Source: Butyrivibrio sp. (GTDB lineage: Bacteria > Bacillota > Clostridia > Lachnospirales > Lachnospiraceae). Taken from it: DNA of 64,000 nt. The stretch is from NCBI GenBank assembly GCA_015056655.1, contig SVFV01000001.1, positions 1 to 64,000 of the forward strand, read 5' to 3'. Of this stretch, positions 1-64,000 are shown in pieces; within the stretch, counting starts at the first letter, position 1; every line of letters starts with the position of its first letter. A model generated the notes under the pieces. The model did no database searches and was not told the origin of the DNA. It saw nothing but the letters and a program-made list of their open reading frames with translations. A program made the translations under genes and the position numbers.

Positions 1-14
1 CACGAGATAAAAAT

Positions 15-55
15 AAAGCCGGAATCCTAGATGTATACTGGGATTGCGGCTTTTT
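15..55 (+). terminator. Rho-independent terminator of an upstream gene outside the window
   Basis: The arms AAAGCCGGAATCC (15-27) and GGATTGCGGCTTTTT pair with one mismatch around a loop of about 12 nt, and a T run (51-55) follows on the plus strand. It would end a rightward transcript that begins before the window. Confidence 0.75.
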
Positions 56-116
56 AGGTGTCAAAGATGGGATTATAACATAAGAAGATATTTTTTCAAC
101 CAAGCTTCATTAGTAT

Positions 117-145
117 TTGACGAAGGTACAGGCATTTCCTATAAT
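117..145 (+). promoter_or_regulatory. Sigma-A type promoter of the membrane glycosyltransferase gene
   Basis: TTGACG (117-122) and TATAAT (140-145) are separated by 17 bp. Transcription should start near 152, which leaves room for the ribosome site at 180-183 and supports the ATG at 193 over the ATG at 160. Confidence 0.75.
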
Positions 146-192
146 TAAATCACGCATATATGGTGAAAAACAGTGTTTTGGAGACTTTTAGG

Positions 193-2088
193 ATGACCTT
201 TAATTTTTGGTTTGGCGTTATCTATATTTTAATTACTCTTTCTGCTATGTATCTCTGGTACAAAAGGGAGAAAGCAAATGCCACACATGTCAATATATCA
301 AACGTATCCTTTAACAGACTCTTTACTGTAGTTTTGCCTATTTCAATCATTGTTCTTGGCGCAATAATCAGACTTTACAAAATCGGACAAATCCCCTTAG
401 GTCTCCATCAGGACGAGGCATCTATTGGCTATGAGGCTTATATTCTCTCAGCCTTTGGAGTTGATAGAGATGGGAATCGTTTTCCTATTTATCCCATAAC
501 CTATGGATCAGGTGGCGGAAGCCCTCTTATGATCTACCTTAACGTGATCACCACATATCTTTTTGGTGCAGGTGCGACAACCTTACGAATGCTTCCTGCT
601 ATTTTGGGAGTTCTTACACTTCCTGTTTTTTTCCTGCTTATCAGATTTATGTCCAAGGACTCAGTTAAAAGCTCTTCTTCGAATCTTTCACTGATTCAGA
701 TAAATGGAGAATATGTATGGCTTCCGCTTGTAGGGCTTAGTGTCATGGCTTTTTGCCCCTGGCATGTAATGCTTTCAAGATGGAGTCTTGATAGTAACAC
801 CGTTCCTTTCTTTGTATGCACAGCCATGCTGTTTTTCGTACTTGGGGCGTACATACAGAAGGATTCAACCTCCTTTGGAAATATTGAGACACTCTTCTCA
901 TCAAGAGACAGTAAAAAGAGACGCTCACTTAAGGCCTCTGTTCCATCAGCAACCCTGTTCTATGTGCTTTCTGCTATATTTTATGCACTGACATTGTATT
1001 GTTATGGAGCTGCGACTGTGCTGATTCCGCTTCATCTTCTGGTTATTACCATTTTCTGTGCGAAGACAGGAAGAATGACAGCATTCCAGTTTTCAATTGG
1101 TATACTGATTTTTATCATCTTCTCAGCACCACTTGGGGTTTTCTATGCGGTTAATTACTTTGGCCTTCCAGAAATAATTACTCCATTCTTTACAATCACA
1201 GCCTTCACAGCCAAGAGATCCGTGTTCGTGTCAGGTTCAGGATTTTTGAAGAGCATCATAATAAACCTGATTACTATTATCAAAAACCTTTCTGTTGGTG
1301 CGACGTCAGAGCAGATTGTTAACCTCATTCCAGGTTACCCTCCGCTTTTTGCATTTACATTCCCTGTGACTCTTGTTGGTCTCGTAATAAGTGCCATTAA
1401 TGCTAAAAGAGGACGCCTCTCCGACGTATTCATGTGCAGCCTGTTCGTTCCTTCACTTATATTCGGACTTTTGGTTGAAGAAGATATTACAAGAATGGTA
1501 TTCATCTTCATCCCTGCAATTTACTATCTGACAGTTGGATACATTTTTATCGTTTCAGAATTTATAAATGTTGAGAAAAAGGCTACCAGCAATGTGGTAA
1601 GGACTTCTGCCATTGTAATCAAATCCATTGCTCCTGCTCTTTTCTTCGTAGGCGCCGTATTCTTTATGAGAACCTATTTTACAGATTATAACGTAGAAAG
1701 TGCTGAAGCCTTCATGCCTGGATATGGAGATGCCTGCGCTTACGCTGAAAGCATCGCTCCTTCGGAGGGTAAGATAATATCAACCTACGAGCATCTGTCC
1801 GCACCATTTATGATAGCTTTGTATTACACAAAAACTTCTCCTTATGAATTTTTAGAGACCGTTCATTACAAGGATCCTAACGCAGAATTCAGGATTGCTG
1901 ATTCCTTTGGCAAATGGACCTTTGGTCTTCCGGAGGATTTTGAAGATAGTTTATCTGAATATAAAAAAGACGGAACTGTACTTGTTCTGCACAGTTCCGA
2001 ATTAGAAAAATACGCTATTACTGATGATCCCGGTTTCGAGATTCATTACTTTGATAACTTCGCGGTTGTAGCTTCACCAAACAAATGA
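193..2088 (+). CDS. GT-C/ArnT-PMT-like integral membrane glycosyltransferase
   Basis: 631-residue polytopic membrane protein that probably transfers a sugar from a polyprenyl-phosphate donor to a surface glycan on the outer face of the membrane. After a first N-terminal helix comes a loop with the motif LHQDEASIGYEAY. It has the acidic DE pair expected in the first extracytoplasmic loop of GT-C enzymes (PMT/ArnT type). About ten further hydrophobic segments follow, and the C-terminal ~130 residues are soluble. The start at 193 is chosen because GGAG (180-183) lies 9 nt upstream, whereas the in-frame ATG at 160 has no ribosome site and sits almost on the predicted transcription start. The 3' end overlaps the convergent glycosyltransferase gene by 43 bp. 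Substrate and acceptor are unknown; the polysaccharide setting is inferred from the neighbours. Confidence 0.75.
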   Translation: MTFNFWFGVIYILITLSAMYLWYKREKANATHVNISNVSFNRLFTVVLPISIIVLGAIIRLYKIGQIPLGLHQDEASIGYEAYILSAFGVDRDGNRFPIYPITYGSGGGSPLMIYLNVITTYLFGAGATTLRMLPAILGVLTLPVFFLLIRFMSKDSVKSSSSNLSLIQINGEYVWLPLVGLSVMAFCPWHVMLSRWSLDSNTVPFFVCTAMLFFVLGAYIQKDSTSFGNIETLFSSRDSKKRRSLKASVPSATLFYVLSAIFYALTLYCYGAATVLIPLHLLVITIFCAKTGRMTAFQFSIGILIFIIFSAPLGVFYAVNYFGLPEIITPFFTITAFTAKRSVFVSGSGFLKSIIINLITIIKNLSVGATSEQIVNLIPGYPPLFAFTFPVTLVGLVISAINAKRGRLSDVFMCSLFVPSLIFGLLVEEDITRMVFIFIPAIYYLTVGYIFIVSEFINVEKKATSNVVRTSAIVIKSIAPALFFVGAVFFMRTYFTDYNVESAEAFMPGYGDACAYAESIAPSEGKIISTYEHLSAPFMIALYYTKTSPYEFLETVHYKDPNAEFRIADSFGKWTFGLPEDFEDSLSEYKKDGTVLVLHSSELEKYAITDDPGFEIHYFDNFAVVASPNK

Positions 2089-3263
2089 ACCGCCATATAA
2101 ATATACGCTGCAAGTTCAACTGCAGATATTATTGTAATCGGAATTCCTTTATATCCAAACAATACAATTATATAAACAAGCAAAGAGCTGATGTTCATTA
2201 TTATAGCGATGGGCAGAAGCTCTTTTTTTACGGATAAGCTAAGTACTGTCATCAAAAGAACTATCACATAATCATATCTCTCATGCATTCCAGGAAGGAA
2301 CATGCACATCGTCCATGCCATAAAACTTCCAATAACGAGCAGATTAATGTCCTTCTCAAAGTAATCTCTATGGTTATAAGCAAATACAGCTATTATAACC
2401 ATGAGGCCAGCCACAAGCATGATTGCCGGTGTCTTCAAAAGCTCGTCAAAATCATCAAGCCCGAAGTTATATATATTGGGGTAGTATGAAACCATTCCAT
2501 AGCCTTCCGTCTGAACCTCATTGGTCTGCGACAGATAAGCAAAATATGTATCCCTGAGTCCCTTTCTACAAAGTACAGAAGGAAGTCCCATCACAAGATA
2601 CATAACCGGAACCCACAAAAACTCCAGAATACTAAAGCCCTTCTTTATCATATAAACCACAATGAAAAGCGGAACTATGAAAATCGCCTGCAGCTTAAAG
2701 CTAAAGGATATTGCAAGGAAAACAAATGCCAGCCTGTAGTTCTCTTTTAACATATGATAGAGCGCTATCACCATGAAAACTACATAGATTGCGTCGCACT
2801 GTTTCCACAATGCTCCATTAAATACCACGAAGGGCAAAAACAATGATCCAACACCTACAAACCAAGCTCTTTTATCAGCAAGAGCTGCATTGTCAGAGTT
2901 TACAGCCAGATGCTTAATTATCTTCACAATATAAAATGCAGTTACAAACTCTGCTATTGTGGAAAAGATAGTGATCGGAACATAAGGCTCACAGGAAAAC
3001 AACGAACAAATGGCGTACATTATATTATATGGGACATAATAATCACCTATATTTTTGCCAAGCCCTGTTATGATGCCATATTCTCTGTACTGATTAACCC
3101 AGTCCAGATAATAGGTATTGTAATCTGGTGATAAGTCGGTGTCTGGCATCAGCATAAACCTGATCACCAGTGCAAGAAGCACCAGAATACCTAAACTTAT
3201 CTTCTCTAGATGCTCATCTATAAGATTAAATAAAAAACTATCCAAAAAGTTTTTCTTCTTCAC
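2046..3263 (-). CDS. Integral membrane glycosyltransferase (GT87/mannosyltransferase-like)
   Basis: 405-residue polytopic membrane protein. The first loop carries DTDLSPDYNTYYLDWVNQY, an acidic and aromatic patch like that of polyprenol-dependent GT-C transferases, and a later loop contains GMHERYDYV. Start: an upstream in-frame ATG at 3278 overlaps its own Shine-Dalgarno. GGAGG at 3274-3270 lies 6 nt before a GTG at 3263, so GTG 3263 is preferred. It is the last gene of the leftward polysaccharide operon that begins with the epimerase. Its C-terminal codons overlap those of the convergent gene (2046-2088). It probably adds one residue of the repeat unit or decorates the exported glycan; the exact linkage cannot be read. 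Confidence 0.7.
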   Translation of the reverse strand: MKKKNFLDSFLFNLIDEHLEKISLGILVLLALVIRFMLMPDTDLSPDYNTYYLDWVNQYREYGIITGLGKNIGDYYVPYNIMYAICSLFSCEPYVPITIFSTIAEFVTAFYIVKIIKHLAVNSDNAALADKRAWFVGVGSLFLPFVVFNGALWKQCDAIYVVFMVIALYHMLKENYRLAFVFLAISFSFKLQAIFIVPLFIVVYMIKKGFSILEFLWVPVMYLVMGLPSVLCRKGLRDTYFAYLSQTNEVQTEGYGMVSYYPNIYNFGLDDFDELLKTPAIMLVAGLMVIIAVFAYNHRDYFEKDINLLVIGSFMAWTMCMFLPGMHERYDYVIVLLMTVLSLSVKKELLPIAIIMNISSLLVYIIVLFGYKGIPITIISAVELAAYIYMAVHLFGEATTAKLSK

Positions 3264-3287
3264 GCAAAACCTCCACATGGGCTGTAT

Positions 3288-4844
3288 TTATTTAAGTATA
3301 ACAGAATCCTTATGATAATAGTCTGCAATTCCCTTGTTTAACCAGTCTTCCTTGTCCTTTGTTATATCTGAAAAATATAGAAGGGATGGTCTTACAGAAA
3401 ATGGCTCTAAAACAACGTCTTTTTGGCTATCGTCCTTTAATACCACAAGTCTGTTTTCAAATTCCTGTTTATAGATTGCAGCTTCATTTGAAGCTAAGTC
3501 ACTAATAGCTGCTGTACCTGTAAATGTATCCGGATTCACCTTGATAAAAAGGAGTGATCCAATTGCAAATGCTGCCAGGAAAACAAGGATTACTCCAAGT
3601 CCCGGCTCAGCCATTTCAGCCTCCATTACTCGCCTCAACCATCCGCAGATATATCCCAACATAAGCACAAGAATAAGCATGGACTGAACATAGAAGATAC
3701 CCATAATTCTTCCAGCCACGATATTACCAGTCACGTAAACAGGTGGCGTTATATTGGCAGCTGCAAGTAGGATACAAAATACTGAAAAAAGAACAGGGTG
3801 TCCAAAGTCATAATGCTTAACGACGCTACCTGCTGCCTTCCACATAAGCAAACACAAAATCACAAGAAGACCTATAACAGGGAAAGTTATCCACTCGCCC
3901 AGCATATATTCAAGTGTATAGTAAATCGAAATAAGTACTGCCTTTAAAGGTCCAAAAGCTGACGCTGAAGATCTGTTGCTATTTCCAGGAGCAACTACAG
4001 AAGTAATAAACCCAAGAAGCATAAAACAGGAAGGAATAAATACCCTCTTCACTATCTGAAGCTTTAGACAAATATTTGTAAGAGCCAATCTATTTGAGCT
4101 CGCCTTATCAGAATTACTTCTCTGATAGAAAAAGCTGTATCCGGAAATAAAAATAATACAAAGACTTATGATTGCCAGACTTAATGCTGTCATGTAATTA
4201 GCTCCTCCAAGGAGGAAACCAAGGATAGATAATAATATCACTCGATATATTTTAATACCATCCGTTTTGCTATGTTTAAGAATTCCGCCAAGCCAAACCA
4301 GTCCAAGTCCCAGCATGAACATATAGTTTATAGCTCCGCTGTACCAGTAGAAACTCTCACACCTTGCAGAGCTCTCTGGAATACACTGAATCAGAAGAAA
4401 ATAGATAACTGACGTTATGCATCCAGCGAGGTTCTTCTCTACTCCAAGGACATCTACAAGCATCTGTTTTGTAAAGAATATAATTCCAAAAGTTATCATT
4501 CCAAGCACTATGAAACTGCCAAGAAAATACAAGCCTTCATCAAAAACACTTGGTGCCAATGCAGTCAAAGCATCCGAGAAAAAATATCCTGTCCAGTTCA
4601 TGTAATACCAGACTCCCATTCGAACAGCTTCAACCACAGCTGATAAAATACTGCCTGTATTTAAATATGCCTCGTGAACTTCAAAAGCCATGGTGAAATC
4701 ATCTGCCGATGGCACGTTATATAAAGCCAAAATAAAAAGAGGTATAACAGCAATTATGTTAAAAAGGCCAAGAATAATCCGAAGATTTCTCAGCCATCCC
4801 TCTTTACTATGTATTCTGTTTTCTGCTTTGTTATTATCCCCCAT
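3288..4844 (-). CDS. DUF6056-like polytopic membrane protein
   Basis: 518 residues with about 12 hydrophobic segments. After the first helix comes NVPSADDFTMAFE, resembling the 'sDDy' signature of DUF6056 proteins, which are placed near GT-C-type glycosyltransferases. The soluble C-terminal ~100 residues are rich in charged and polar residues. AGAGG lies just upstream of the ATG, and only 9 nt separate it from the aminotransferase stop. It sits between the sugar-nucleotide enzymes and the membrane glycosyltransferase, so a role in glycan transfer or modification is likely but inferred. The family assignment rests on motif recall. Confidence 0.6.
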   Translation of the reverse strand: MGDNNKAENRIHSKEGWLRNLRIILGLFNIIAVIPLFILALYNVPSADDFTMAFEVHEAYLNTGSILSAVVEAVRMGVWYYMNWTGYFFSDALTALAPSVFDEGLYFLGSFIVLGMITFGIIFFTKQMLVDVLGVEKNLAGCITSVIYFLLIQCIPESSARCESFYWYSGAINYMFMLGLGLVWLGGILKHSKTDGIKIYRVILLSILGFLLGGANYMTALSLAIISLCIIFISGYSFFYQRSNSDKASSNRLALTNICLKLQIVKRVFIPSCFMLLGFITSVVAPGNSNRSSASAFGPLKAVLISIYYTLEYMLGEWITFPVIGLLVILCLLMWKAAGSVVKHYDFGHPVLFSVFCILLAAANITPPVYVTGNIVAGRIMGIFYVQSMLILVLMLGYICGWLRRVMEAEMAEPGLGVILVFLAAFAIGSLLFIKVNPDTFTGTAAISDLASNEAAIYKQEFENRLVVLKDDSQKDVVLEPFSVRPSLLYFSDITKDKEDWLNKGIADYYHKDSVILK

Positions 4845-4853
4845 ACAACCTCT

Positions 4854-5957
4854 TCATGCCTTAAAAGAATTTACACAGTCTATTATATAATCCTGTTCTT
4901 CAGTAGTCATCCCTGAATAGATAGGAAGAGAAAGAACTTCATTCGCGCAGCTCTCTGTTATAGGAAGATCCCCTGCTTTCATTCCCAGATAGTTATAAGC
5001 TTCTGAAAGGTGCGGCGGTATAGGATAATGAATAATTGTTGTTATGCTATTCTCATCCAGATACTTCATGAGATTATCTCTGTTATCCTTAACCCTGATA
5101 ACATACTGATGCCATACACAGGTAGCTCCCTCTGCCACCCTTGGCTTAATAACAAGCGGATTGTTAATACCCTCGGCATATCTCTTTGCAAGCTCAGCCC
5201 TCTCAGCTGTTATTTCATCCATATACTTAAGCCTTACTCTAAGGAGTCCTGCCTGCATCTCATCCAGTCTGGAATTAGCTCCTACTACCATATTGTAGTA
5301 TCTCTTCTCACTACCGTAGTTACGATAGATCTTCATGAGTCTGGCAAGTTCCGGATCATCTGTTGTTATTGCACCAGCATCTCCGAAGGCTCCCATGTTC
5401 TTGGAAGGGTAGAAAGAAAAACAACCGATATCCCCAAAGCTTCCTGTCATCTTGCCATTAAAGCATGCTCCATGAGACTGAGCACAATCCTCAACAAGCT
5501 TTAGGTTGTACTTCTTACAAAGTCTTACAACCTCATCCATTCTGGCTGACTGTCCATAAAGGTGAACAACCAGGATCGCCTTGGTCTTATCTGTAATCTT
5601 CTCTTCGATCTTGGAAACATCTATCTGATAATATTCATCAGGTTCTACGAAGACAGGTGTAGCATCATTTATGGTTATTCCCATAACACTTGCTATGTAT
5701 GTATTACCCTGAACGATGACCTCATCGCCCTCTCCGATTCCAAGAACCTTAAAAGCAAGCCAAAGGGCATCAAGTCCACTGGCAAGGCCTACGCTGTACT
5801 TAGTACCTACATAAGTGGCAAATTCCTTCTCGAAGTTCTCTACTTCTTTTCCGAGAATGTACCAACCAGAGCGAAGAACCTCCAGTGCCTTATTCTCATA
5901 TTCATCCTGATGACGCATGAAACCTCTGTCCATACGTCCCTGCATGATTCTGTCCAT
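4854..5957 (-). CDS. DegT/DnrJ/EryC1-family sugar-nucleotide aminotransferase
   Basis: 367-residue PLP-dependent aminotransferase that converts a keto-sugar nucleotide to an amino sugar in the cytoplasm. Visible landmarks are LVEDCAQSHGA (residues 154-164; Asp157 should contact the PLP ring nitrogen) and FYPSKNMGAFGDAGA, where Lys186 is the Schiff-base lysine. The N-terminal ALEVLRSGWYILGKEVENFE and overall length resemble FdtB/QdtB-type 3-aminotransferases; which keto-sugar is used is not determined. AAGGGA precedes the ATG, though a second ATG four codons on is possible. It lies 15 nt behind the epimerase and 9 nt before the DUF6056-like gene. No gene for making the 3- or 4-keto intermediate is visible here, so that enzyme must be encoded elsewhere. 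Confidence 0.85.
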   Translation of the reverse strand: MDRIMQGRMDRGFMRHQDEYENKALEVLRSGWYILGKEVENFEKEFATYVGTKYSVGLASGLDALWLAFKVLGIGEGDEVIVQGNTYIASVMGITINDATPVFVEPDEYYQIDVSKIEEKITDKTKAILVVHLYGQSARMDEVVRLCKKYNLKLVEDCAQSHGACFNGKMTGSFGDIGCFSFYPSKNMGAFGDAGAITTDDPELARLMKIYRNYGSEKRYYNMVVGANSRLDEMQAGLLRVRLKYMDEITAERAELAKRYAEGINNPLVIKPRVAEGATCVWHQYVIRVKDNRDNLMKYLDENSITTIIHYPIPPHLSEAYNYLGMKAGDLPITESCANEVLSLPIYSGMTTEEQDYIIDCVNSFKA

Positions 5958-5972
5958 AGTTATCCCTTTGCT

Positions 5973-7028
5973 TTAAGCATCTCTTCTTTTAACGTAGCCT
6001 GCATACCAGTCTACAAAACGATGAATACCCTCTTTAAGAGGCATATCCGGCTTAAAGTCGAAGTCATTCATAAGGTCATCAACATCTGCGTATGTAGCCT
6101 CTACATCACCAGGCTGCATAGGAAGAAGCTCTCTGTGTGCCTCGAAGTCGAAATCCTTAGGAAGGAGGTCATGTGCAACAAGCTCCTTCTGAAGAGTATC
6201 AACAAAATCCATAAGGTTCTCAGGATTATGATTTCCGATATTGTAAACCTTGTACTTAGCACCCTTCTCATCTGCATCAGGTGTGCTCTGCATAACATTA
6301 ACTACACCAGTTACGATGTCATCAACATAAGTGAAGTCTCTTCTGCAGTTACCATAGTTAAAAATCTGAATAGTATCGCCTCTAAGAAGCTTGTCTGCAA
6401 AGAGGAAAAGAGCCATATCAGGTCTGCCCATAGGTCCGTAAACAGTGAAGAATCTAAGACCTGTTGTAGCCATGTCATAAAGGTTACTGTATGAATAAGC
6501 AAAAAGCTCATTAGACTTCTTTGTAGCAGCATAAAGTGAAAGGGGATGATCCACCTGGTCCTTTGTACTGAAAGGAAGCTTTGTATTTCCACCGTAAACA
6601 CTGGAGCTTGATGCATATACAAGGTGCTCAACCTTGGGATCAGAATGTCTGCATGCCTCAAGGATGTTATAGAAGCCAATTACGTTAGCCTCGATATATG
6701 CTCCGGGATTCTCAATTGAGTATCTTACACCTGCCTGAGCAGCAAGGTTTACAACAACTACAGGTTTATACTCAGCGAAAACCTTGTCCACATCTTCCTT
6801 ATTAGAAATGTCGCCCTTTACGAAAATGAAATCCTCGTACTTGGAGAGCTTCTCAAGACGCTCCTCCTTAAGACGAACATCATAGTAATCGTTCACATTA
6901 TCAAGGCCTACAACCTTGATATCTTTAAATGTATCAAGAAGACGAGTAGCCAGGTGAGATCCGATGAATCCAGCTGCACCTGTTATAAGCACTGTCTTGC
7001 CGTTAAGATCAATATTCTTTGCTTTCAT
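5973..7028 (-). CDS. NAD-dependent epimerase, UDP-glucuronate 4-epimerase type
   Basis: 351-residue extended short-chain dehydrogenase/reductase. The Rossmann motif GAAGFIG spans residues 17-23, and the catalytic YxxxK is Y167-K171 within SLYAATKKSNE. The stretch LPFSTKDQVDHPLS and TTGLRFFTVYGPMGRPDMA match the UDP-glucuronate 4-epimerase (GAE/CapI) subgroup rather than GalE, so it probably makes UDP-galacturonate for a surface polysaccharide. It is the first gene of the leftward operon, behind a strong promoter (7073-7101). AAGGAG is present but 12 nt from the ATG, a longer gap than usual. A related UDP-sugar epimerase activity cannot be excluded. Confidence 0.85.
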   Translation of the reverse strand: MKAKNIDLNGKTVLITGAAGFIGSHLATRLLDTFKDIKVVGLDNVNDYYDVRLKEERLEKLSKYEDFIFVKGDISNKEDVDKVFAEYKPVVVVNLAAQAGVRYSIENPGAYIEANVIGFYNILEACRHSDPKVEHLVYASSSSVYGGNTKLPFSTKDQVDHPLSLYAATKKSNELFAYSYSNLYDMATTGLRFFTVYGPMGRPDMALFLFADKLLRGDTIQIFNYGNCRRDFTYVDDIVTGVVNVMQSTPDADEKGAKYKVYNIGNHNPENLMDFVDTLQKELVAHDLLPKDFDFEAHRELLPMQPGDVEATYADVDDLMNDFDFKPDMPLKEGIHRFVDWYAGYVKRRDA

Positions 7029-7057
7029 AATTAAATAAAACTCCTTTGTAGATATGG

Positions 7058-7063
7058 TATAAT
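7058..7063 (+). promoter_or_regulatory. Possible -10 box for the flippase gene
   Basis: TATAAT lies 44 nt before the flippase ATG on the plus strand, but no good -35 box is seen 16-18 bp upstream. The call is weak. Confidence 0.3.
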
Positions 7064-7072
7064 CCGTTGTAT

Positions 7073-7101
7073 ATTATATGTAAAACTCGCACGGAGGTCA
7101 A
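7073..7101 (-). promoter_or_regulatory. Promoter of the leftward polysaccharide operon
   Basis: On the minus strand TTGACC (7101-7096) and TATAAT (7078-7073) are exactly 17 bp apart, giving a transcription start near 7066 and a leader of about 38 nt. The -35 box shares its bases with the GGAGG ribosome site (7093-7097) of the divergent flippase gene, so both signals use the same DNA. Confidence 0.7.
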
Positions 7102-7106
7102 TTTTC

Positions 7107-8639
7107 ATGGGCAGAGTAAAACTCGCCACCAAAAATATAACATTCGGATACATCGGTCAGCTTGCAACTGCACTGATGTCCTTCATCTTAAGATCTATTT
7201 TCATCTTAAAACTCTCCGAGAGGCTTTTAGGTGTTAATGCTCTTTATAGCAATATACTATCACTTCTGTCAATGGCAGAGCTCGGTATCGGAACAGCTCT
7301 TAACTTCAGCCTATACGCGCTAGTAGCAGAGAAAAATACCGAAAAGATCAAGTCCTATATGCAGATGTACAGGAAGGCTTATCACACAATTGCCATTGTT
7401 GTCGCAACTATCGGACTTGTACTCACACCTTTTCTTAAATATCTTGCCAAAAATCCGGGAGATATCACAACAAAAGATCTTACCTGTTACTACCTGATCT
7501 TTTTATTTAATACTGTAAGCACCTATTTTGTTGCTTACAAATACAGTCTTGTAAATGCTGAGCAAAAGAACTATATCCAGACAAATATAAACACTCTGAC
7601 AAAGGTGATTACTGTATTTTTCCAGATACTGGTTCTTCTTATCATCCCGAACTTTTATCTGTATCTTTTGACAGATGCTGCTGTTCAGCTTATACAGAAA
7701 ATCTTTGTAAGCAGATACCTGGATAAGCTCTATCCCTACCTCAGAGATAAGGACATCACTCCTCTTACAGATGAAGAGCGAGGCGACATATGGAGCAAAA
7801 CAAAGGCTCTTGTACTTCACAAGGTTGGGGATGTTGCAAGGCTTCAGACAGACACACTTATCATCTCCTCATTTATTGAAGTAGGAATTGCCGGAGTTGT
7901 TGATAACTACACGCTTATTACAGGAACTATCGCAAACTTCGTTAACATCATATTCAATTCTGTTATTTCCAGCTTTGGAAATCTGATAGCTACAGAATCC
8001 AAGGAAAAGCAGTATAATATGTTTAAGGTTTATCGCTTTTTTGCATCATGGGTTTACGGTTTTTCAACCTGCGGATTCTATGTCCTGATTCAGCCACTTA
8101 TTTATCTCTGGCTCGTAAAAAGGCATGGCGAAGCATGGATGCTTCCAACCCTTGCAGTATATCTCTACATAACCGACTACTATTTCAAGGGTGACAGAAT
8201 TGTTCTTTCAAACTTTAAGACCGCGGCTGGCGTCTTTGAGCAGGACAAGTACCTGGCGCTTATTCAGGGCTTTGTAAACCTGGTTATCTCCATTGCACTG
8301 GTCCAGAAAATCGGTCTTGCAGGTATTTATGTTGGAACTATCATTTCCGGACTAATTGCAAATATAACCAAGCCAATAATCATTTATAAGGTCTGCTTTG
8401 ATAAGAGTTCACTCATTTACTTTGCAGACAGTGTTAAATATATACTGACGGAGGCGTTCACCATTGCTCTTTGCCTCTTCATCAGTTCCTATGTGCTTAA
8501 AAGCATCACGATTCCCAGCTTTATTATCATGGGCGTAATCGTAACAATAATATTTAATGGAATTTTCTTACTGCTCTTCCACAAAACAGATGAGTTTTCT
8601 TATCTGCTTAATACAGTAAAGAGCAAAAGGAGAGCCTGA
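7107..8639 (+). CDS. Wzx-like polysaccharide flippase (MOP superfamily)
   Basis: 510 residues with about 12-14 membrane segments and no large soluble domain. The N-terminal ATKNITFGYIGQLATALMSF and the Asn/Gly-rich first helices resemble O-antigen/teichoic-type lipid-linked oligosaccharide flippases. It would turn undecaprenyl-linked repeat units to the outer face of the membrane, where the neighbouring GT-C enzymes act. GGAGG (7093-7097) lies 9 nt before the ATG. The stop overlaps the next ATG (TGATG), so translation of the GH105-like gene is probably coupled. It is transcribed away from the sugar-nucleotide genes. No Wzy-type polymerase was identified in the window. Confidence 0.8.
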   Translation: MGRVKLATKNITFGYIGQLATALMSFILRSIFILKLSERLLGVNALYSNILSLLSMAELGIGTALNFSLYALVAEKNTEKIKSYMQMYRKAYHTIAIVVATIGLVLTPFLKYLAKNPGDITTKDLTCYYLIFLFNTVSTYFVAYKYSLVNAEQKNYIQTNINTLTKVITVFFQILVLLIIPNFYLYLLTDAAVQLIQKIFVSRYLDKLYPYLRDKDITPLTDEERGDIWSKTKALVLHKVGDVARLQTDTLIISSFIEVGIAGVVDNYTLITGTIANFVNIIFNSVISSFGNLIATESKEKQYNMFKVYRFFASWVYGFSTCGFYVLIQPLIYLWLVKRHGEAWMLPTLAVYLYITDYYFKGDRIVLSNFKTAAGVFEQDKYLALIQGFVNLVISIALVQKIGLAGIYVGTIISGLIANITKPIIIYKVCFDKSSLIYFADSVKYILTEAFTIALCLFISSYVLKSITIPSFIIMGVIVTIIFNGIFLLLFHKTDEFSYLLNTVKSKRRA

Positions 8640-9727
8640 TGAACGAACAGTTATTTACTGAAATGATCAAGGTCGCAAGAAGCGATTTAAAAAACATCAA
8701 TAATTATGATGCAAAAGCATTTCTTAAAGATACTGCAAAGCGCATGCTTGGACGAGGCACGACCAACAGAGATATGCTCTTTTGGCCTGCTGGAATGCTC
8801 CTTCTTGGACTGTCTGAAGCTTATAGGGCACTCCCCTCAGGCTCCGCTCAAAAGGATGAAATTTTAGCAGATATCAAAAGCTACGTCGACAACTGGTCCG
8901 AGACAACAGGCTCAAAGGTCAGTTACATAGATGACGCTCTGGCAGGTCTTACAATCCTTGATCTTTACACTCAGGCTGGTGATAGCAAATATCTTCAACT
9001 TGCGGACAAGATATATGAATTTTTGAAAGACTATCCTAAAAACTCAAACGGAAACATTATCTACAACAAGGCTGCTGCAAATGACTTCTGCTTTGCAGAT
9101 GGCGTTGGCGAAGCTGCCATGTTTCTTTCAAGATATTCCGCAGTAAAAAAGGACGCTGCTGCTCATAAATTGGCTGGATGCATCCTCTCGGATCTCTATG
9201 AGAATTCATTGGATAAAAGATCAGGCCTTATCTACCATGCTTATTCATCCTCAAAGGATAAAAAGCTGGGACTCCTTGGCTGGGGTAGAGCTTGCGGCTG
9301 GCTTATTATGGGCTATGCAGAATATCTTGCATGTTCTATGGCATCTAATGACGAGGAAACCTCCAAAATTAAAGAGCAGTTTATTAGCTTCTCAGAGGCT
9401 ATTCTTTCTTACCAGCGCTCAGATAAAGGCTTTTCCTGGCACCTCCCTGCTATAGAGGCAGAGCCAGACACATCCGCTACGGCCATGATCGCATATAGCT
9501 TCGCATCAGCTTTATCCTCAGGTGTGTATGCCGAGGATTCCGCAAAATATAACAAAGCCGTTCTTGGCGCAGTGGATTTTATCCAAAAGCACACAAAAAA
9601 CGGCTCTGTTGAAGGTTCATTATCCGGTTGTGAAGACCTCTGTGTTCATCGTCAGATCTATGGTCACTTCCCATGGGGACAGGGTTCTGCCCTTGCACTA
9701 CTTGCTACATCCCCACAGATGGTGTAA
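8639..9727 (+). CDS. GH105/GH88-like unsaturated glycuronyl hydrolase
   Basis: 362 residues with the (alpha/alpha)6-barrel pattern of YteR-type hydrolases. Landmarks in order are the ANDFCFADGVGEAAMF acidic segment, SGLIYHAY, LGWGRACGWLIMGYAEYL, DTSATAMIAYSFA and HFPWGQGSALALL. The family removes a terminal 4,5-unsaturated uronic acid from oligosaccharides released by lyases. There is no signal peptide, so it should act in the cytoplasm. Its start codon overlaps the flippase stop, which is an unusual partner for a degradative enzyme. It may trim a uronate-containing surface glycan, or a salvaged oligosaccharide. Uronate is consistent with the epimerase across the divergent promoter, but this link is inference. 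Confidence 0.75.
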   Translation: MNEQLFTEMIKVARSDLKNINNYDAKAFLKDTAKRMLGRGTTNRDMLFWPAGMLLLGLSEAYRALPSGSAQKDEILADIKSYVDNWSETTGSKVSYIDDALAGLTILDLYTQAGDSKYLQLADKIYEFLKDYPKNSNGNIIYNKAAANDFCFADGVGEAAMFLSRYSAVKKDAAAHKLAGCILSDLYENSLDKRSGLIYHAYSSSKDKKLGLLGWGRACGWLIMGYAEYLACSMASNDEETSKIKEQFISFSEAILSYQRSDKGFSWHLPAIEAEPDTSATAMIAYSFASALSSGVYAEDSAKYNKAVLGAVDFIQKHTKNGSVEGSLSGCEDLCVHRQIYGHFPWGQGSALALLATSPQMV

Positions 9728-9760
9728 CCAGCCTTTGAAGCTTATCAAATGATCAGTTTC

Positions 9761-10963
9761 TCAGCGGTCACGAATTTCCAAAATCTTATCTAGTAATTTA
9801 TCTGCAGCTTCCGCTTTTGACATAAGTGGAAGCTGTATTTCATCTTCCCTTGTAATAAAGGTAAGGACATTTGTTGATGTTCCAAAGCCTGCCCCTTCCG
9901 TTGTTAAGGAATTAGCCGCAATGATATCCAGATTTTTCCTTGAGAGCTTCTTTCTGGAATTTTCAAGTAAGTCCTTTGTTTCCATTGAAAATCCGCAAAG
10001 TATCTGTCCATCCTTCTTATGATTTCCAAGGAAAGCAAGAATATCATCAGTACGCTCCAACTGAAGACTTAAATCCTCATCTCGAGCCCCCTTTTTAATC
10101 TTGTCAGATGCCACATTTGCAGGACGATAATCAGCAACAGCAGCAGACTTTATAATGACATCCTTAGCATCACTCCTTGATGTTACTTCGTCGAACATCT
10201 CCTTTGCTGATGTTATATTCACAAGATTCACACCCACTGGAGCAGGAAGATTAACAGGCCCGGAAACCAGAGTTACCTCCGCTCCCCTTGCTGCAGCTGC
10301 CTTTGCAACCTCATATCCCATTTTTCCTGTGGAATGATTCGTGATAAAACGAACAGGATCAATGGCCTCACGAGTAGGTCCAGCTGTCACAAGTACCTTA
10401 ACACCCTCCATATCCTTCTCATGACGAATCGCGTGAAGGCACACCTCCAAAAGCTCTTCCGGCTCAGGCATTCTACCCTTTCCACTTGTTCCGCAGGCAA
10501 GATATCCACTGCCCGGCTCAACAACATCCCATCCGTAATGCTTTAGCTTTTCAATATTATCCTGAGTCACAGGGTTCTCATACATTCCTGTGTTCATGGC
10601 AGGAACGCAGATCTTTTTACAGTTACATGCAAGCACAGTTGTTGAAAGCATATCATCTGCAAGACCATGCGCAAACTTAGCAATAACATTAGCAGTAGCA
10701 GGAGCAACTATCACAAGATCAGCAAGTGTAGCAAGAGCAATATGCTCCACATTGTGCTGATAATTCCTGTCAAAAGTATCAACAGAAGTCCTGTTACCAG
10801 TAAGTGAATCAAAAACTACTGGAGAAATAATCTTTGTAGCATTCTCCGTCATAACAACATGCACGTCAGCGTGCTGCTTAACCAGCGCTGAAGCCAGTGA
10901 AGCTGTTTTATATGCAGCAATCCCCCCGGAGACTCCAAGGAGAATATGTTTACCTTTTAACAC
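9761..10963 (-). CDS. coaBC: Phosphopantothenoylcysteine decarboxylase / phosphopantothenate-cysteine ligase
   Basis: Bifunctional coenzyme A enzyme of 400 residues (family norm about 400). The CoaC half begins with [12 protein letters not shown], has NVEHIALA with the catalytic His, and [11 protein letters not shown], the substrate/FMN site; [13 protein letters not shown] closes the decarboxylase. The CoaB half starts near residue 190 with [18 protein letters not shown] and HSTGKMG, and ends with AANSL. It converts 4'-phosphopantothenate and cysteine to 4'-phosphopantetheine in the cytoplasm. The start codon is GTG, preceded by GAGGTG. It lies 47 nt downstream of coaX, so the pair covers pantothenate phosphorylation through decarboxylation as one unit. 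Confidence 0.95.
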
Positions 10964-11010
10964 TTTTTATCACCTCATACTTACAAAATAGTTCTGTACA
11001 TACAGACAAC

Positions 11011-11835
11011 TCATGACCCCATCTGGTATAAATAGCCGTCACTATCTGTATGATTAAGCTCAAAAATATATGCCAGTCCCTTGTGGATAAGATACGGATC
11101 CCAAACAGCCCTGTCATCCATAAGATGCGGGAAAACGAAAGGAGCATTTCCACCCGTGATAACAACCTTTAGATCATCATCTTCGCATCCAAGACTTTTC
11201 CTGACTCTCATCATCATGCCATCTATCATAGAGGCTGTACCTATCATGGCGCCTATTTCCATACATTCCTTAGCATCACTTCCTATGGCACTTCCAAGTG
11301 GCATATCACACGCCTTGTAGTTAGGAAGTTTTGCGCACCTGTCACCAAGTGCATCCAAAGAAAGCTGTACACCTGGAGAAATGGATCCGCCAACAAAATA
11401 ACTGTCCTTATCAACTACTGATAAAGTGGAAGCTGTACCAAGATCATAGATCATCACTGGTGTTCCATAGTGCCTCATCGCCGCAGCAGCACAGACAAGC
11501 CTGTCTATACCAAGGCAGTTTTTGTCATATTTTTCAAGTTTAAGCCCAGTCTCATCATCAATGCTGACTGTATGAGCCTTAGTTCCGGTAGTACTGTAAA
11601 TCGCATCCAAAAGAGGCCTGTTAGCACCAGGTACAACCGACGAAATAATCGTGCCTGTGATGTCCTTGTTATAAAGTTTCCTCTTTGAAAGTACATTTCT
11701 AAGCGCCAGAAGATAACCGTCCTTTTTCTCATATAAAGCTGTCGCAATATGCTCAAGGAAATGGACCTTTTGTCCCTCGCTAGAAATTCCGCAGATAGCG
11801 ATAGAAGTATTACCCACATCAAATGTAAGTATCAT
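11011..11835 (-). CDS. coaX: Type III pantothenate kinase
   Basis: 274 residues with ASKHA-fold signatures DVGNTSIA near the N-terminus, LGIDRL, YDLGTASTLSVV and VITGGNA. This kinase phosphorylates pantothenate, is not inhibited by CoA in characterised members, and needs a monovalent cation. The ATG at 11835 is chosen over an in-frame TTG six bases upstream because AAGAGG lies 8 nt before the ATG. It is followed by coaBC. A small perfect hairpin (TCTGGG at 11863-11868, CCCAGA at 11872-11877) lies in the leader; no function can be assigned to it. Confidence 0.93.
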   Translation of the reverse strand: MILTFDVGNTSIAICGISSEGQKVHFLEHIATALYEKKDGYLLALRNVLSKRKLYNKDITGTIISSVVPGANRPLLDAIYSTTGTKAHTVSIDDETGLKLEKYDKNCLGIDRLVCAAAAMRHYGTPVMIYDLGTASTLSVVDKDSYFVGGSISPGVQLSLDALGDRCAKLPNYKACDMPLGSAIGSDAKECMEIGAMIGTASMIDGMMMRVRKSLGCEDDDLKVVITGGNAPFVFPHLMDDRAVWDPYLIHKGLAYIFELNHTDSDGYLYQMGS

Positions 11836-11927
11836 ATTCAAAACCTCTTATTTTGCTATCATTCTGGGTGTCCCAGATACAACGCATGGTTATTGTTGCA
11901 TGTATAAGAGGAAATTGCAATAGTTAC

Positions 11928-11967
11928 ACACAAAAATACCCTTCCTCCATTTCTGAAGAAAGGGTAT
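11928..11967 (-). terminator. Terminator of the sugar ABC transporter operon
   Basis: The arms 11936-11948 and 11955-11967 pair with two mismatches, and on the minus strand a TTTTTGTG tail follows. It lies 8 bp after the stop of the last permease gene. Confidence 0.7.
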
Positions 11968-11975
11968 CCCCCAAA

Positions 11976-12857
11976 TCATCCCTTTACAGCTCCGCCAATA
12001 GTCATGGCGTTCTCTACCTGTTCAGAGAAAAGCGTATAAACAATTATTGCAGGGAAGCTGGCGATTACCATAGTAGCACCCATTCCACCCCAATCGGTTG
12101 TAAACTCGCCCTGGAAAAAGAGTACTCCAAGAGGCAATGTCTTTAACTCTGCTATACTTCCTACAACCACGTTAGCCAGAATGAATTCATTCCAAGCATT
12201 AAGGAAGATGTAAATAACAAGGGTAACCGTAGCCGGTCTAACAAGTGGTTCTATTATCAGGAAGAATGTCTGGAAGATGTTTGCACCATCCATGCATGCT
12301 GCCTCTTCGAGCTCCATAGGGATTCCCTTGAAAAATCCGTAATATACCATACATGCAAAAGCAAGGTTTATTGCCACATAAGGGAAAATCAATGACCATC
12401 TGGTTCCCATCATGTTGAAGTTCTGAACAACCTTAACAACAGGGATCATAATAGCCTGTACTGGGATGAACATTCCAAGACCAACGAATAATCTTGTAAA
12501 AGTCTTTCCCTTCCAAATCATTCTGCTTGTTGCATAGGAGAAAAGAAGTGCTGAGGCAATAGTAATTGTCACAGTTCCTATGGAAACAATCAGTGAGTTC
12601 ATAAAGTAAAGCGGAACATCGTACTTGGTCCAGGCTGTCACATAGTTTTCAAAGTGAAGCGGCCAGGGAAATCCAAAAGGATTCGTGACGAAGATTTCCT
12701 GATTGTTTTTAAATGAGTAAAAAAGCATCCAGATCAGCGGATAGAGAGAAAAAGCCGCATAAATCCAACAAAATGCTATAAATACATAATGAAGTGCGCC
12801 GTTTTTTCCGCCCTCGACGGACTTAACCTTTGCACTCTTAACAGCTGCATTAGCCAT
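11976..12857 (-). CDS. Carbohydrate ABC transporter permease, MalG/UgpE type
   Basis: 293 residues with six hydrophobic segments. The cytoplasmic loop ELEEAACMDGANIFQTFF is the EAA motif that docks the ATPase. Lengths and the SFKNNQEIFVTNPFGFPWP segment are typical of CUT1-family inner permeases for oligosaccharides or glycerol-phosphate-like sugars. The start at 12857 is preferred to an upstream ATG at 12896 because AAGGAGG lies 7 nt before it. This leaves an 8-bp overlap with the upstream permease gene. It is the last gene of the operon. No ATPase gene is present in the operon, so it probably uses a shared MsmK-type ATPase encoded elsewhere. Confidence 0.9.
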   Translation of the reverse strand: MANAAVKSAKVKSVEGGKNGALHYVFIAFCWIYAAFSLYPLIWMLFYSFKNNQEIFVTNPFGFPWPLHFENYVTAWTKYDVPLYFMNSLIVSIGTVTITIASALLFSYATSRMIWKGKTFTRLFVGLGMFIPVQAIMIPVVKVVQNFNMMGTRWSLIFPYVAINLAFACMVYYGFFKGIPMELEEAACMDGANIFQTFFLIIEPLVRPATVTLVIYIFLNAWNEFILANVVVGSIAELKTLPLGVLFFQGEFTTDWGGMGATMVIASFPAIIVYTLFSEQVENAMTIGGAVKG

Positions 12858-13761
12858 TTCTCTTCCTCCTTGCTTTCTGTTCTTCTTTTCCTTCATTCTT
12901 ATCTCTGAAAATGAAGTTGATAAGAAGCATGATCACCATACACTCAAGAACCATGATGGTTGCTGCAGCAAGACCATAACCGTAGTCTGACTTCTTGAAC
13001 GCTGCATTATACATCATATAGGTAAGTGTATAAGTAGACTTGTTAGGGCCACCGCCTGTCAAAATATTCATCTCAGTGAAGGCTTTGATACCACCAGTGA
13101 GTGAAATGATAAGACAGAACTTATAGGTCTCTGCAAGGAGCGGAATTGTGATCTTCATATGTGCCTTTACGTTTGAGCATCCGTCAATTCTTGCAGCCTC
13201 ATAGTAATCACTGGGAATGGACTTGATTCCGGCTACGATAAGCGCAAACTGATAACCCATCCACTGCCATGCATTTACAAAAGCGATAACGTAGATTGCC
13301 TTGTAGCGGTCTCCAAGCCAGTTCTGCTTGAAATCTGAACCCGATGCCTCAAAAAGCTTGTTAAGAAGTCCGTTTCCATCAAGAATTGAACCCCAAAGCT
13401 GGCACACAACAGTTACTGATAAGATTACAGGAATAAAGTAAGCAACTCTGAGGAACTTTCTTCCCTTCATCTTTTTATCCGAAATGGTGATTGCGAAGAT
13501 TGTCGCAAACAACATCTGATAGACGGTAATTATGATCGCAAAAATAATCTGGTTGCGATTGGATGTGACAAATACCTTGTCGCCGAATAGTTTGATATAG
13601 TTTTTAAGTCCGGTAAAATCCGGAGTTGTCAGGCCATTCCAGTCAGTGAAGCTGTAACCGAATACCTGAATGATCGGAATAAAGTCGAATAAAATGAATA
13701 TAGCTAGCGCCGGAGCGATAAATAAAAGAATGGCAAGCTTGTTGCCCATGTATTTTTTCAT
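12850..13761 (-). CDS. Carbohydrate ABC transporter permease, MalF/UgpA type
   Basis: 303 residues with six membrane segments. The EAA loop reads YYEAARIDGCSNVKAHMKI, and the conserved GGGPNKSTYTLTYMMY segment is typical of CUT1 partner permeases. GAGGAAG precedes the ATG. It follows the binding protein gene after a 210-bp structured gap and overlaps the next permease gene by 8 bp, so the two permeases should be made in equal amounts. The C-terminal tail is basic (KARRKRNG). Confidence 0.9.
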   Translation of the reverse strand: MKKYMGNKLAILLFIAPALAIFILFDFIPIIQVFGYSFTDWNGLTTPDFTGLKNYIKLFGDKVFVTSNRNQIIFAIIITVYQMLFATIFAITISDKKMKGRKFLRVAYFIPVILSVTVVCQLWGSILDGNGLLNKLFEASGSDFKQNWLGDRYKAIYVIAFVNAWQWMGYQFALIVAGIKSIPSDYYEAARIDGCSNVKAHMKITIPLLAETYKFCLIISLTGGIKAFTEMNILTGGGPNKSTYTLTYMMYNAAFKKSDYGYGLAAATIMVLECMVIMLLINFIFRDKNEGKEEQKARRKRNG

Positions 13762-13790
13762 AAATACTTCCTCAAACTGATTTACTTTTA

Positions 13791-13897
13791 ATGAACGACA
13801 CGGAGAATCTGTGAATGGTTCACTTTACATGAACGACACGGATTTCTCCGCTTCGCTCCCGAAATCCTACAAACATTCGGAATCCGCGCTATCGCGC
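13791..13897. repeat. Direct repeats and hairpins in the binding-protein/permease gap
   Basis: ATGAACGACACGGA occurs twice (13791-13804 and 13829-13842), 38 bp apart. After it comes a hairpin with arms GGATTTC (13840-13846) and GAAATCC (13861-13867), whose loop holds GAGCGAAGCG on the minus strand, and then GCGC-TATC-GCGC (13886-13897). None of this is coding on either strand. Confidence 0.6.
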
Positions 13898-13916
13898 TTC
13901 TTCCTCATGTTCGTTT

Positions 13917-13971
13917 AATCAGTAAGGTCACAGGAGAAAACGCAAGCGCCTCTCCTGTGACTTTCCTGATT
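13917..13971 (-). promoter_or_regulatory. Large hairpin directly after the binding-protein stop codon
   Basis: Arms of 20 nt (13917-13936 and 13952-13971) pair with two mismatches and abut the stop codon of the binding-protein gene. On the minus strand the stem is followed by AAACGAAC rather than a T run, so it is more likely an RNA-stabilising or processing structure than a terminator. Such structures are known between malE and malF, where they give more binding protein than permease. Confidence 0.65.
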
Positions 13972-15378
13972 TTAGTCGTTCATGTCTTCCATTATGTCTG
14001 TCATGTCTTCAATGAACTCGTCTGCTGAGAACTGACCAGATACAAGGCCCTGTGTCTCAGACTGGATTCCATCGTTGAATGTTGAGTTTGTAAGTCCCCA
14101 TGTGAACTTAGTTGTTGATGTGATTGAAGGAAGTGTATCAGAAAGCTTCTTCATCATTGCAGGATACTCTGAATCAGGCTCTTTACCTGTATCGATTGCA
14201 ACGAGAGGATTGTGGCGATACATAACCTTAGCTTCGCAATACTTCTCTGTGATGAACTCAGCAACCTCAGCTGCAAGCTCTGCGTTTTCAGAATCAGGAT
14301 TTACAGCGAAACCTGAAGCACTGCCGCCGCCTGAGAATGCGCTCTTGCCTGCTTCGTATGAAGCTGCATCAGCTGCAGGATAGAACATCCAGTCAACATC
14401 ATCGCCAAGCTTTGCTGTAGCATCTTCGATGTACCACTGACCGTTGATAAACATTGCTGCCTGACCTGAAAGGAACATTTCTGAAGCCTGGTCATAGTTT
14501 GTTGTTGTAGCATCTGACTGATAGAGACCTGCTGCAACGAGCTCTTCCATCATCTTAGCTGCGTCTACATAACCCTGATCTGTGATGTTTGCGCTCTGCT
14601 CATCAAGAGCCTTGATTCCGCCCTCAGCGTAACGAGTAGCGATTACGTCATAAGCAGCTGCTGTGTTCCAGCCTTCCTGTCCGAAAAGAGCAAGAGGTGT
14701 GATGCCCGCTGCTGTAAATGTGTCGATGCAGTTCTTGAGGTCGTCATAAGTCTGAGGAACCTCAAGTCCGTTCTCCTCGAAAAGTGCCTTGTTGTAGTAC
14801 CAAAGTACATACTCCTGACCTGAGAAGGGGAATGCGTAGATGTTGCCATCCTCTGCATAAGCAAGATCCTTGTTTGCATCATAGAGCTTATCAAGGAAGC
14901 CTGTTGACTGTGCAACATCATTGAGAACCATAATCTGGTTACTCTCACGGAATGTGTTAATAAGATCTGTACTAGCCTGGTAGATATCAGGAAGCTGACC
15001 TGTAGCTGCAAGAGTCTTAAGTGTCTGTCCATCATCCTGAGCCTGTACGATAAGGTTGAGCTCTACATTAGGATATGCCTCTGCAAGCTGCTCAACTGCA
15101 TAATCATAAGGAACCTTTGTATCATCATCTGCATACTGTGTGTAGATTGAAAGTGTAACCTTCTCGCCATCAGCTGCTTCAGCCTTCTCCTCTGTAGACT
15201 CTGCTGTCTCAGCCTCAGCTGTCTCTTCAACTGACTCCTCAGCTGTAGCCTCAGATGCCTCCTCAGTAGAAGCTGCTGTGTCATTGCTTGTAGTTGTACT
15301 GCTTGATCCGCCACAACCAGCAAGAAGACCTGCTACCATTGTAAGGCTCATAAGTGTACTAAGCATTTTCTTTTTCAT
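13972..15378 (-). CDS. Sugar ABC transporter substrate-binding lipoprotein
   Basis: 468 residues. The signal peptide ends with the lipobox LLAGC (Cys22 would be lipidated). A linker rich in Ser, Thr, Glu and Ala (about residues 23-70) follows, then a family 1 extracellular solute-binding fold beginning KVTLSIYTQYADDD. Later landmarks are FPFSGQEYVLWYYNKALFEENGL and FLSGQAAMFINGQW, typical of CUT1 sugar binders. It captures a carbohydrate outside the membrane and passes it to the two permeases encoded downstream. GGAAGG lies about 11 nt before the ATG. The ligand cannot be inferred. Expression is probably high relative to the permeases because of the hairpin after the stop codon. Confidence 0.9.
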   Translation of the reverse strand: MKKKMLSTLMSLTMVAGLLAGCGGSSSTTTSNDTAASTEEASEATAEESVEETAEAETAESTEEKAEAADGEKVTLSIYTQYADDDTKVPYDYAVEQLAEAYPNVELNLIVQAQDDGQTLKTLAATGQLPDIYQASTDLINTFRESNQIMVLNDVAQSTGFLDKLYDANKDLAYAEDGNIYAFPFSGQEYVLWYYNKALFEENGLEVPQTYDDLKNCIDTFTAAGITPLALFGQEGWNTAAAYDVIATRYAEGGIKALDEQSANITDQGYVDAAKMMEELVAAGLYQSDATTTNYDQASEMFLSGQAAMFINGQWYIEDATAKLGDDVDWMFYPAADAASYEAGKSAFSGGGSASGFAVNPDSENAELAAEVAEFITEKYCEAKVMYRHNPLVAIDTGKEPDSEYPAMMKKLSDTLPSITSTTKFTWGLTNSTFNDGIQSETQGLVSGQFSADEFIEDMTDIMEDMND

Positions 15379-15405
15379 AGTATTTTTAACCTTCCCTTTC
15401 TTTGC

Positions 15406-15466
15406 CGTTTACCTTTTGTCAGATGCAGTAAACGACTAAACATTGACTTTGTATGTAGGTATTATC
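15406..15466 (-). promoter_or_regulatory. Possible promoter and operator of the sugar transporter operon
   Basis: On the minus strand TGTGATAAT (extended -10 form, GATAAT at 15466-15461) lies about 80 bp before the gene. Downstream is an inverted repeat CGTTTAC (15406-15412) and GTAAACG (15428-15434) with a 15-bp spacer, a shape compatible with a LacI-family repressor site. No good -35 box was found. Confidence 0.35.
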
Positions 15467-15582
15467 ACAAAATTGCCCTGTGAAAAAAATGAGGAATCCG
15501 AAACTCTTTTTGTAAATTTCGGTTTTCTTTTTGAATTTTACAATTTCACAATAGCAAATTAATAACCCCCTGAATTTAAGCA

Positions 15583-15614
15583 TAAAAAACTCCGTCCCGA
15601 CAAACAGGACGGAG
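15583..15614 (-). terminator. Terminator of mgtE
   Basis: CTCCGTCC (15590-15597) pairs with GGACGGAG (15607-15614), and TTTTTTA follows on the minus strand. It lies 14 bp after the mgtE stop. Confidence 0.85.
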
Positions 15615-15627
15615 CTAAACTCTTAAT

Positions 15628-16983
15628 CTATACCGCCAAATGCAAAAGCTGTGTTGCAATTGTAAAGTATGCAAGTAGTGAAATCGCATCGACAATTGTT
15701 GTGATCATAGGTGATGCCATTACAGCCGGGTCAAATCCAAGGCGGTCGGCGCACATAGGAAGAAGACATCCTATGCTCTTCGCAATGATTACAACCAATA
15801 ACAATGTCAGACAGACAACAGCAGCTACAGAAATCTGTAAATGATCTATTATAAGAAGCTTTACAAAATTCGCAGCAGAAAGTGTAAGTCCGCAAAGAAC
15901 AGCAACTCTGACTTCCTTCCACCATACTTTAAATATCTCGGAGAATTCAATCTCTCCAAGAGACAGGCTACGGATAATTGATACGCTGGCCTGAGAACCT
16001 GCGTTACCGCCAGTATCCATCAGCATCGGAATGTATGCAGTAAGAACCACATAAGCTGACAATGCATCGGAGAACTTAGTAATAATGGCTCCTGTGAAGG
16101 TTGCACTTATCATCAAAAACAGCAGCCAGGGCATTCTGTTTTTATATACATCCAAAATACCAATCCTTGAATATGGCTTATCGGAAGGGATAATAGCTGC
16201 CATCTTCTCGATATCCTCGGTAGCCTCTTCTTCGATGATATCTACTACGTCATCGATGGTGATGATACCGATCATACGATTCTCATTGTCCACAACAGGC
16301 ATGGCTGTGAAGTCGTATTTCTGGAACATGTGGGCGGTTTCTTCCTGGTCAGTCATGGTATTGATACTGATGACCTTGGTGTTCATGAAATCGCCAATTT
16401 TCTCATCTGCCTTATGTATAAGGAGATATCTAAGTGCTACTGTACCAACAAGAATGCGCTGATTTGTCAGTACGTAACAGATGTTAACTGTTTCAGTGTC
16501 CAGTCCAATCTTACGAATGCGGTCGATAGCCTCTGCAACAGTCATATCTTCCCTTAGGTCCACATACTCGACGGTCATGATAGAACCGGCGGAGTCCTCC
16601 GGATATCTCAAAAGATGATTGATATCTGCACGGGTATCAGGACTTGCATTAGCAAGTATCTTCTTAACAATATTGGCAGGCATCTCCTCCAAAAGGTCTG
16701 TAGCATCATCGGCCATCAGGTTATCGATGATGTTGCCTGCTTCCTTATCAGATAGTGACTGAATAATGTATTGCTGATCCTCGATCTCAAGGTTAGCAAA
16801 GACGTCCGCAGCTATGTCCTTTGGTAAGATGCGGAACATTTTAAGTGAATCCTCGTTCTCCATGTCATCCATGATGGCAGCGATATCTGCAGTATTCATA
16901 TCCTGAAGCGTCTGACGAAGCTTGGTGTACTGCTTGTTCTCAAGGAGTTCGCGGATTTCATCCATGACTGTGTTCTCTTCCAT
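15628..16983 (-). CDS. mgtE: Magnesium transporter MgtE
   Basis: 451 residues, the family norm. An N-terminal helical superhelix domain (to about residue 125) is followed by two CBS domains (about 130-255; VEYVDLREDMTVAEAI, KVISINTMTDQEE, AMPVVDNENRMIGIITIDDVVD). Five membrane helices follow, with the pore motif MDTGGNAGSQA and FDPAVMASPMITT. It is a Mg2+-gated channel that lets magnesium in when the cytoplasmic level falls. AAGGAG lies 6 nt before the ATG. The start overlaps a possible 36-codon leader ORF (16958-17068). A clear terminator follows. Confidence 0.95.
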   Translation of the reverse strand: MEENTVMDEIRELLENKQYTKLRQTLQDMNTADIAAIMDDMENEDSLKMFRILPKDIAADVFANLEIEDQQYIIQSLSDKEAGNIIDNLMADDATDLLEEMPANIVKKILANASPDTRADINHLLRYPEDSAGSIMTVEYVDLREDMTVAEAIDRIRKIGLDTETVNICYVLTNQRILVGTVALRYLLIHKADEKIGDFMNTKVISINTMTDQEETAHMFQKYDFTAMPVVDNENRMIGIITIDDVVDIIEEEATEDIEKMAAIIPSDKPYSRIGILDVYKNRMPWLLFLMISATFTGAIITKFSDALSAYVVLTAYIPMLMDTGGNAGSQASVSIIRSLSLGEIEFSEIFKVWWKEVRVAVLCGLTLSAANFVKLLIIDHLQISVAAVVCLTLLLVVIIAKSIGCLLPMCADRLGFDPAVMASPMITTIVDAISLLAYFTIATQLLHLAV

Positions 16984-17068
16984 GGTAATCTCCTTTCAAT
17001 GTGGTTTTTGATATCCTGCTACTTCGAGGAACAGGGTTGTCACTAGACATATGTTTATCCTGTTTCAT
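16958..17068 (-). CDS. Possible leader peptide overlapping the mgtE start
   Basis: A 36-codon ORF begins with MKQDKHMSSD and contains RSSRISKTTLKGD. It follows the purine/G-rich site AAAGGTGGTGG and ends with TGA at 16958, 26 bp inside mgtE in another frame. Its last codons read through the mgtE Shine-Dalgarno and start. Ribosomes translating it would therefore control access to the mgtE start, as the MgtL leader of enterobacterial mgtA does by other means. No homology is claimed; it could also be chance. Confidence 0.35.
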   Translation of the reverse strand: MKQDKHMSSDNPVPRSSRISKTTLKGDYHGREHSHG

Positions 17069-17214
17069 AAAACCACCACCTTTCGTAAAGAGATTTTCCG
17101 AGTAAAATGGCTGTAAGCCACGACGGAATGGAAGATCAACAGATTAGAAACTGTTTGATACTGTTACAGTTTAGCACAACTCAAAACAGTTTTGTATGAT
17201 TCTGAAAAAATTTT

Positions 17215-17643
17215 TTAAACTTCATAGAAACGAATGTGAAGCTGGTTCTCAATAACTATTCCTTCTCCAATAAACTGGTTAGTGTGAAGGTAACCAGCAA
17301 GGGCTTCACTATCTGTAAGGAATGTAGGTACAGTGTTGAAAGGCATGTTTACATCGCCATCCTTGAACCATCCGTTGTTTTCTACATATATATGCGCATC
17401 GGCTCCTGTAGAATCCTTACCTGTGAGCATGTATCTGGCTGACATGTGACGTACATTTGCTGCATTAACCACCTGAGTATCAACTCCGCAGGGCTCTACA
17501 ATACCATTAAATATCTCGCCTGTAGCTGACCCCTTAAAAGGAATCATTAAAACCTCGCAGTTTTTACCCTTCATCTGATATGCAGGTCCATCCATATCAA
17601 TCTTTACATCAAGTATAAGCTTCTTATTTTCTAAATTACCCAT
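17215..17643 (-). CDS. DUF3237 family protein
   Basis: 142 residues. The patterns FNGIVEPCGVDTQ, RHMSARYMLTGKDSTGAD and IYVENNG are typical of DUF3237 proteins, small beta-barrel-like cytoplasmic proteins without an assigned reaction. There is no signal peptide or membrane segment. AGAGG lies 8 nt before the ATG. The gene lies alone between mgtE and pflB, behind an unusually A/G-rich leader and structured element A. Nothing in the context reveals its role. Confidence 0.75.
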   Translation of the reverse strand: MGNLENKKLILDVKIDMDGPAYQMKGKNCEVLMIPFKGSATGEIFNGIVEPCGVDTQVVNAANVRHMSARYMLTGKDSTGADAHIYVENNGWFKDGDVNMPFNTVPTFLTDSEALAGYLHTNQFIGEGIVIENQLHIRFYEV

Positions 17644-17650
17644 ATCCTAT

Positions 17651-17752
17651 TCCTCTTCTCTTTTGTTTTTTGCTTTTCCTTTTTGCTTCTCTTTTTTTCT
17701 TTTGTTTTTGCTTCTTTTATTTTTGGCTTCTTTTTTGCTTCTTTTATCTTCT
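17651..17752 (-). repeat. Homopurine-rich leader with degenerate repeats
   Basis: On the minus strand almost every base for about 100 nt is A or G, built from variants of AAAGAAGCAAAAA. It ends at the ribosome site of the DUF3237 gene. It may be an unstructured leader, a ribosome standby site or slippage-prone low-complexity DNA. Confidence 0.6.
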
Positions 17753-17783
17753 ACCCCTCACAGCTAATGCTTTTTAATAAAAA

Positions 17784-17910
17784 GAAACTCTATATTTTCA
17801 TGAAACGGTCTTAAAAAACGTCGGTTCTTATGTTGTGTATTTTACAACATTAGAACCGTTACGTTTTTTACGAAGCGAAAGCGTCCGTTGAATGAAATAT
17901 ATAGAGTTTC
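17784..17910. repeat. Structured palindromic element, copy A
   Basis: Terminal arms 17784-17801 and 17892-17910 pair with a one-base bulge. Inside, ACGG (17805-17808) can pair with CCGT (17885-17888). A long hairpin with arms near 17811-17836 and 17844-17871 has one T-T mismatch and a 2-nt bulge. After it comes GAAGCGAAAGCGTCCGT, where GCGAAAGC can form a GNRA hairpin. The second copy (25056-25181) has the same plan with different stem bases. On the minus strand the outer stem is followed by TTTTTATT, so this copy may also end pflB transcription. Confidence 0.8.
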
Positions 17911-17939
17911 AAAATATCAAAAACTTAGCTGCGAAACTA

Positions 17940-20204
17940 TTACATTGTCTCGTGGCATGTTCTGTTGATAACGTCCATCTGCTGCTCTCTTGTGAGGTCG
18001 ATGAACTTAACAGCGTAACCTGATACACGAATTGTGAAGTTAGCGTACTCAGGCTTTTCAGGATGCTCCATAGCGTCCTTAAGCTTTTCAACACCGAATA
18101 CATTTACGTTGAGGTGGTGTGCACCCTGATCGAAGTATCCGTCCATTACGTTTACAAGCTTGTCTGCGCGCTCTTCGTCGTCGTGACCAAGTGCACCAGG
18201 ATTGATTGTCTGTGTATTTGAAATACCATCAAGTGCATACTCGTAAGGAAGCTTTGCAACAGAGTTAAGTGATGCAAGGAGTCCTGACTGCTCTGCGCCG
18301 TAAGCCGGGTTAGCACCGGGAGCGAAAGGAGCGAATGCAGGTCTTCCGTCCGGGAGAGCACCTGTAGCCTTACCATAAACAACGTTTGATGTGATTGTAA
18401 GGATAGATGTTGTAGGCTCTGAATCTCTGTATGTGTGGTTCTTCTTTACCTTCTTGAGGAAAGTCTTAAGAAGCCATACAGCGATCTCATCAGCTCTCTC
18501 ATCATCATTACCATACTTAGGGAAGTCGCCTTCAATCTTGTAATCTACAACAAGACCAGACTCATCTCTTACTGTCTTAACCTTTGCATACTTGATAGCG
18601 CAAAGTGAATCAACTACGTGTGAGAAGCCTGCGATACCTGTAGCGAATGTACGACGTACATCTGTATCGATAAGAGCCATCTCAGCTGCTTCGTAGTAAT
18701 ACTTATCATGCATATACTGAATGAGGTTGAGGATGTTTACGTAAAGTCCAGCAAGCCAATCCATCATAAGATCATACTTGTGCATTACCTCATCATAGTC
18801 AAGATACTCAGATGTGATAGGAGCCATCTCAGGACCTACCTGCATGTGGTTACCCTGCTTGTCAAGGAACTTCTCATCCTTACCACCATTGATAGCGTAA
18901 AGAAGACACTTAGCAAGGTTTGCTCTAGCTCCGAAGAACTGCATCTCCTTACCTGTCTGTGTAGCTGATACGCAGCAGCAAATGCTGTAATCATCGCCCC
19001 ATACAGGACGCATAACATCATCGTTCTCATACTGAATTGAAGAAGTTGTAACAGAGATCTTAGCTGCATACTTCTTGAAGTTCTTAGGAAGCTTTGATGT
19101 GTAAAGAACTGTAAGGTTAGGCTCAGGGCTAGGTCCCATGTTCTCAAGAGTGTGAAGGAATCTGTAGTCGTTCTTTGTAACCATGTGACGACCATCCATA
19201 CCAAATCCACCAACCTCAAGTGTAGCCCATACAGGGTCACCAGAGAACAGCTGATTGTAGCTGGGGATACGAGCGAACTTAACCATTCTGCACTTCATAA
19301 CGAGGTGATCGATAAGCTCCTGTGCCTCAGACTCTGTAAGTGTTCCTTCCTTAAGATCTCTCTCGATGTAAATATCAAGGAATGTAGAAACACGACCAAC
19401 TGACATAGCAGCACCGTTCTGAGTCTTGATAGCTGCAAGGTATCCAAAGTAAAGCCACTGAACAGCTTCCTTAGCGTTCTGAGCAGGCTGTGAAATATCA
19501 TAGCCATAAACTGCAGCCATTTCCTTCATTCCGCGAAGAGCTCTGATCTGCTCAGCGATCTCCTCACGCTGACGGATGATATCATCTGTCATAACTCCGC
19601 AACCGCAAAGTGCGAAATCTTCCTTCTTCTGCTCGATAAGGAAGTCTATACCATAAAGAGCAACTCTACGATAGTCGCCGACGATACGTCCACGGCCGTA
19701 TGTATCCGGAAGGCCTGTAACGATGTGGCTGTGACGAGCTGCCATCATCTCAGGTGTATAAGCATCAAAAACAGCCTGGTTGTGAGTCTTGTGATACTCT
19801 GTGAAGATCTTGTGGTACTTCTCGTTTACCTTGAAGCCATAAGTCTCAGCTGCCTGCTCAGCCATCTTAATACCACCATAAGGCATGAATGCACGCTTAA
19901 GGGGCTTGTCTGTCTGAAGACCAACAACCTTCTCAAGATCCTTCATTGACTCATCGATATAGCCAGGGCCATATGCTGTAAGACTAGAAACAACCTCTGT
20001 CTCACACTCAAGAACACCACCGTTCTCACGTTCCTTCTTCTGGAGCTCCTGTAATTTACCCCAAAGCTTGTCTGTAGCATCAGTAGCATCAGCAAGGAAG
20101 CTCTCGTCCCCATCATAGGGCTGGTAGTTATTCTGGATGAAGTCTCTTACGTTTACTTCATCTGTCCACTTGTTACCTTTGAAGCCTCTCCATTGTTCTC
20201 TCAT
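17940..20204 (-). CDS. pflB: Pyruvate formate-lyase (formate C-acetyltransferase)
   Basis: 754 residues, close to the usual 750-760. It splits pyruvate with CoA into acetyl-CoA and formate without oxygen. The catalytic cysteines lie in [14 protein letters not shown] (Cys409-411; the canonical pair plus one extra Cys), and the glycyl radical is Gly729 in [28 protein letters not shown] and the [10 protein letters not shown] segment are typical of true PFL rather than diol or choline enzymes. AGAGGAG precedes the ATG. The gene has its own promoter and an inverted repeat over the -35 region. The activase gene lies upstream and ends in a separate terminator. Structured element A follows the stop. 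Confidence 0.97.
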
Positions 20205-20227
20205 AGTATTAATTCTCCTCTGTACTT

Positions 20228-20276
20228 ATTATAAACACAATATCTTGTGGTTTGCAACATTAATCGCACAAGATAT
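20228..20276 (-). promoter_or_regulatory. pflB promoter framed by a 10-bp inverted repeat
   Basis: TATAAT (minus, 20233-20228) is preceded at 18 bp by TTGCAA (20257-20252). The perfect inverted repeat ATATCTTGTG (20240-20249) and CACAAGATAT (20267-20276) frames the -35 box with a 17-bp spacer, so a protein bound to both arms would block RNA polymerase. The regulator is unknown; a redox- or fermentation-responsive repressor is a guess from the gene's role. Confidence 0.6.
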
Positions 20277-20435
20277 ATACTTTATATAAAACAACCCGAA
20301 TGGTATTCTTACATATATTAAGAAACTTTTCAACCAAAAAAGCCAAGAAAATGGCGTTTCTGAGATTTTTTGTCAATTTTTTAACTATTTTAGGGGTTTT
20401 CACTCCCAAAATTAAAACAAATATACAAAAACGCC

Positions 20436-20493
20436 AAAAATATATACCGGTTCTCAAAAGTCAGACCAAAGTCTGTTCTTCGAAAACCGGTAT
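20436..20493 (-). terminator. Hairpin terminator downstream of pflA
   Basis: ATACCGGTT (20444-20452) pairs with AACCGGTAT (20485-20493), and an inner hairpin CAGAC-CAAA-GTCTG lies at 20462-20475. ATATATTTTTGG follows on the minus strand. The next 190 bp up to the pflB promoter are AT-rich and show no gene. Confidence 0.6.
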
Positions 20494-20496
20494 CTA

Positions 20497-21222
20497 TTAA
20501 CATCCAAGTATTTTCTTTGCGTTTTCTATTCTGTCAGCCGTAGGAGCATCAACGCCCTCCAGCTTATACTTTATTCCAAGCTCATCCCACTTGAATTTGC
20601 CAAGTGAATGATAAGGTAAAACATCAACCTTCTGAACATTAGAAAGAGTGTCGATAAACTCCCTTGTTCTATGAAGATACTCATCAACATCTGTTATACC
20701 AGGCACAAGCACATGTCTTATCCAGACAGGCTTTCCTATCTCATCAAGGTACCTGAGCATATCCAGAATGTTCTCATTTGGCTTTCCTGTGAGCTCTATG
20801 TGCTGTTCGTTATCTATGTGCTTAATATCCACCAGCAAAAGATCCGTGTCCTTCATAAGCTCATTAAATGATGAAAAGAAGGGTTCCTGTCTTGTGAAAG
20901 GCTCTCCTGCTGTATCTATGCAGGTATTTATGCCTCTCTCCTTTGCTTCATGAAAAAGCTCTTTTAAGAAATCCAGCTGCAGTAAAGGCTCGCCGCCACT
21001 TACTGTGATTCCGCCGTCCTCGCCCCAGTAGCTCTTGTAGCGCTCTGCTCTGTCCAAAAGCTCAGAAGCACTTCTAATGTCATTGCTCTCGGGATTCCAG
21101 GTGTCAGCGTTATGACAATATTTACATCTTAAATTACAGCCCTTTAAAAAAATGATAAAACGAACCCCCGGCCCATCAACAGAGCCGAAGGTTTCGATTG
21201 AATGTATTCTTCCCTGTGTCAT
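20497..21222 (-). CDS. pflA: Pyruvate formate-lyase activating enzyme
   Basis: 241-residue radical SAM enzyme. The cluster motif CNLRCKYC gives Cys29, Cys33 and Cys36 for a 4Fe-4S cluster, followed by the glycine-rich GGITVSGGEPLLQ for SAM binding. It abstracts a hydrogen from Gly729 of PflB to create the glycyl radical. The length matches PflA (about 245), without the extra ferredoxin insert of other activases. Its ATG overlaps the stop of the hypB-like gene (TAATG), so the two are translationally coupled. It is separated from pflB by a terminator and 290 bp. Confidence 0.95.
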   Translation of the reverse strand: MTQGRIHSIETFGSVDGPGVRFIIFLKGCNLRCKYCHNADTWNPESNDIRSASELLDRAERYKSYWGEDGGITVSGGEPLLQLDFLKELFHEAKERGINTCIDTAGEPFTRQEPFFSSFNELMKDTDLLLVDIKHIDNEQHIELTGKPNENILDMLRYLDEIGKPVWIRHVLVPGITDVDEYLHRTREFIDTLSNVQKVDVLPYHSLGKFKWDELGIKYKLEGVDAPTADRIENAKKILGC

Positions 21223-21887
21223 TATTTCTTCCAGTCTTCTACCTGTGCGCTAAGCCACTCTGCAAACTTGTCTACACCCTCACCTGTCTTTGCACAGATA
21301 GGAATGATCTCTGCCTTGGGATTTCTCATGTGGATGTACTCCTTGCACTTCTCAAGGTCAAAATCAAAATAAGGTGCAACGTCAATCTTGTTGATAAGAA
21401 CAACATCACAGATGCTGAACATAAGAGGATACTTAAGAGGCTTGTCATGTCCCTCAGGAACTGAAAGGATCATAGCATTCTTAGAAGCACCTGTATCAAA
21501 CTCAGCAGGGCAAACAAGGTTTCCTACGTTCTCAAGAATAGCAAGATCCACATCACCCTCTACAAGAGCGTCAAGGCCCTGTCTTGTCATATCTGCATCA
21601 AGATGGCACATTCCGCCTGTGTGGAGCTGGATAGCCTTAACACCTGTCTCCGCAATCTTCTTTGCATCAACATCAGAATCAATATCAGCTTCCATAACAC
21701 CGATCTTGTACTTATCCTTAAGTGCTGCAATTGTAGCCTTAAGTGTTGTTGTCTTTCCTGATCCAGGAGAAGACATAAGATTTAAAAGAAAAATTCCCTT
21801 ATCCTTAAGCTCGCCTCTAAGAAGGTCTGCTCTCTCATCGTTACTCTCAAATACGCTTCTTTTTAACTCAATTACTCTGGTACTCAT
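21222..21887 (-). CDS. hypB: HypB-type nickel/GTP metallochaperone
   Basis: 221 residues of the SIMIBI GTPase fold. SSPGSGKTTTL (residues 39-49) is the P-loop, EADIDSDVDAKKI follows, and GMCHLDADM and ENVGNLVCPAEFD hold the Cys/His residues that bind metal at the HypB dimer interface. NKIDVAPY is the guanine motif. HypB hands nickel to [NiFe]-hydrogenase or urease precursors. Here there is no hydrogenase, urease or other hyp gene in the window, and the gene is coupled to pflA. The N-terminal extra metal motif (CxxCGC) of E. coli HypB is absent. GGAAG precedes the ATG. The family call is firm; the client protein is unknown. Confidence 0.85.
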   Translation of the reverse strand: MSTRVIELKRSVFESNDERADLLRGELKDKGIFLLNLMSSPGSGKTTTLKATIAALKDKYKIGVMEADIDSDVDAKKIAETGVKAIQLHTGGMCHLDADMTRQGLDALVEGDVDLAILENVGNLVCPAEFDTGASKNAMILSVPEGHDKPLKYPLMFSICDVVLINKIDVAPYFDFDLEKCKEYIHMRNPKAEIIPICAKTGEGVDKFAEWLSAQVEDWKK

Positions 21888-21902
21888 GTTTACTTCCTTT
21901 CA

Positions 21903-23873
21903 TTACTTTTTCTTCTTTGCCTTATCTTTAGCCTTAGCTTTTTCCTTCTTTGCCTTGCTCTTCTTAGTCTCGGCCTCCATTGCCTCAAGGAGCGCATCCT
22001 CCTCTTCAGCCTTCTTTATGCTAACAAGTGCTGCGTGATCCTCAGCAAATGAAGGATCCAGCTCTTCCTCATCCTCCATGCCCTTCTTCATAACAGGCAG
22101 GCGATATTTTCTCTCATAAAGATCAACAGCAATCTCGAATTCCTGATTCTTCTCTTCCTTAAGATGCTCTAAATATTCGTGAGTATCAAACATACCCTCG
22201 CTGACCTCAAGGATACAAACAGCTACATTTGAACAGTGATCTGCAATACGCTCAAAATCTGTTCCAAGGTCTGAGAGGATAAATCCAAGATCAATTGTAC
22301 ATTTACCCTTACGAAGTCTGCGCACATGTCTGCGCTTTACTTCCATATTAATTCCATCAATTACTTCCTCAAGAGGTTCAACTGATCTTGCAAGTCTAAG
22401 GTCCTGATTAGCAAAAGACTGGAATGACAGCTCTACGATTTCCTTAACAGCATTGGAGAATACCTTTAGCTCTTCCTTTGCCTTAGCTGAGAATTTCTCA
22501 TTCTTCTCATTCATGATTCTGGCTGTCTGAGCTATATTAAGCGCATGGTCACTTATACGTTCAAAATCAGTAATGCAGTGAATAATGATTGAAAGTGTTC
22601 TTGAATCCTTCTCTGCAAGATGATGGTTATTTATCTGCATCAGATAAGTTCCAAGCTGATCCTCATATCTGTCAGCTCTCTCCTCGAGACGTCTGACTTC
22701 ATCAAGAACCTCAGGATCATATTTATCCAAAAGTGAGATAGCCTTCTCAAGTCCATCCTTAGCAAAGGAAGCCATGTCCATAGCCACCTGCTTACTCTGC
22801 TCAAGAGCAAAGGGAGGGTTCTTTAAGAACAAAGGATCCAGCTTTGTGATTCCAGCAGCTTCCTCTGCCTCTTCCTTTTCCTTCTCATCGATCGGAATAG
22901 TTGCGTATGCCATCTTAACAAGAAGTCCTGAGAAGGGAAGCATAAGCGGTGTTCCAACGAGATTGATCAATGTGTGAATCGAAGCTATGCCAACCATTCC
23001 AGCCTGTTCATACATGAACGGGAAATGAACAAAGGTGTGAATAGCATAGAAAACTATCATGAAGGTTCCAGCCTTTATCACATTAAAATACAAATGCATA
23101 AGTGCTGTTCTCTTACCATTTTTATTGGCACCAAGTGATGAGAGGATAGCTGTGATACATGTACCAACCTCAGCACCAACTACTACAGGAAGTGCTATGC
23201 TGTATGTGATATGTACCGAAGCAGACAACGCCTGCATTACACCGATGGTTCCCGCAGAACTCTGGATTACCATTGTGAAAAGAACACCAACCAAAAATCC
23301 AATATAAGGTCTGCTAAAGGACATAAGAATCTTCTGGAATCCCTCATTATCCTTAAGAGGTGATACAGCGTCTGACATCATGCTCATACCAAACATAAGC
23401 ACTGAAAAACCGATCAGAATCAGACCGATGTTATTCTTTTTATCACTCTTGGTGAACATGTAAAGAACAATACCGATGATAGCCAAAAATGGTGTAAATG
23501 ATGTTGGCTTCAAAAGATTAATAAGGAAATTATCACTGCTGATGGCATTTAATGAAAGCAGCCATGCAGTGAATGTTGTACCAAGGTTAGCACCAAGGAT
23601 AACATTAACAGCTTCCTTAAGTGTCATGATACCGGAATTAACAAGACCGACAACCATTACGGTTGAAGCAGATGACGACTGCACAAGAGCAGTTACGCCC
23701 ACACCGAAAAGATAAGCAATGAATGGGTGCTTGGTTACGGTTGAAAGAACCGCCTCGAGCTTACCACCTGCAGCCTTGGTCAAGCCACCACTCATTACAT
23801 TCATACCATACAAAAACAAAGCCAATCCGCCGACCAGCCCTGCAACTAGCGAAAATAAATCCATTGAATTCAT
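21903..23873 (-). CDS. Na+/phosphate cotransporter with C-terminal PhoU domain
   Basis: 656 residues. The membrane half has two inverted repeats with the Na/Pi signature QSSSA: ALVQSSSASTVMVVG (about residue 65) and MVIQSSAGTIGVMQA (about 205), with GANLGTT and GAEVGTC at matching places. The soluble half (about 340-600) has helical PhoU-like repeats (ERISDHALNIAQ, ERIADHCSNVAV). The tail is extremely Lys-rich and ends KAKKKK. It imports phosphate driven by sodium and may sense phosphate through the PhoU part. AGGAGG lies 5 nt before the ATG. The next gene, hypB, starts 15 nt after its stop, so nptA-hypB-pflA may share a transcript. Confidence 0.92.
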   Translation of the reverse strand: MNSMDLFSLVAGLVGGLALFLYGMNVMSGGLTKAAGGKLEAVLSTVTKHPFIAYLFGVGVTALVQSSSASTVMVVGLVNSGIMTLKEAVNVILGANLGTTFTAWLLSLNAISSDNFLINLLKPTSFTPFLAIIGIVLYMFTKSDKKNNIGLILIGFSVLMFGMSMMSDAVSPLKDNEGFQKILMSFSRPYIGFLVGVLFTMVIQSSAGTIGVMQALSASVHITYSIALPVVVGAEVGTCITAILSSLGANKNGKRTALMHLYFNVIKAGTFMIVFYAIHTFVHFPFMYEQAGMVGIASIHTLINLVGTPLMLPFSGLLVKMAYATIPIDEKEKEEAEEAAGITKLDPLFLKNPPFALEQSKQVAMDMASFAKDGLEKAISLLDKYDPEVLDEVRRLEERADRYEDQLGTYLMQINNHHLAEKDSRTLSIIIHCITDFERISDHALNIAQTARIMNEKNEKFSAKAKEELKVFSNAVKEIVELSFQSFANQDLRLARSVEPLEEVIDGINMEVKRRHVRRLRKGKCTIDLGFILSDLGTDFERIADHCSNVAVCILEVSEGMFDTHEYLEHLKEEKNQEFEIAVDLYERKYRLPVMKKGMEDEEELDPSFAEDHAALVSIKKAEEEDALLEAMEAETKKSKAKKEKAKAKDKAKKKK

Positions 23874-24005
23874 CCATACCTCCTACTTCTAATCCATTTA
23901 GGTATTACGTAATTTTCTCCCTCTTATCACAATATGTATGGTAACTTAAAAAAAACCAAATATCAAGTTAAGTATTATTTTCAACCTGGCAGTACCTTCA
24001 GCCCA

Positions 24006-24956
24006 TCAAAACTCTATAACCATCTTGATATACTTGCCAAATTGAGCTTTGTCGCGTGAAACACGCTCGCCGTCATGGTACTCAGTGCCATAGATATTTT
24101 CTTCTATATCTACTGTTTCACTAACTGTAAACCCAAGTTTTTCACATAACTTTATGGAAGCTACATTCTCCGCCTTAACAAAGGTTATAACTCTTGGAAA
24201 CAGTAGTATCTCTTTTCCATAGGTAAGGATAGCCTTACAAACCTCGTAGGCATATCCCTGTCTTTGATAATCCATTCCTATAAGAAAGCCAAGCTCAATA
24301 TCATCAAAGCCATTCCTTGCGCTGTAGCCGGCTCTTCCGATTATCTTCCCTGTTTCCTTCTGGATTACTGTCCAGACGCCAAAGCCCATAAGACCATATA
24401 CCTTTTCTATATAGTCCCTGGTATAACGCTTCTCATCCTCAGGGTTCTCGAATAGCCCCTCCATATACTTTGTCATCTCTGGATGCGCATAGAGCTCATA
24501 AAAAGTATCCACATCCTCCACGGTAGTCTCCCTGATAAGACACCTCTCAGTTTCCAGCACGTCCCATGGGAGCTTAGCATAACGCTGATATGCCTTGATA
24601 AATGAATCCACATCAACCTGATCTATCTCAGCAAAAACATACTTAAGCCCAGGGAAATTCTCACTTCCATTCCCCTCGTGCTGTATTCCTACAACGTATG
24701 CCCCACTATAAACCAGACACTCCGCAATCAAATCCGAATCAGTCAGAAAAAGAATATCATTCAAATTCTCTTCCTCACTATTCTCGAAAAGCTTAAGCAA
24801 AAGCGTTTCTTTACTAATGTCTTCTTTTGATGGGTATATAATGACAGCCTGAATTCCCTCTTCCTTCAGATATTCACAGGTGGAATTCACTTTTTCTCCA
24901 AACTCAGCCTCTATTTCGTTATCTAAACAAAATACTATTTTCTTTAGCACTTTCAT
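24006..24956 (-). CDS. Fusion of a HAD-like domain and a GNAT acetyltransferase
   Basis: 316 residues. The C-terminal half (from about residue 140, TERCLIRETTVEDVDTFYEL) is a RimJ/RimL-type N-acetyltransferase, with GFGVWTVIQKETGKIIGRAG, the acetyl-CoA loop DYQRQGYAYEVCKAIL, and ENVASIKLCEKLGF. The N-terminal ~135 residues (KKIVFCLDNEIEAEFG, ILFLTDSDLIAECLVYSGA) look like a worn HAD hydrolase core that has lost the usual DxDGT nucleophile motif. It probably acetylates a small amine or a protein N-terminus; the first domain may bind a ligand. The spacing between AAAGG and the ATG is very short. Nothing nearby indicates a pathway. Confidence 0.75.
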   Translation of the reverse strand: MKVLKKIVFCLDNEIEAEFGEKVNSTCEYLKEEGIQAVIIYPSKEDISKETLLLKLFENSEEENLNDILFLTDSDLIAECLVYSGAYVVGIQHEGNGSENFPGLKYVFAEIDQVDVDSFIKAYQRYAKLPWDVLETERCLIRETTVEDVDTFYELYAHPEMTKYMEGLFENPEDEKRYTRDYIEKVYGLMGFGVWTVIQKETGKIIGRAGYSARNGFDDIELGFLIGMDYQRQGYAYEVCKAILTYGKEILLFPRVITFVKAENVASIKLCEKLGFTVSETVDIEENIYGTEYHDGERVSRDKAQFGKYIKMVIEF

Positions 24957-25030
24957 ACCTTTTTCTATATCATTATTTCATTATTATTGTATAATTAATC
25001 GCAGATTTCTTCCAACGGAAATCTAATATA

Positions 25031-25059
25031 TTGACATGTAGTTTAAGCCACTATATCAA
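25031..25059 (+). promoter_or_regulatory. Possible promoter of the cyclophilin gene, just before element B
   Basis: A consensus TTGACA lies at 25031-25036, followed 15-17 bp on by the weak -10 candidates TATATC (25052) or TATCAA (25054). If used, transcription would start inside the left arm of element B and the element would form the leader of the cyclophilin mRNA. Confidence 0.4.
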
Positions 25060-25181
25060 AAGTATATATTCTGCGATGCGGCTTTTGAGCACGTCGTTAC
25101 TTAGCGCTGTTTTTTAGCGCTTAGTAACGCGACGATGCGAAACGAGCGAAAGCGTCCGTCGAGCAGAATATATACTTTTGA
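25056..25181. repeat. Structured palindromic element, copy B
   Basis: Perfect 19-bp terminal inverted repeats (25056-25074 and 25163-25181) enclose a hairpin with arms near 25092-25108 and 25116-25134, broken by one T-T mismatch and a 2-nt bulge, then GAGCGAAAGCGTCCGTCGA. Apart from the core, its bases differ from copy A, yet length (126 against 127 bp), order of parts, mismatch and bulge agree. It ends 27 bp before the cyclophilin ribosome site. Confidence 0.8.
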
Positions 25182-25217
25182 AAAGGTGGCGTAGGCACTG
25201 TGAAAAAAGGAGAAAAC

Positions 25218-25745
25218 ATGGCAGAAAATAAAAACCCTATCGTAACTATAAAGATGCAGAACGGCGACGTTATAAAGGCTGAACTTTATCCTGAGATCGC
25301 ACCTAACACAGTTAATAATTTCATTTCACTTATTAACCACAACTTCTATGACGGAGTTATCTTCCACCGCGTAATCAAGGGTTTCATGCTCCAGGGTGGA
25401 GATCCCGAAGGAACAGGTATGGGCGGCCCCGGCTACTCAATCAAGGGTGAGTTCACACAGAACGGCTTCAAGAATGACCTCCTCCACACAGAGGGCGTAC
25501 TTTCTATGGCTCGTACTGCAATCCCTGATTCAGCAGGTTCACAGTTCTTTATCATGCACAAGAATGCACCTCACCTTGATGGCGCTTACGCTGCATTCGG
25601 TAAAGTAATTGAGGGAATGGATGTTGTTAACAAAATTGCTGAGACTGAAACTGACTGGAGCGATCGCCCCGTAGAAGATCAGGTAATGGACAAGGTTACT
25701 GTAGATACCTTCGGCGTAACATATCCAGAGCCCGAAACTCTCTAA
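25218..25745 (+). CDS. Cyclophilin-type peptidyl-prolyl cis-trans isomerase
   Basis: 175 residues forming one cyclophilin domain without a signal peptide, so it is cytoplasmic. Landmarks are FYDGVIFHRVIKGFMLQGGDP (Arg and Phe of the active site), GTGMGGPGYSIKGEF, ARTAIPDSAGSQFFI and AYAAFGKVIEGMDVV. It speeds proline isomerisation during protein folding. AAAGGAG lies 5 nt before the ATG at 25218; an upstream in-frame GTG at 25200 would overlap this site and is not used. Element B sits immediately upstream and may belong to its leader. Confidence 0.95.
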   Translation: MAENKNPIVTIKMQNGDVIKAELYPEIAPNTVNNFISLINHNFYDGVIFHRVIKGFMLQGGDPEGTGMGGPGYSIKGEFTQNGFKNDLLHTEGVLSMARTAIPDSAGSQFFIMHKNAPHLDGAYAAFGKVIEGMDVVNKIAETETDWSDRPVEDQVMDKVTVDTFGVTYPEPETL

Positions 25746-25757
25746 TAAATAAAAAAA

Positions 25758-25830
25758 GATTTCCACCTATGGAAATCAAAAAAGTCCTATAAAAGGGAGG
25801 ATGCCAAGGAAGCTCGTGCTTCCTTGGCAT
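25758..25830. terminator. Two adjacent hairpins between the cyclophilin and lipid kinase genes
   Basis: GATTTCCA (25758-25765) pairs with TGGAAATC (25770-25777); on the minus strand a T7 run follows, fitting a terminator of the leftward lipid kinase gene. A perfect 13-bp stem ATGCCAAGGAAGC / GCTTCCTTGGCAT lies at 25801-25830. Its plus-strand tail is not a clean T run, so it is a possible, imperfect terminator for the cyclophilin gene. Confidence 0.55.
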
Positions 25831-26004
25831 ATTATGAAAAAGTTATTTTAATTGGTATTGCCTTTCTTCATCTGACATCTTTAGTATATCGAAAATATTT
25901 GTCTAAGATATTATCTGAGGTAAATAGTCTTTAAACGTTTTATGAACAAAAAATGAACATGAAACATTTCCGCTCACCCCACAATTTATCAGCATAAAAC
26001 GCAT

Positions 26005-26901
26005 TTATTCCTGTGGAACCATGATGGTTACTGCCTTATTCTCATTCCTGATGTCTACAAGCGTGTGATCACCGCCATATTCGCCATCTCTAGTCCAGGC
26101 AATTTCTTCATCGGATTCAAAAACAACATGCTTTGTCTTAAAGCAATACATCTGCTCAGTGTTAATATCCCTGTTCAAAAATGCAGCCATAAGATTACTC
26201 ATATCTATCATGTTATCCGGAAGCTTCACCAACGTAACTTCAAAAACTCCGTCATCCATAAGTATCTGCTTTCCTGTGATATCCTTGAAACCTCCCACTG
26301 ATCTTGAATTTGTTACCATTCCAAAAACAAAATCATCCTCAATAACTCCCTCATCTGTAGTAACCTTCAGATGATAGGATCTGATTTCTGAAAGCCTCTT
26401 AGCCCCTTCCAGGATATATGCCATATGTCCAAGTACATTCTTTACATCCTGCTTTGTCTGATAGGATACATCTGTAAAAAGTCCAAATGCTGCTATATAT
26501 ACGAAGGTCTCTTCATTCATTACTCCGATATCGCACTGGAATTCATTACCATTTACTATTCCTTCAGCCGCTTCATGCATCGCAGAAGGAATTCCAAGGC
26601 TCACAGCAAAATCATTCGTTGAGCCAGCTGGAACATAGCCAATAGTAGTGCGCCTCTTTGACTTCCACATACCACTTACTACTTCATCAAGAGTTCCATC
26701 TCCGCCGCAGCAGGCTACAATATCATATTCATCTGATCTGTCCATGACAGCCTGAACTGCGTCACCCTTTTTCTGAGTCGGATGAACCACAATTTCATAA
26801 TCAGCCTTTGCAAAAATATCTATGATATCCAAAAGATTACTTCTTATACGTTCTTTGCCAGCCTTTGGATTATATACAAAAAGCATTTTCTTTTTCGACA
26901 T
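26005..26901 (-). CDS. Diacylglycerol/lipid kinase of the YegS/DgkB family
   Basis: 298 residues. The ATP site GGDGT is at residues 66-70 (VACCGGDGTLDEVV), followed by the GYVPAGSTNDFA motif and the C-terminal lipid-binding beta domain. It phosphorylates diacylglycerol or a related lipid, returning it to the phosphatidate pool, and acts at the inner face of the membrane. The start at 26901 (MSKKKML) is preferred because CTGGAG lies 5 nt before it; an upstream in-frame ATG has no such site. It stands downstream of the crh terminator as a separate unit. Confidence 0.9.
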   Translation of the reverse strand: MSKKKMLFVYNPKAGKERIRSNLLDIIDIFAKADYEIVVHPTQKKGDAVQAVMDRSDEYDIVACCGGDGTLDEVVSGMWKSKRRTTIGYVPAGSTNDFAVSLGIPSAMHEAAEGIVNGNEFQCDIGVMNEETFVYIAAFGLFTDVSYQTKQDVKNVLGHMAYILEGAKRLSEIRSYHLKVTTDEGVIEDDFVFGMVTNSRSVGGFKDITGKQILMDDGVFEVTLVKLPDNMIDMSNLMAAFLNRDINTEQMYCFKTKHVVFESDEEIAWTRDGEYGGDHTLVDIRNENKAVTIMVPQE

Positions 26902-26961
26902 ATTATCTCCAGATTTCCCCTTCAACAAATATACTCAATCGTTTAAGTAAGTATATAGCAC

Positions 26962-26995
26962 AAAATCCCCTACAATCAAATTGTAAGGGATTTTT
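26962..26995 (-). terminator. Terminator of the hprK-to-crh operon
   Basis: Arms containing AATCCCCTACAAT and ATTGTAAGGGATT pair around CAA. The minus-strand tail is TTTTGTG and the plus-strand tail TTTTT, so it could work both ways. A smaller GTGC-CTTA-GCAC hairpin lies closer to crh at 27011-27022. Confidence 0.7.
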
Positions 26996-27035
26996 AAAAA
27001 TATCTCCAGTGCCTTAGCACCGGCATTATATTCAT

Positions 27036-27302
27036 TTATGAAAGCTGCATCTGTCCTAAGAGAAAGCTCTCCATTCCGGCAACTGCATCAGCCTCATCCT
27101 GGCCATCAGCAATAACAGTAACAGCTTCGCCACTATTAAGACTTAAAGTCATCATACCCATGATGCTCTTTGCATTTACCTTCTTTGACTGTGCCTCGAT
27201 GTGTACAGTGCTATCAAATCTGCTAGCAAGCTGCACAAGCTCTGCAACCGGACGTGCCTCAAGTCCACCCGGAAGCTTGATCTCGATAGATTTTGTTATC
27301 AT
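27036..27302 (-). CDS. crh: Crh/HPr-like protein with Glu at the His15 position
   Basis: 88 residues of HPr fold. In normal HPr the phosphotransferase histidine is His15 in LHARPA; here residues 14-18 read LEARP, so Glu replaces it and sugar phosphotransfer is impossible. Ser46 and its surroundings (KSIMGMMTL) are intact, so HPr kinase can still act on it. B. subtilis Crh has Gln at position 15 and the same location after whiA, supporting a catabolite-control role with CcpA. HprK is encoded five genes upstream in the same orientation. GGAGG lies 5 nt before the ATG at 27302. The negative charge at 15 could mimic His15 phosphorylation; that is inference. Confidence 0.85.
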   Translation of the reverse strand: MITKSIEIKLPGGLEARPVAELVQLASRFDSTVHIEAQSKKVNAKSIMGMMTLSLNSGEAVTVIADGQDEADAVAGMESFLLGQMQLS

Positions 27303-27351
27303 AATTTCCTCCTGCATATAAAACCGAATGCCCGAAACTTGACATTCTTAC

Positions 27352-28296
27352 TTAGCTTCGTAGCTTATCAGCCAGTTCACTAAGCTTCCTGAGTCTGTGA
27401 TTTACTCCTGATTTCCCAACCTGAGGATCAAGGTATTTCCCAAGCTCTAGTAGTGTTGCATCGGGATACTGAAGTCTGGCCTCAGCCATATCCCTTAAGG
27501 TCTCCGGAAGATTCTCAAATCCATAATGATCTCGGAGATATAAAATATCTGCCGTCTGTCTGGACGCTGCATTAACTGTTTTGGTAATGTTCGCCGTTTC
27601 ACAGTTAACTCTGCGATTTATCGCGCCTCTCATTTCTCTGACAATGCGCTCATTCTCCATATTCATCAGACTGACAGGTGCTTCCATAACATTCAGGAGA
27701 TCAACAATAGCTGTACTCTCCTTAATATATACAACGTAATACTTCTTACGCTGTACAATTCGTGCATCGATATCGAAACTATCAATCAGCTTCTTGATAT
27801 CCTCTGCCATCACCTGGCTCCCACAAGCGAACTCCATGTGGTAGGATTTGCTGGGATCACTTATTGATCCAATACACATAAATGTGTCCCTAAGAAATGC
27901 TCTCTTACAGCAACTTTTCATTATTATTCGCTGACTAATACCATCGGAAGATGTTCTGACCGTTCCGTCCTCATTCAGTGCGTGTATGGCCTTCAGAATA
28001 GACTTCACTTCATCGTTTCCAGACAATACCATTTTATAGGGCTTGCCCTGAACAAATTTTCCTATTGAATAATCATGCACATCAGTGTCTATATTAAATG
28101 CTTTTTTTAGTATTGTAAAGAACTTTCTAGATACCTTACCAGGCTCCTCCTGCAAATAAACCTTGTAACTTCCGTCATCACAAAGCTCCGCAAAGCCAGC
28201 ATTCATGAGGATTGCAGACAATTCAGCAAGCTGACAGTGTCTTGCCTGCGCCACCTGTTTTTCCAATTCGCTCTTAACATCACCTGAAAACGACAT
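27352..28296 (-). CDS. whiA: Sporulation/cell-division regulator WhiA
   Basis: 314 residues, the normal size. The N-terminal LAGLIDADG-homing-endonuclease-like domain (MSFSGDVKSELEKQ, LSAILMNAGF, CCKRAFLRDTFMCIGSISDP) lacks the catalytic acids, as in other WhiA proteins. The C-terminal helix-turn-helix includes LLELGKYLDPQVGKSGVNHRLRKL. It is a DNA-binding protein tied to cell division in Firmicutes. It begins 5 nt after rapZ. In B. subtilis yvcK (glmR) lies between rapZ and whiA; here that gene is missing from the cluster. Confidence 0.95.
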   Translation of the reverse strand: MSFSGDVKSELEKQVAQARHCQLAELSAILMNAGFAELCDDGSYKVYLQEEPGKVSRKFFTILKKAFNIDTDVHDYSIGKFVQGKPYKMVLSGNDEVKSILKAIHALNEDGTVRTSSDGISQRIIMKSCCKRAFLRDTFMCIGSISDPSKSYHMEFACGSQVMAEDIKKLIDSFDIDARIVQRKKYYVVYIKESTAIVDLLNVMEAPVSLMNMENERIVREMRGAINRRVNCETANITKTVNAASRQTADILYLRDHYGFENLPETLRDMAEARLQYPDATLLELGKYLDPQVGKSGVNHRLRKLSELADKLRS

Positions 28297-28301
28297 TTCT
28301 C

Positions 28302-29165
28302 TTACCTTGCATGCTTAAGATCCCTATGATAAATCTTTATACCAAATTCATTCCTGTCCTTAAGCTTCTCATATATTTCATTGGCAATGGTGACTGACCT
28401 GTGCTGCCCACCTGTACAACCAATTGCCACCACCAGTTGATACTTTCCTTCATTAATATATCCCGGAACCAGAAATTCCAGCATATCCGTCAGTTTATCA
28501 AGGAACTGACCACACTCAGGAAAACTCTTAACGTAATCCTGTACTTCCTTATCATTACCCGTCAGATGCTTCAGCTCATCTATGTAGAAGGGATTCGGCA
28601 AAAATCTCACATCAAACACCAGATCCGCATCTGAAGGAATACCATGCTTGAAACCAAAGGATAGAATCGTAACCATAAGATTACTGTGCTTTTCATTAGC
28701 AACAAAAATCTTTTCCATCTCCGTCTTGAATTCCCTTGTGAGAAGCTGAGAGGTATCAATGATATAATCAGCCATAGTCCTTATCTTGCCAAGAAGCTGA
28801 CGCTCCTTAGTGATACCCTCTTCTATTCTTCCATCCGGAGATAAGGGATGCTTACGTCTTGACTCCTTATATCTCTTAACAAGAACAGCATCTGAACACT
28901 CAAGGAAAAGCACCTCTACTGTAAGTCCTCTCTTCCTGAACTCCTCAATAACCCTTGGCGCATCCTCGAATCTCTGGCCCGATCTAACATCAAGGCCAAG
29001 CGCAACCTTAGTTATCTCGCTGTCTGGCATTGTTATCAGCTCAACGAATTTTTCAAAAAGGCTCGGGGGCAGATTGTCCACGCAATAAAATCCCGCATCC
29101 TCAAGCATATGTATAGCTGTTGATTTTCCACCGCCGCTCATTCCGGTTACGATTACAATTCTCAT
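28302..29165 (-). CDS. rapZ: RNase adapter protein / nucleotide-binding RapZ
   Basis: 287 residues. The P-loop GMSGGGKST spans residues 8-16, with FYCVDNLPP after it and the C-terminal signature AIGCTGGQHRSV. The family binds nucleotide and, in E. coli, GlcN6P, and steers RNase E to GlmZ; in Firmicutes its role is less clear but relates to cell-wall precursor control. It starts 2 nt after murB and is followed by whiA. The pairing with murB keeps peptidoglycan synthesis and its regulators together. Confidence 0.95.
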   Translation of the reverse strand: MRIVIVTGMSGGGKSTAIHMLEDAGFYCVDNLPPSLFEKFVELITMPDSEITKVALGLDVRSGQRFEDAPRVIEEFRKRGLTVEVLFLECSDAVLVKRYKESRRKHPLSPDGRIEEGITKERQLLGKIRTMADYIIDTSQLLTREFKTEMEKIFVANEKHSNLMVTILSFGFKHGIPSDADLVFDVRFLPNPFYIDELKHLTGNDKEVQDYVKSFPECGQFLDKLTDMLEFLVPGYINEGKYQLVVAIGCTGGQHRSVTIANEIYEKLKDRNEFGIKIYHRDLKHAR

Positions 29166-29167
29166 TC

Positions 29168-30094
29168 CTAGAACTCTCCCAGTCTGATAACCTCCGGAGA
29201 AAGTTCAACTCCGGAATTTTCAAATACCTTCTTTTGTACTTCCTTTATAAGCTTGTCCACATCTGAAGCTGTGGCATTTCCTTTATTTATTACAAAACCG
29301 CAGTGCTTCTCAGAAACCTGCGCATCTCCTACAGAAAAACCAGATAATCCGGCATCCTGTATGAGTTTACCTGCAAAATATCCTTCCGGCCTTTTAAAGG
29401 TAGAACCCGCACTTGGATACTCAAGAGGCTGCTTATCTCTGCGTCTGACCATAAGGTCAGCCATGGTTGCTTCTATGGTTTCCTTAACACCCTTTGAAAG
29501 CTCAATCTCAGCCCCTAAAAGCACACATTTCTTACCCTTAAAGGCGCTGTGTCTATAGCCAAAATCTGCTTCCTTGGCTGAATACTCAACCACATTCCCA
29601 TCAGCATCCATAGCAGTAACACTCTTAACAACCTGCTTCATCTCTCCGCCGTAAGCACCGGCGTTCATGATAAGCGCTCCGCCTATGGTTCCAGGGATAC
29701 CATGTGCAAACTCAAAGCCTGTAAGTGAATTATCCCTTGCAAGGTTAGCAACAGCCACGTTCATAGCTGCAGAACCAGCATAAATATGAGTCTCATCAAG
29801 TAGCTTCACTTCTTCGAACTCCCCGGTAAGTGAAATAATAACGCCTCTGTAGCCCTTATCAGACACAAGAAGGTTACTTCCATTACCAACTACATAGAAG
29901 TCCCCAAAGAATTTAGCACCAGCTTCTTTAAGAGCCTTAAGTACCTTTGACAGCTCGTCCTTTGAAGCCACCTTAACAAAATAATCGGCAGGCCCACCGC
30001 ATCTGAATGTGGTGTGCCTGCTCATATCTTCATTTTTAACTATGCTATTTTCCGAAATGATTCCGGAAAGCTTTTCTTCTATATTACAAATCAT
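29168..30094 (-). CDS. murB: UDP-N-acetylenolpyruvoylglucosamine reductase
   Basis: 308 residues. FAD-binding landmarks are RCGGPADYFV, YVVGNGSNLLV and FAHGIPGTIGGALIMNAGAYGGEM. The catalytic serine lies in PSAGSTFKRPEGY, and SPEVIRLGEF ends the protein. It reduces UDP-GlcNAc-enolpyruvate to UDP-MurNAc with NADPH in the cytoplasm. Length and the GSTFKRP form are those of type II MurB. The ATG at 30094, behind GAGAG, is chosen; a longer reading would run back into the glucokinase gene. It lies 7 nt after glk. Confidence 0.95.
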   Translation of the reverse strand: MICNIEEKLSGIISENSIVKNEDMSRHTTFRCGGPADYFVKVASKDELSKVLKALKEAGAKFFGDFYVVGNGSNLLVSDKGYRGVIISLTGEFEEVKLLDETHIYAGSAAMNVAVANLARDNSLTGFEFAHGIPGTIGGALIMNAGAYGGEMKQVVKSVTAMDADGNVVEYSAKEADFGYRHSAFKGKKCVLLGAEIELSKGVKETIEATMADLMVRRRDKQPLEYPSAGSTFKRPEGYFAGKLIQDAGLSGFSVGDAQVSEKHCGFVINKGNATASDVDKLIKEVQKKVFENSGVELSPEVIRLGEF

Positions 30095-30101
30095 ATTTCT
30101 C

Positions 30102-31064
30102 TCATTTTGAAACAGAATCAAGAACGAGCTTAGCTGCTCCGAAGATTCCTGCATCATTTCCAAGCTTAGCAAGAGCGAACTTAGTTCTCTTTGCACCATG
30201 GAATACATATTTCTCGAAGGAAGGACGAACAAGGTCAAAGAGAATATCTCCAGCCTTAGAAACACCACCACCAAATACAATTATCTCAGGATTGATTGTA
30301 GATGCGATGATTGCAAGTCCCTTACCAAGGCAATCGCCGTACTGCTTAATAGCCTCATTTGCAAGCTTATCGCCATTCTTTGCTGCATCAAAGATATCCT
30401 TGCAGACAAAGTCCTTACCACGAAGAACGCATTCCTCATCGCTGCTCTCAAGTACTCTGTTCATAAGAAGAACTGCACCTGTTGCACTAGCGTACTGCTC
30501 AAGGCATCCGTAGTTGCCGCATCCACACTGAAGAGGCTCATCATCAACAAGATGGATGTGACCGATCTCTCCACCAGCACCTGTAGCACCGTTGAAAATC
30601 TTACCATTGTGGATGATACCACCACCAACACCTGTGCCAAGTGTAACCATAAGCATATCCTTATAGCCCTGGCCGCCGCCCATCCAGTACTCACCGAGGG
30701 CTGCTACGTTTGCGTCATTACCGCACTTTACAGGCATCTTTACAAGATCATGGAGCTCATCCTTCATGTTAAACTCATTCCATCCAAGGTTTACAGCCTT
30801 GAAAATAACACCATTCTCATCAAAGGGGCCGGGTGCACCAGCACCAACACCTACCACCTGAGAATCCTTAATACCTCTTTCTTCCATCTTCTTTCTGATG
30901 GATTCAGCGATATCAGGAAGGACCTTGCTTCCGCCATCCTCAGTTCTTGTGGGAATCTCCCATACTTCGATCTTGTGTCCATCCATATCAAGGAGACCGA
31001 TCTTTACGGTTGTTCCCCCTATATCAACGCCAAATACATACTTCTCTACTAAACTGTTTTCCAT
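30102..31064 (-). CDS. ROK-family glucokinase
   Basis: 320 residues. VFGVDIGGTTVKIGLLD is the phosphate loop, GNDANVAALGEYW holds the catalytic Asp, LGTGVGGGIIHNGK and GEIGH follow, and CGCGNYGCLEQYASATG is the ROK zinc motif. It phosphorylates glucose taken up without the phosphotransferase system, matching the ABC sugar transport seen elsewhere in the window. GGTGGAG precedes the ATG. It lies between hprK and murB, joining glycolysis entry with catabolite control. Specificity for glucose over other hexoses is inferred from the family. Confidence 0.92.
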   Translation of the reverse strand: MENSLVEKYVFGVDIGGTTVKIGLLDMDGHKIEVWEIPTRTEDGGSKVLPDIAESIRKKMEERGIKDSQVVGVGAGAPGPFDENGVIFKAVNLGWNEFNMKDELHDLVKMPVKCGNDANVAALGEYWMGGGQGYKDMLMVTLGTGVGGGIIHNGKIFNGATGAGGEIGHIHLVDDEPLQCGCGNYGCLEQYASATGAVLLMNRVLESSDEECVLRGKDFVCKDIFDAAKNGDKLANEAIKQYGDCLGKGLAIIASTINPEIIVFGGGVSKAGDILFDLVRPSFEKYVFHGAKRTKFALAKLGNDAGIFGAAKLVLDSVSK

Positions 31065-31088
31065 TTCTCCACCTTCTGAATAAATATA

Positions 31089-32027
31089 TTAGTCATCATC
31101 TTCCTGACCCTTGGCCAGTGAATTCTGTACTCTGTTATAAAGCTCCTGAGCAGCATTGTAACCCATCATCTTCTGTCTGTGGTTAACTGCTGCAGATTCG
31201 CAGATAATCGCAAGATTACGTCCGGGACGAATCGGAATTCTGTGGCAAACGATTCTGTTGCCAAGGTACTCTGTGTACTCCTCTTCAAGACCAAGTCTGT
31301 CGTATTCCTTGTCCTTATCCCAGTCCTCAAGCTTGATAACAAGGTCGATATTCTGAGTATCGCGGACACTTGATACACCAAAAAGTGTCTTAACATCGAC
31401 GATACCGATACCTCTAAGCTCGATAAAGTGTCTTGTAATATCAGGGGCTGTACCGATAAGTGTTACATCGCTAACCTTCCTGATCTCTACAACGTCATCA
31501 GATACAAGTCTGTGTCCTCTCTTGATAAGCTCAAGAGCAGCCTCAGATTTACCGATTCCGCTTTCACCGGTAATAAGAAGTCCGACACCATAAACATCAA
31601 CAAGTACACCGTGAATAGAAATGCAGGGTGCAAGCTCAACATTCAGCCATCTGATGATCTCAGCCATGAATGATGAGGTTGATTTCTTGGTAACCATGAT
31701 CGGAACCTGTTCCTCAATGGCAATTCTTACAAACAGAGGATCCGGTATAAGATCTCTGCAGAATACCACACAAGGGATATCAAAAGAAAGAAACTCTCTG
31801 TAAACCCTCTCCTTGTCAGCCTCGGGAATGGATTCCATATATGTGTATTCAACGAATCCGATAACCTGAAGTCTGGTAGCATCGAAATGCTCGAAATATC
31901 CGGCAAGCTGAAGCGCCGGTCTGTTGATGTCGGGCTGATGAATGCGAATTCTTGCCACATCAATCTCAGGTGTGAGGTTTGTGAGTTCCATTTTACTAAT
32001 AACGGTTTTAAGCTTAACTGTAGCCAT
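31089..32027 (-). CDS. hprK: HPr kinase/phosphorylase
   Basis: 312 residues. His139 (SIHG) is the catalytic residue, the P-loop GESGIGKS spans residues 154-161, and LVSDDVVEI with ELRGIGIVDV follows as the HprK signature. It phosphorylates Ser46 of HPr and Crh when glycolytic intermediates are high and removes the phosphate when inorganic phosphate is high. Its target Crh is encoded at the end of the same gene run. GGGAGG lies 6 nt before the ATG at 32027, and uvrC ends 37 nt upstream. Confidence 0.96.
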   Translation of the reverse strand: MATVKLKTVISKMELTNLTPEIDVARIRIHQPDINRPALQLAGYFEHFDATRLQVIGFVEYTYMESIPEADKERVYREFLSFDIPCVVFCRDLIPDPLFVRIAIEEQVPIMVTKKSTSSFMAEIIRWLNVELAPCISIHGVLVDVYGVGLLITGESGIGKSEAALELIKRGHRLVSDDVVEIRKVSDVTLIGTAPDITRHFIELRGIGIVDVKTLFGVSSVRDTQNIDLVIKLEDWDKDKEYDRLGLEEEYTEYLGNRIVCHRIPIRPGRNLAIICESAAVNHRQKMMGYNAAQELYNRVQNSLAKGQEDDD

Positions 32028-32064
32028 ATGTAACCTCCCAATTCTAGACAAGTTTACCACATTC

Positions 32065-33936
32065 TCATTCTTTGTGGAAGTAATTGTATATATCATTTGC
32101 CGCTCTCTCTGTGATCTCCGGCACTTGTTTCAATGTGTCCACATCAGCCTCTCTGATGTCCTCAATGGACTTAAAATGTCTCATGAGAGCCTTCCTTCTG
32201 GCAGGTCCAACTCCAGGTATCTCATCAAGAACGCTCTTTACCTGAGACTTACTTCTAAGGGATCTGTGATACTCTATAGCGAATCTGTGGGCCTCATCCT
32301 GGATTCTCGTAATAAGCTTAAAGCCCTCTGAATGCCTGTCTATCGGCAGTTCCACATTGTTGAAATATAAGCCTCTGGTTCTATGGTTATCATCCTTGAC
32401 CATTCCACACACAGGTATCGATACCCCAAGCTCCTCTAGAACCTGAAGACAGATATTTACCTGGCCTCTTCCACCATCCATCAAAATAAGATCAGGAAAC
32501 TTGGTAAAGCTACCATATTGTGCATCAATATCCCTGCGTTCAAGCTCCTGCTTTTCCTCAAGACCATGCATCAGTCTCCTTGTGAGAACCTCCTTCATGC
32601 AGGCGTAATCATCAGGTCCTGAAACTGACTTAATGCGGAACTTTCTGTAGTCACTTCTTTTGGGCTTTCCCTTTTCATAAACAACCATGGAACCAACATT
32701 GGCAAAGCCGCTTATATTAGAAATATCGTAGGCCTCCATTCTGGTAAGCCCTTCTATGCCAAGAATCTTCTCGATTTCCTTGACCGCGCCTATGGTTCTG
32801 CCCTCTTCGCGCTTTAACCTCTCCTTATCCTTTGAAAGAACAAGCTCAGCATTCTGTGCTGCAAGCTCCATCAGTTTTTCCTTCTGACCTCTCTCGGGCA
32901 CCTTCAAATAAACCCTGCTGCCCTTTCTGGTAGATAGCCATTTCTCTATAACTTCCATGTCCTCTATCTGCTCAGGAAGCATCAACTCTCTGGGAATAAA
33001 AGGCGTTCCGGCGTAGAACTGCTTTACAAAATTTAGAAGAATCTCATCCTGAGGCGTATTGGAAATATGCGTCATATAAAAATGCTCTCTTCCAATGAGC
33101 CTTCCATCTCTTACAAAGAAAACCTGCACAACTGCATCATTCTCATCAGAAGCAATCGCAAGAATATCCTTATCCTCCATAGCAGCATCTGTCATCTTCT
33201 GCTTCTGTGCTACCTGTCTGACACTATTTAACAGATCCCTGTAGGTTGCTGCTCTTTCGAAATTCAGCTCCTCAGATGCCTGCTCCATCTCATCAGTCAG
33301 CTTCTTGATTATTGGACTATAGTTTCCATCAAGGAAATCCAGTGCACCTGCTATTCTCTCTGCGTACTCCTCCTTGGAAATCTTGCCATCGCAAGGCGCA
33401 GAGCACCTTCCCATATGATAATTAAGGCATGGTCTGTCCACTCCGATATCTCTTGGCAAAACCCTATTGCAAGTCCTTAGTCCGTATATTTTATTTATCA
33501 ACTCTATAGTATCTTTTACAGCTACAGCACTGGTAAAGGGACCAAAGTACCTGGACTTATCCTTTTTCATCAGTCTGGAAAACAGAATCCTGGGAAAATC
33601 CTCAGAAACAGTAACCTTTATATAAGGATAGGTCTTATCATCCTTAAGCATGGTGTTGTAGCGAGGACTGTTCTCCTTAATAAGATTATTCTCAAGAACA
33701 AGCGCCTCCAACTCTGAGTCTGTGACAATGTACTCAAACCTTGCTATCTGAGACACCATCCTGTCTATCTGAGGGCCTCTTCCAACGATTTTACGAAAAT
33801 AAGACCTCACACGATTGTGGAGGTTTACTGCCTTTCCCACATACATGATGGTATCCTTATCATCACGCATGATATAAACTCCCGGCTGATTGGGGAGCTT
33901 TTTTAACTCTTCCTGTACGTTAAATTTCTCTTCCAT
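32065..33936 (-). CDS. uvrC: Excinuclease ABC subunit C
   Basis: 623 residues. The GIY-YIG nuclease ([19 protein letters not shown]) is at the N-terminus, then the four-Cys region [17 protein letters not shown], a UVR motif near residues 205-240, the RNase H-like nuclease ([21 protein letters not shown]) and a C-terminal helix-hairpin-helix. It makes both cuts in nucleotide excision repair. The start at 33936 has no ribosome site. It lies just beyond the ftsH terminator, and TATAAT at 33949-33944 is only 7 nt away, so the message may be leaderless. An upstream ATG at 33963 lies inside the terminator stem and is unlikely. Confidence 0.95.
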
Positions 33937-33940
33937 ATTT

Positions 33941-33977
33941 TTAATTATAAAACAGGCTGCCATATTACGGCAGCCTG
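33941..33977 (-). terminator. ftsH terminator, abutting the uvrC start
   Basis: CAGGCTGCC (33953-33961) pairs with GGCAGCCTG (33969-33977) around a 7-nt loop, and TTTTATAATT follows on the minus strand. The tail also contains a TATAAT box 7 nt before uvrC. Confidence 0.8.
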
Positions 33978-33983
33978 CAAATC

Positions 33984-36212
33984 TTATTTATTCTCGTCAA
34001 AGTTATCAGGTACATGTGAAAACTTTCCGCCGCTCACTACCTTATCATCATCTCCAAGGTGTCTGTACTGAACAGAAGCGTCGTTTATCTCTGCTTCAAA
34101 GCTTGGCGCCGGAGCAGGAGCAGGTGTTTCCTCTTCCTTCTTCCAGAAGCTGTCCTCCTCTGTTTCTGATTTTGCAAAGAAATCATCATCAGGAGCTTTT
34201 TCAGCTATCTCTTCCTTTTTCTTTTCTTCCTTAGTAGGAACATTCTCGCCTACTGCAGCTGACTCAGGACGTGTAGCATAGATTCGTCCGCGCTTTGCTG
34301 CCTCAGCTTCCTCCTCAGTAGGTTCAGGAATATTCTCAACCTCACGGTAAATCTTCATGAATTCCTTACCAGTGATAGTCTCCTTCTCAATGAGGAACTG
34401 TGCGATCTTATCCATTGCATTAAGGTGCTCACGGATGATCTTCTTAGCCTTCTCATAGCAGCTTGCAAGAAGTGCCTTAACCTCTTCATCTACAAGGTAC
34501 TCTGTCTGCGGACTGCAGTTGAGCACTCTGTTTCCATCGAGGTATCTGTTCTGAACTGACTCAAGCTGCATGAGTCCGAACTTCTCACTCATACCAAACA
34601 TTGTGATCATGCTTCTGGCCATTGAAGTAGCCTTCTCGATATCATTCTCAGCACCTGTTGTTACTGTATTAAAGATAACCTCCTCAGCAGCACGTCCGCC
34701 CAGGGTTACGATAATGTCATCAATGAGCTCGTCCTTGGTCTGAAGATATTTCTCATCCTCAGGAACCTGCATTACATAGCCAAGAGCTCCCATTGTTCTG
34801 GGAACGATTGTGATCTTCTGTACAGGCTCTGTGTTTTTCTGAACCGCACTTATAAGAGCATGTCCAACCTCGTGGTAGGAAACGATCTTACGCTCTTCCT
34901 TGCTGAGGATTCTGTCCTTCTTCTCTTTACCTACAAGAACCTGCTCAACAGCTTCCATAAGATCCTGCTGGCATACATATTCTCTGTGATCCTTAACTGC
35001 ATTGATAGCAGCCTCGTTGATCATGTTCGCAAGGTCTGATCCAACTGCACCGCTTGTTGCAAGAGCTACGCCCTTAAGGTCAACGGTTTCATCCATTCTT
35101 ACATCCTTGGAGTGAACCTTGAGGATTTCCTCTCTACCCTTAAGATCAGGCTTATCTACAATAATTCTTCTATCGAAACGTCCGGGACGAAGAAGCGCCT
35201 TATCAAGGATCTCAGGTCTGTTAGTTGCACCAAGCACCAGGACACCCTTGGAGGAATCGAATCCATCCATCTCAGACAAAAGCTGGTTAAGTGTCTGCTC
35301 ACGTTCTTCATTTCCGCCGCCATACTTGTTATCACGGCTTCTACCAATCGCATCTATCTCATCGATGAAAATAATGCAGGGTGCGTTTTTACTTGCTTCT
35401 GCAAAAAGCTCACGCACACGGCTTGCACCGACACCGACATAAAGCTCGATAAAGTCTGAACCAGCAAGTGAATAGAAAGGTACATGTGCTTCACCTGCAA
35501 CAGCCTTTGCAAGAAGAGTCTTACCTGTTCCGGGAGGTCCTACAAGAAGCGCTCCCTTAGGAAGCTTCGCACCAATCTTTGAATATCTGCCGGGATTGTG
35601 AAGGAAATCTACAACCTCCACAAGTGACTCTTTTGCTTCATCCTCACCAGCTACATCCTTGAAGGTAACCCCTGTCTCTCTCTGCATGTAAACCTTCGCA
35701 TTGTTCTTGCCAATTCCAAGAGGGCCGCCACCCTTTGACATACGTCTGAATACAAAGGATAAGATAAGCCACATAAGAAGAATAGGCAGAATGTAGTAAA
35801 GCACGAAGGAGATTACAGCGCCTGATGAATCAGGAACCTCGCTACTTACAGGTATCTGCGCATCAAGAAGTCTCTTAGTAAGTGTTGAATCATCCTCAGC
35901 TTTTCCTGTGTAGTATGTAGTGATAGTTGCTGAACCATAGAAGGGATTGTATTTGACACCCTCTGAGCTCACCTTGGGAATGATGCTGATCCTGTCGCTT
36001 TCGATAACGACGCTCTCAACCTTTCCCTCGTTTATCATCTGAATAAACTCGGTATAGCTTATTTCCTTATTACTGGTTGATGTCATTGCTCTCATGAAAT
36101 AAGTCATGCACAAAATAGTGACCAGAGCTGCAACTACAAGCAGTAATATGTTTTGTCTCCTGGGGTTGTTATCCCCACCGGAGTTGTTGTTATTATTCAT
36201 GTTATTATCCAT
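33984..36212 (-). CDS. ftsH: ATP-dependent zinc metalloprotease FtsH
   Basis: 742 residues, longer than the usual 610-650. Two membrane helices lie at about 21-40 and 135-155, the Walker A motif GPPGTGKT is at 225-232, and the second region of homology follows ([21 protein letters not shown]). The zinc site HEVGH is at 447-451. It degrades membrane and regulatory proteins. The last ~110 residues are an acidic, Pro/Ala/Glu-rich extension ([15 protein letters not shown]) not found in most FtsH proteins, probably disordered. AGAGG lies 9 nt before the ATG. A good promoter is at 36245-36273. Confidence 0.96.
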
Positions 36213-36244
36213 AAATTTTACCTCTTAAAAATCATTCAAACCCC

Positions 36245-36273
36245 ATTATATTCATAGCCTTAGCAAAAATCAA
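36245..36273 (-). promoter_or_regulatory. ftsH promoter
   Basis: On the minus strand TTGATT (36273-36268) and TATAAT (36250-36245) are 17 bp apart. Transcription should begin near 36238, giving a leader of about 26 nt. Confidence 0.65.
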
Positions 36274-36339
36274 TTGTGCAAAAGCGAATTTCCTGTGTTC
36301 AAAAAATAAATTTTTTATTAAATCCTCTAGATTTTAATA

Positions 36340-36487
36340 TATAATAGCATTATAATTTCTTTTTTAAATACCTGCATCATTTTTGCAGATTTCTTATTTT
36401 CAAATTAACTCAGGATGTCAAGGGCGACATTCTGTCTTAACTTTCGTTACCTATTTCACACCATTTATGTCAGAAGGAGGAATTCAA
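36340..36487 (+). promoter_or_regulatory. pyrG leader with -10 boxes and small hairpins
   Basis: Two TATAAT boxes lie at 36340-36345 and 36351-36356, after an AT-rich stretch, without a clear -35. The leader holds CTGCA-TCATTT-TTGCAG followed by ATTTCTTATTTT, and AGGATGTC-AAGGGC-GACATTCT. Firmicute pyrG genes are often controlled by CTP-sensitive attenuation in such leaders, but these stems are short and I do not see the classic GGGC start. Confidence 0.35.
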
Positions 36488-38095
36488 ATGGGCGTAAAGT
36501 ATGTATTTGTCATGGGCGGAGTTGTGTCCGGACTTGGAAAGGGTATTACAGCTGCTTCACTTGGAAGACTGTTAAAAGCCAGAGGCTATAAGGTTACAAT
36601 GCAAAAGTTCGACCCTTATATAAATATTGATCCAGGAACCATGAACCCTATTCAGCACGGCGAGGTTTTCGTAACCGACGACGGCACTGAAACAGACCTT
36701 GACCTTGGTCACTATGAGCGTTTCATAGATGAGAACCTTGGTAAAAACTCTAATGTAACAACAGGTAAAATCTACTGGTCTGTTCTTCACAAAGAAAGAC
36801 GCGGCGATTACGGTGGACACACAGTTCAGGTAATCCCTCACATCACAAACGAGATCAAAAGCCGCTTCTACAGAAACTATGAGGACAACGAAACTCATAT
36901 TGCAATCATAGAGGTTGGCGGAACCGTCGGTGATATCGAAAGCCAGCCCTTCCTTGAGGCTATCAGACAGTTCCAGCACGAAGTGGGACACGACAATGCC
37001 ATGATAATCCTGGTATCACTTATCCCTTACCTTCGCTGCTCACAGGAAATCAAGACAAAGCCCACACAGTCAGCTGTTAAGACACTTCAGGGAATGGGTC
37101 TTCAGCCCGATGTTATCGTATGTAGAAGTGAGGTTGAGCTTGATCAGGATACTAAGGAAAAGATTTCTCTTTTCTGTAACGTACCCAGTAAAAACGTACT
37201 CAACAACCTCGACCTCAAGTACTTATATGAAGCTCCTCTTGCAATGGAAAAAGAGCACCTTGCTGAGGTTGCCTGCGATTGCTTAAAGCTCGACTGCCCT
37301 GAGCCCGATCTTACAGACTGGAAGGCAATGGTTGACACCCTTTACTCACTTAATCAGACAGTAAGCGTAGCTCTTGTTGGAAAATATACTCAGCTCCACG
37401 ACGCATATATCAGCGTGGTTGAAGCATTAAAGCATGGCGGTATCGCGGCAAAGACAGAAGTTAACATCAAGTGGGTTGACTCTGAAACTGTAACTCCTGA
37501 AAACGTAGCTGAAATCCTTGGTGATGTTGATGGTGTAATTGTTCCCGGCGGCTTTGGTGACCGCGGTATCGAAGGCATGATCACAGCAATCCGATATGCC
37601 CGAGAAAATAACGTTCCCTTCCTTGGCCTCTGCCTTGGAATGCAGCTCTCAATCGTTGAGTTCGCAAGAAATGTTGTTGGACTTTCAGATGCTCACTCAA
37701 TTGAGTTTAAGCCTGATACCAAGAATCCTATCATTGCATTCCTTCCTGATCACACAGCTGATGATGATCTTGGCGGAACACTCAGACTTGGTTCATATCC
37801 CTGCGTACTTGAGGATGGTTCAAAAGCACATGAGCTCTATGGCACAACAGAGATCGCCGAAAGACATCGTCATCGCTATGAGGTAAACAACGACTACAGA
37901 GAAGCACTCAAGGAAAATGGACTTCGTCTCTGCGGACTTTCACCTGATGGAAGAATTGTTGAGATGATCGAGCTTCCTGCAAATAGCTTCCATGTAGCAA
38001 CTCAGGCTCATCCAGAGCTCAAGTCTCGCCCCAACAAGCCCCATCCGCTCTTTGCAGGCTTCGTAAAGGCTTCACTTGACCACAAAGCAAAATAA
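36488..38095 (+). CDS. pyrG: CTP synthase
   Basis: 535 residues, the family norm. The synthetase domain opens with [17 protein letters not shown], followed by [20 protein letters not shown] and the NTP-binding regions. The glutaminase domain has [18 protein letters not shown] with the catalytic Cys, and the ending [15 protein letters not shown] contains the catalytic His and Glu. It makes CTP from UTP, ATP and glutamine. AGGAGG lies 7 nt before the ATG; an in-frame extension upstream starts with a non-ATG codon and has no ribosome site. It is divergent from ftsH and converges on the RACo-like gene 7 bp away. Confidence 0.97.
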
Positions 38096-38102
38096 TATAG
38101 CT

Positions 38103-39782
38103 TCAAAAATTCATATTTTCTAAAAATGCCTCGCTAAATGCATCTTCTGTTGCAAGGACAACCTCTCTGGTTTTTGAAACAATCCTTTGAAGGTCATCTC
38201 CAGAATCGTCCTCTGCCACCTTAATGCATCCAGACAGCGAGGCATTTCCTATGCAACTGATAACATTTCCATCTACAAATTCTCCCGGAAGAATATTCAG
38301 ATATCTGATATTTTCAGGGCTTATATGCTCGCTAAAGCCACCTGCCAGATAAACCTTATCCACATCTGCAGCGCTGCACCCATACTCACTTAAAAGGGTA
38401 TCGATTCCGCCCCTTATAGCAGCCTTTGCAAGCTGAACTGCTCTGATATCTTCCTGTAAAAAGGATACTGAACCTTCTTCATCCACAGGAAATCCGTTAT
38501 CAAAATACTCATCCATAAGAAGTCCTGTTTCATCTATGATTTCGCATCTTCTAAGCTCTGAAACAAGCTCTAACACTCCGCTTCCACAGATGCCAGAGGC
38601 CTTCACATCCCCAATAGTCTGTGCCTTCACCTTAAAATATGCTCTGCCACCGTTTCCCTCTGCCTCAGCGCCACCTTTACTTATAGTCACATGCTCGATA
38701 GCACCTTCTACTCCGGGCATTCCACATGAAATACCACCGCCCTCAAAAACAGGGCCTGCTGCCGTTGAAGCCACTAGAATCCTGTCAGATCCGGCAATAG
38801 CCATCTCTCCGTTTGTTCCAAGGTCGATAAGCATGTAAGCCTTTCCCTCAGGGACTCTATCAAAGCCAAGAGAATACATACCTGACACTATATCTGCTCC
38901 GACAAAGGCTGAGATTCCAGGAAGTAGCCTCACTTTTGTATGAGCATACTTATTATCAGTATCGCTCTGCGCCCCATGCTTACTATCAGAAATACCTGTC
39001 GAACCACTCTTTTCTTCAGCCCCGGTACCAAAAACATCACTATAGCTAAGTTCAGGATAAGCCAGCCTAACAGGAGTATAGGGAGCTTTTCCAAGTCCCT
39101 CACAGGAATCCCCCATCAGAAGATGAAGCATAGTGGTATTACCAGCAATTACTATCTCATCTGGCTCTGTATCAGCACTAAGTCCTGCCTTAGAAAAGGC
39201 CTTATAAATCATGCTCCTTATATCATCTAAAACAAGTCTTCTAAGCTCGTCTCCATTTCCACTTACAGATGCCTGAATTCTACTAATTACATCAGCCCCA
39301 AAGCTCCTTTGGTGATTCATTCCTGTAACAGTAGCACCATTAGACACAAGAGAAGCTGCTATAGTAGTTGTACCGATATCTATCGCAACTACAATCTTCT
39401 GACTTCCTGCCATTCCCAGACTCTCTTGCTTTTTGCAAAGATCACCCAAATCATTCTTGGAACCATCCGCCACCTCAGAACCAATCTCCAAATTCCCATC
39501 CAGAAGTTCAATCCTGGCATCTTCCTTTAAAACAGCTCTGCAGGCAAGTCTATATCCCTCCTCAAGCTCTTTTTCAGAAAAGAAGCGTCTGTCTGCATCT
39601 GTAGCCACAGAAGCTCCTTCAAGGAACTTTACTCTGCACTTTCCGCAGCGCCCCATTCCAGAGCAGGGCATGTCGACAAAGACGCCCTCCTTTCTAAGAA
39701 CATTAGAAAGGAGCGCGCCTTTAATAAATTCACAAACTAACTCACTATTTTTTTCTTCGGTTTTTCCAATTATAAGTCTCAT
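38103..39782 (-). CDS. RACo-like 2Fe-2S ASKHA protein (corrinoid activator family, DUF4445)
   Basis: 559 residues. The N-terminal plant-type ferredoxin domain has Cys40, Cys46, Cys49 and Cys81 (PCSGMGRCGKC ... LAC), the ligands for a 2Fe-2S cluster. From about residue 125 an ASKHA ATPase-like domain starts (VVAIDIGTTTIAASLV), with VIAGNTTMLHLLMG, LIDLGTNGEMAIAG, ASGICGSG and VYLAGGFSEHI. Characterised relatives (RACo, RamA) reduce inactive cob(II)alamin proteins using ATP. No corrinoid protein or methyltransferase gene lies here, so the target is unknown. The ATG at 39782 is preferred but lacks a well-spaced ribosome site; an ATG at 39809 would overlap the TPM gene. Confidence 0.85.
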   Translation of the reverse strand: MRLIIGKTEEKNSELVCEFIKGALLSNVLRKEGVFVDMPCSGMGRCGKCRVKFLEGASVATDADRRFFSEKELEEGYRLACRAVLKEDARIELLDGNLEIGSEVADGSKNDLGDLCKKQESLGMAGSQKIVVAIDIGTTTIAASLVSNGATVTGMNHQRSFGADVISRIQASVSGNGDELRRLVLDDIRSMIYKAFSKAGLSADTEPDEIVIAGNTTMLHLLMGDSCEGLGKAPYTPVRLAYPELSYSDVFGTGAEEKSGSTGISDSKHGAQSDTDNKYAHTKVRLLPGISAFVGADIVSGMYSLGFDRVPEGKAYMLIDLGTNGEMAIAGSDRILVASTAAGPVFEGGGISCGMPGVEGAIEHVTISKGGAEAEGNGGRAYFKVKAQTIGDVKASGICGSGVLELVSELRRCEIIDETGLLMDEYFDNGFPVDEEGSVSFLQEDIRAVQLAKAAIRGGIDTLLSEYGCSAADVDKVYLAGGFSEHISPENIRYLNILPGEFVDGNVISCIGNASLSGCIKVAEDDSGDDLQRIVSKTREVVLATEDAFSEAFLENMNF

Positions 39783-39783
39783 A

Positions 39784-40611
39784 TTAGAAATGACCGCCGC
39801 CTCCTCCATGTGAGGTTCCAGAGGATCCTGAATGAGTAGAGGATCCGCTCTCTTTTTCGATTTTAGTCTTACTTATAGTGCTTCTAATAAATGTGTCTGA
39901 CTTATTTGTAAGCTTGAATCCGCCGGATGAATAGTCTGATGCACTATCCTTCGGAGATACTGTTATAAGCTGAAGCCAGAATCCCAAAAGAACTAATGCG
40001 CCAAGCACACATCCAATTGCAAGACATATATAGAATTTCTTTGGTGTGAAAATGCTTGCTTCATATTCTCTTTTAAGCTCAGCTTCGCATTCATCAACAT
40101 ATTTCTCGAATGCAGCGTAGTAATTTCCATCTGACAGATAATAAGAGCAATCATATACAAGATCATCGATATCGTCATCTGAAAAAGTCTTAATAGCAGA
40201 TCCGGTTGTTCCAAACCAGACATCTCTATTCTCCATGGATATGAGCATGATTATTCCATTGTGCTTTTCACCCATTCCATATCCATTGTAATCATAGAAA
40301 TCATCTGCATATTCCATTGCTGACCTTGTGCCAGTGGAATCAATAGTAAGAATTACCAGCGCAGAATCATAAGTATTCTGGATGTCATATATCCTGTATG
40401 CCAGATACTCCTCTTCATCATCAGATATAAGATCAGCATAATCAATTACAGGATACAAGGATCCATCTTCTGTGTAGATTGGCTCAACCAACCCCTCGCT
40501 ACCTGCCTTGGCAGTTATACCGCCAAATGCAAGAACACAAATTATAAACAGAGGGATAAGTATGCCAAAGCTTTTTCGTATTAAATTGTTATTGTTCCTA
40601 AAAGGCATCAT
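39784..40611 (-). CDS. TPM-domain membrane protein (YgcG/YdjH-like)
   Basis: 275 residues. A membrane helix or signal (about 15-35) is followed by an extracytoplasmic TPM domain (VIDYADLISDDEEEYLAYRIYDIQNTY, then GEKHNGIIMLISMENRDVWF), a second membrane helix near 195-215, and a Ser/Gly-rich tail ending GGGGGHF, typical of the family. Its GAGGTGAT ribosome site includes the stop of the preceding zinc-ribbon gene (1-nt gap), so expression is coupled. Together with its neighbours it matches YdjH of the B. subtilis ydjFGHI operon, which acts in membrane stress. The topology is predicted by eye. Confidence 0.8.
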   Translation of the reverse strand: MMPFRNNNNLIRKSFGILIPLFIICVLAFGGITAKAGSEGLVEPIYTEDGSLYPVIDYADLISDDEEEYLAYRIYDIQNTYDSALVILTIDSTGTRSAMEYADDFYDYNGYGMGEKHNGIIMLISMENRDVWFGTTGSAIKTFSDDDIDDLVYDCSYYLSDGNYYAAFEKYVDECEAELKREYEASIFTPKKFYICLAIGCVLGALVLLGFWLQLITVSPKDSASDYSSGGFKLTNKSDTFIRSTISKTKIEKESGSSTHSGSSGTSHGGGGGHF

Positions 40612-40612
40612 A

Positions 40613-41674
40613 TCACCTCAAAAATAAAAACCAGATTATTATAGACAAAAGTGTAAAACCAGCTGAAGAACCTAAAAACAGCGCAAAAGCCTTAGGCAGA
40701 CTCGTAGGAAGATTTCCTACAAACTTAGCAGTTTGGCCATTCATGGCAAAAAGATATGGCTTGCCCTTGAAGGTTGTGTTAAGGAGCCAGACAGGGTAAA
40801 GCGCATATTTGTGCGAAACACCGCTGACGTTCTGATCATCTCTTCTGACAATGCTAGAAGAATAATGGCTGACCGTATTCTTGATGTCAGCATCAACTGA
40901 ATGCTTCATTCTCTCAAGGACATGAGCCTCGGTATCCTCAACGGACACGTCATATCTGTTTGCCAGATAACCAGCCAGATATCCCCCATTAAAAGGAACC
41001 GCCTCTCCAAAGTCAAAGGGCTCTATTGATTCCATGAGATCATCAGGCATCTCCTTGGAAGCATCATGAGGAACGTGCTTGAACTTTTCAGTACCTGATC
41101 TTGTTACCTCATAGTGCTTAGTCTCAGTGTAATGATAATCAGAATCGCTCCAGGTTCTTACCTTTGTGGCATCAAAAACATAATCCGCATCAATGGTTGC
41201 ATCAAACAGCCAGTACGGAATGTAGATACCACGTATTTTGTCTATATGGTTCTGCTCATAAAAGACCTTGGGGAGAAGAAACTTGCCCTTCACAAAATCC
41301 GCATAGGCTTTCATGGCTGCTTTTTTATCATGTTTGAATGGAATAACGTAATCAGGCTTAAGATCTCCTGCAAACTTCTCCTTAACAACAACATTATTGC
41401 TACAGAAAGGACAGGTGAGAGATCCTTCATTTTCAGAAGCGATAATCTCACCACCGCAGGACTGACAGGAGTAAACAACCATACCGTCTAATTCTTCCGG
41501 CTTCCACTCGTTACTGTCTGCCTTTGCATCCTTATCCTGCTCTTCTTTCCTCGGTGCCTTATAATCTGCAACCTTAATCTTGGTATCGCAGTATGGGCAG
41601 GAGAGCATCTGTGCCTGAGCGCTGAATTCCATCGCCCCGCCACAGGCGGGGCACTCGTACTCAGTTAATCCCAT
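40613..41674 (-). CDS. Double zinc-ribbon protein with C-terminal membrane helix (YdjG-like)
   Basis: 353 residues. Two zinc ribbons lie at the N-terminus: CPACGGAMEF...CPYCDTKI (residues 9-33) and CQSCGGEI...CPFCSNNV (about 70-93). A central domain of unknown fold follows (VIPFKHDKKAAMKAYADFVKGKFLLPK, GIYIPYWLFDATIDADYVF), and one hydrophobic helix lies at the end. It resembles YdjG, the partner of YdjH and YdjI. It starts 22 nt after the SPFH gene and ends 1 nt before the TPM gene. No catalytic motif is visible; it may link the SPFH scaffold to the membrane. Confidence 0.75.
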   Translation of the reverse strand: MGLTEYECPACGGAMEFSAQAQMLSCPYCDTKIKVADYKAPRKEEQDKDAKADSNEWKPEELDGMVVYSCQSCGGEIIASENEGSLTCPFCSNNVVVKEKFAGDLKPDYVIPFKHDKKAAMKAYADFVKGKFLLPKVFYEQNHIDKIRGIYIPYWLFDATIDADYVFDATKVRTWSDSDYHYTETKHYEVTRSGTEKFKHVPHDASKEMPDDLMESIEPFDFGEAVPFNGGYLAGYLANRYDVSVEDTEAHVLERMKHSVDADIKNTVSHYSSSIVRRDDQNVSGVSHKYALYPVWLLNTTFKGKPYLFAMNGQTAKFVGNLPTSLPKAFALFLGSSAGFTLLSIIIWFLFLR

Positions 41675-41696
41675 ATATACAATCTCTTTTACAAAA

Positions 41697-42899
41697 TTAT
41701 GGTCTCGGTGATCCGCAGTTTGAGCAGAACTTACCGGAGTTTACAGTACCACATGAGCATGTCCACTCAGCACTGGGCTTGGGCTGTCCACAATTGGAGC
41801 AGAAGTTACCAGTATTTGTTGTGCCGCATGAGCATGTCCAGCCAGCTGCTGCCTGAGGAGCTGCCTGAGGAGCTGCCTGCTGAGGTGCTGCCTGCTGTCC
41901 CATTGCGAAGAGGTTAGCTGCGTTAGCACCACCTGCCTGCTGTGCCATATTCATGCCAGCAAATGCCATCATAGGGCCTGTAGCTGTATTCTTTGCTGCA
42001 TCCTGCATAGCCTGAGCCTGTGCACCAACAAGTGTAGCTGCTGCCATATTAGGATTCTGATAAACAGCGTTCTTCTGAAGCTCCTTGATCATCTTCTCAT
42101 CTTCTTCAGAAGCATTTACAGAGTTGATACCAAATGTAGAAATTCTGATACCATAGGTCTGTCCCCACTTAGAAGAAAGAACTTCGTTAAGAGCATCAGC
42201 GATCTCTGTTGTATGTCCGGGAAGTGCACTGTAACGAACACCCATCTCAGAAATCTTTGCAAATGCAGGCTGAAGAGCTGTAAGAAGCTCACTCTTAAGC
42301 TGAGAATCGATCTGCTCTCTCTTGTACTCACCTGTGAAGTTACCAGCAAGGTTTGTATAGAAAAGAATAGGATCTACGATCTTGTAGCTATATTCACCAT
42401 GGCAGCGGATAGAAATATCAACGTCAAGGCCGATGTTTCTGTCAACTACGCGGAAAGGAACCGGGTTAGCTGTGCCATACTTGTTACCAATAATATCCTT
42501 TGTGTTGATGTAGTAAACACGCTGATCATTAGCAGCATCACCGCCAAAACCAACTCTCTTACCAAACTTCTTGAATGTCTCCTTGATATTTTCACCAAGA
42601 CTTCCGTAGAAAAGTGAAGGCTCTGTGCTTGTGTCATAAACGAATTCACCAGGCTCTGCACAAACTTCTGTAACCTTACCCTGGTCAACAATGATCATGC
42701 ACTGTCCATCAGCAACTGCGATTATTGAACCATTAGAAATAATGTTCTCATTGCCCTTATTTGAGCTTGTCTTTCCAGTGCGACGCTGGCCCTTAACAGC
42801 AAGTGTATCTGTAGGAATTGCATCACAGTAGAAATAGTCTCTCCATGAATCAGAAAGAACGCTTGCAGCAGCACCAATTCCGGCTTTAATAATACCCAT
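41697..42899 (-). CDS. SPFH-domain protein with two C-terminal zinc ribbons (YdjI-like)
   Basis: 400 residues. The SPFH-like domain runs to about residue 280 (MIIVDQGKVTEVCAEPGEF, IDSQLKSELLTALQPAF, EDEKMIKELQKNAVYQNP). An Ala/Gln/Met-rich linker with AAPQ repeats follows. Two ribbons of near-identical sequence end the protein: WTCSCGTTNTGNFCSNCG and WTCSCGTVNSGKFCSNCG. Such proteins form large membrane-associated assemblies; B. subtilis YdjI recruits PspA. AAAGGAGG precedes the ATG. First gene of a leftward operon; no PspA/LiaH gene is present beside it. The two ribbons look like a recent tandem duplication. Confidence 0.85.
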   Translation of the reverse strand: MGIIKAGIGAAASVLSDSWRDYFYCDAIPTDTLAVKGQRRTGKTSSNKGNENIISNGSIIAVADGQCMIIVDQGKVTEVCAEPGEFVYDTSTEPSLFYGSLGENIKETFKKFGKRVGFGGDAANDQRVYYINTKDIIGNKYGTANPVPFRVVDRNIGLDVDISIRCHGEYSYKIVDPILFYTNLAGNFTGEYKREQIDSQLKSELLTALQPAFAKISEMGVRYSALPGHTTEIADALNEVLSSKWGQTYGIRISTFGINSVNASEEDEKMIKELQKNAVYQNPNMAAATLVGAQAQAMQDAAKNTATGPMMAFAGMNMAQQAGGANAANLFAMGQQAAPQQAAPQAAPQAAAGWTCSCGTTNTGNFCSNCGQPKPSAEWTCSCGTVNSGKFCSNCGSPRP

Positions 42900-43156
42900 A
42901 AAAATTTTCCTCCTTTATATCGAAAACTTTTTTCGTTTTGTTTCAAAACAAGAGTTATAATGTAACTTGCGCCCTTGTCTGTTTCCTTATGAATTATATC
43001 ATATCGCTGAAACATTATTTTATATTTTTCTGTAAATTACGAAGTTTTATTTCGACTTCTGGCGCATATATTTTTAATAAATAAATTTACAAATTATAAC
43101 CCTTTTTTAATAAACCAAACATTAAAAATTGCTATACTAAATTGAAGGAGAACGCC

Positions 43157-44923
43157 ATGAGACTGAGAGATTATTTAAAAATTAATGTCTGGCTTCTTCC
43201 GATTGCAATAATAGTTATACCTCTGTTTTTTGTTGTTTTCGGAAGTTCCTTTTTAACTAAACCCAGTAAATACTACATGACCCAGCTTAATGAAGGCTGG
43301 TCTGTTCGTCATGGCGATTATTACGTTGAAAGTGCCAATCTGACTGATGTAAACCTCGGCACTACCAAAAGAGGAGACGTAGTAACCCTCTCAAGGAATC
43401 TTCCTCTAAAGCCTGTTCCTTCTGCATGTATCATGTTCAGAAGCTTACTCTCTTCAGTTACAGTGAAAATTGACGGAGTTACTGTCTATGAATATGGCCA
43501 GGACTTTGATAAAGCTGGCAGAATGGTTCCCAAGCACTACAACTTTGTGCCGGTTTTTGATAATCAGCTTGGAAAAACTATAGAAATCACCTTTGATGTC
43601 ACAGAGAATGACGCATTCTCCGGAATTTCAGCCATCTCCTATGGCAATATCAATGATGTAAGAACTAACTATCTGCAGAGTAAAAGACTTGATATATTTA
43701 TTGGCCTTTTCCTCTGTCTCTTTGGTTTCATGCTTCTGACTCTCTCATCCTATCTGTACATGTATCACGGAAGAGACCTGTCACTTATTTACAGCTCGAT
43801 CATTTCTTATGTGCTTGGTTCCTACAACCTTGCCTTCAACGACATATTTAACTTCATGTCAGACAATGACTACTTCTTTACGATGGTGGAATATATTGCT
43901 CTGTACACAGTTCCTTTCGCCATCATAGCATTTTTGATTTCATCACATCCTGAGCTCAACTCTGCAATAGCGAAGATAATTATAGCCGTGGACTTCCTTT
44001 TCCCTATTTCAACCTTTGTACTCCACGAGCTTAACATCATACACATAAACCTCTTTGTACGAACAGTGCATGTGCTTGCTATCGTCGAAGCTGCAATACT
44101 ACTTCCAAGAATAGTTTTGAATATTCACAGACATTATCAGGAGTCCAGGAACACCATAGAATATACTGGTACAACTTCTGATTCAGTCCTTATTCTCGGA
44201 CTTCTTGTATTCATTGCATGCTGCGTTGTCGACATCATAAAATACAATTTCCTCAAATTGTTTGGAGGCGGCGGTGAAGCCTATTCAAACATCGGTTTCA
44301 TGACTATCGGTGCATTGTTCCTGGTTCTTTGCCTGTTCGTTTTCTACTTCTACCACAGCATTGAGCACACAAATGCCGCTTATGTAAAGAATCACCTTGA
44401 AGGTCTCGCCTACACAGATGCCTTAACAGGTCTTATGAACCGTGCTAAATGTATGCAGTACATGGCTTCAGTTCATGGAAGATTCGCCATCATAAGTCTG
44501 GATATGGACAATTTAAAGCCGGTTAACGATACCTTAGGACACCTTGAGGGCGATTTCATGCTCCGTTCCTTTGCTGATATTTTAAAGCAGTCCTTTGTTG
44601 GTGCTAACCTGATTGGAAGAACAGGCGGCGACGAGTTCCTAATCGCCATTGAAAACCCTGATCTTGGAATATGCGAAAAAATGATTGAGGATATGAGAAG
44701 GAGAATTGATATTTTCAACAACTCTCAGACATCCATCAATCTTTCTGCATCCTGCGGCTTTGCTTACAGCTTTGAAGTGCCTTCAGGAGCTTCTTCTGAT
44801 GTCTTCATCCTTGCAGATAACCGCATGTATAAAGAAAAAGAAAAGCACCACGCTAACAGACTTGGCTGGATGATGTCCGACATCATGGCTGGCGCACCGA
44901 CTCAGGAAGGAGGTGCAAGGTAA
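43157..44923 (+). CDS. Membrane sensor diguanylate cyclase
   Basis: 588 residues. One N-terminal membrane helix is followed by an extracytoplasmic domain (about 45-170), seven hydrophobic segments (about 185-420, 7TMR-like), and a GGDEF domain with DALTGLMNR, DMDNLKPVNDTLGHLEGD and TGGDEF (Gly490-Phe494). The intact GGDEF motif indicates synthesis of c-di-GMP from two GTP. No RxxD inhibitory site is seen five residues before it. GAAGGAG lies 6 nt before the ATG at 43157. TATACT (43133-43138) may be its -10. The stop overlaps the next ATG (TAATG), linking it to a second cyclase of the same architecture. Confidence 0.9.
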   Translation: MRLRDYLKINVWLLPIAIIVIPLFFVVFGSSFLTKPSKYYMTQLNEGWSVRHGDYYVESANLTDVNLGTTKRGDVVTLSRNLPLKPVPSACIMFRSLLSSVTVKIDGVTVYEYGQDFDKAGRMVPKHYNFVPVFDNQLGKTIEITFDVTENDAFSGISAISYGNINDVRTNYLQSKRLDIFIGLFLCLFGFMLLTLSSYLYMYHGRDLSLIYSSIISYVLGSYNLAFNDIFNFMSDNDYFFTMVEYIALYTVPFAIIAFLISSHPELNSAIAKIIIAVDFLFPISTFVLHELNIIHINLFVRTVHVLAIVEAAILLPRIVLNIHRHYQESRNTIEYTGTTSDSVLILGLLVFIACCVVDIIKYNFLKLFGGGGEAYSNIGFMTIGALFLVLCLFVFYFYHSIEHTNAAYVKNHLEGLAYTDALTGLMNRAKCMQYMASVHGRFAIISLDMDNLKPVNDTLGHLEGDFMLRSFADILKQSFVGANLIGRTGGDEFLIAIENPDLGICEKMIEDMRRRIDIFNNSQTSINLSASCGFAYSFEVPSGASSDVFILADNRMYKEKEKHHANRLGWMMSDIMAGAPTQEGGAR

Positions 44924-46614
44924 TGAAAAAGAAAGCCTTCTACTTCCTTACAATTGCATTCATAACCTTCCTTTTCCTGGTAATAGCCTGTCATTATGCA
45001 TTCAGGCCAACAGGAAAGCCTCGCCTTCAAAAGCTGACAGACGGATGGACCATAACAACTCCCAAAGATACTTACACCGATGTCTCCCTGGTAGTAATGC
45101 CAAGCAGATATAATTATAGCAATGAAAGTGGTGATGTTATCTCCTTTAAAAACACAGTTACCTCAGATGAACACTACGCCTTTCCTGCTATAAAGTTCCT
45201 GTCTAAAAACAGCGCCTTTGAATTTTATCAGGACGGTGCCCTTATTGAATCTGAGTTTATGTCTAAATTCAAAAAAGGCGAATATATAGGCACAAAATAC
45301 AATTTTGTGACATTAAAGCCCTTTGACAAAACTACGGATATTGAGATCAGACTGTTCATTAACGAGGACAACACTTATTCCTATGAAGTCCCTGTTTTTG
45401 GAGATTACACAGATGTAACGCTGGACTTTTTGTTTACCAATTTCTTTGCACTAAGTACAGCAGCGTTCCTCATTATATTCGGAATGGCATTTTTCATCAT
45501 ATCGCTGATATTCTACAAAACCCTTCCGGATATACTCTCGCAGCTGTTCTCTTCACTACTGTTCATTGATCTGGGAATATGGATCTTGTGTTATTTCAGA
45601 CTCTGCGACCTTTTCATGAACACCTGGGAACACACTACAGAGATTGAATATTTCTCGCTTTACATGATGATTCCTCTCATGTACATGCTGATAGGATGCA
45701 TACAAAAACACTATCTGGACTGGATATTCATGGTAACCTCCACCACCTGCGCGGTTATATGCTTTTTCCTTTTCCTTATGCATGTCACCGGAATTGTACA
45801 TGTAAACTTAACCCTTGCTTACTATCAGGGCATATCACTTCTTACAATACTGTTCCTGGTTGTAACCATTGGCCGCGACATCGCACAGAAAAAACTTCAG
45901 CCGGCTGAGAAGATACAGCTACTTGGTCTTATCGTCATGTCCATTTCCTTCATCGTGAATTTCGTTTTCTATATGCTTGAAGGATATGCGATAGTACCGC
46001 TTAACATGATGACCAAAAGAGCAACCCCCATGGGCGGACTTGCCTTTGTCTTTGCCACAATGCTGAACTATTCAACCTATATAACGGAATCCTACGCAAG
46101 ACGCAAGGAATACGCTTCTCTCGCCCATCTGGCATACGCTGACGGACTTACTGATCTGCCAAACAGATCCAGATATGAGAAGTACATGTCAGATCTTGTA
46201 AAGAGGAAAACAGATTACTGCGTAGTCAGTCTCGACCTCAACGGACTTAAGGAAATAAACGATACCAGAGGACATGCAAGCGGTGATAATTACCTTCAGG
46301 AATTTGCAGGAGTCCTCCACCAGTGCTTCGATGGAAAAGCCTTTGTAGCAAGGATAGGTGGCGACGAATTCGTAGCTATCCTCACCAAGGATTACTGGGA
46401 AGAGGTCGAAACCCTCATTACCAGGTTGTGTGATGCACTGGAAGTAAAAAATGTACTTTATCCAGAGTACCGAAGAAGTGTGGCAACAGGCTATGCCTTC
46501 AGTACTGAAATATCAGATGCTGATCCCCACGCTGTATACCTTCTTGCAGATAAGCGCATGTATGAGCGCAAAAAAAGGATGCACGAAAAGATGGGAATTA
46601 AAGCAAGAATCTGA
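44923..46614 (+). CDS. Membrane sensor diguanylate cyclase, tandem paralogue
   Basis: 563 residues with the same layout as the preceding gene: N-terminal helix, extracytoplasmic domain, about seven membrane segments, and a C-terminal GGDEF domain (DGLTDLPNRSRYEKY, SLDLNGLKEINDTRGHASGD, RIGGDEF at 477-483). The motif is intact and the RxxD inhibitory site is absent. GGAGG lies 10 nt before the ATG, and the gene overlaps its neighbour by one base. The extracytoplasmic regions of the pair have diverged more than the GGDEF parts, suggesting duplication followed by change of the sensed signal. A bidirectional terminator follows. Confidence 0.9.
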   Translation: MKKKAFYFLTIAFITFLFLVIACHYAFRPTGKPRLQKLTDGWTITTPKDTYTDVSLVVMPSRYNYSNESGDVISFKNTVTSDEHYAFPAIKFLSKNSAFEFYQDGALIESEFMSKFKKGEYIGTKYNFVTLKPFDKTTDIEIRLFINEDNTYSYEVPVFGDYTDVTLDFLFTNFFALSTAAFLIIFGMAFFIISLIFYKTLPDILSQLFSSLLFIDLGIWILCYFRLCDLFMNTWEHTTEIEYFSLYMMIPLMYMLIGCIQKHYLDWIFMVTSTTCAVICFFLFLMHVTGIVHVNLTLAYYQGISLLTILFLVVTIGRDIAQKKLQPAEKIQLLGLIVMSISFIVNFVFYMLEGYAIVPLNMMTKRATPMGGLAFVFATMLNYSTYITESYARRKEYASLAHLAYADGLTDLPNRSRYEKYMSDLVKRKTDYCVVSLDLNGLKEINDTRGHASGDNYLQEFAGVLHQCFDGKAFVARIGGDEFVAILTKDYWEEVETLITRLCDALEVKNVLYPEYRRSVATGYAFSTEISDADPHAVYLLADKRMYERKKRMHEKMGIKARI

Positions 46615-46632
46615 TTACAAAATGCAGACAAT

Positions 46633-46676
46633 AAAAAGCTTCTTTAGCAGCCATTGCAAAGAAGCTTTTTATTTTG
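46633..46676. terminator. Bidirectional terminator
   Basis: AAAAAGCTTCTTT (46633-46645) pairs perfectly with AAAGAAGCTTTTT (46658-46670), with T runs on both strands. It separates the rightward cyclase pair from the leftward lipoprotein operon. Confidence 0.85.
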
Positions 46677-46715
46677 ACCTGTTTTACAGATCTGTATGAA
46701 GAGAGATATATCGAA

Positions 46716-47966
46716 CTAATTAAGCAACTTATCCAGTCTGTCCTGGGCATCCGAAAGCCCTTCATCAATGGACTTTTTGCCCTCTATGATCGTTCCCATT
46801 TCTTCACCAAGAATTGTATAGAAATCTGGCCATTCCTCCATAACCGGTCTGTAAACTCCATTTTCAAGAGCTTCAAGAACAGCTGCAAATGGAGGATTGT
46901 CCTTTAACACCTCTGCATCCTGCAAAGATGAATATCTGCAGGGAACTCCGCCAGCTTCTATAGTGCTCTTTTGAACCTCCGAGTCCATCAGATATTTCAG
47001 AAGTTTAACTGAAAGCTCCTTATTCTGTGCATTTTCTGGAACTCCTATAGTCCATATTCCATAAACATTTGCGTTATAGGCTGTTGCATCATCTGACACT
47101 TTTCCTGTAAGAGCGATGTAGTCTGAGGAGGATCTTGCAGTTGGTGTATACCAGCCCGGCCATCCAATAGCCATAGCTGCTGCCCCATTTGCAATAGCAA
47201 TGATGAGATTATCTCTGCTCTCATCCTTACCACTTGAAATAAGCTCAAGATAAAACGCCATAGCCTCTTTAAACTCTGGTGTATCAACTGTCGGCTTATT
47301 GTTTTCATCCACAACCCAGCCACCATAGGACGCCAGAATCGGAAGGAAATCAACCACATAGTTATTATTGGAATCGCCCCTGTACATGAATCCGAAATTG
47401 CCGGATTCCTTGGCTTTATCGCAAACAGTCTTGATAGAATCAAGGGATTTCAAATCATCCTCTGTAAATCCCAGCTTATCGACAACTCTCTTGTTGTACA
47501 AAAGAACTGTCACGTTTCCATAATATGGCGCTAGATAAAGCGCACCATCGTGATAACAGATTGTCTTGGTAGCACCTATGATGTCGTCATCAAGCTCATA
47601 GCCTGCATCTGAGAGATTCATGAGAATCCCTTTTGATGTAAATTCCGCCATCCAGGAACCGTCCACCATGCACAGGTCATAGGTTCCATTCTTGTTCTCG
47701 GAATCTGCCACAAGGCCTCCATGAAGCTCCTCTTCACCCAGTTCAACAATATCGCAGATAACCCTGTTCTCTTCCTCAAAAGGGATAAGACAGGATTCGA
47801 TTGCATCCACATATATGCCTGACCTAAGCGCCAGGGTCATGTGAGGCGCTGTATCAGGGTCAACACTAAGTGAATCTGATTTTTTTTGTCCGGCACAGGA
47901 TACGCTGCATACTGTCATTATCATGACAAGTAGTACTGCTCCCGCCCTCTTTAATATTCTGCTCAT
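46716..47966 (-). CDS. Sugar-type substrate-binding lipoprotein in a signalling operon
   Basis: 416 residues. The signal peptide ends SVSCAG; Cys24 is the likely lipid site, though the residue at -3 (Ser) is not standard. A family 1 solute-binding fold follows (YDLCMVDGSWMAEF, LYLAPYYGNVTVLLYNKRVV, ANGAAAMAIGWPGWYTP). No permease or ATPase gene is nearby; instead the ATG overlaps the stop of the HD-GYP gene by 4 nt, and that gene overlaps a GGDEF gene. It may therefore present a ligand to a sensor rather than feed a transporter. AAAGGG precedes the ATG. The ligand is unknown. Confidence 0.85.
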   Translation of the reverse strand: MSRILKRAGAVLLVMIMTVCSVSCAGQKKSDSLSVDPDTAPHMTLALRSGIYVDAIESCLIPFEEENRVICDIVELGEEELHGGLVADSENKNGTYDLCMVDGSWMAEFTSKGILMNLSDAGYELDDDIIGATKTICYHDGALYLAPYYGNVTVLLYNKRVVDKLGFTEDDLKSLDSIKTVCDKAKESGNFGFMYRGDSNNNYVVDFLPILASYGGWVVDENNKPTVDTPEFKEAMAFYLELISSGKDESRDNLIIAIANGAAAMAIGWPGWYTPTARSSSDYIALTGKVSDDATAYNANVYGIWTIGVPENAQNKELSVKLLKYLMDSEVQKSTIEAGGVPCRYSSLQDAEVLKDNPPFAAVLEALENGVYRPVMEEWPDFYTILGEEMGTIIEGKKSIDEGLSDAQDRLDKLLN

Positions 47967-48697
47967 TCTGCGCCCTTTCTATCTTCGTAGAAACGCTCCA
48001 TCTTAGCACGCACATCATCAAGACATGCATCAACTTTGTTCATGGGAATATTACAAAATGCTTTAACCAGCTTAGCATCAAGCTGCGAGCCTGCTACTGT
48101 TTTAAGCTCTGCTACAGCCTCTACATATGACAAATAAGCCTTGTAGGATCTGTTCATGGTTATGGCAGAATAAGTGTCTGCAATGGCTATTATCCTTGCG
48201 CCCAAAGGTATCTGATCACCAGTGAGCTGATGATAGCCCTTTCCATCAATTCTTTCATGATGATACAGGATATAACTGTATATCCTTTCCATGCCTGGGA
48301 CACCCTTTAAAATATCAAGCGCAAGCTCAGGATGCTTCCTCACAATCTCCCACTCAGAATTCCCAAGCTTACCCGATTTTTGCAAAATATCAGAAGGAAT
48401 TCCAAGCTTACCGACATCCAAAAGAAGAGATGCATAGTGAAGATCTCCAGGTCTTATCGTAAGCTTGCAGGGATAGGGTAAAAATTCATACATAAGCATG
48501 CACAGATTATGGACATGAAGTGAGTGCCCATCAAGGTTGGGATTCCCCGCTTCAATTATTCCAATGAGCATCTCCAGAATCTTTACAGCCCTTCTTCTTT
48601 CAACCAGGAAATGATTAAGCATGCATATCAACCAGATCATCAGCAATATTAAAAGCAGTATGAGCAGATTGAAAATGCCTGAGTCTATTAGCATCAT
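47963..48697 (-). CDS. Membrane-anchored, degenerate HD-GYP protein
   Basis: 244 residues. One membrane helix (about 8-28) is followed by an HD-GYP-like domain. The expected LLHDIGK reads LLLDVGK, so the metal-binding His is Leu93 beside Asp94, and HHERIDGKGYP reads with GYH. The other landmarks persist: His58 and His61, KHPELA with His122, His146-His147, and IIAIADTYSAIT with Asp174. Intact HD-GYP proteins hydrolyse c-di-GMP; the lost His should weaken or abolish this, so the protein may bind rather than cut. It overlaps both neighbours by 4 nt (ATGA), so the three genes are translated together. GGAGG lies 7 nt before the ATG. Confidence 0.85.
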   Translation of the reverse strand: MMLIDSGIFNLLILLLILLMIWLICMLNHFLVERRRAVKILEMLIGIIEAGNPNLDGHSLHVHNLCMLMYEFLPYPCKLTIRPGDLHYASLLLDVGKLGIPSDILQKSGKLGNSEWEIVRKHPELALDILKGVPGMERIYSYILYHHERIDGKGYHQLTGDQIPLGARIIAIADTYSAITMNRSYKAYLSYVEAVAELKTVAGSQLDAKLVKAFCNIPMNKVDACLDDVRAKMERFYEDRKGAE

Positions 48698-49857
48698 GCA
48701 CCTTCCTCCTGCTTATTATTGAATCTTATCTGGTTCTTTCCTGCTCTCTTAGCCTCGTACAGAGCCTCGTCTGCTCTCTTGTAGGCCATATCTATATCAT
48801 CATCTGTTTTTATCTCTGTAACGCCAAATGAAGCGTGAAGACCGTTAAGCTCACCCATTTGCACGTTATTAAGATCATTTAACATACCCTGAATAAGCGA
48901 AACCACTTCATCCCTGTTAGCTTTTCCTCTGATAAAAACAATGAACTCATCTCCGCCAAGCCTTCCGGGGAAGCTGCCTTTTTCACTAAGTACCTTTTGC
49001 TGGAATGCCCACTTTTCTGACATGTCGATATTAAGAGCATTAATTATCGTTGTTCCAGCTATCTGTATTGCCTTATCACCCATCTGATGACCCAGCTTAT
49101 CATTTATCTGCTTAAAACCATCGAGATCAAGGAGGCAGATTGCCATATATTCTTCATGGGGATTTCCAAGGATATTTCCCGCAAGGGAGAAGAACCTTCC
49201 TCTGTTAAGAAGGCTGGTCAGTGCATCAAAGCTGGACTTGATTTCCAACTCTCTCTGAATCTGAACGTTTTTCTGGAATGTTACGAACTGCTGCATCCTC
49301 GTTCTCTGGAATGCAAAGTGAAGAACAAATGACAAACTAAGGAAAATGATTACATTATAAAGATCCTGCGTCGCAATATTCGCAGGCTTTACTGCAAACG
49401 ATGACCACATAAATCCCATAACGCAAATGCCTAAGAGAATAGACATCTGAATCATAGTTGTGATAAAGGAATAAGAAATAACAACAAGCACAACCATGAA
49501 TGTCGCCGCTACCATGTATGGCTGATCCACGGAAATCCTTATACAATATGACATCCACACAAATACATTCCATACTATGTAGAATTGGAGAATATAGATA
49601 TTATCCGTGCGCTGAATCAGCTTGGAAATAACAAATGAGCCTATGGTAATTATATTAAAAAATATGTAAAGCTCTATTCCACTCTGATTAACGCTGAATA
49701 ATCCCAACAAAGAAAAAAGGATACAGAATAAATTGACCGTAAAAAACCACAGATTAAGAATAACGACATGCTTCTTATTTGTGTCGTCTATCAATTCTCT
49801 GCATTCATTGTAGGTCTCTTTATCGTATCCATAGTAGTTTAAGCTATGTGCAATCAT
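48694..49857 (-). CDS. Six-helix membrane diguanylate cyclase
   Basis: 387 residues. Six hydrophobic segments fill about residues 30-190, a short linker follows (QKNVQIQRELEIKSSFDALT), and the GGDEF domain has LLDLDGFKQINDKLGHQMGD and RLGGDEF (Gly301-Phe305). The motif is intact; the inhibitory RxxD is not seen. No large external domain is present, so the signal is probably sensed in the membrane or through the lipoprotein encoded two genes on. GAGG precedes the ATG. First gene of the leftward GGDEF/HD-GYP/lipoprotein operon. Confidence 0.9.
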   Translation of the reverse strand: MIAHSLNYYGYDKETYNECRELIDDTNKKHVVILNLWFFTVNLFCILFSLLGLFSVNQSGIELYIFFNIITIGSFVISKLIQRTDNIYILQFYIVWNVFVWMSYCIRISVDQPYMVAATFMVVLVVISYSFITTMIQMSILLGICVMGFMWSSFAVKPANIATQDLYNVIIFLSLSFVLHFAFQRTRMQQFVTFQKNVQIQRELEIKSSFDALTSLLNRGRFFSLAGNILGNPHEEYMAICLLDLDGFKQINDKLGHQMGDKAIQIAGTTIINALNIDMSEKWAFQQKVLSEKGSFPGRLGGDEFIVFIRGKANRDEVVSLIQGMLNDLNNVQMGELNGLHASFGVTEIKTDDDIDMAYKRADEALYEAKRAGKNQIRFNNKQEEGA

Positions 49858-50323
49858 ATAGGGTCCTCATAAGAATCCAGTATGCTACAGCCCATTAGTT
49901 CCCATACTTTAGTCTATCAGACAAATCTAATAATTCTCTAAACTACGGATAATTTTTGTAGTAAAAAGCGTTGAAAACCTATGATGGTTACTTTTTTGTA
50001 CTTATTCACAGATGTCGTGACCATTAAAGGCCTCCGCTGAAGATATTTAGTTTCAGCGACTATAATCACATCCATTTTCTATGTTTTTATATGTCGATTT
50101 GAACCAATGAATTGTATGCAGGCTATATTCTTTTATTACATAGCTCGGTTTATACGTATCCACACATGTTTTTTTACCTGAATAAGCTATAATTCCGACT
50201 TATTATCGTGTTTCTATACGCTTTCCATAAGAACTATAGTAGAAAAAAGACATATAATTAACCCTTTAAAAAAAGAATTTATACCAAGTCGTTTTTCTAC
50301 TTCTAAAGGAAAGGGGCTATCGC
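49858..50323. other. 466-bp AT-rich intergenic region
   Basis: I see no convincing gene here. It contains small inverted repeats only, such as CGCTGAA (50035-50041) with TTCAGCG (50052-50058), and AGTATG/CATACT next to the cyclase start. It should hold the promoter of the leftward cyclase operon, but no clear -35/-10 pair was found. I looked for the conserved GEMM c-di-GMP riboswitch segments and did not find them. Confidence 0.5.
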
Positions 50324-50759
50324 ATGCAGTAGGAACTTAAATATTCGCGTGATAGAATTAAAGCATACAGATATGGCAACTGATGAAGATAAAGCCTATG
50401 GCATAGATACTTGGGCCCGCCTATTCAAAGCAACTACATGGGAGGAAATAAAGATGATTACTGAAAAGAATCCGTCTATGGAATCCACCGCCGAATCTAT
50501 CTTTCTATCTAACTCTGATCTGGTTATCATGAAGCAATGCCGCGACCGAGAGGATTATTATCGTGAAAAAGAGTATACAGAGAATCTGCTTGCTCAGCAA
50601 AAGCAACAGTTAGAAGAAAAAGACGCAACTATCGCTGAAAAAGACAACACTATTGCCGAAAAGGATACTGCCATTGCTGAGAAGGACAAAACTATTGCCG
50701 AAAAGGACAAGATTATTGCAGAACTTCGGGCCAAGCTTGATGAAAAAGACAAAAAATAA
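50324..50759 (+). pseudogene. Rpn/PD-(D/E)XK nuclease 'transposase' remnant with heptad-repeat tail
   Basis: A good ribosome site (AAAGGAAAGGGG) precedes an ATG at 50324 whose third codon is TAG; the frame otherwise reads ELKYSRDRIKAY before stopping. In the next frame (50349-50759) a 136-residue ORF matches the C-terminal part of Rpn-family recombination-promoting nucleases (DEDKAYGIDTWARLFKATTWEEIKM). The central nuclease domain is missing. The tail is five copies of a seven-residue unit around IAEKD, a coiled coil. The likely history is internal deletion plus a stop codon; whether the downstream part is still translated is unclear. Confidence 0.55.
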
Positions 50760-50782
50760 TATTCTTTTAAAATTCAGAGCGT

Positions 50783-50817
50783 AAAAATCCGCTGAGGCAT
50801 AAGCTTCATCGGATTTT
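50783..50817. terminator. Bidirectional terminator between the Rpn remnant and the pilin operon
   Basis: AAAAATCCG (50783-50791) pairs with CGGATTTT (50810-50817), with further pairing inside. The minus-strand tail is TTTTTACGC and the plus-strand tail TTTTGTAGTTT. Confidence 0.65.
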
Positions 50818-50837
50818 GTAGTTTGATATTAATTTTT

Positions 50838-51437
50838 TCATTCTGCTCCAGCCATAGGCTTAACACAGAACTTAGAATATGCTAATGCATTGTCTTTAGC
50901 TGCATCTGCGCTTAATGGTGCTTTAGTTGCATCATCTACCCAGATAGTGACCTCAAAAACTTTTTTGGAGGCGTTCCACTCAATAGCATTATCCTTCAGA
51001 TATGCTATGAAAAACTTACCTCCCCCCTTAACTCCCGCACGATTACTTGCAGTGTAATTGGATGGTGCAACTAAAGGATAAGCATCAGTTACATCATCAC
51101 TTGTAATAAATAGCTGCCCATCATCAACAATTATTTTACTTCCAGATCCCATCCTTCTGGCACAGCTATAATAGGATTCAAGCTTTCCGCTTCCATCTAT
51201 TTTGATATCCTGTGCATAGCTTAGCTCATTCTGAATGGATGTCGCCAACGCTGAGCACAAAAGCTGAGCTTCTGAGGCTCTGGTCTCTCTCACAAAATTA
51301 CCCACACCCAGATTAAAGCACTGAATTATAACTGTAGTTGACAGCATCAAAATAAGGATTGAAAACAATAGTTCAACCAGACTAAATGCTTTACAACTAT
51401 GAAGTTTTCGCCTAACTTTCCAAATTGTTTTTTTCAT
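50838..51437 (-). CDS. Type IV prepilin-like protein (PilW/minor pilin type)
   Basis: 199 residues. The leader ends KAF, then SLVELLFSILILMLS; cleavage before Phe would leave Glu at mature position 5, the assembly residue. The -1 residue is Ala rather than the usual Gly, which prepilin peptidases can tolerate. The rest is a small extracellular domain with three Cys. ATG 51437 is preferred to ATG 51443 because GGAG is then 9 nt away. The last gene of the leftward pilus operon, it directly follows the stop of the 94-residue pilin-like gene. A minor pilin role is inferred from position and length. Confidence 0.8.
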   Translation of the reverse strand: MKKTIWKVRRKLHSCKAFSLVELLFSILILMLSTTVIIQCFNLGVGNFVRETRASEAQLLCSALATSIQNELSYAQDIKIDGSGKLESYYSCARRMGSGSKIIVDDGQLFITSDDVTDAYPLVAPSNYTASNRAGVKGGGKFFIAYLKDNAIEWNASKKVFEVTIWVDDATKAPLSADAAKDNALAYSKFCVKPMAGAE

Positions 51438-51443
51438 AAGCAT

Positions 51444-51728
51444 TTACTCCGTATCGACATATCTATAATAATATGCAGATCCGTCATCTTTTGCCCAATC
51501 AATTTTTATAGAAAAGCCACCTCCTGTAAGGGTAGTTGAATCAACCGGACCTATTGCGGTGTAATTGGGCATAACCTGAACTTCTGAATGTTTAACCTCA
51601 TTATTAATCTTGGCAGCAGAAACTATTCCTCCCGCAAGCATAATCATTCCGGGAACTATGATAAGCAAAGACCCAAGTGTCTCAGTAAGAGTCTCTCCCT
51701 TTTTCTGTTTTAATTTCTTTAGCAACAT
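51444..51728 (-). CDS. Small pilin-like protein
   Basis: 94 residues. A short basic leader ends KKG, followed by ETLTETLGSLLIIVPGMIM: Gly11 at -1 and Glu16 at mature position 5 fit a class of Firmicute pseudopilins. The mature part is only about 83 residues, with a hydrophobic N-terminal helix and a small polar domain (YYYRYVDTE at the end). GAGGTGAG precedes the ATG. It lies between two other pilin-like genes, so it is likely a minor pilin. Confidence 0.7.
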   Translation of the reverse strand: MLLKKLKQKKGETLTETLGSLLIIVPGMIMLAGGIVSAAKINNEVKHSEVQVMPNYTAIGPVDSTTLTGGGFSIKIDWAKDDGSAYYYRYVDTE

Positions 51729-51746
51729 AGTCTCACCTCTTTGGTA

Positions 51747-52550
51747 TTACTTTGAAGTCACACTTGTAATCTGACTGGCAGGCCACGTAATGTAGCAATC
51801 ATTGACTTTGAAATTCTGATCTCCAGTTGAAGTAATGCTTGCTCCATTTGTGTCAACAATTCCTTTTACAGTCTCCTTTTGAGAAACATAAACAGGATCG
51901 GCATTTAATCGAACAACATATTTATTGTTTTCTCCAACAGCTACTGTAGTAATTATTTCCAGCTCAAAATTCTTGTTCATAGATATATCTGCAGTTATAC
52001 TGTAGGTTTCACCATCAAGCTCATCACTTGCAGTTAAAGTAACCGGTGTTGCAGGATTTTTGTTTCCGGATTTTAATATCTCCTTTGCCATTATAGAAAT
52101 AAGTTTGCGCATCTGAACCACAGATGCATCTTCTTTTCCATACTCCACGAAAAGGCTCGTGTCATCTCCGATAGAGTCCGCTTTAAGCATATAATCATTG
52201 CCAAATACTCCGCCACTTTGTGTAGTGTAATATCTGGTCGTTGTACTACCCTCAGTCACATCCACAAACTGATAATTAAGTGTGTAACCCTGCTTAATTA
52301 TAGACCCCTCATCATTCTCCGGTATCTTTAAGTTTGAGCTTACAGTGTCTGTTCCTGCAAGTGCATCAGTAACAACACCGCATACTCCCTGAGCGACAAG
52401 ATTCATTTGTTCCTCACGCTTCACAGACTTTAACCTTAGTGCATTACTATAAGCCGCACTTACAACAACGAGGGATACCATAGCAGCAAACATGAAACCG
52501 ACAATAGCAAAAACAACAGAAGCGCCGGTGTGCTCATTCAGCTTTCCCAT
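51747..52550 (-). CDS. Pilin-like/PilX-type membrane-anchored protein
   Basis: 267 residues. After MGKLNEHTG comes one N-terminal hydrophobic helix (ASVVFAIVGFMFAAMVSL), resembling PilX/TadE-type N-termini but without Glu at +5. The remainder is an extracellular domain rich in Thr, Ser and Asp. GGAGAGG stands before the ATG at 52550. A longer version beginning with GTG at 52613 has its ribosome site too close and is not preferred. It follows the giant prepilin gene, so it probably belongs to the same fibre or its tip complex. Confidence 0.65.
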   Translation of the reverse strand: MGKLNEHTGASVVFAIVGFMFAAMVSLVVVSAAYSNALRLKSVKREEQMNLVAQGVCGVVTDALAGTDTVSSNLKIPENDEGSIIKQGYTLNYQFVDVTEGSTTTRYYTTQSGGVFGNDYMLKADSIGDDTSLFVEYGKEDASVVQMRKLISIMAKEILKSGNKNPATPVTLTASDELDGETYSITADISMNKNFELEIITTVAVGENNKYVVRLNADPVYVSQKETVKGIVDTNGASITSTGDQNFKVNDCYITWPASQITSVTSK

Positions 52551-52661
52551 GACCTCTCCGTATTTAGTTTTTTTCATGTAATTATTTGAACAAGAAATCT
52601 TTTTCAACTTCACTCTCCAAAAAATTAGTCTATTGTCAGTTCCATTTTGCTAATAGCTAAG

Positions 52662-55600
52662 TTAACGCAAAATAATTGTAATTGTTTCAGATGAGCCATC
52701 TGCTTTATAAAGTTTGATAGTATAAGTTACTCCTGCATTACTCTCGATAAGTGCTGTTCCACCATTTTGAAGTCTTGCTCCATTCCTCAGAGTACCAGTT
52801 TCATCAACAATTACATAAGCAGTATCTGTACCCTTAAGAATATAGAACTTCTTATAACCCGATCCGGTGTCAGTCCTTGAAATAACATTCTTAACAGCCT
52901 GAGCATTTGCAGCTATTGTTGCATCCAGCGCACTTATATCTGCACCAATTATGTTTGTTCCATCCGGACCGATTGCTGCTGTCAATTCCTTATCCCAATA
53001 CCAGCTTCCAGCATGACTTCCCGCGAATGCATAATATATCTTGCCAATATCAGTTGCGTCATTAAATGTAATCTCGTATGATGCATCCCTTACACCTACT
53101 GTTGCTGCTCCAAGATCTCTAAGTGTACCAAGCTTAACCGGTGCACCTGAAGATTTATCATATACATCCAGCGAGAATTGCACATTGTAATCTCCAACCG
53201 GTATAGTATTTCCACTAAACAGCGAATCAGCAGCCTTACTAATAGCATCATCTGCCGCAGAACCTATGAATTCATATGTAGTATTACCACCTATTGTATA
53301 TGTTATTGCCGGAACATAGTTTCCAGAAGGCCAATTGAAGCTATTCGCATTGTAGTTTACTAAATTAAGCCTGTCATATTTGTAGTATGTCATAGGATTA
53401 CCGGCGAGCCCTGCACTAGCATTAAACGTGTAGTGGAAGGTTACATCCTTGTGATCTGTTCCGCTAGGTCTTGTTATTGCTACATACTCATAATCATTCT
53501 TCGGCTGAGCTACTCCATCGACTACATAATCGGCAATTGTATACCCTATGAGAGCATTAGGCTTTACAAGAACCTGCATATAGGATGTTGTGCCACTATA
53601 GGTCGATACACATACATCTGTAGTTCCAACCGTAATGTAGCTATTAACGTTATATGACCAGGTCGTCGCTGCCCTGTACTTAAATCTTAGTGTCAGACCA
53701 TTAGAAATGGTTTCTGTCAAAGCACCTGTCAATGGCTCATAAGCACCGAGATCTGCAAAGCTACCTGAAACGATTATATCGTCATTAAGTGCACTTCCAG
53801 AGTTAGGCGGAGCAACAGTAATCCTTGTTCCTCCAAGCCCTGTTCTCTGGAACTCAAGAATTACTTCATTAGTTGCTATATCTATACATTTAATAGTATA
53901 TGTAGCATTTCCAGATACCTGAGTCCATTTAGCAAAGAGCTTCGTATTGTCTTTTACAACAGTTACACCTGCAATGAAATGGTTATCCTCAACCAGATCT
54001 TCCTGCGAAGGAGTATCAAGGTTTGCATATGAATACCATCCGTCAAATCTGTATCTTGCCACCTCTGCACCTGCATTATTCTGAACAATGTAGTAAACTC
54101 CTGTTGCATCGCTTATTACTTCTCTGTTGGAATAGCTTGTTCCATCAGGTGCCATAGGAGCAGGAAGAGTATCTATTGTCGAGCCTCTTCTTACAGTTAC
54201 TGAGTTGTCCCAAAGTCTGGTGTCTGCACCATATTCAGGTATATCAGGATAGATAGGATAGAAGGTGATATTACAATTCTTAGGCAGCCATCTTGCAAAT
54301 ACCTTCATATTCTTACTCTTGGCATCCATTATCATCTTCATTTTATTATCAGATGTATCTAATGCCTTTGGAGTAGTATCAAGCGCAACGTACTCATCCA
54401 ATACTTTACCAGTATCATCTGTGATACGTGATCCACCTACACTTGCTGTGTACCAGCCGTCAAAATCATATCCATCTCCATACGGACACACTTCTGGTTT
54501 GTCTAGTTGTGTAATAAACTGCTTATACAGATAATCCTTAGCAGGCAAATAGGAATCCTCAAATACTATGTGGTACGTCTTTCTCTTATAGAATACATAA
54601 TGGTTAAGAGCATTTCCTGTGGTTCCATTACTGGGGATTGAATAATGCTGGAGGCTTGTCTTATTCAAATTCTTAATCGCTTCCAATGTGAGATTATTAT
54701 TATCTGATGAAAAACCATAGAACTCATATCCATCAAGATAATTCTCTTCAACAAGTTGACCGTCTACTGTATTGGCCAGATATAGTGTATATGAACCACC
54801 AGAGAAGTTCGTCATAAACGGATTTTTCTGATCAAACATGCTAAGTTCCACATCCTGATCAGGATCTGTTCTCAATCCTGTTAGGGTTGTGCCATCAGCC
54901 GGTGCTGCTTCATTGTAGAATACATTATATCCATACCTTCCTGAAGCATAATAAGGATAGAAATCTAATGCTGTAGCACCTGTATCAGTACGCCTTACTG
55001 TAGTAGCTTCCGTCTTTGAATCAATAAAGTATTGTATATCATACGCACCATAAATTGTTTGTGTACCCCTTCTCGAATACTGAGTAAGGGTTATAGTATC
55101 ATTCTGATATTTATAATTCCATTCAGGCACAACGTTTGTATGATCCGTAGAAATATATGCAGGAGCTCCATAAAGCGCTCTGTATACTATTGAACGATTA
55201 AATCTCGGATTACTGTCCAAATCGTCAGATGTGGAATATGATCCACCATTGGTATTTCCACCATATTGCATAGAAGTTCTATCAGTGGGAGCTATCTCAG
55301 CACTAGAACACATAACCTCCATGTAATCCCCCAATGGTCTCCATGTACCATCTACGCTTTGTAACGATTTTCTAAAGTTATAGTATGGCTTTGCTTCATC
55401 AGGCACATTCTCGTATTGATAACCATCATAATCTGTATATTTGTTATAAATATTATTGCCTGCAAGGAGAGCAGTCCACTGATTTTCAACATTATAAGTT
55501 GTAGTAAAAAACCAACCAGTGGAGAACGTATACTTCTGACTCAGGTAATGGAACCAATATTCCATTACGGCACGATCATAGTAAAGTCCAACAACCAATG

Positions 55601-58600
55601 TGCCTGCACTATTAATTCTTGGTGCACCATACCTTCTGGTTGATGCAACATTCTTATTATATCTGTATGTATACGCCTTATCTACAACATGAAGATCCTC
55701 GGTTGGAATAGCATTATTAGCTTTATTCCCGAAAAGGACAAACTGATCCATGTATGCAAATACATCCTCAGCGTTAGCCATAAGTCTTTCAGCAACAAAT
55801 GTGTTATTTCCGATTGTAGCAGTTCCATTAGTCAAATTAATTGTCGTACCATCAAAGTATTCATACTTAATGTCATCTGTACTCTCCAGCTTGTCGTATC
55901 TACTCTGATAGTAAACTTCTACCCTAAGTTCCTTTGGAACATTAGTCCACTGAGCTACAGCCAGTACATTACATGCAGGCATCTTAAGTACATCTAATGA
56001 GCTAGTTGTTTCACCTGCATAGGCATATGTCTCGCCATCATATGAATAGTCACCGCGTTCATCCTCATAATAATACTTAAATCCTGACAGGAAGAATCCT
56101 TTTCTCTTAAATGCAAAGGAATCGGTACCATCATAATTAGTAACTATAATCTCCCAATTTGCAATAGCAATATATTTTTTATTATTATTGGGGTCTTTTA
56201 TAAATATTCTTCCGTTACCAGATGACTTTTTCTTAAGCTCTTCCTTTAAACCAGACAACGTGAAACTAGATGCATTTTTATCTGGCGTTCCTCTGTTTCC
56301 ATTTGCATAATATAGTTCAGTTTCAGATACTGATTCTTCACTATAGCCATGATACCAGTCAATATCCACATCCCTTTCACTATAAGCTGTTCCTATTTCC
56401 CAGAGATATGTTTCATAGTAGTCACCATAATATACAGCTTCTGCAGTTCTGTTATCCTTATTATTATAAAGTGGAGTTACATCATAAGTATCATCATTAG
56501 GCTTTAACTGGAATGACAGACTATACTTCTTTCTTGTGTAAGTAAGAGTAACATTCTTCGCATCACCACTTGTATCAACATTGGTGTCTGACAAAACAAA
56601 TCCCTTGAACTCTGGATAACCACTCTCATCCATAAGTTCATCAAGAAGCTGATATGTATCCTTAAAACCGCTCTGGGCTACTCTGATTCTCCAGTCATTT
56701 CCTCCATCATAAGTAGAATCCGCCAAAAGTCCACTTAATTCAGAATATGATGAGAAGGTTGTCTTGGTTGATGATACATTTGTATCTTCAAATACAATAT
56801 TTAGTTTGCTCTTAGCATCGGTACTTGTGTAAAGGATTACATAGCTATATGCCTTTTCCGTTGTAAGAAGAAGCTGATCATTATTTGCGCCAGTAGCTTC
56901 TACCTTCTTACATCTATCCTTATACTCGCGATCGTTTCCATTTGCATCCTTTGTATCAGGATCAATCTGAACAATCTTATAGACAGGCATATTATTTACA
57001 AAGTTATAATACTCGGGCGTAATGAATCCACCTGCCCTTAAGGCATCAGGATCATAAGTTTCATATCCTGTTATCTTAGGTACAGTTTCTTCTATCTTTC
57101 TATTTGCATTTATTCTGTCGTTTCTAAGTTCCTCAAGCTTCTGGTTGCGCGTTGCTGCATCCGGATAATCTCTTTCTATTATCCTCTCTGCGAGATAATC
57201 ATAGGTATACTCTTCATCCGCAGCCAGTGTGGACGGTCTGTTTGCTTCAACATAAATTTCCTGATACTCGCGTCTTCCAACACCAATAAAATCTCCGTTA
57301 TAAATTGACTCTAATGATTCTGTTTCAGTGGTAGCGTCTGTATCAGGCAAATAGAATTCTACGCAGGACAAAGTTACTACATATGTAGCCTTTTCTCTGT
57401 ATACCGCATAAATTCTCTTAGTCTGACCGTAGGTATTGGTTGTACTCTCTTCCAGAATACTGCCATGCCTTGTTCCAACAAAGCCATACTCATTTACAGC
57501 GTTGATAGAAGTCTGGACAACCTTATCTCCAGCCTGCATTCTGCTCTTAATTGAAGATGCAAGTGTTGTGCTGTCAGCTGCTATATAATCAAGCTTCTGA
57601 CCACGGTCAAATGTACGTGGATTACCTTCTATCAAAGGAGCTGATGCCGCATCAGGATCAAAGTAACCTACAAATGTATAACCCTTATCTCCATATCCAC
57701 TAAAGTCATCTCTCTTACCAACGTTAAGCTGATACTCTGTATTTCCGTTTACATCAACTTCTACCGCTTCAGTTGTTCCTGCAAGTCTGATTCCCTCTCC
57801 ATTGAATCCTTCAACATTTTTATCGAGCTTTGTGAGGTCGCTATTGTACATCATGTACCAGATCTCAACCTCATACTCCGGATTAGCATCAAGAACCAGC
57901 CAGTCATTATAGTGTGCTAACTCAGTAGAAGCTCCATCTATTGACACATTAAGTGCAGGGAATGGATATGTTGAAAGTGTTCCATTAAAGAAAGGCGCAA
58001 GGTTATAAGGTACAGTTGTGCTTGCTGCACCTACAAAGCTTCCTGTAAGAAGAGCGATACCATTATCGTCCTTATTCTCATGAAGCGACTGTGCCTTAAC
58101 CTGTACTATATTATCTGTTTCTTCGAAGGTAGTTCCTGAATATACGTAATATCCTTTCCCTGAAGTATCAGATGTACTCTTTACCAGCGGATAGTACTCA
58201 TGATCCTCAATCTCAGGATAGTTCGTTACAGTTCCGTTTACATTGAGCTGATGATCAGGATCTTCAACTGCAATTGCAGACTCACCTGTGAATAATGCTC
58301 CATCAAAAACATTATCAAAGTTAAATACTGTATAAGAATTAGATACTCTGCTAACATCACCGGGTGTAAATCCACCAGCTGATGTTGCTGTACCGTAAAG
58401 GAATCCTGCTGTATAGCATGAATCAAATACTGAATCCGCGCCACATACTCCGGCAAAACCACCAACAGTGGTTCCCTGAATATAGAAATCTGCATAAGAT
58501 TCAGCTACATCCAGCTTACCAGAACTTCCAACAAATCCTCCGGCATTACCAGTAGCTGCGCCTATAACACCTGCAGCAAAGGATCTCTTAACCGTAACTG

Positions 58601-60836
58601 CAGCTGATGACTCACCAACAAGTCCTCCAACATTTCCAGCTCCTGTTATCAGCTGAATTTTGCTGATATCTCCTGCTGCCTCTGTCTTTAATGCATCAAG
58701 CAGCTTAAATTCAACAGAGAGTTTAGCCGCAAGCTGATCATATGTAATATCTACTGGTACATCTGAAGGAGTTGTTATAAGCTTAAGTCTCTCAGCATAT
58801 TCACCATCAATAGTTGCAATAGCATCTGTATAAGTACTGGGGATATATGAGGAAGATTCCTGTATATCCACTGCTGTTGTTGCCTTACCAATAAGTCCAC
58901 CTGCTGCTCCTGCTGTAGCCTTAACAGTACTACTCAGGCTATTAACTCCAAGTAGCTTAAGGTTTATTGCATCAGATAAACCGATTGCTCCACCGGCTAT
59001 ACCATCACTTGTAATAGAAACAGCTGTAAGATTTGTCTTTTTAACCTCAACATTTCCTGCGCTTGTTACATGACCAGCTATGGCACCTGCATCAGCACTT
59101 GCTTTTACAGATCCGCCAATAATCTGAAGATTAGTTGTCTTTACTGCCCTTAAAATTTCGCCTGCAAATATACCGCCATCCTTCGGAGTAGCAGTGCCAC
59201 CTATTTCTGTAGCTATAAGCGTAATATCTTCAGCCGCAACAGGTGATGCAATACTTCCAATAAATCCACCTGCAACATTTGTGCTGTTACCCTCAACCTT
59301 ACAGCCATTCATAAGGCAATTATTTATCTTTACTTCCGCAGACGCACTCGTCTTTGCAGCAAACAAGCCAACTGCTTCGCTGGCAGCACTTGCATTAACT
59401 GAGCTGTCAGTAATAATAACGTTATCTATTGCCTTAATATTACTAAGATAGCCAAATATACCTGAATAGGTCTTGTTCTCGCTATCTGGATTGGTTGCCT
59501 TTGCTATCTCCAGTTTCTTTATTACATATTTTTGTCCATCATAAGAAATTAGTTTTTCACAATTTCCAGGTACATAAGCCTTTGCTTCATAAACGGATGC
59601 CCAGCATTTATGTATCTCATCTATATTGCCTGATCCCGTCTTTGAAAAATCAAGATCAGCTATCTGAATCGCACTGACATTACTAAGAGTAGTCAGATTA
59701 AGGTTCTGCAGATGTCTTCCATACTGAATATAGGCAGTATTTCCGTCTTCACCATTCTTTTTAGTTCCGGCAAAGAGGCTGTTATCTACGTCATAGTCCA
59801 ATACCTCAGTTACGTTTCCTTCTTTGCCATAAACCTCAAGAATCAGATAGAAATCACTTCCATAAGGAACTACAGAATTTGCTACTAAAGTTTTAAATGT
59901 TTCATTATGTGGAACTCTGTCCAGTCCGGTTCCGTCAGCACTATCAAGCAGGTAATCAAAGTTGTATGTAATTACCGCATCATCCCCTGATCCTGTAGTC
60001 TCAGTAGCAAGATTGAAAAATCTTTCAGTTCCGGATAGCTTTACTTCACTAATACCTGATTCAACAGTCGCTAAAACAACCGGCTTTGTTGTATCGCCAG
60101 CTTTTGCATTTTTTATACTAACCTTAAATGAAACATCACCTTTAAGCTCATCATTATTGGGAATTGACACTGACATATGAGCATAAAGACGTTCTTCATT
60201 GATTATTTCAACACTTGCAGAAGTATTTCCCACCTTCTTTTTACCCTGTGCAAGATTAGTAGCTGTTCCATCTCCGTACCAGCCATATTTATTCTTACGC
60301 TCAGAAGAGCTGAATTTTCCATTTTCAACGGCGTCTTCCAATACTCCTATAGCATTTTCAGCGTTTATTCCCTTTCCAAATCCGCCCAATCCATCTTTAT
60401 CTGCATAAACTACATTTAGTACCCTGCAAGTTGAAGCCTGATACTCAATAACCCAAAGATTGTTATAAATATCAGCACTAACAACATCATTTCCTATAAT
60501 GAGTTTAGATGCATCTTTTCCTTTGCTATCCTTTGATATATAAAATACGTTATTGTCAGGATTGATGATACCAAGATCAGTATTTTCGTCTTTTCCAATC
60601 GAATCTTCCTTGCCGTATGCATATATCTCACTTAGTCTGTTCTGTGCAGCATGGAAAATAGTCTCAGCTGTTTTATCAAGCTGAGACTGTTTCATATTCC
60701 TATACATAGAAACAGCGGCAACTCCGGTAAAGGCTGCCAGAATGCCTATTATAATCACAACAATCAAAAGCTCAGCAAGGGTAAAGCCGGCTTTTTTCTT
60801 TGCTTTTTTAGATAGTCTTGATGAATAAATCTTCAT
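52662..60836 (-). CDS. Giant prepilin-type surface adhesin with GLUG-like and InlB-type repeats
   Basis: 2,724 residues. The N-terminus is a canonical prepilin: KKAG then FTLAELLIVVIIIGILAAF, with cleavage after Gly17 and Glu22 at mature position 5. Normal pilins have 150-250 residues; here the helix carries about 2,700 extracellular residues. Residues ~455-830 contain GLUG-like glycine turns (VAGGFIGS, VGGLVGESS, NAGGFVGSSG, VGGFAGVCG). From ~980 to ~2,300 there are scattered Listeria-Bacteroides (InlB B-type) units, e.g. YDFDGWYTASVGG and RFDGWYSY...LFAKWTQ. No LPXTG or C-terminal anchor is present. GGAGG lies 7 nt before the ATG at 60836, downstream of a perfect hairpin. It probably acts as an adhesive pilus tip or surface fibre; the ligand is unknown. 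Confidence 0.88.
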   Translation of the reverse strand: MKIYSSRLSKKAKKKAGFTLAELLIVVIIIGILAAFTGVAAVSMYRNMKQSQLDKTAETIFHAAQNRLSEIYAYGKEDSIGKDENTDLGIINPDNNVFYISKDSKGKDASKLIIGNDVVSADIYNNLWVIEYQASTCRVLNVVYADKDGLGGFGKGINAENAIGVLEDAVENGKFSSSERKNKYGWYGDGTATNLAQGKKKVGNTSASVEIINEERLYAHMSVSIPNNDELKGDVSFKVSIKNAKAGDTTKPVVLATVESGISEVKLSGTERFFNLATETTGSGDDAVITYNFDYLLDSADGTGLDRVPHNETFKTLVANSVVPYGSDFYLILEVYGKEGNVTEVLDYDVDNSLFAGTKKNGEDGNTAYIQYGRHLQNLNLTTLSNVSAIQIADLDFSKTGSGNIDEIHKCWASVYEAKAYVPGNCEKLISYDGQKYVIKKLEIAKATNPDSENKTYSGIFGYLSNIKAIDNVIITDSSVNASAASEAVGLFAAKTSASAEVKINNCLMNGCKVEGNSTNVAGGFIGSIASPVAAEDITLIATEIGGTATPKDGGIFAGEILRAVKTTNLQIIGGSVKASADAGAIAGHVTSAGNVEVKKTNLTAVSITSDGIAGGAIGLSDAINLKLLGVNSLSSTVKATAGAAGGLIGKATTAVDIQESSSYIPSTYTDAIATIDGEYAERLKLITTPSDVPVDITYDQLAAKLSVEFKLLDALKTEAAGDISKIQLITGAGNVGGLVGESSAAVTVKRSFAAGVIGAATGNAGGFVGSSGKLDVAESYADFYIQGTTVGGFAGVCGADSVFDSCYTAGFLYGTATSAGGFTPGDVSRVSNSYTVFNFDNVFDGALFTGESAIAVEDPDHQLNVNGTVTNYPEIEDHEYYPLVKSTSDTSGKGYYVYSGTTFEETDNIVQVKAQSLHENKDDNGIALLTGSFVGAASTTVPYNLAPFFNGTLSTYPFPALNVSIDGASTELAHYNDWLVLDANPEYEVEIWYMMYNSDLTKLDKNVEGFNGEGIRLAGTTEAVEVDVNGNTEYQLNVGKRDDFSGYGDKGYTFVGYFDPDAASAPLIEGNPRTFDRGQKLDYIAADSTTLASSIKSRMQAGDKVVQTSINAVNEYGFVGTRHGSILEESTTNTYGQTKRIYAVYREKATYVVTLSCVEFYLPDTDATTETESLESIYNGDFIGVGRREYQEIYVEANRPSTLAADEEYTYDYLAERIIERDYPDAATRNQKLEELRNDRINANRKIEETVPKITGYETYDPDALRAGGFITPEYYNFVNNMPVYKIVQIDPDTKDANGNDREYKDRCKKVEATGANNDQLLLTTEKAYSYVILYTSTDAKSKLNIVFEDTNVSSTKTTFSSYSELSGLLADSTYDGGNDWRIRVAQSGFKDTYQLLDELMDESGYPEFKGFVLSDTNVDTSGDAKNVTLTYTRKKYSLSFQLKPNDDTYDVTPLYNNKDNRTAEAVYYGDYYETYLWEIGTAYSERDVDIDWYHGYSEESVSETELYYANGNRGTPDKNASSFTLSGLKEELKKKSSGNGRIFIKDPNNNKKYIAIANWEIIVTNYDGTDSFAFKRKGFFLSGFKYYYEDERGDYSYDGETYAYAGETTSSLDVLKMPACNVLAVAQWTNVPKELRVEVYYQSRYDKLESTDDIKYEYFDGTTINLTNGTATIGNNTFVAERLMANAEDVFAYMDQFVLFGNKANNAIPTEDLHVVDKAYTYRYNKNVASTRRYGAPRINSAGTLVVGLYYDRAVMEYWFHYLSQKYTFSTGWFFTTTYNVENQWTALLAGNNIYNKYTDYDGYQYENVPDEAKPYYNFRKSLQSVDGTWRPLGDYMEVMCSSAEIAPTDRTSMQYGGNTNGGSYSTSDDLDSNPRFNRSIVYRALYGAPAYISTDHTNVVPEWNYKYQNDTITLTQYSRRGTQTIYGAYDIQYFIDSKTEATTVRRTDTGATALDFYPYYASGRYGYNVFYNEAAPADGTTLTGLRTDPDQDVELSMFDQKNPFMTNFSGGSYTLYLANTVDGQLVEENYLDGYEFYGFSSDNNNLTLEAIKNLNKTSLQHYSIPSNGTTGNALNHYVFYKRKTYHIVFEDSYLPAKDYLYKQFITQLDKPEVCPYGDGYDFDGWYTASVGGSRITDDTGKVLDEYVALDTTPKALDTSDNKMKMIMDAKSKNMKVFARWLPKNCNITFYPIYPDIPEYGADTRLWDNSVTVRRGSTIDTLPAPMAPDGTSYSNREVISDATGVYYIVQNNAGAEVARYRFDGWYSYANLDTPSQEDLVEDNHFIAGVTVVKDNTKLFAKWTQVSGNATYTIKCIDIATNEVILEFQRTGLGGTRITVAPPNSGSALNDDIIVSGSFADLGAYEPLTGALTETISNGLTLRFKYRAATTWSYNVNSYITVGTTDVCVSTYSGTTSYMQVLVKPNALIGYTIADYVVDGVAQPKNDYEYVAITRPSGTDHKDVTFHYTFNASAGLAGNPMTYYKYDRLNLVNYNANSFNWPSGNYVPAITYTIGGNTTYEFIGSAADDAISKAADSLFSGNTIPVGDYNVQFSLDVYDKSSGAPVKLGTLRDLGAATVGVRDASYEITFNDATDIGKIYYAFAGSHAGSWYWDKELTAAIGPDGTNIIGADISALDATIAANAQAVKNVISRTDTGSGYKKFYILKGTDTAYVIVDETGTLRNGARLQNGGTALIESNAGVTYTIKLYKADGSSETITIILR

Positions 60837-60850
60837 AACTCTTCCTCCAA

Positions 60851-60883
60851 GTATGGGCGCAGAACACATTTCCGCGCCCATAC
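60851..60883 (-). promoter_or_regulatory. Perfect 10-bp hairpin just before the giant adhesin ribosome site
   Basis: GTATGGGCGC (60851-60860) and GCGCCCATAC (60874-60883) pair perfectly. On the minus strand the stem ends directly before TTGGAGG, with no T run, so it is an RNA-processing or translation-control structure rather than a terminator. Confidence 0.6.
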
Positions 60884-60904
60884 GGTTTAATTATTTAGAA
60901 GGAA

Positions 60905-63160
60905 TCACTCCCCATCCTCATTCTCCTCCGGCAATGCTACTCCGATATCTACCGGTCCTGCACTACCATCATCATCATCTTTGTTCTCCGGTCCCTCATT
61001 ATTTATGCCATCATCAGCTGCAGGCGCAGGAGCGGCATTTTCCTGAATCTGATTGTTTTCTTCCTCATCAGATGAACTCTCTTCCTGCTGAGGTTCTTCC
61101 TGAGGCTGCTCATTGCTCTCTTCCTGTTGAGGCTCTTCCTGAGGCTGCTCATTGCTCTCTTCCTGTTGAGGCTCTTCCTGAGGCTGCTCATTGCTCTCTT
61201 CCTGCTGAGGCTGCTCACCACTCTCTTCCTGCTGAGGTTCTTCCTGAGACTGCTCATTACTCTCTTCCTGCTGAGAGCTTTCTTCCTGAGACTGCTGCTC
61301 GCCACCTTCTTCCTGTGACTGCTGTTCGCCACCTTCTTCCTGTGACTGCTGTTCACTATTCTCTGTTTCAGAAGTGTTCTCCTGCTCGGAGCCTTCATTA
61401 TTCTCTGAATTCTCAGAATCGTTCTGGCCTTCTTCAGAGTCTGTGTTCTCTCCGCCTTCGCTGTTTTCTTCAGTTCCGTCTGCCTCCTGAGTTTCCTCAG
61501 TCTGCTCCTCTTCCTGAATGATTTCCTCTTCTTCCTGAGGCTCTTCAGCGAATTCAACGGTTTCAACTTCACCATTATCCCATACAGTTACTGTATAGAA
61601 GTTCTGGTATATGCTAACGTCGCCATCGATTGAAACACTGTTATCAAATACAATGTTTCCATCTCTGTCTGCAAATTTAATCTTGTCTATCTCTATATTT
61701 GCAGGATCAAAGTTTTCAGAATCATAATCGGAAAGAAGGATTTCACTTTCCTGATCATCAGTATTCACTTCATCCGTATTCTCTTCATCACCAAAATTTG
61801 TAGCAAAGTAATATCCAATGAAGTATTTGGTCTGAACGCCAGCCATTTCCTTCTCTTCACTGTATACTTCATTCTCTTCATCTGCAGGAATGCCACCGAT
61901 GATGTCACTAATATTTTCTGCTACCTCCGAAAGAGTAGTATCCTTGTACCACTTTCCATCTGAGTAATAGACCTCTGCTCCATCTTCTACTCCATCCATA
62001 GTAAGTGTATGGTAGAATCTTGCTCCATACTCCTCATTTCCTGAAAGAGCTCCGATATTCTCGGCGATAAGATTTCCATCAGCATCAATTATCTGAATCA
62101 TGGGAGCTTCAGGATCTTCTGCATTGGGCTTATAGTATCCTGCAAAGTGTCCTCTCTCATCATTTGTCTCTGCGTCATAGGCAAGCTGTGAAAGAATAGC
62201 AGAGCCGATGTTATCAAAAGCTTCTGTTCTCTGATAATCCTTGTACAGGCTTCCGGTTTCCATATCGGAATAAACTGTAAGTGAATCAGCATCGTTTCCG
62301 CTGAAAGTAAGAACATTACAGTACTCGGAACTAACCTGTCCGCCCTCTTCAACCATATCTGAGTAATCGCCTGCAGACATAACGATGTTGCCATCAATAT
62401 CTACTACCTGGTTACGGTCTTCACCATTCTTTGCATAGTAACCTGTAAACATTGGACCGTCCTCGGTACTTTCAGGTATTACCCCATCCAAAGATTCAAG
62501 GATATTCATATCCTCATCATAAAAATGATTCTTGTCATATACGAAGCTGGCTGAATTGTCTCCTTCGCCAATCGTTCCGTTGCTAAGATATTCAACATCT
62601 CCGCCGCCAGTTATTGTAAATGCAGGAAGATTAGCATTATCTCCAGCTACTCTTGCTACATAAACAGGATCTCCATCAGTCTCAATAGGACTTATCATTA
62701 CTGTTCCGCTATCAGACTGCAGGCTATAACCATAAGCCAATCCATCGTACTTAAACAGTGCAGGCAAAACATCTGACAGATTTGTTATTTCCTCTTCTTT
62801 TCCGGAATCAAAATAGAACTTTCCATCAATTAAGAAGAATTCTCTTTCCTTAGCTGAAAGCTCATTACTTCCGTCTTCACCGGCATGTGCTTCCAAGAAT
62901 GTAACCACATCCTCATTCTGGATCAGGAGATTACCCTTTTCATCAAACAGCTGAATATACTTGCCGTTTTCATCGCAGGCAATATTTCCATCTGAATCCA
63001 TCATGAGATAAGTTGAGAATCTAACTGCTTCTGCTGCACTAGCATGACAAACAGCCCAGGGTGCCCAAAAGGCCACTGAGCTTCCAAGAACAGTTATGAA
63101 AAACAGTTTAAAGCCCTTACGTGCTGTGCGCTTAACGGCTTTTCTGATTTCTTTTCTCAT
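60905..63160 (-). CDS. Secreted protein with GYY/DGN modules and a Glu/Gln-rich repeat tail
   Basis: 751 residues. A basic N-terminus and hydrophobic stretch (about 18-38) end in CHASAAEA, a likely signal peptidase site. The body has about four modules sharing GYY...DxDGNxx (MFTGYYAKNGEDRNQ, HFAGYYKPNAEDPE, YFIGYYFATNFGDE). From about residue 565 the chain is almost wholly Glu, Gln, Ser, Asn and Pro, with 9-residue (GGEQQSQEE) and 13-residue (EESNEQPQEEPQQ) tandem repeats, then an acidic end. There is no sortase motif. It lies between the PilO-like gene and the giant prepilin gene, so it may be an extracellular partner or stalk. I recognise no family. Confidence 0.8.
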   Translation of the reverse strand: MRKEIRKAVKRTARKGFKLFFITVLGSSVAFWAPWAVCHASAAEAVRFSTYLMMDSDGNIACDENGKYIQLFDEKGNLLIQNEDVVTFLEAHAGEDGSNELSAKEREFFLIDGKFYFDSGKEEEITNLSDVLPALFKYDGLAYGYSLQSDSGTVMISPIETDGDPVYVARVAGDNANLPAFTITGGGDVEYLSNGTIGEGDNSASFVYDKNHFYDEDMNILESLDGVIPESTEDGPMFTGYYAKNGEDRNQVVDIDGNIVMSAGDYSDMVEEGGQVSSEYCNVLTFSGNDADSLTVYSDMETGSLYKDYQRTEAFDNIGSAILSQLAYDAETNDERGHFAGYYKPNAEDPEAPMIQIIDADGNLIAENIGALSGNEEYGARFYHTLTMDGVEDGAEVYYSDGKWYKDTTLSEVAENISDIIGGIPADEENEVYSEEKEMAGVQTKYFIGYYFATNFGDEENTDEVNTDDQESEILLSDYDSENFDPANIEIDKIKFADRDGNIVFDNSVSIDGDVSIYQNFYTVTVWDNGEVETVEFAEEPQEEEEIIQEEEQTEETQEADGTEENSEGGENTDSEEGQNDSENSENNEGSEQENTSETENSEQQSQEEGGEQQSQEEGGEQQSQEESSQQEESNEQSQEEPQQEESGEQPQQEESNEQPQEEPQQEESNEQPQEEPQQEESNEQPQEEPQQEESSSDEEENNQIQENAAPAPAADDGINNEGPENKDDDDGSAGPVDIGVALPEENEDGE
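61077..61353 (-). repeat. In-frame tandem repeats, 39 bp and 27 bp units
   Basis: About four copies of a 39-bp unit (61077-61260, one of them shortened) and two to three copies of a 27-bp unit (about 61290-61353) encode the Glu/Gln-rich repeats. All units are multiples of three, so copy-number change would alter length without a frameshift. Confidence 0.8.
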
Positions 63161-63182
63161 AATAACTCCTCTCTGCCTCGCC

Positions 63183-63208
63183 CCGGTAAAAGCTTTCGCA
63201 TTTACCGG
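63183..63208 (-). promoter_or_regulatory. Perfect hairpin before the repeat-protein ribosome site
   Basis: CCGGTAAA (63183-63190) pairs with TTTACCGG (63201-63208). On the minus strand the tip is GCGAAAGC, a GNRA-capped stem. It lies 23 nt before the GAGGAG site, in the same position as the hairpin before the giant adhesin gene, and has no T run. Confidence 0.55.
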
Positions 63209-63299
63209 AACTAACGCCCAAACTACAAGGTGTTACATAAACAAAGGCATAAAATCCTCTATTTATATATCGGCTTATTTTCTTATCTTTTTTATATTA

Positions 63300-63950
63300 T
63301 CAGTCATATACTGACTCATATTCATAGGTTCCCTGTACGTCTGAATCAGACTTCTTTTCGTCCGGAGGAAGCTCTGCATCTTCCTTGCCATCGTACATGG
63401 TCTCATAGAAGGTTGCTGTACAGCTAACCTCTACTTCGCTCTTGTCGATTGTGCTCTTCTGCTCAACTGTTGTAACCTTGAAATCACTTATAAGGCATCT
63501 AAGCTCACTGTGCTCAAGATTGTTAATGATATCTTCAGCCTCGCTGTACTCATCAACAGTAAACTTAAGCTCAAATTCTCTTCTGATCTGATCGCCCTGT
63601 CTGGTTATTTCTTTAAATCCAACATAGTAATCTTCAGATGCTGCAAGAGTAGTATGAAGGAAATCAAGCTCCTGCTTACCTGCGTTATAGCTGGGCATAA
63701 TACTCATAATATGTCCATTTGCATCAAGGCTGTTGATGGACTTCTGCATGTTCTTTATCTGTGCCACTGTATTGTCCAGTTTAAGCAACTGAATTTCCAA
63801 ATCATCTGCACTGGCTTTCGCCGTAGCGATTCCATCATTCACAGGCTGGAAAATGAGAAGATAATACAACGCGCCAATAATAATAATTCCCAAAACCACC
63901 AGGAGTGCTTTTTCTCTTGGGGAGAAATCTCTTGTCAGAATATTATTCAC
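63300..63950 (-). CDS. PilO-like type IV pilus assembly protein
   Basis: 216 residues. A short cytoplasmic start (MNNILTRDFSPREK) is followed by one membrane helix (about 15-36) and a coiled-coil stretch (TAKASADDLEIQLLKLDNTVAQIKNMQ). The periplasm-type ferredoxin-like domain typical of PilO comes next. It pairs with PilN to align the pilus motor. The start is GTG behind GAGGAGG and overlaps the stop of the gene upstream by 4 nt (GTGA). An acidic tail ends the protein. It identifies the whole block to 50.8 kb as a type IV pilus operon. Confidence 0.75.
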   Translation of the reverse strand: MNNILTRDFSPREKALLVVLGIIIIGALYYLLIFQPVNDGIATAKASADDLEIQLLKLDNTVAQIKNMQKSINSLDANGHIMSIMPSYNAGKQELDFLHTTLAASEDYYVGFKEITRQGDQIRREFELKFTVDEYSEAEDIINNLEHSELRCLISDFKVTTVEQKSTIDKSEVEVSCTATFYETMYDGKEDAELPPDEKKSDSDVQGTYEYESVYD

Positions 63951-64000
63951 TGCTCTACCTCCTCGCTTTCGTTATTAAGTGTTCCAAGATAAATATTTAT
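63947..64000 (-). CDS. C-terminal end of an upstream pilus gene (PilN?), cut by the window edge
   Basis: The last 17 codons of an open frame enter from the window edge and end in TGA at 63947, overlapping the GTG of the PilO-like gene. The residues (INIYLGTLNNESEEVEQ) are too few to identify; PilN is suggested only because it normally precedes PilO. Confidence 0.4.
   Translation of the reverse strand: MNIYLGTLNNESEEVEQ

Follow-up and report, generated by a model that had tools for sequence, protein, structure and literature searches.

Elements A and B of a Butyrivibrio genome: candidate ERIC/MITE-like mobile palindromic repeats of Lachnospiraceae with a selected core

Elements A and B, two palindromes of the window (the whole stretch of 64,000 nucleotides that was analysed), are read here, with about even confidence, as ERIC/MITE-like mobile repeats of Lachnospiraceae with a selected core, probably acting as protecting or terminating hairpins at gene ends. 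Both had been noticed in a sequence-only reading; they are present at the coordinates given there, the letters of arms, mismatch and bulge were re-checked in the sequence, and the T-T mismatch and 2-nt bulge of the long hairpin do occupy corresponding positions in A and B. A three-way junction fits both elements: variable arms (P1/P1b), long hairpin (P2) and GNRA mini-hairpin (P3).

17784..17910, + strand: element A, whole palindrome (model match G000:C87:17785-17912, E 1.7e-35)
17784..17801, + strand: A, outer stem P1, left arm (arm letters checked)
17892..17910, + strand: A, outer stem P1, right arm (arm letters checked)
17804..17808, + strand: A, P1b left, AACGG, pairs with 17885-17889 (fold and alignments)
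17885..17889, + strand: A, P1b right, CCGTT (fold and alignments)
17812..17870, + strand: A, long hairpin P2, T-T mismatch 17829/17851, 2-nt bulge 17859-17860 (fold and alignment)
17875..17882, + strand: A, P3 mini-hairpin GCGAAAGC, GNRA loop (alignment)
25056..25181, + strand: element B, whole palindrome (model match G000:C87:25058-25183, E 2.7e-28)
25056..25074, + strand: B, outer stem P1, left arm (arm letters checked)
25163..25181, + strand: B, outer stem P1, right arm (arm letters checked)
25078..25081, + strand: B, P1b left, GCGG, pairs with 25156-25159, one G-U (alignments)
25156..25159, + strand: B, P1b right, CCGT (alignments)
25084..25142, + strand: B, long hairpin P2, ends approximate (fold and alignments)
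25146..25153, + strand: B, P3 mini-hairpin GCGAAAGC (alignment)

Folding of both is much stronger than in 200 dinucleotide shuffles: A, z -10.5 (+ strand) and -9.6 (- strand); B, z -8.3 (+ strand) and -7.4 (- strand). The lowest-energy fold of B taken alone differs from the fold common to A and B; the three-way junction is the predicted fold that is supported by the alignments of many copies. The 4.0-Mb genome contains GCGAAAGCGTCCGT, common to A and B, 3 times and the pattern read backwards 0 times.

In the own genome (G000), 21 strong copies were found (E ≤ 3.4e-23) by a covariance model built from 14 of them; given this number, the sequences indicate that the likeness of A and B is not chance. 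Within the genus, 42 of 61 genomes gave model matches, and within Lachnospiraceae 113 of 299 sampled genomes did, own genome counted; the best match from 28 of the family genomes beyond the genus was aligned and read. Copies are also present in records of B. hungatei and B. proteoclasticus. The covariance-model search proposed in the earlier reading thus returned many further copies of the same architecture in genus and family. Copy numbers per genome are lower bounds (G024 and G043, at least 56 each), and copy counts take in related species, so that entries are not independent. Outside Lachnospiraceae (ca. 375 genomes) the sole match was a plain palindrome without the core, in G725. That the elements belong to no named family was borne out: no Rfam family fits A or B, and what matches there were, over A and close to B, were weak and far under the gathering cut-off. 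One 82-nt query gave zero matches in phage and plasmid collections; carriage by phage or plasmid was set aside, the one pattern match in a viral contig looking like chance and the stretch inspected there having no long hairpin. A and B thus apparently belong to an undescribed DNA repeat of Lachnospiraceae, a family-wide structured repeat of common gut and rumen bacteria for which Rfam holds no model and which the covariance model can be used to annotate.

The supposed compensatory change in the stems was confirmed in the alignment: 94.5% of cells pair (64.6% after shuffling), both sides vary in 39/39 pairs, and covariation also far exceeds a slid control. The outcomes named beforehand as refuting, namely a lack of further copies or stems varying without pairing, did not occur. 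P1 pairing is 91.6% across 98 distinct rows. Own-genome copies: identity 38% (P1), 40% (P2 tip), 34% (outside flanks), 83% (P2 middle), 93% (P3); Watson-Crick pairing 89% (P1) and 97.6% (P2 tip), the latter reaching 99.5% in other genera. Identity in the 25 unpaired core columns is 71–77%. GNRA loops stand in 93 of 96 alignment rows, as expected from the hairpin proposed for the plus strand. By these comparisons of sequence, one conserved core (P2 middle, P3 and junction) is shown to be flanked by arms that are nearly free in sequence but kept in pairing.

Wobble pairs are scarce (ca. 2% of cells), few for an RNA helix. A crude symmetric alignment gave more A-C than G-U (201 v 149 in the outer stem, 31 v 4 in P2), a count which, with the scarcity of G-U, speaks against an RNA form. 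Model-based counts gave more G-U than A-C in P1 (93 v 32) and fewer in P2/P3 (42 v 65). When the symmetric count was made stricter, the G-U figures were 35 v 16 for P1 (p 0.011) and 26 v 19 for the P2 tip; strand asymmetry based on wobble is weak and varies with the counting method.

The sequences further indicate that the family is mobile. Near-identical copies were found in genomes G024, G097 and G226, within repeat units having different ends; the G226 units have one long inverted repeat in common and 8-9-nt flanking direct repeats at 6/6 units fetched. TA was seen by eye at unit ends in G024 and G043, though not at every copy, and the terminal inverted repeats of a MITE are present (P1 pairing; G226 units). 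At the murB-rapZ site, a clean empty site, 183 bp are present in one species (G030) and missing in a near relative (G001), with no element in 7 other species inspected and no clear target-site duplication; the outgroups that favour insertion in G030 over an exact loss in G001 have spacers that fail to align. At a second empty-site locus a remnant is left in G001, and no hairpin stands in the 7 other species inspected. A conserved structured RNA or a small palindromic mobile element had been proposed, and each half is now backed, by covariation across many copies and by these signs of mobility. The core would spread inside MITE-like units mobilised in trans by different kinds of transposase.

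A mobilising enzyme was not found in the 25 largest groups of flanking reading frames beside 200 loci or by a check for Y1 transposase. None of these groups is recombinase-like, by recognition; a linked autonomous gene was discarded as a candidate, since every group that was recognised represented an orthologous neighbourhood, a common protein family or a repeat unit. Y1_Tnp is absent from G097 and G226, both carrying recent copies, and present in 9/9 tested element-free genomes of the genus; on these grounds, and with a conserved middle and variable arms, membership in REPIN/RAYT was rejected.

These enzyme results bear directly on the most serious alternative, appreciably less probable than an even chance, in which the element acts as single-stranded DNA: a structure-specific recombinase or transposase would grip the folded + strand (or a cruciform), as happens with attC sites and REP hairpins, and the arms need only pair. 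The scarcity of wobble and the nearly pure Watson-Crick P2 tip agree with such a form, as do the balanced orientation relative to genes (sense and antisense neighbours, 162 each) and the inverted pairs with right ends outward (G097, L070, L131, L176, L177); stem-end tags occur in a minority of 101 stems (left CA|G, 17; right C|GTC, 20; both sides, 11). The same balance is odd for a simple cis-acting RNA and counts against the transcript-end reading. Against a single-stranded DNA form stand the absence of any recombinase-like group, the distribution of Y1, direct pairs (L067, L124/L174), the resemblance of the G226 units to ordinary MITEs, and the many sites common to related species; since related species have them too, most copies at such sites have not moved recently.

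At these common sites the core is ca. six times less diverged than adjoining intergenic DNA. Differences in 21 ortholog pairs: core, 53/1836 (2.9%), 20 of the 53 from a single pair; intergenic flanks, 435/2391 (18.2%); P1, 140/1248; coding, 750/8451; the pairs were picked because both members are model matches, which favours conserved ones. Because of the low divergence beside that of the flanks, the core seems to be selected in place. This argues against a passive passenger, an unlikely reading in which the core is the inside of old MITEs, functionless, with the fold maintained only through selection against harm or through one arm being copied from the other. That the core is carried by several repeat units whose ends differ would suit a passenger, and so would its loss: close relatives have a remnant or partly deleted copy at three sites and none at one site, so that the element is dispensable at these four, a point that also weighs against the transcript-end reading. 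Stem changes in 33 ortholog pairs (72 compensated, 62 one-sided) fit step-by-step compensation better than arm copying alone; arm copying (hairpin correction) as the sole cause of the near-perfect arms, suggested by G327 and L050/L051, was weakened by the many one-sided changes.

The position of the copies points to transcript ends. The right neighbour is an opposed gene with its stop codon facing the element in 92 of 165 cases; the distance from the right end to this stop codon has a median of 30.5 nt (73/92 at 0-59 nt), other medians being 57 nt (right, start-facing) and 109 and 140.5 nt (left). Near-A runs of at least 7 past the left arm, equivalent to a U-tract for the opposed gene, accompany 27/73 gene-end copies (v 9/48 and 5/43). 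A consensus scan, whose loop limit bars so large a hairpin, detected an intrinsic terminator at neither A nor B. Promoter-like enrichment was absent on either side of 166 copies, and an independent small-RNA gene was rejected on this ground. Element A adjoins the 3' end of a gene which we take to be pflB; this site holds the element in G000 and G029, and in 24 of 28 other species a loose scan without shuffle control found a hairpin and T-tract no more than 150 nt from the stop. In the preferred reading, a copy landing by a gene end would end or protect the transcript with its rigid hairpin, selection would keep the fold for this reason, and unused copies would decay through deletion; A would act as the pflB 3' end, a position filled in most relatives by an ordinary terminator-like hairpin, and B sits in the leader of what we take to be a peptidyl-prolyl isomerase gene.

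A bolder version, also unlikely, is a mobile cassette recognised by its fold, whose core would impose pairing on acquired arms, travel inside unrelated palindromes and MITEs or convert them across the family, and then become a transcript-end device kept by the host; if true, it would be a novelty, a structure-guided mobile element whose GNRA junction is RNA-like. A riboswitch-like cis-regulatory leader controlling the downstream gene is improbable: 48/164 copies are in sense orientation and under 80 nt ahead of a called start codon (a few overlap it), the + strand has the GNRA loop and conserved unpaired columns, and the pgk-tpiA site is occupied in both G000 and G026, with the same frames flanking L066 and L071, but the antisense arrangement facing a stop codon is commoner and the own-genome flanking genes, as we recognise them, have no common pathway.

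The repeat would join two properties that are usually separate, mobility and in-place selection of the fold, and would offer a clean case for studying how a selfish hairpin turns into a host transcript end. Among known systems, ERIC is a sequence-conserved repeat. It is described, in the parts of the sources consulted, as a MITE-like stem-loop repeat of ca. 127 bp with many intergenic copies and an orientation-dependent effect on mRNA stability, gene 3' ends included (PMC2229807, PMC10969869); by these descriptions A and B are like ERIC in length, stem-loop and many intergenic copies, and unlike ERIC (enterobacteria, vibrios) in the Lachnospiraceae host, the nearly free arms, the keeping of the core only and the three-way junction with GNRA hairpin. 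Correia/NEMIS, RUP and QMITE have, according to the same partial texts, terminal inverted repeats, TA or longer target duplications and hairpin transcripts (PMC2229807, PMC10969869); the G226 units resemble these bacterial MITEs, which are families defined by their ends, whereas here one core stands in units with differing ends. REPIN/REP with RAYT share hairpin-forming miniature repeats, compensatory stem changes and inverted doublets, as far as the excerpted account goes (PMC3116915), but REPINs have conserved ends and a variable middle, and the present repeat has no link to RAYT, a conserved middle and variable arms. The MRSC-65-2 motif, classed as mobile/repeat, is similar in its dozens of copies per genome and covarying long stem (PMC11109978, in part); it is a single long stem of diverse phyla, with no three-way junction in the available part of its description, whereas a three-way junction is predicted here.

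Two palindromic elements of about 127 bp with a shared core were rechecked in the window and are present as described in the sequence-only reading:

17784–17910, plus strand, element A
25056–25181, plus strand, element B

Both fit a three-way junction of outer arms (P1), a long hairpin with a T-T mismatch and a 2-nt bulge (P2) and a mini-hairpin (P3); folding of A and B, z −7.4 to −10.5 versus 200 dinucleotide shuffles, both strands. Element A lies about 28 nt after the stop codon of a gene that we take to be pflB, and element B between two divergent genes, directly before the start of a presumed peptidyl-prolyl isomerase gene (these and other gene names: recognised from sequence, without search). 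An orthologous element A was found in one relative (G029; both sides changed in 5 of 39 model pairs); for 24 of the 28 other species a loose scan placed a hairpin and T-tract no more than 150 nt from the pflB stop. A Clostridiales-1 RNA (RF01699, 104 bits) was matched at 13831–13981 (minus strand), at the 3' end of and just past a same-strand gene recognised as sugar-binding lipoprotein-like.

A 14-mer common to A and B has one more occurrence in the 4.0-Mb genome (three in all), and this too lies in a copy. With two mismatches allowed, 20 places were obtained versus 25 for the backwards-read pattern, so that chance would account for most of them; the same fold was judged by eye to surround 14 of the 20. 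These 14 copies were aligned and covariance model R1 (128 positions, 39 pairs) was built from them. In the own genome R1 identified 21 copies rated strong (E ≤ 3.4e-23) and another 3 rated weak; it matched 42 of 61 Butyrivibrio genomes (22/35 good ones) and, own genome counted, 113 of 299 Lachnospiraceae genomes (94/246 good ones). In a class sample of 391 genomes (16 taken as Lachnospiraceae by list order; about 375 outside), ten Lachnospiraceae members and G725 were matched; the last was rejected as an outside-family copy, being a bare palindrome. Exact pattern scan of named genomes: 39 stretches, from Butyrivibrio, Lachnospiraceae bacterium or Eubacterium sp. MSJ-13. No Rfam 15 family reached gathering score over A or B, where only weak matches far below cut-off were seen.

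The covarying stems claimed from the two copies were borne out in a larger alignment (A2; 106 matches from 98 loci, 98 distinct rows): pairing 94.5% of 3738 cells vs 64.6% shuffled; double-sided change in all 39 pairs; covariation score 0.724 vs 0.179 shuffled and ≤0.106 slid; A2 was fitted to the model and these statistics lean toward the structure. The initial MAFFT alignment of 14 copies already showed kept double changes in 31 of 39 pairs. P3 is a GNRA mini-hairpin with changing closing pairs in 93 of 96 rows (GAAA, GAGA, GCAA, GGGA, GGAA, GCGA); the remaining three have GNRA inside one extra pair (two) or AAGA (one). Among the 21 own-genome copies likeness was 38% in P1 arms, 40% in the P2 tip and 34% in flanks, with Watson-Crick pairing of 89% (P1) and 98% (P2 tip); P2 middle and P3 were 83% and 93% alike. 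A similar pattern of conserved core and paired variable arms was found in 28 other genera (32 rows).

Many copies stand at matching sites across related species. In 21 orthologous pairs, both members being required to match the model, differences were: core 53/1836 (one pair alone contributing 20), P1 140/1248, intergenic flanks 435/2391, coding 750/8451; gapped positions, flanks 175 vs core 1. Stem cells of 33 orthologous pairs (species overlapping) gave 72 compensated changes, 22 one-sided G-U, 10 one-sided A-C, 22 other breaks, 8 other one-sided and 18 other double changes. Because core divergence is low and stem changes are compensated, the core appears, from sequence comparison, to be selected at its present sites and to be compensated gradually. 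Two points weigh against this reading: the pairs had to consist of two model matches, and close relatives have a remnant or half-deleted copy at three sites and none at a fourth. Copies in the pgk-tpiA neighbourhood of several species (L028, L262, L066, L071) have unlike arms; this is perhaps a very old element site.

The suggestion of a small mobile element is supported by near-identical copies in repeat units. In G024 (at least 56 matches) 18 aligned copies are near-identical inside a palindromic unit, many ends of which carry TA. In G043 (at least 56 matches) two or more unit types differ in their long ends; the six G226 units examined, each about 264 bp long, have a common inverted repeat, each flanked by 8–9-nt direct repeats; each of six aligned G097 units contains two different element copies, inverted. 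The core and the end tags are common to six G327 copies, whose 36-bp arms differ and pair with 0–2 mismatches each. In the murB-rapZ spacer 183 bp including the element are present in G030 and missing from G001 (flanks 93–94% alike); seven other species inspected lack the element there. No linked gene was recognised beside copies in the 25 largest groups of flanking frames, and Y1 transposases did not track with them.

Further observations on these units: the G024 genome is crowded with nested MITE-like repeats, and its copies (L074–L093) are flanked by further repeated hairpin units, some seemingly abutting at TATA. In G097 (L181–L186) the P2 arms of one copy differ from unit to unit in a compensated way and the other copy is almost constant. 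In G327 (L195–L200, L153) the variable arms are bordered by conserved end tags, ..GATAC.CA on the left and GTCC on the right; a minority of other copies carry comparable tags, CA|G and C|GTC.

Position was recorded for 168 distinct copies, with a right-hand gene called for 165: a stop codon is faced in antisense in 92 (median 30.5 nt; 73 within 0–59) and a start codon in 73 (median 57 nt). Left-neighbour medians were 109 and 140.5 nt; sense and antisense neighbours were equal (162 each). Near-A runs of at least 7 beyond the left arm accompany 27/73 copies with a right neighbour ending within 60 nt, 9/48 with a near start codon and 5/43 of the rest; such a run would be a U-tract for the opposed right gene.

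Fold, spread, conservation and position are matters of observation. As a mechanism, a MITE-like repeat would spread together with units moved in trans by putative enzymes, and hosts would keep the core for the compact hairpin that it forms in leaders or where transcripts end; the element would be transcribed and might terminate or protect. The acting molecule is possibly RNA, and possibly folded single-stranded DNA. The GNRA loops point to the plus strand. Wobble pairs were few, 66 G-U vs 56 A-C in about 3570 cells (loop-closing pair left out), 14 of the 56 from one recurrent C-A position. A symmetric outward walk gave 35 G-U vs 16 A-C in P1 (p 0.011) and 26 vs 19 in the P2 tip; a cruder symmetric count gave the reverse, A-C above G-U. 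In the model-based count A-C was ahead in P2/P3 (65 vs 42) and G-U in P1 (93 vs 32). No promoter-like enrichment was found beside copies.

No report of the family was found among the papers searched; a term search of PMC3733652 for six names of these bacteria gave no match. The surveys PMC8040213 and PMC11109978 list palindromic or mobile candidates by the hundred, and the family may be among these without a name; PMC8632094 is a third survey. By the excerpts of PMC2229807 and PMC10969869, ERIC resembles the family most in size and behaviour and NEMIS/Correia in build; by that of PMC3116915, REPINs are closest in compensatory stems.
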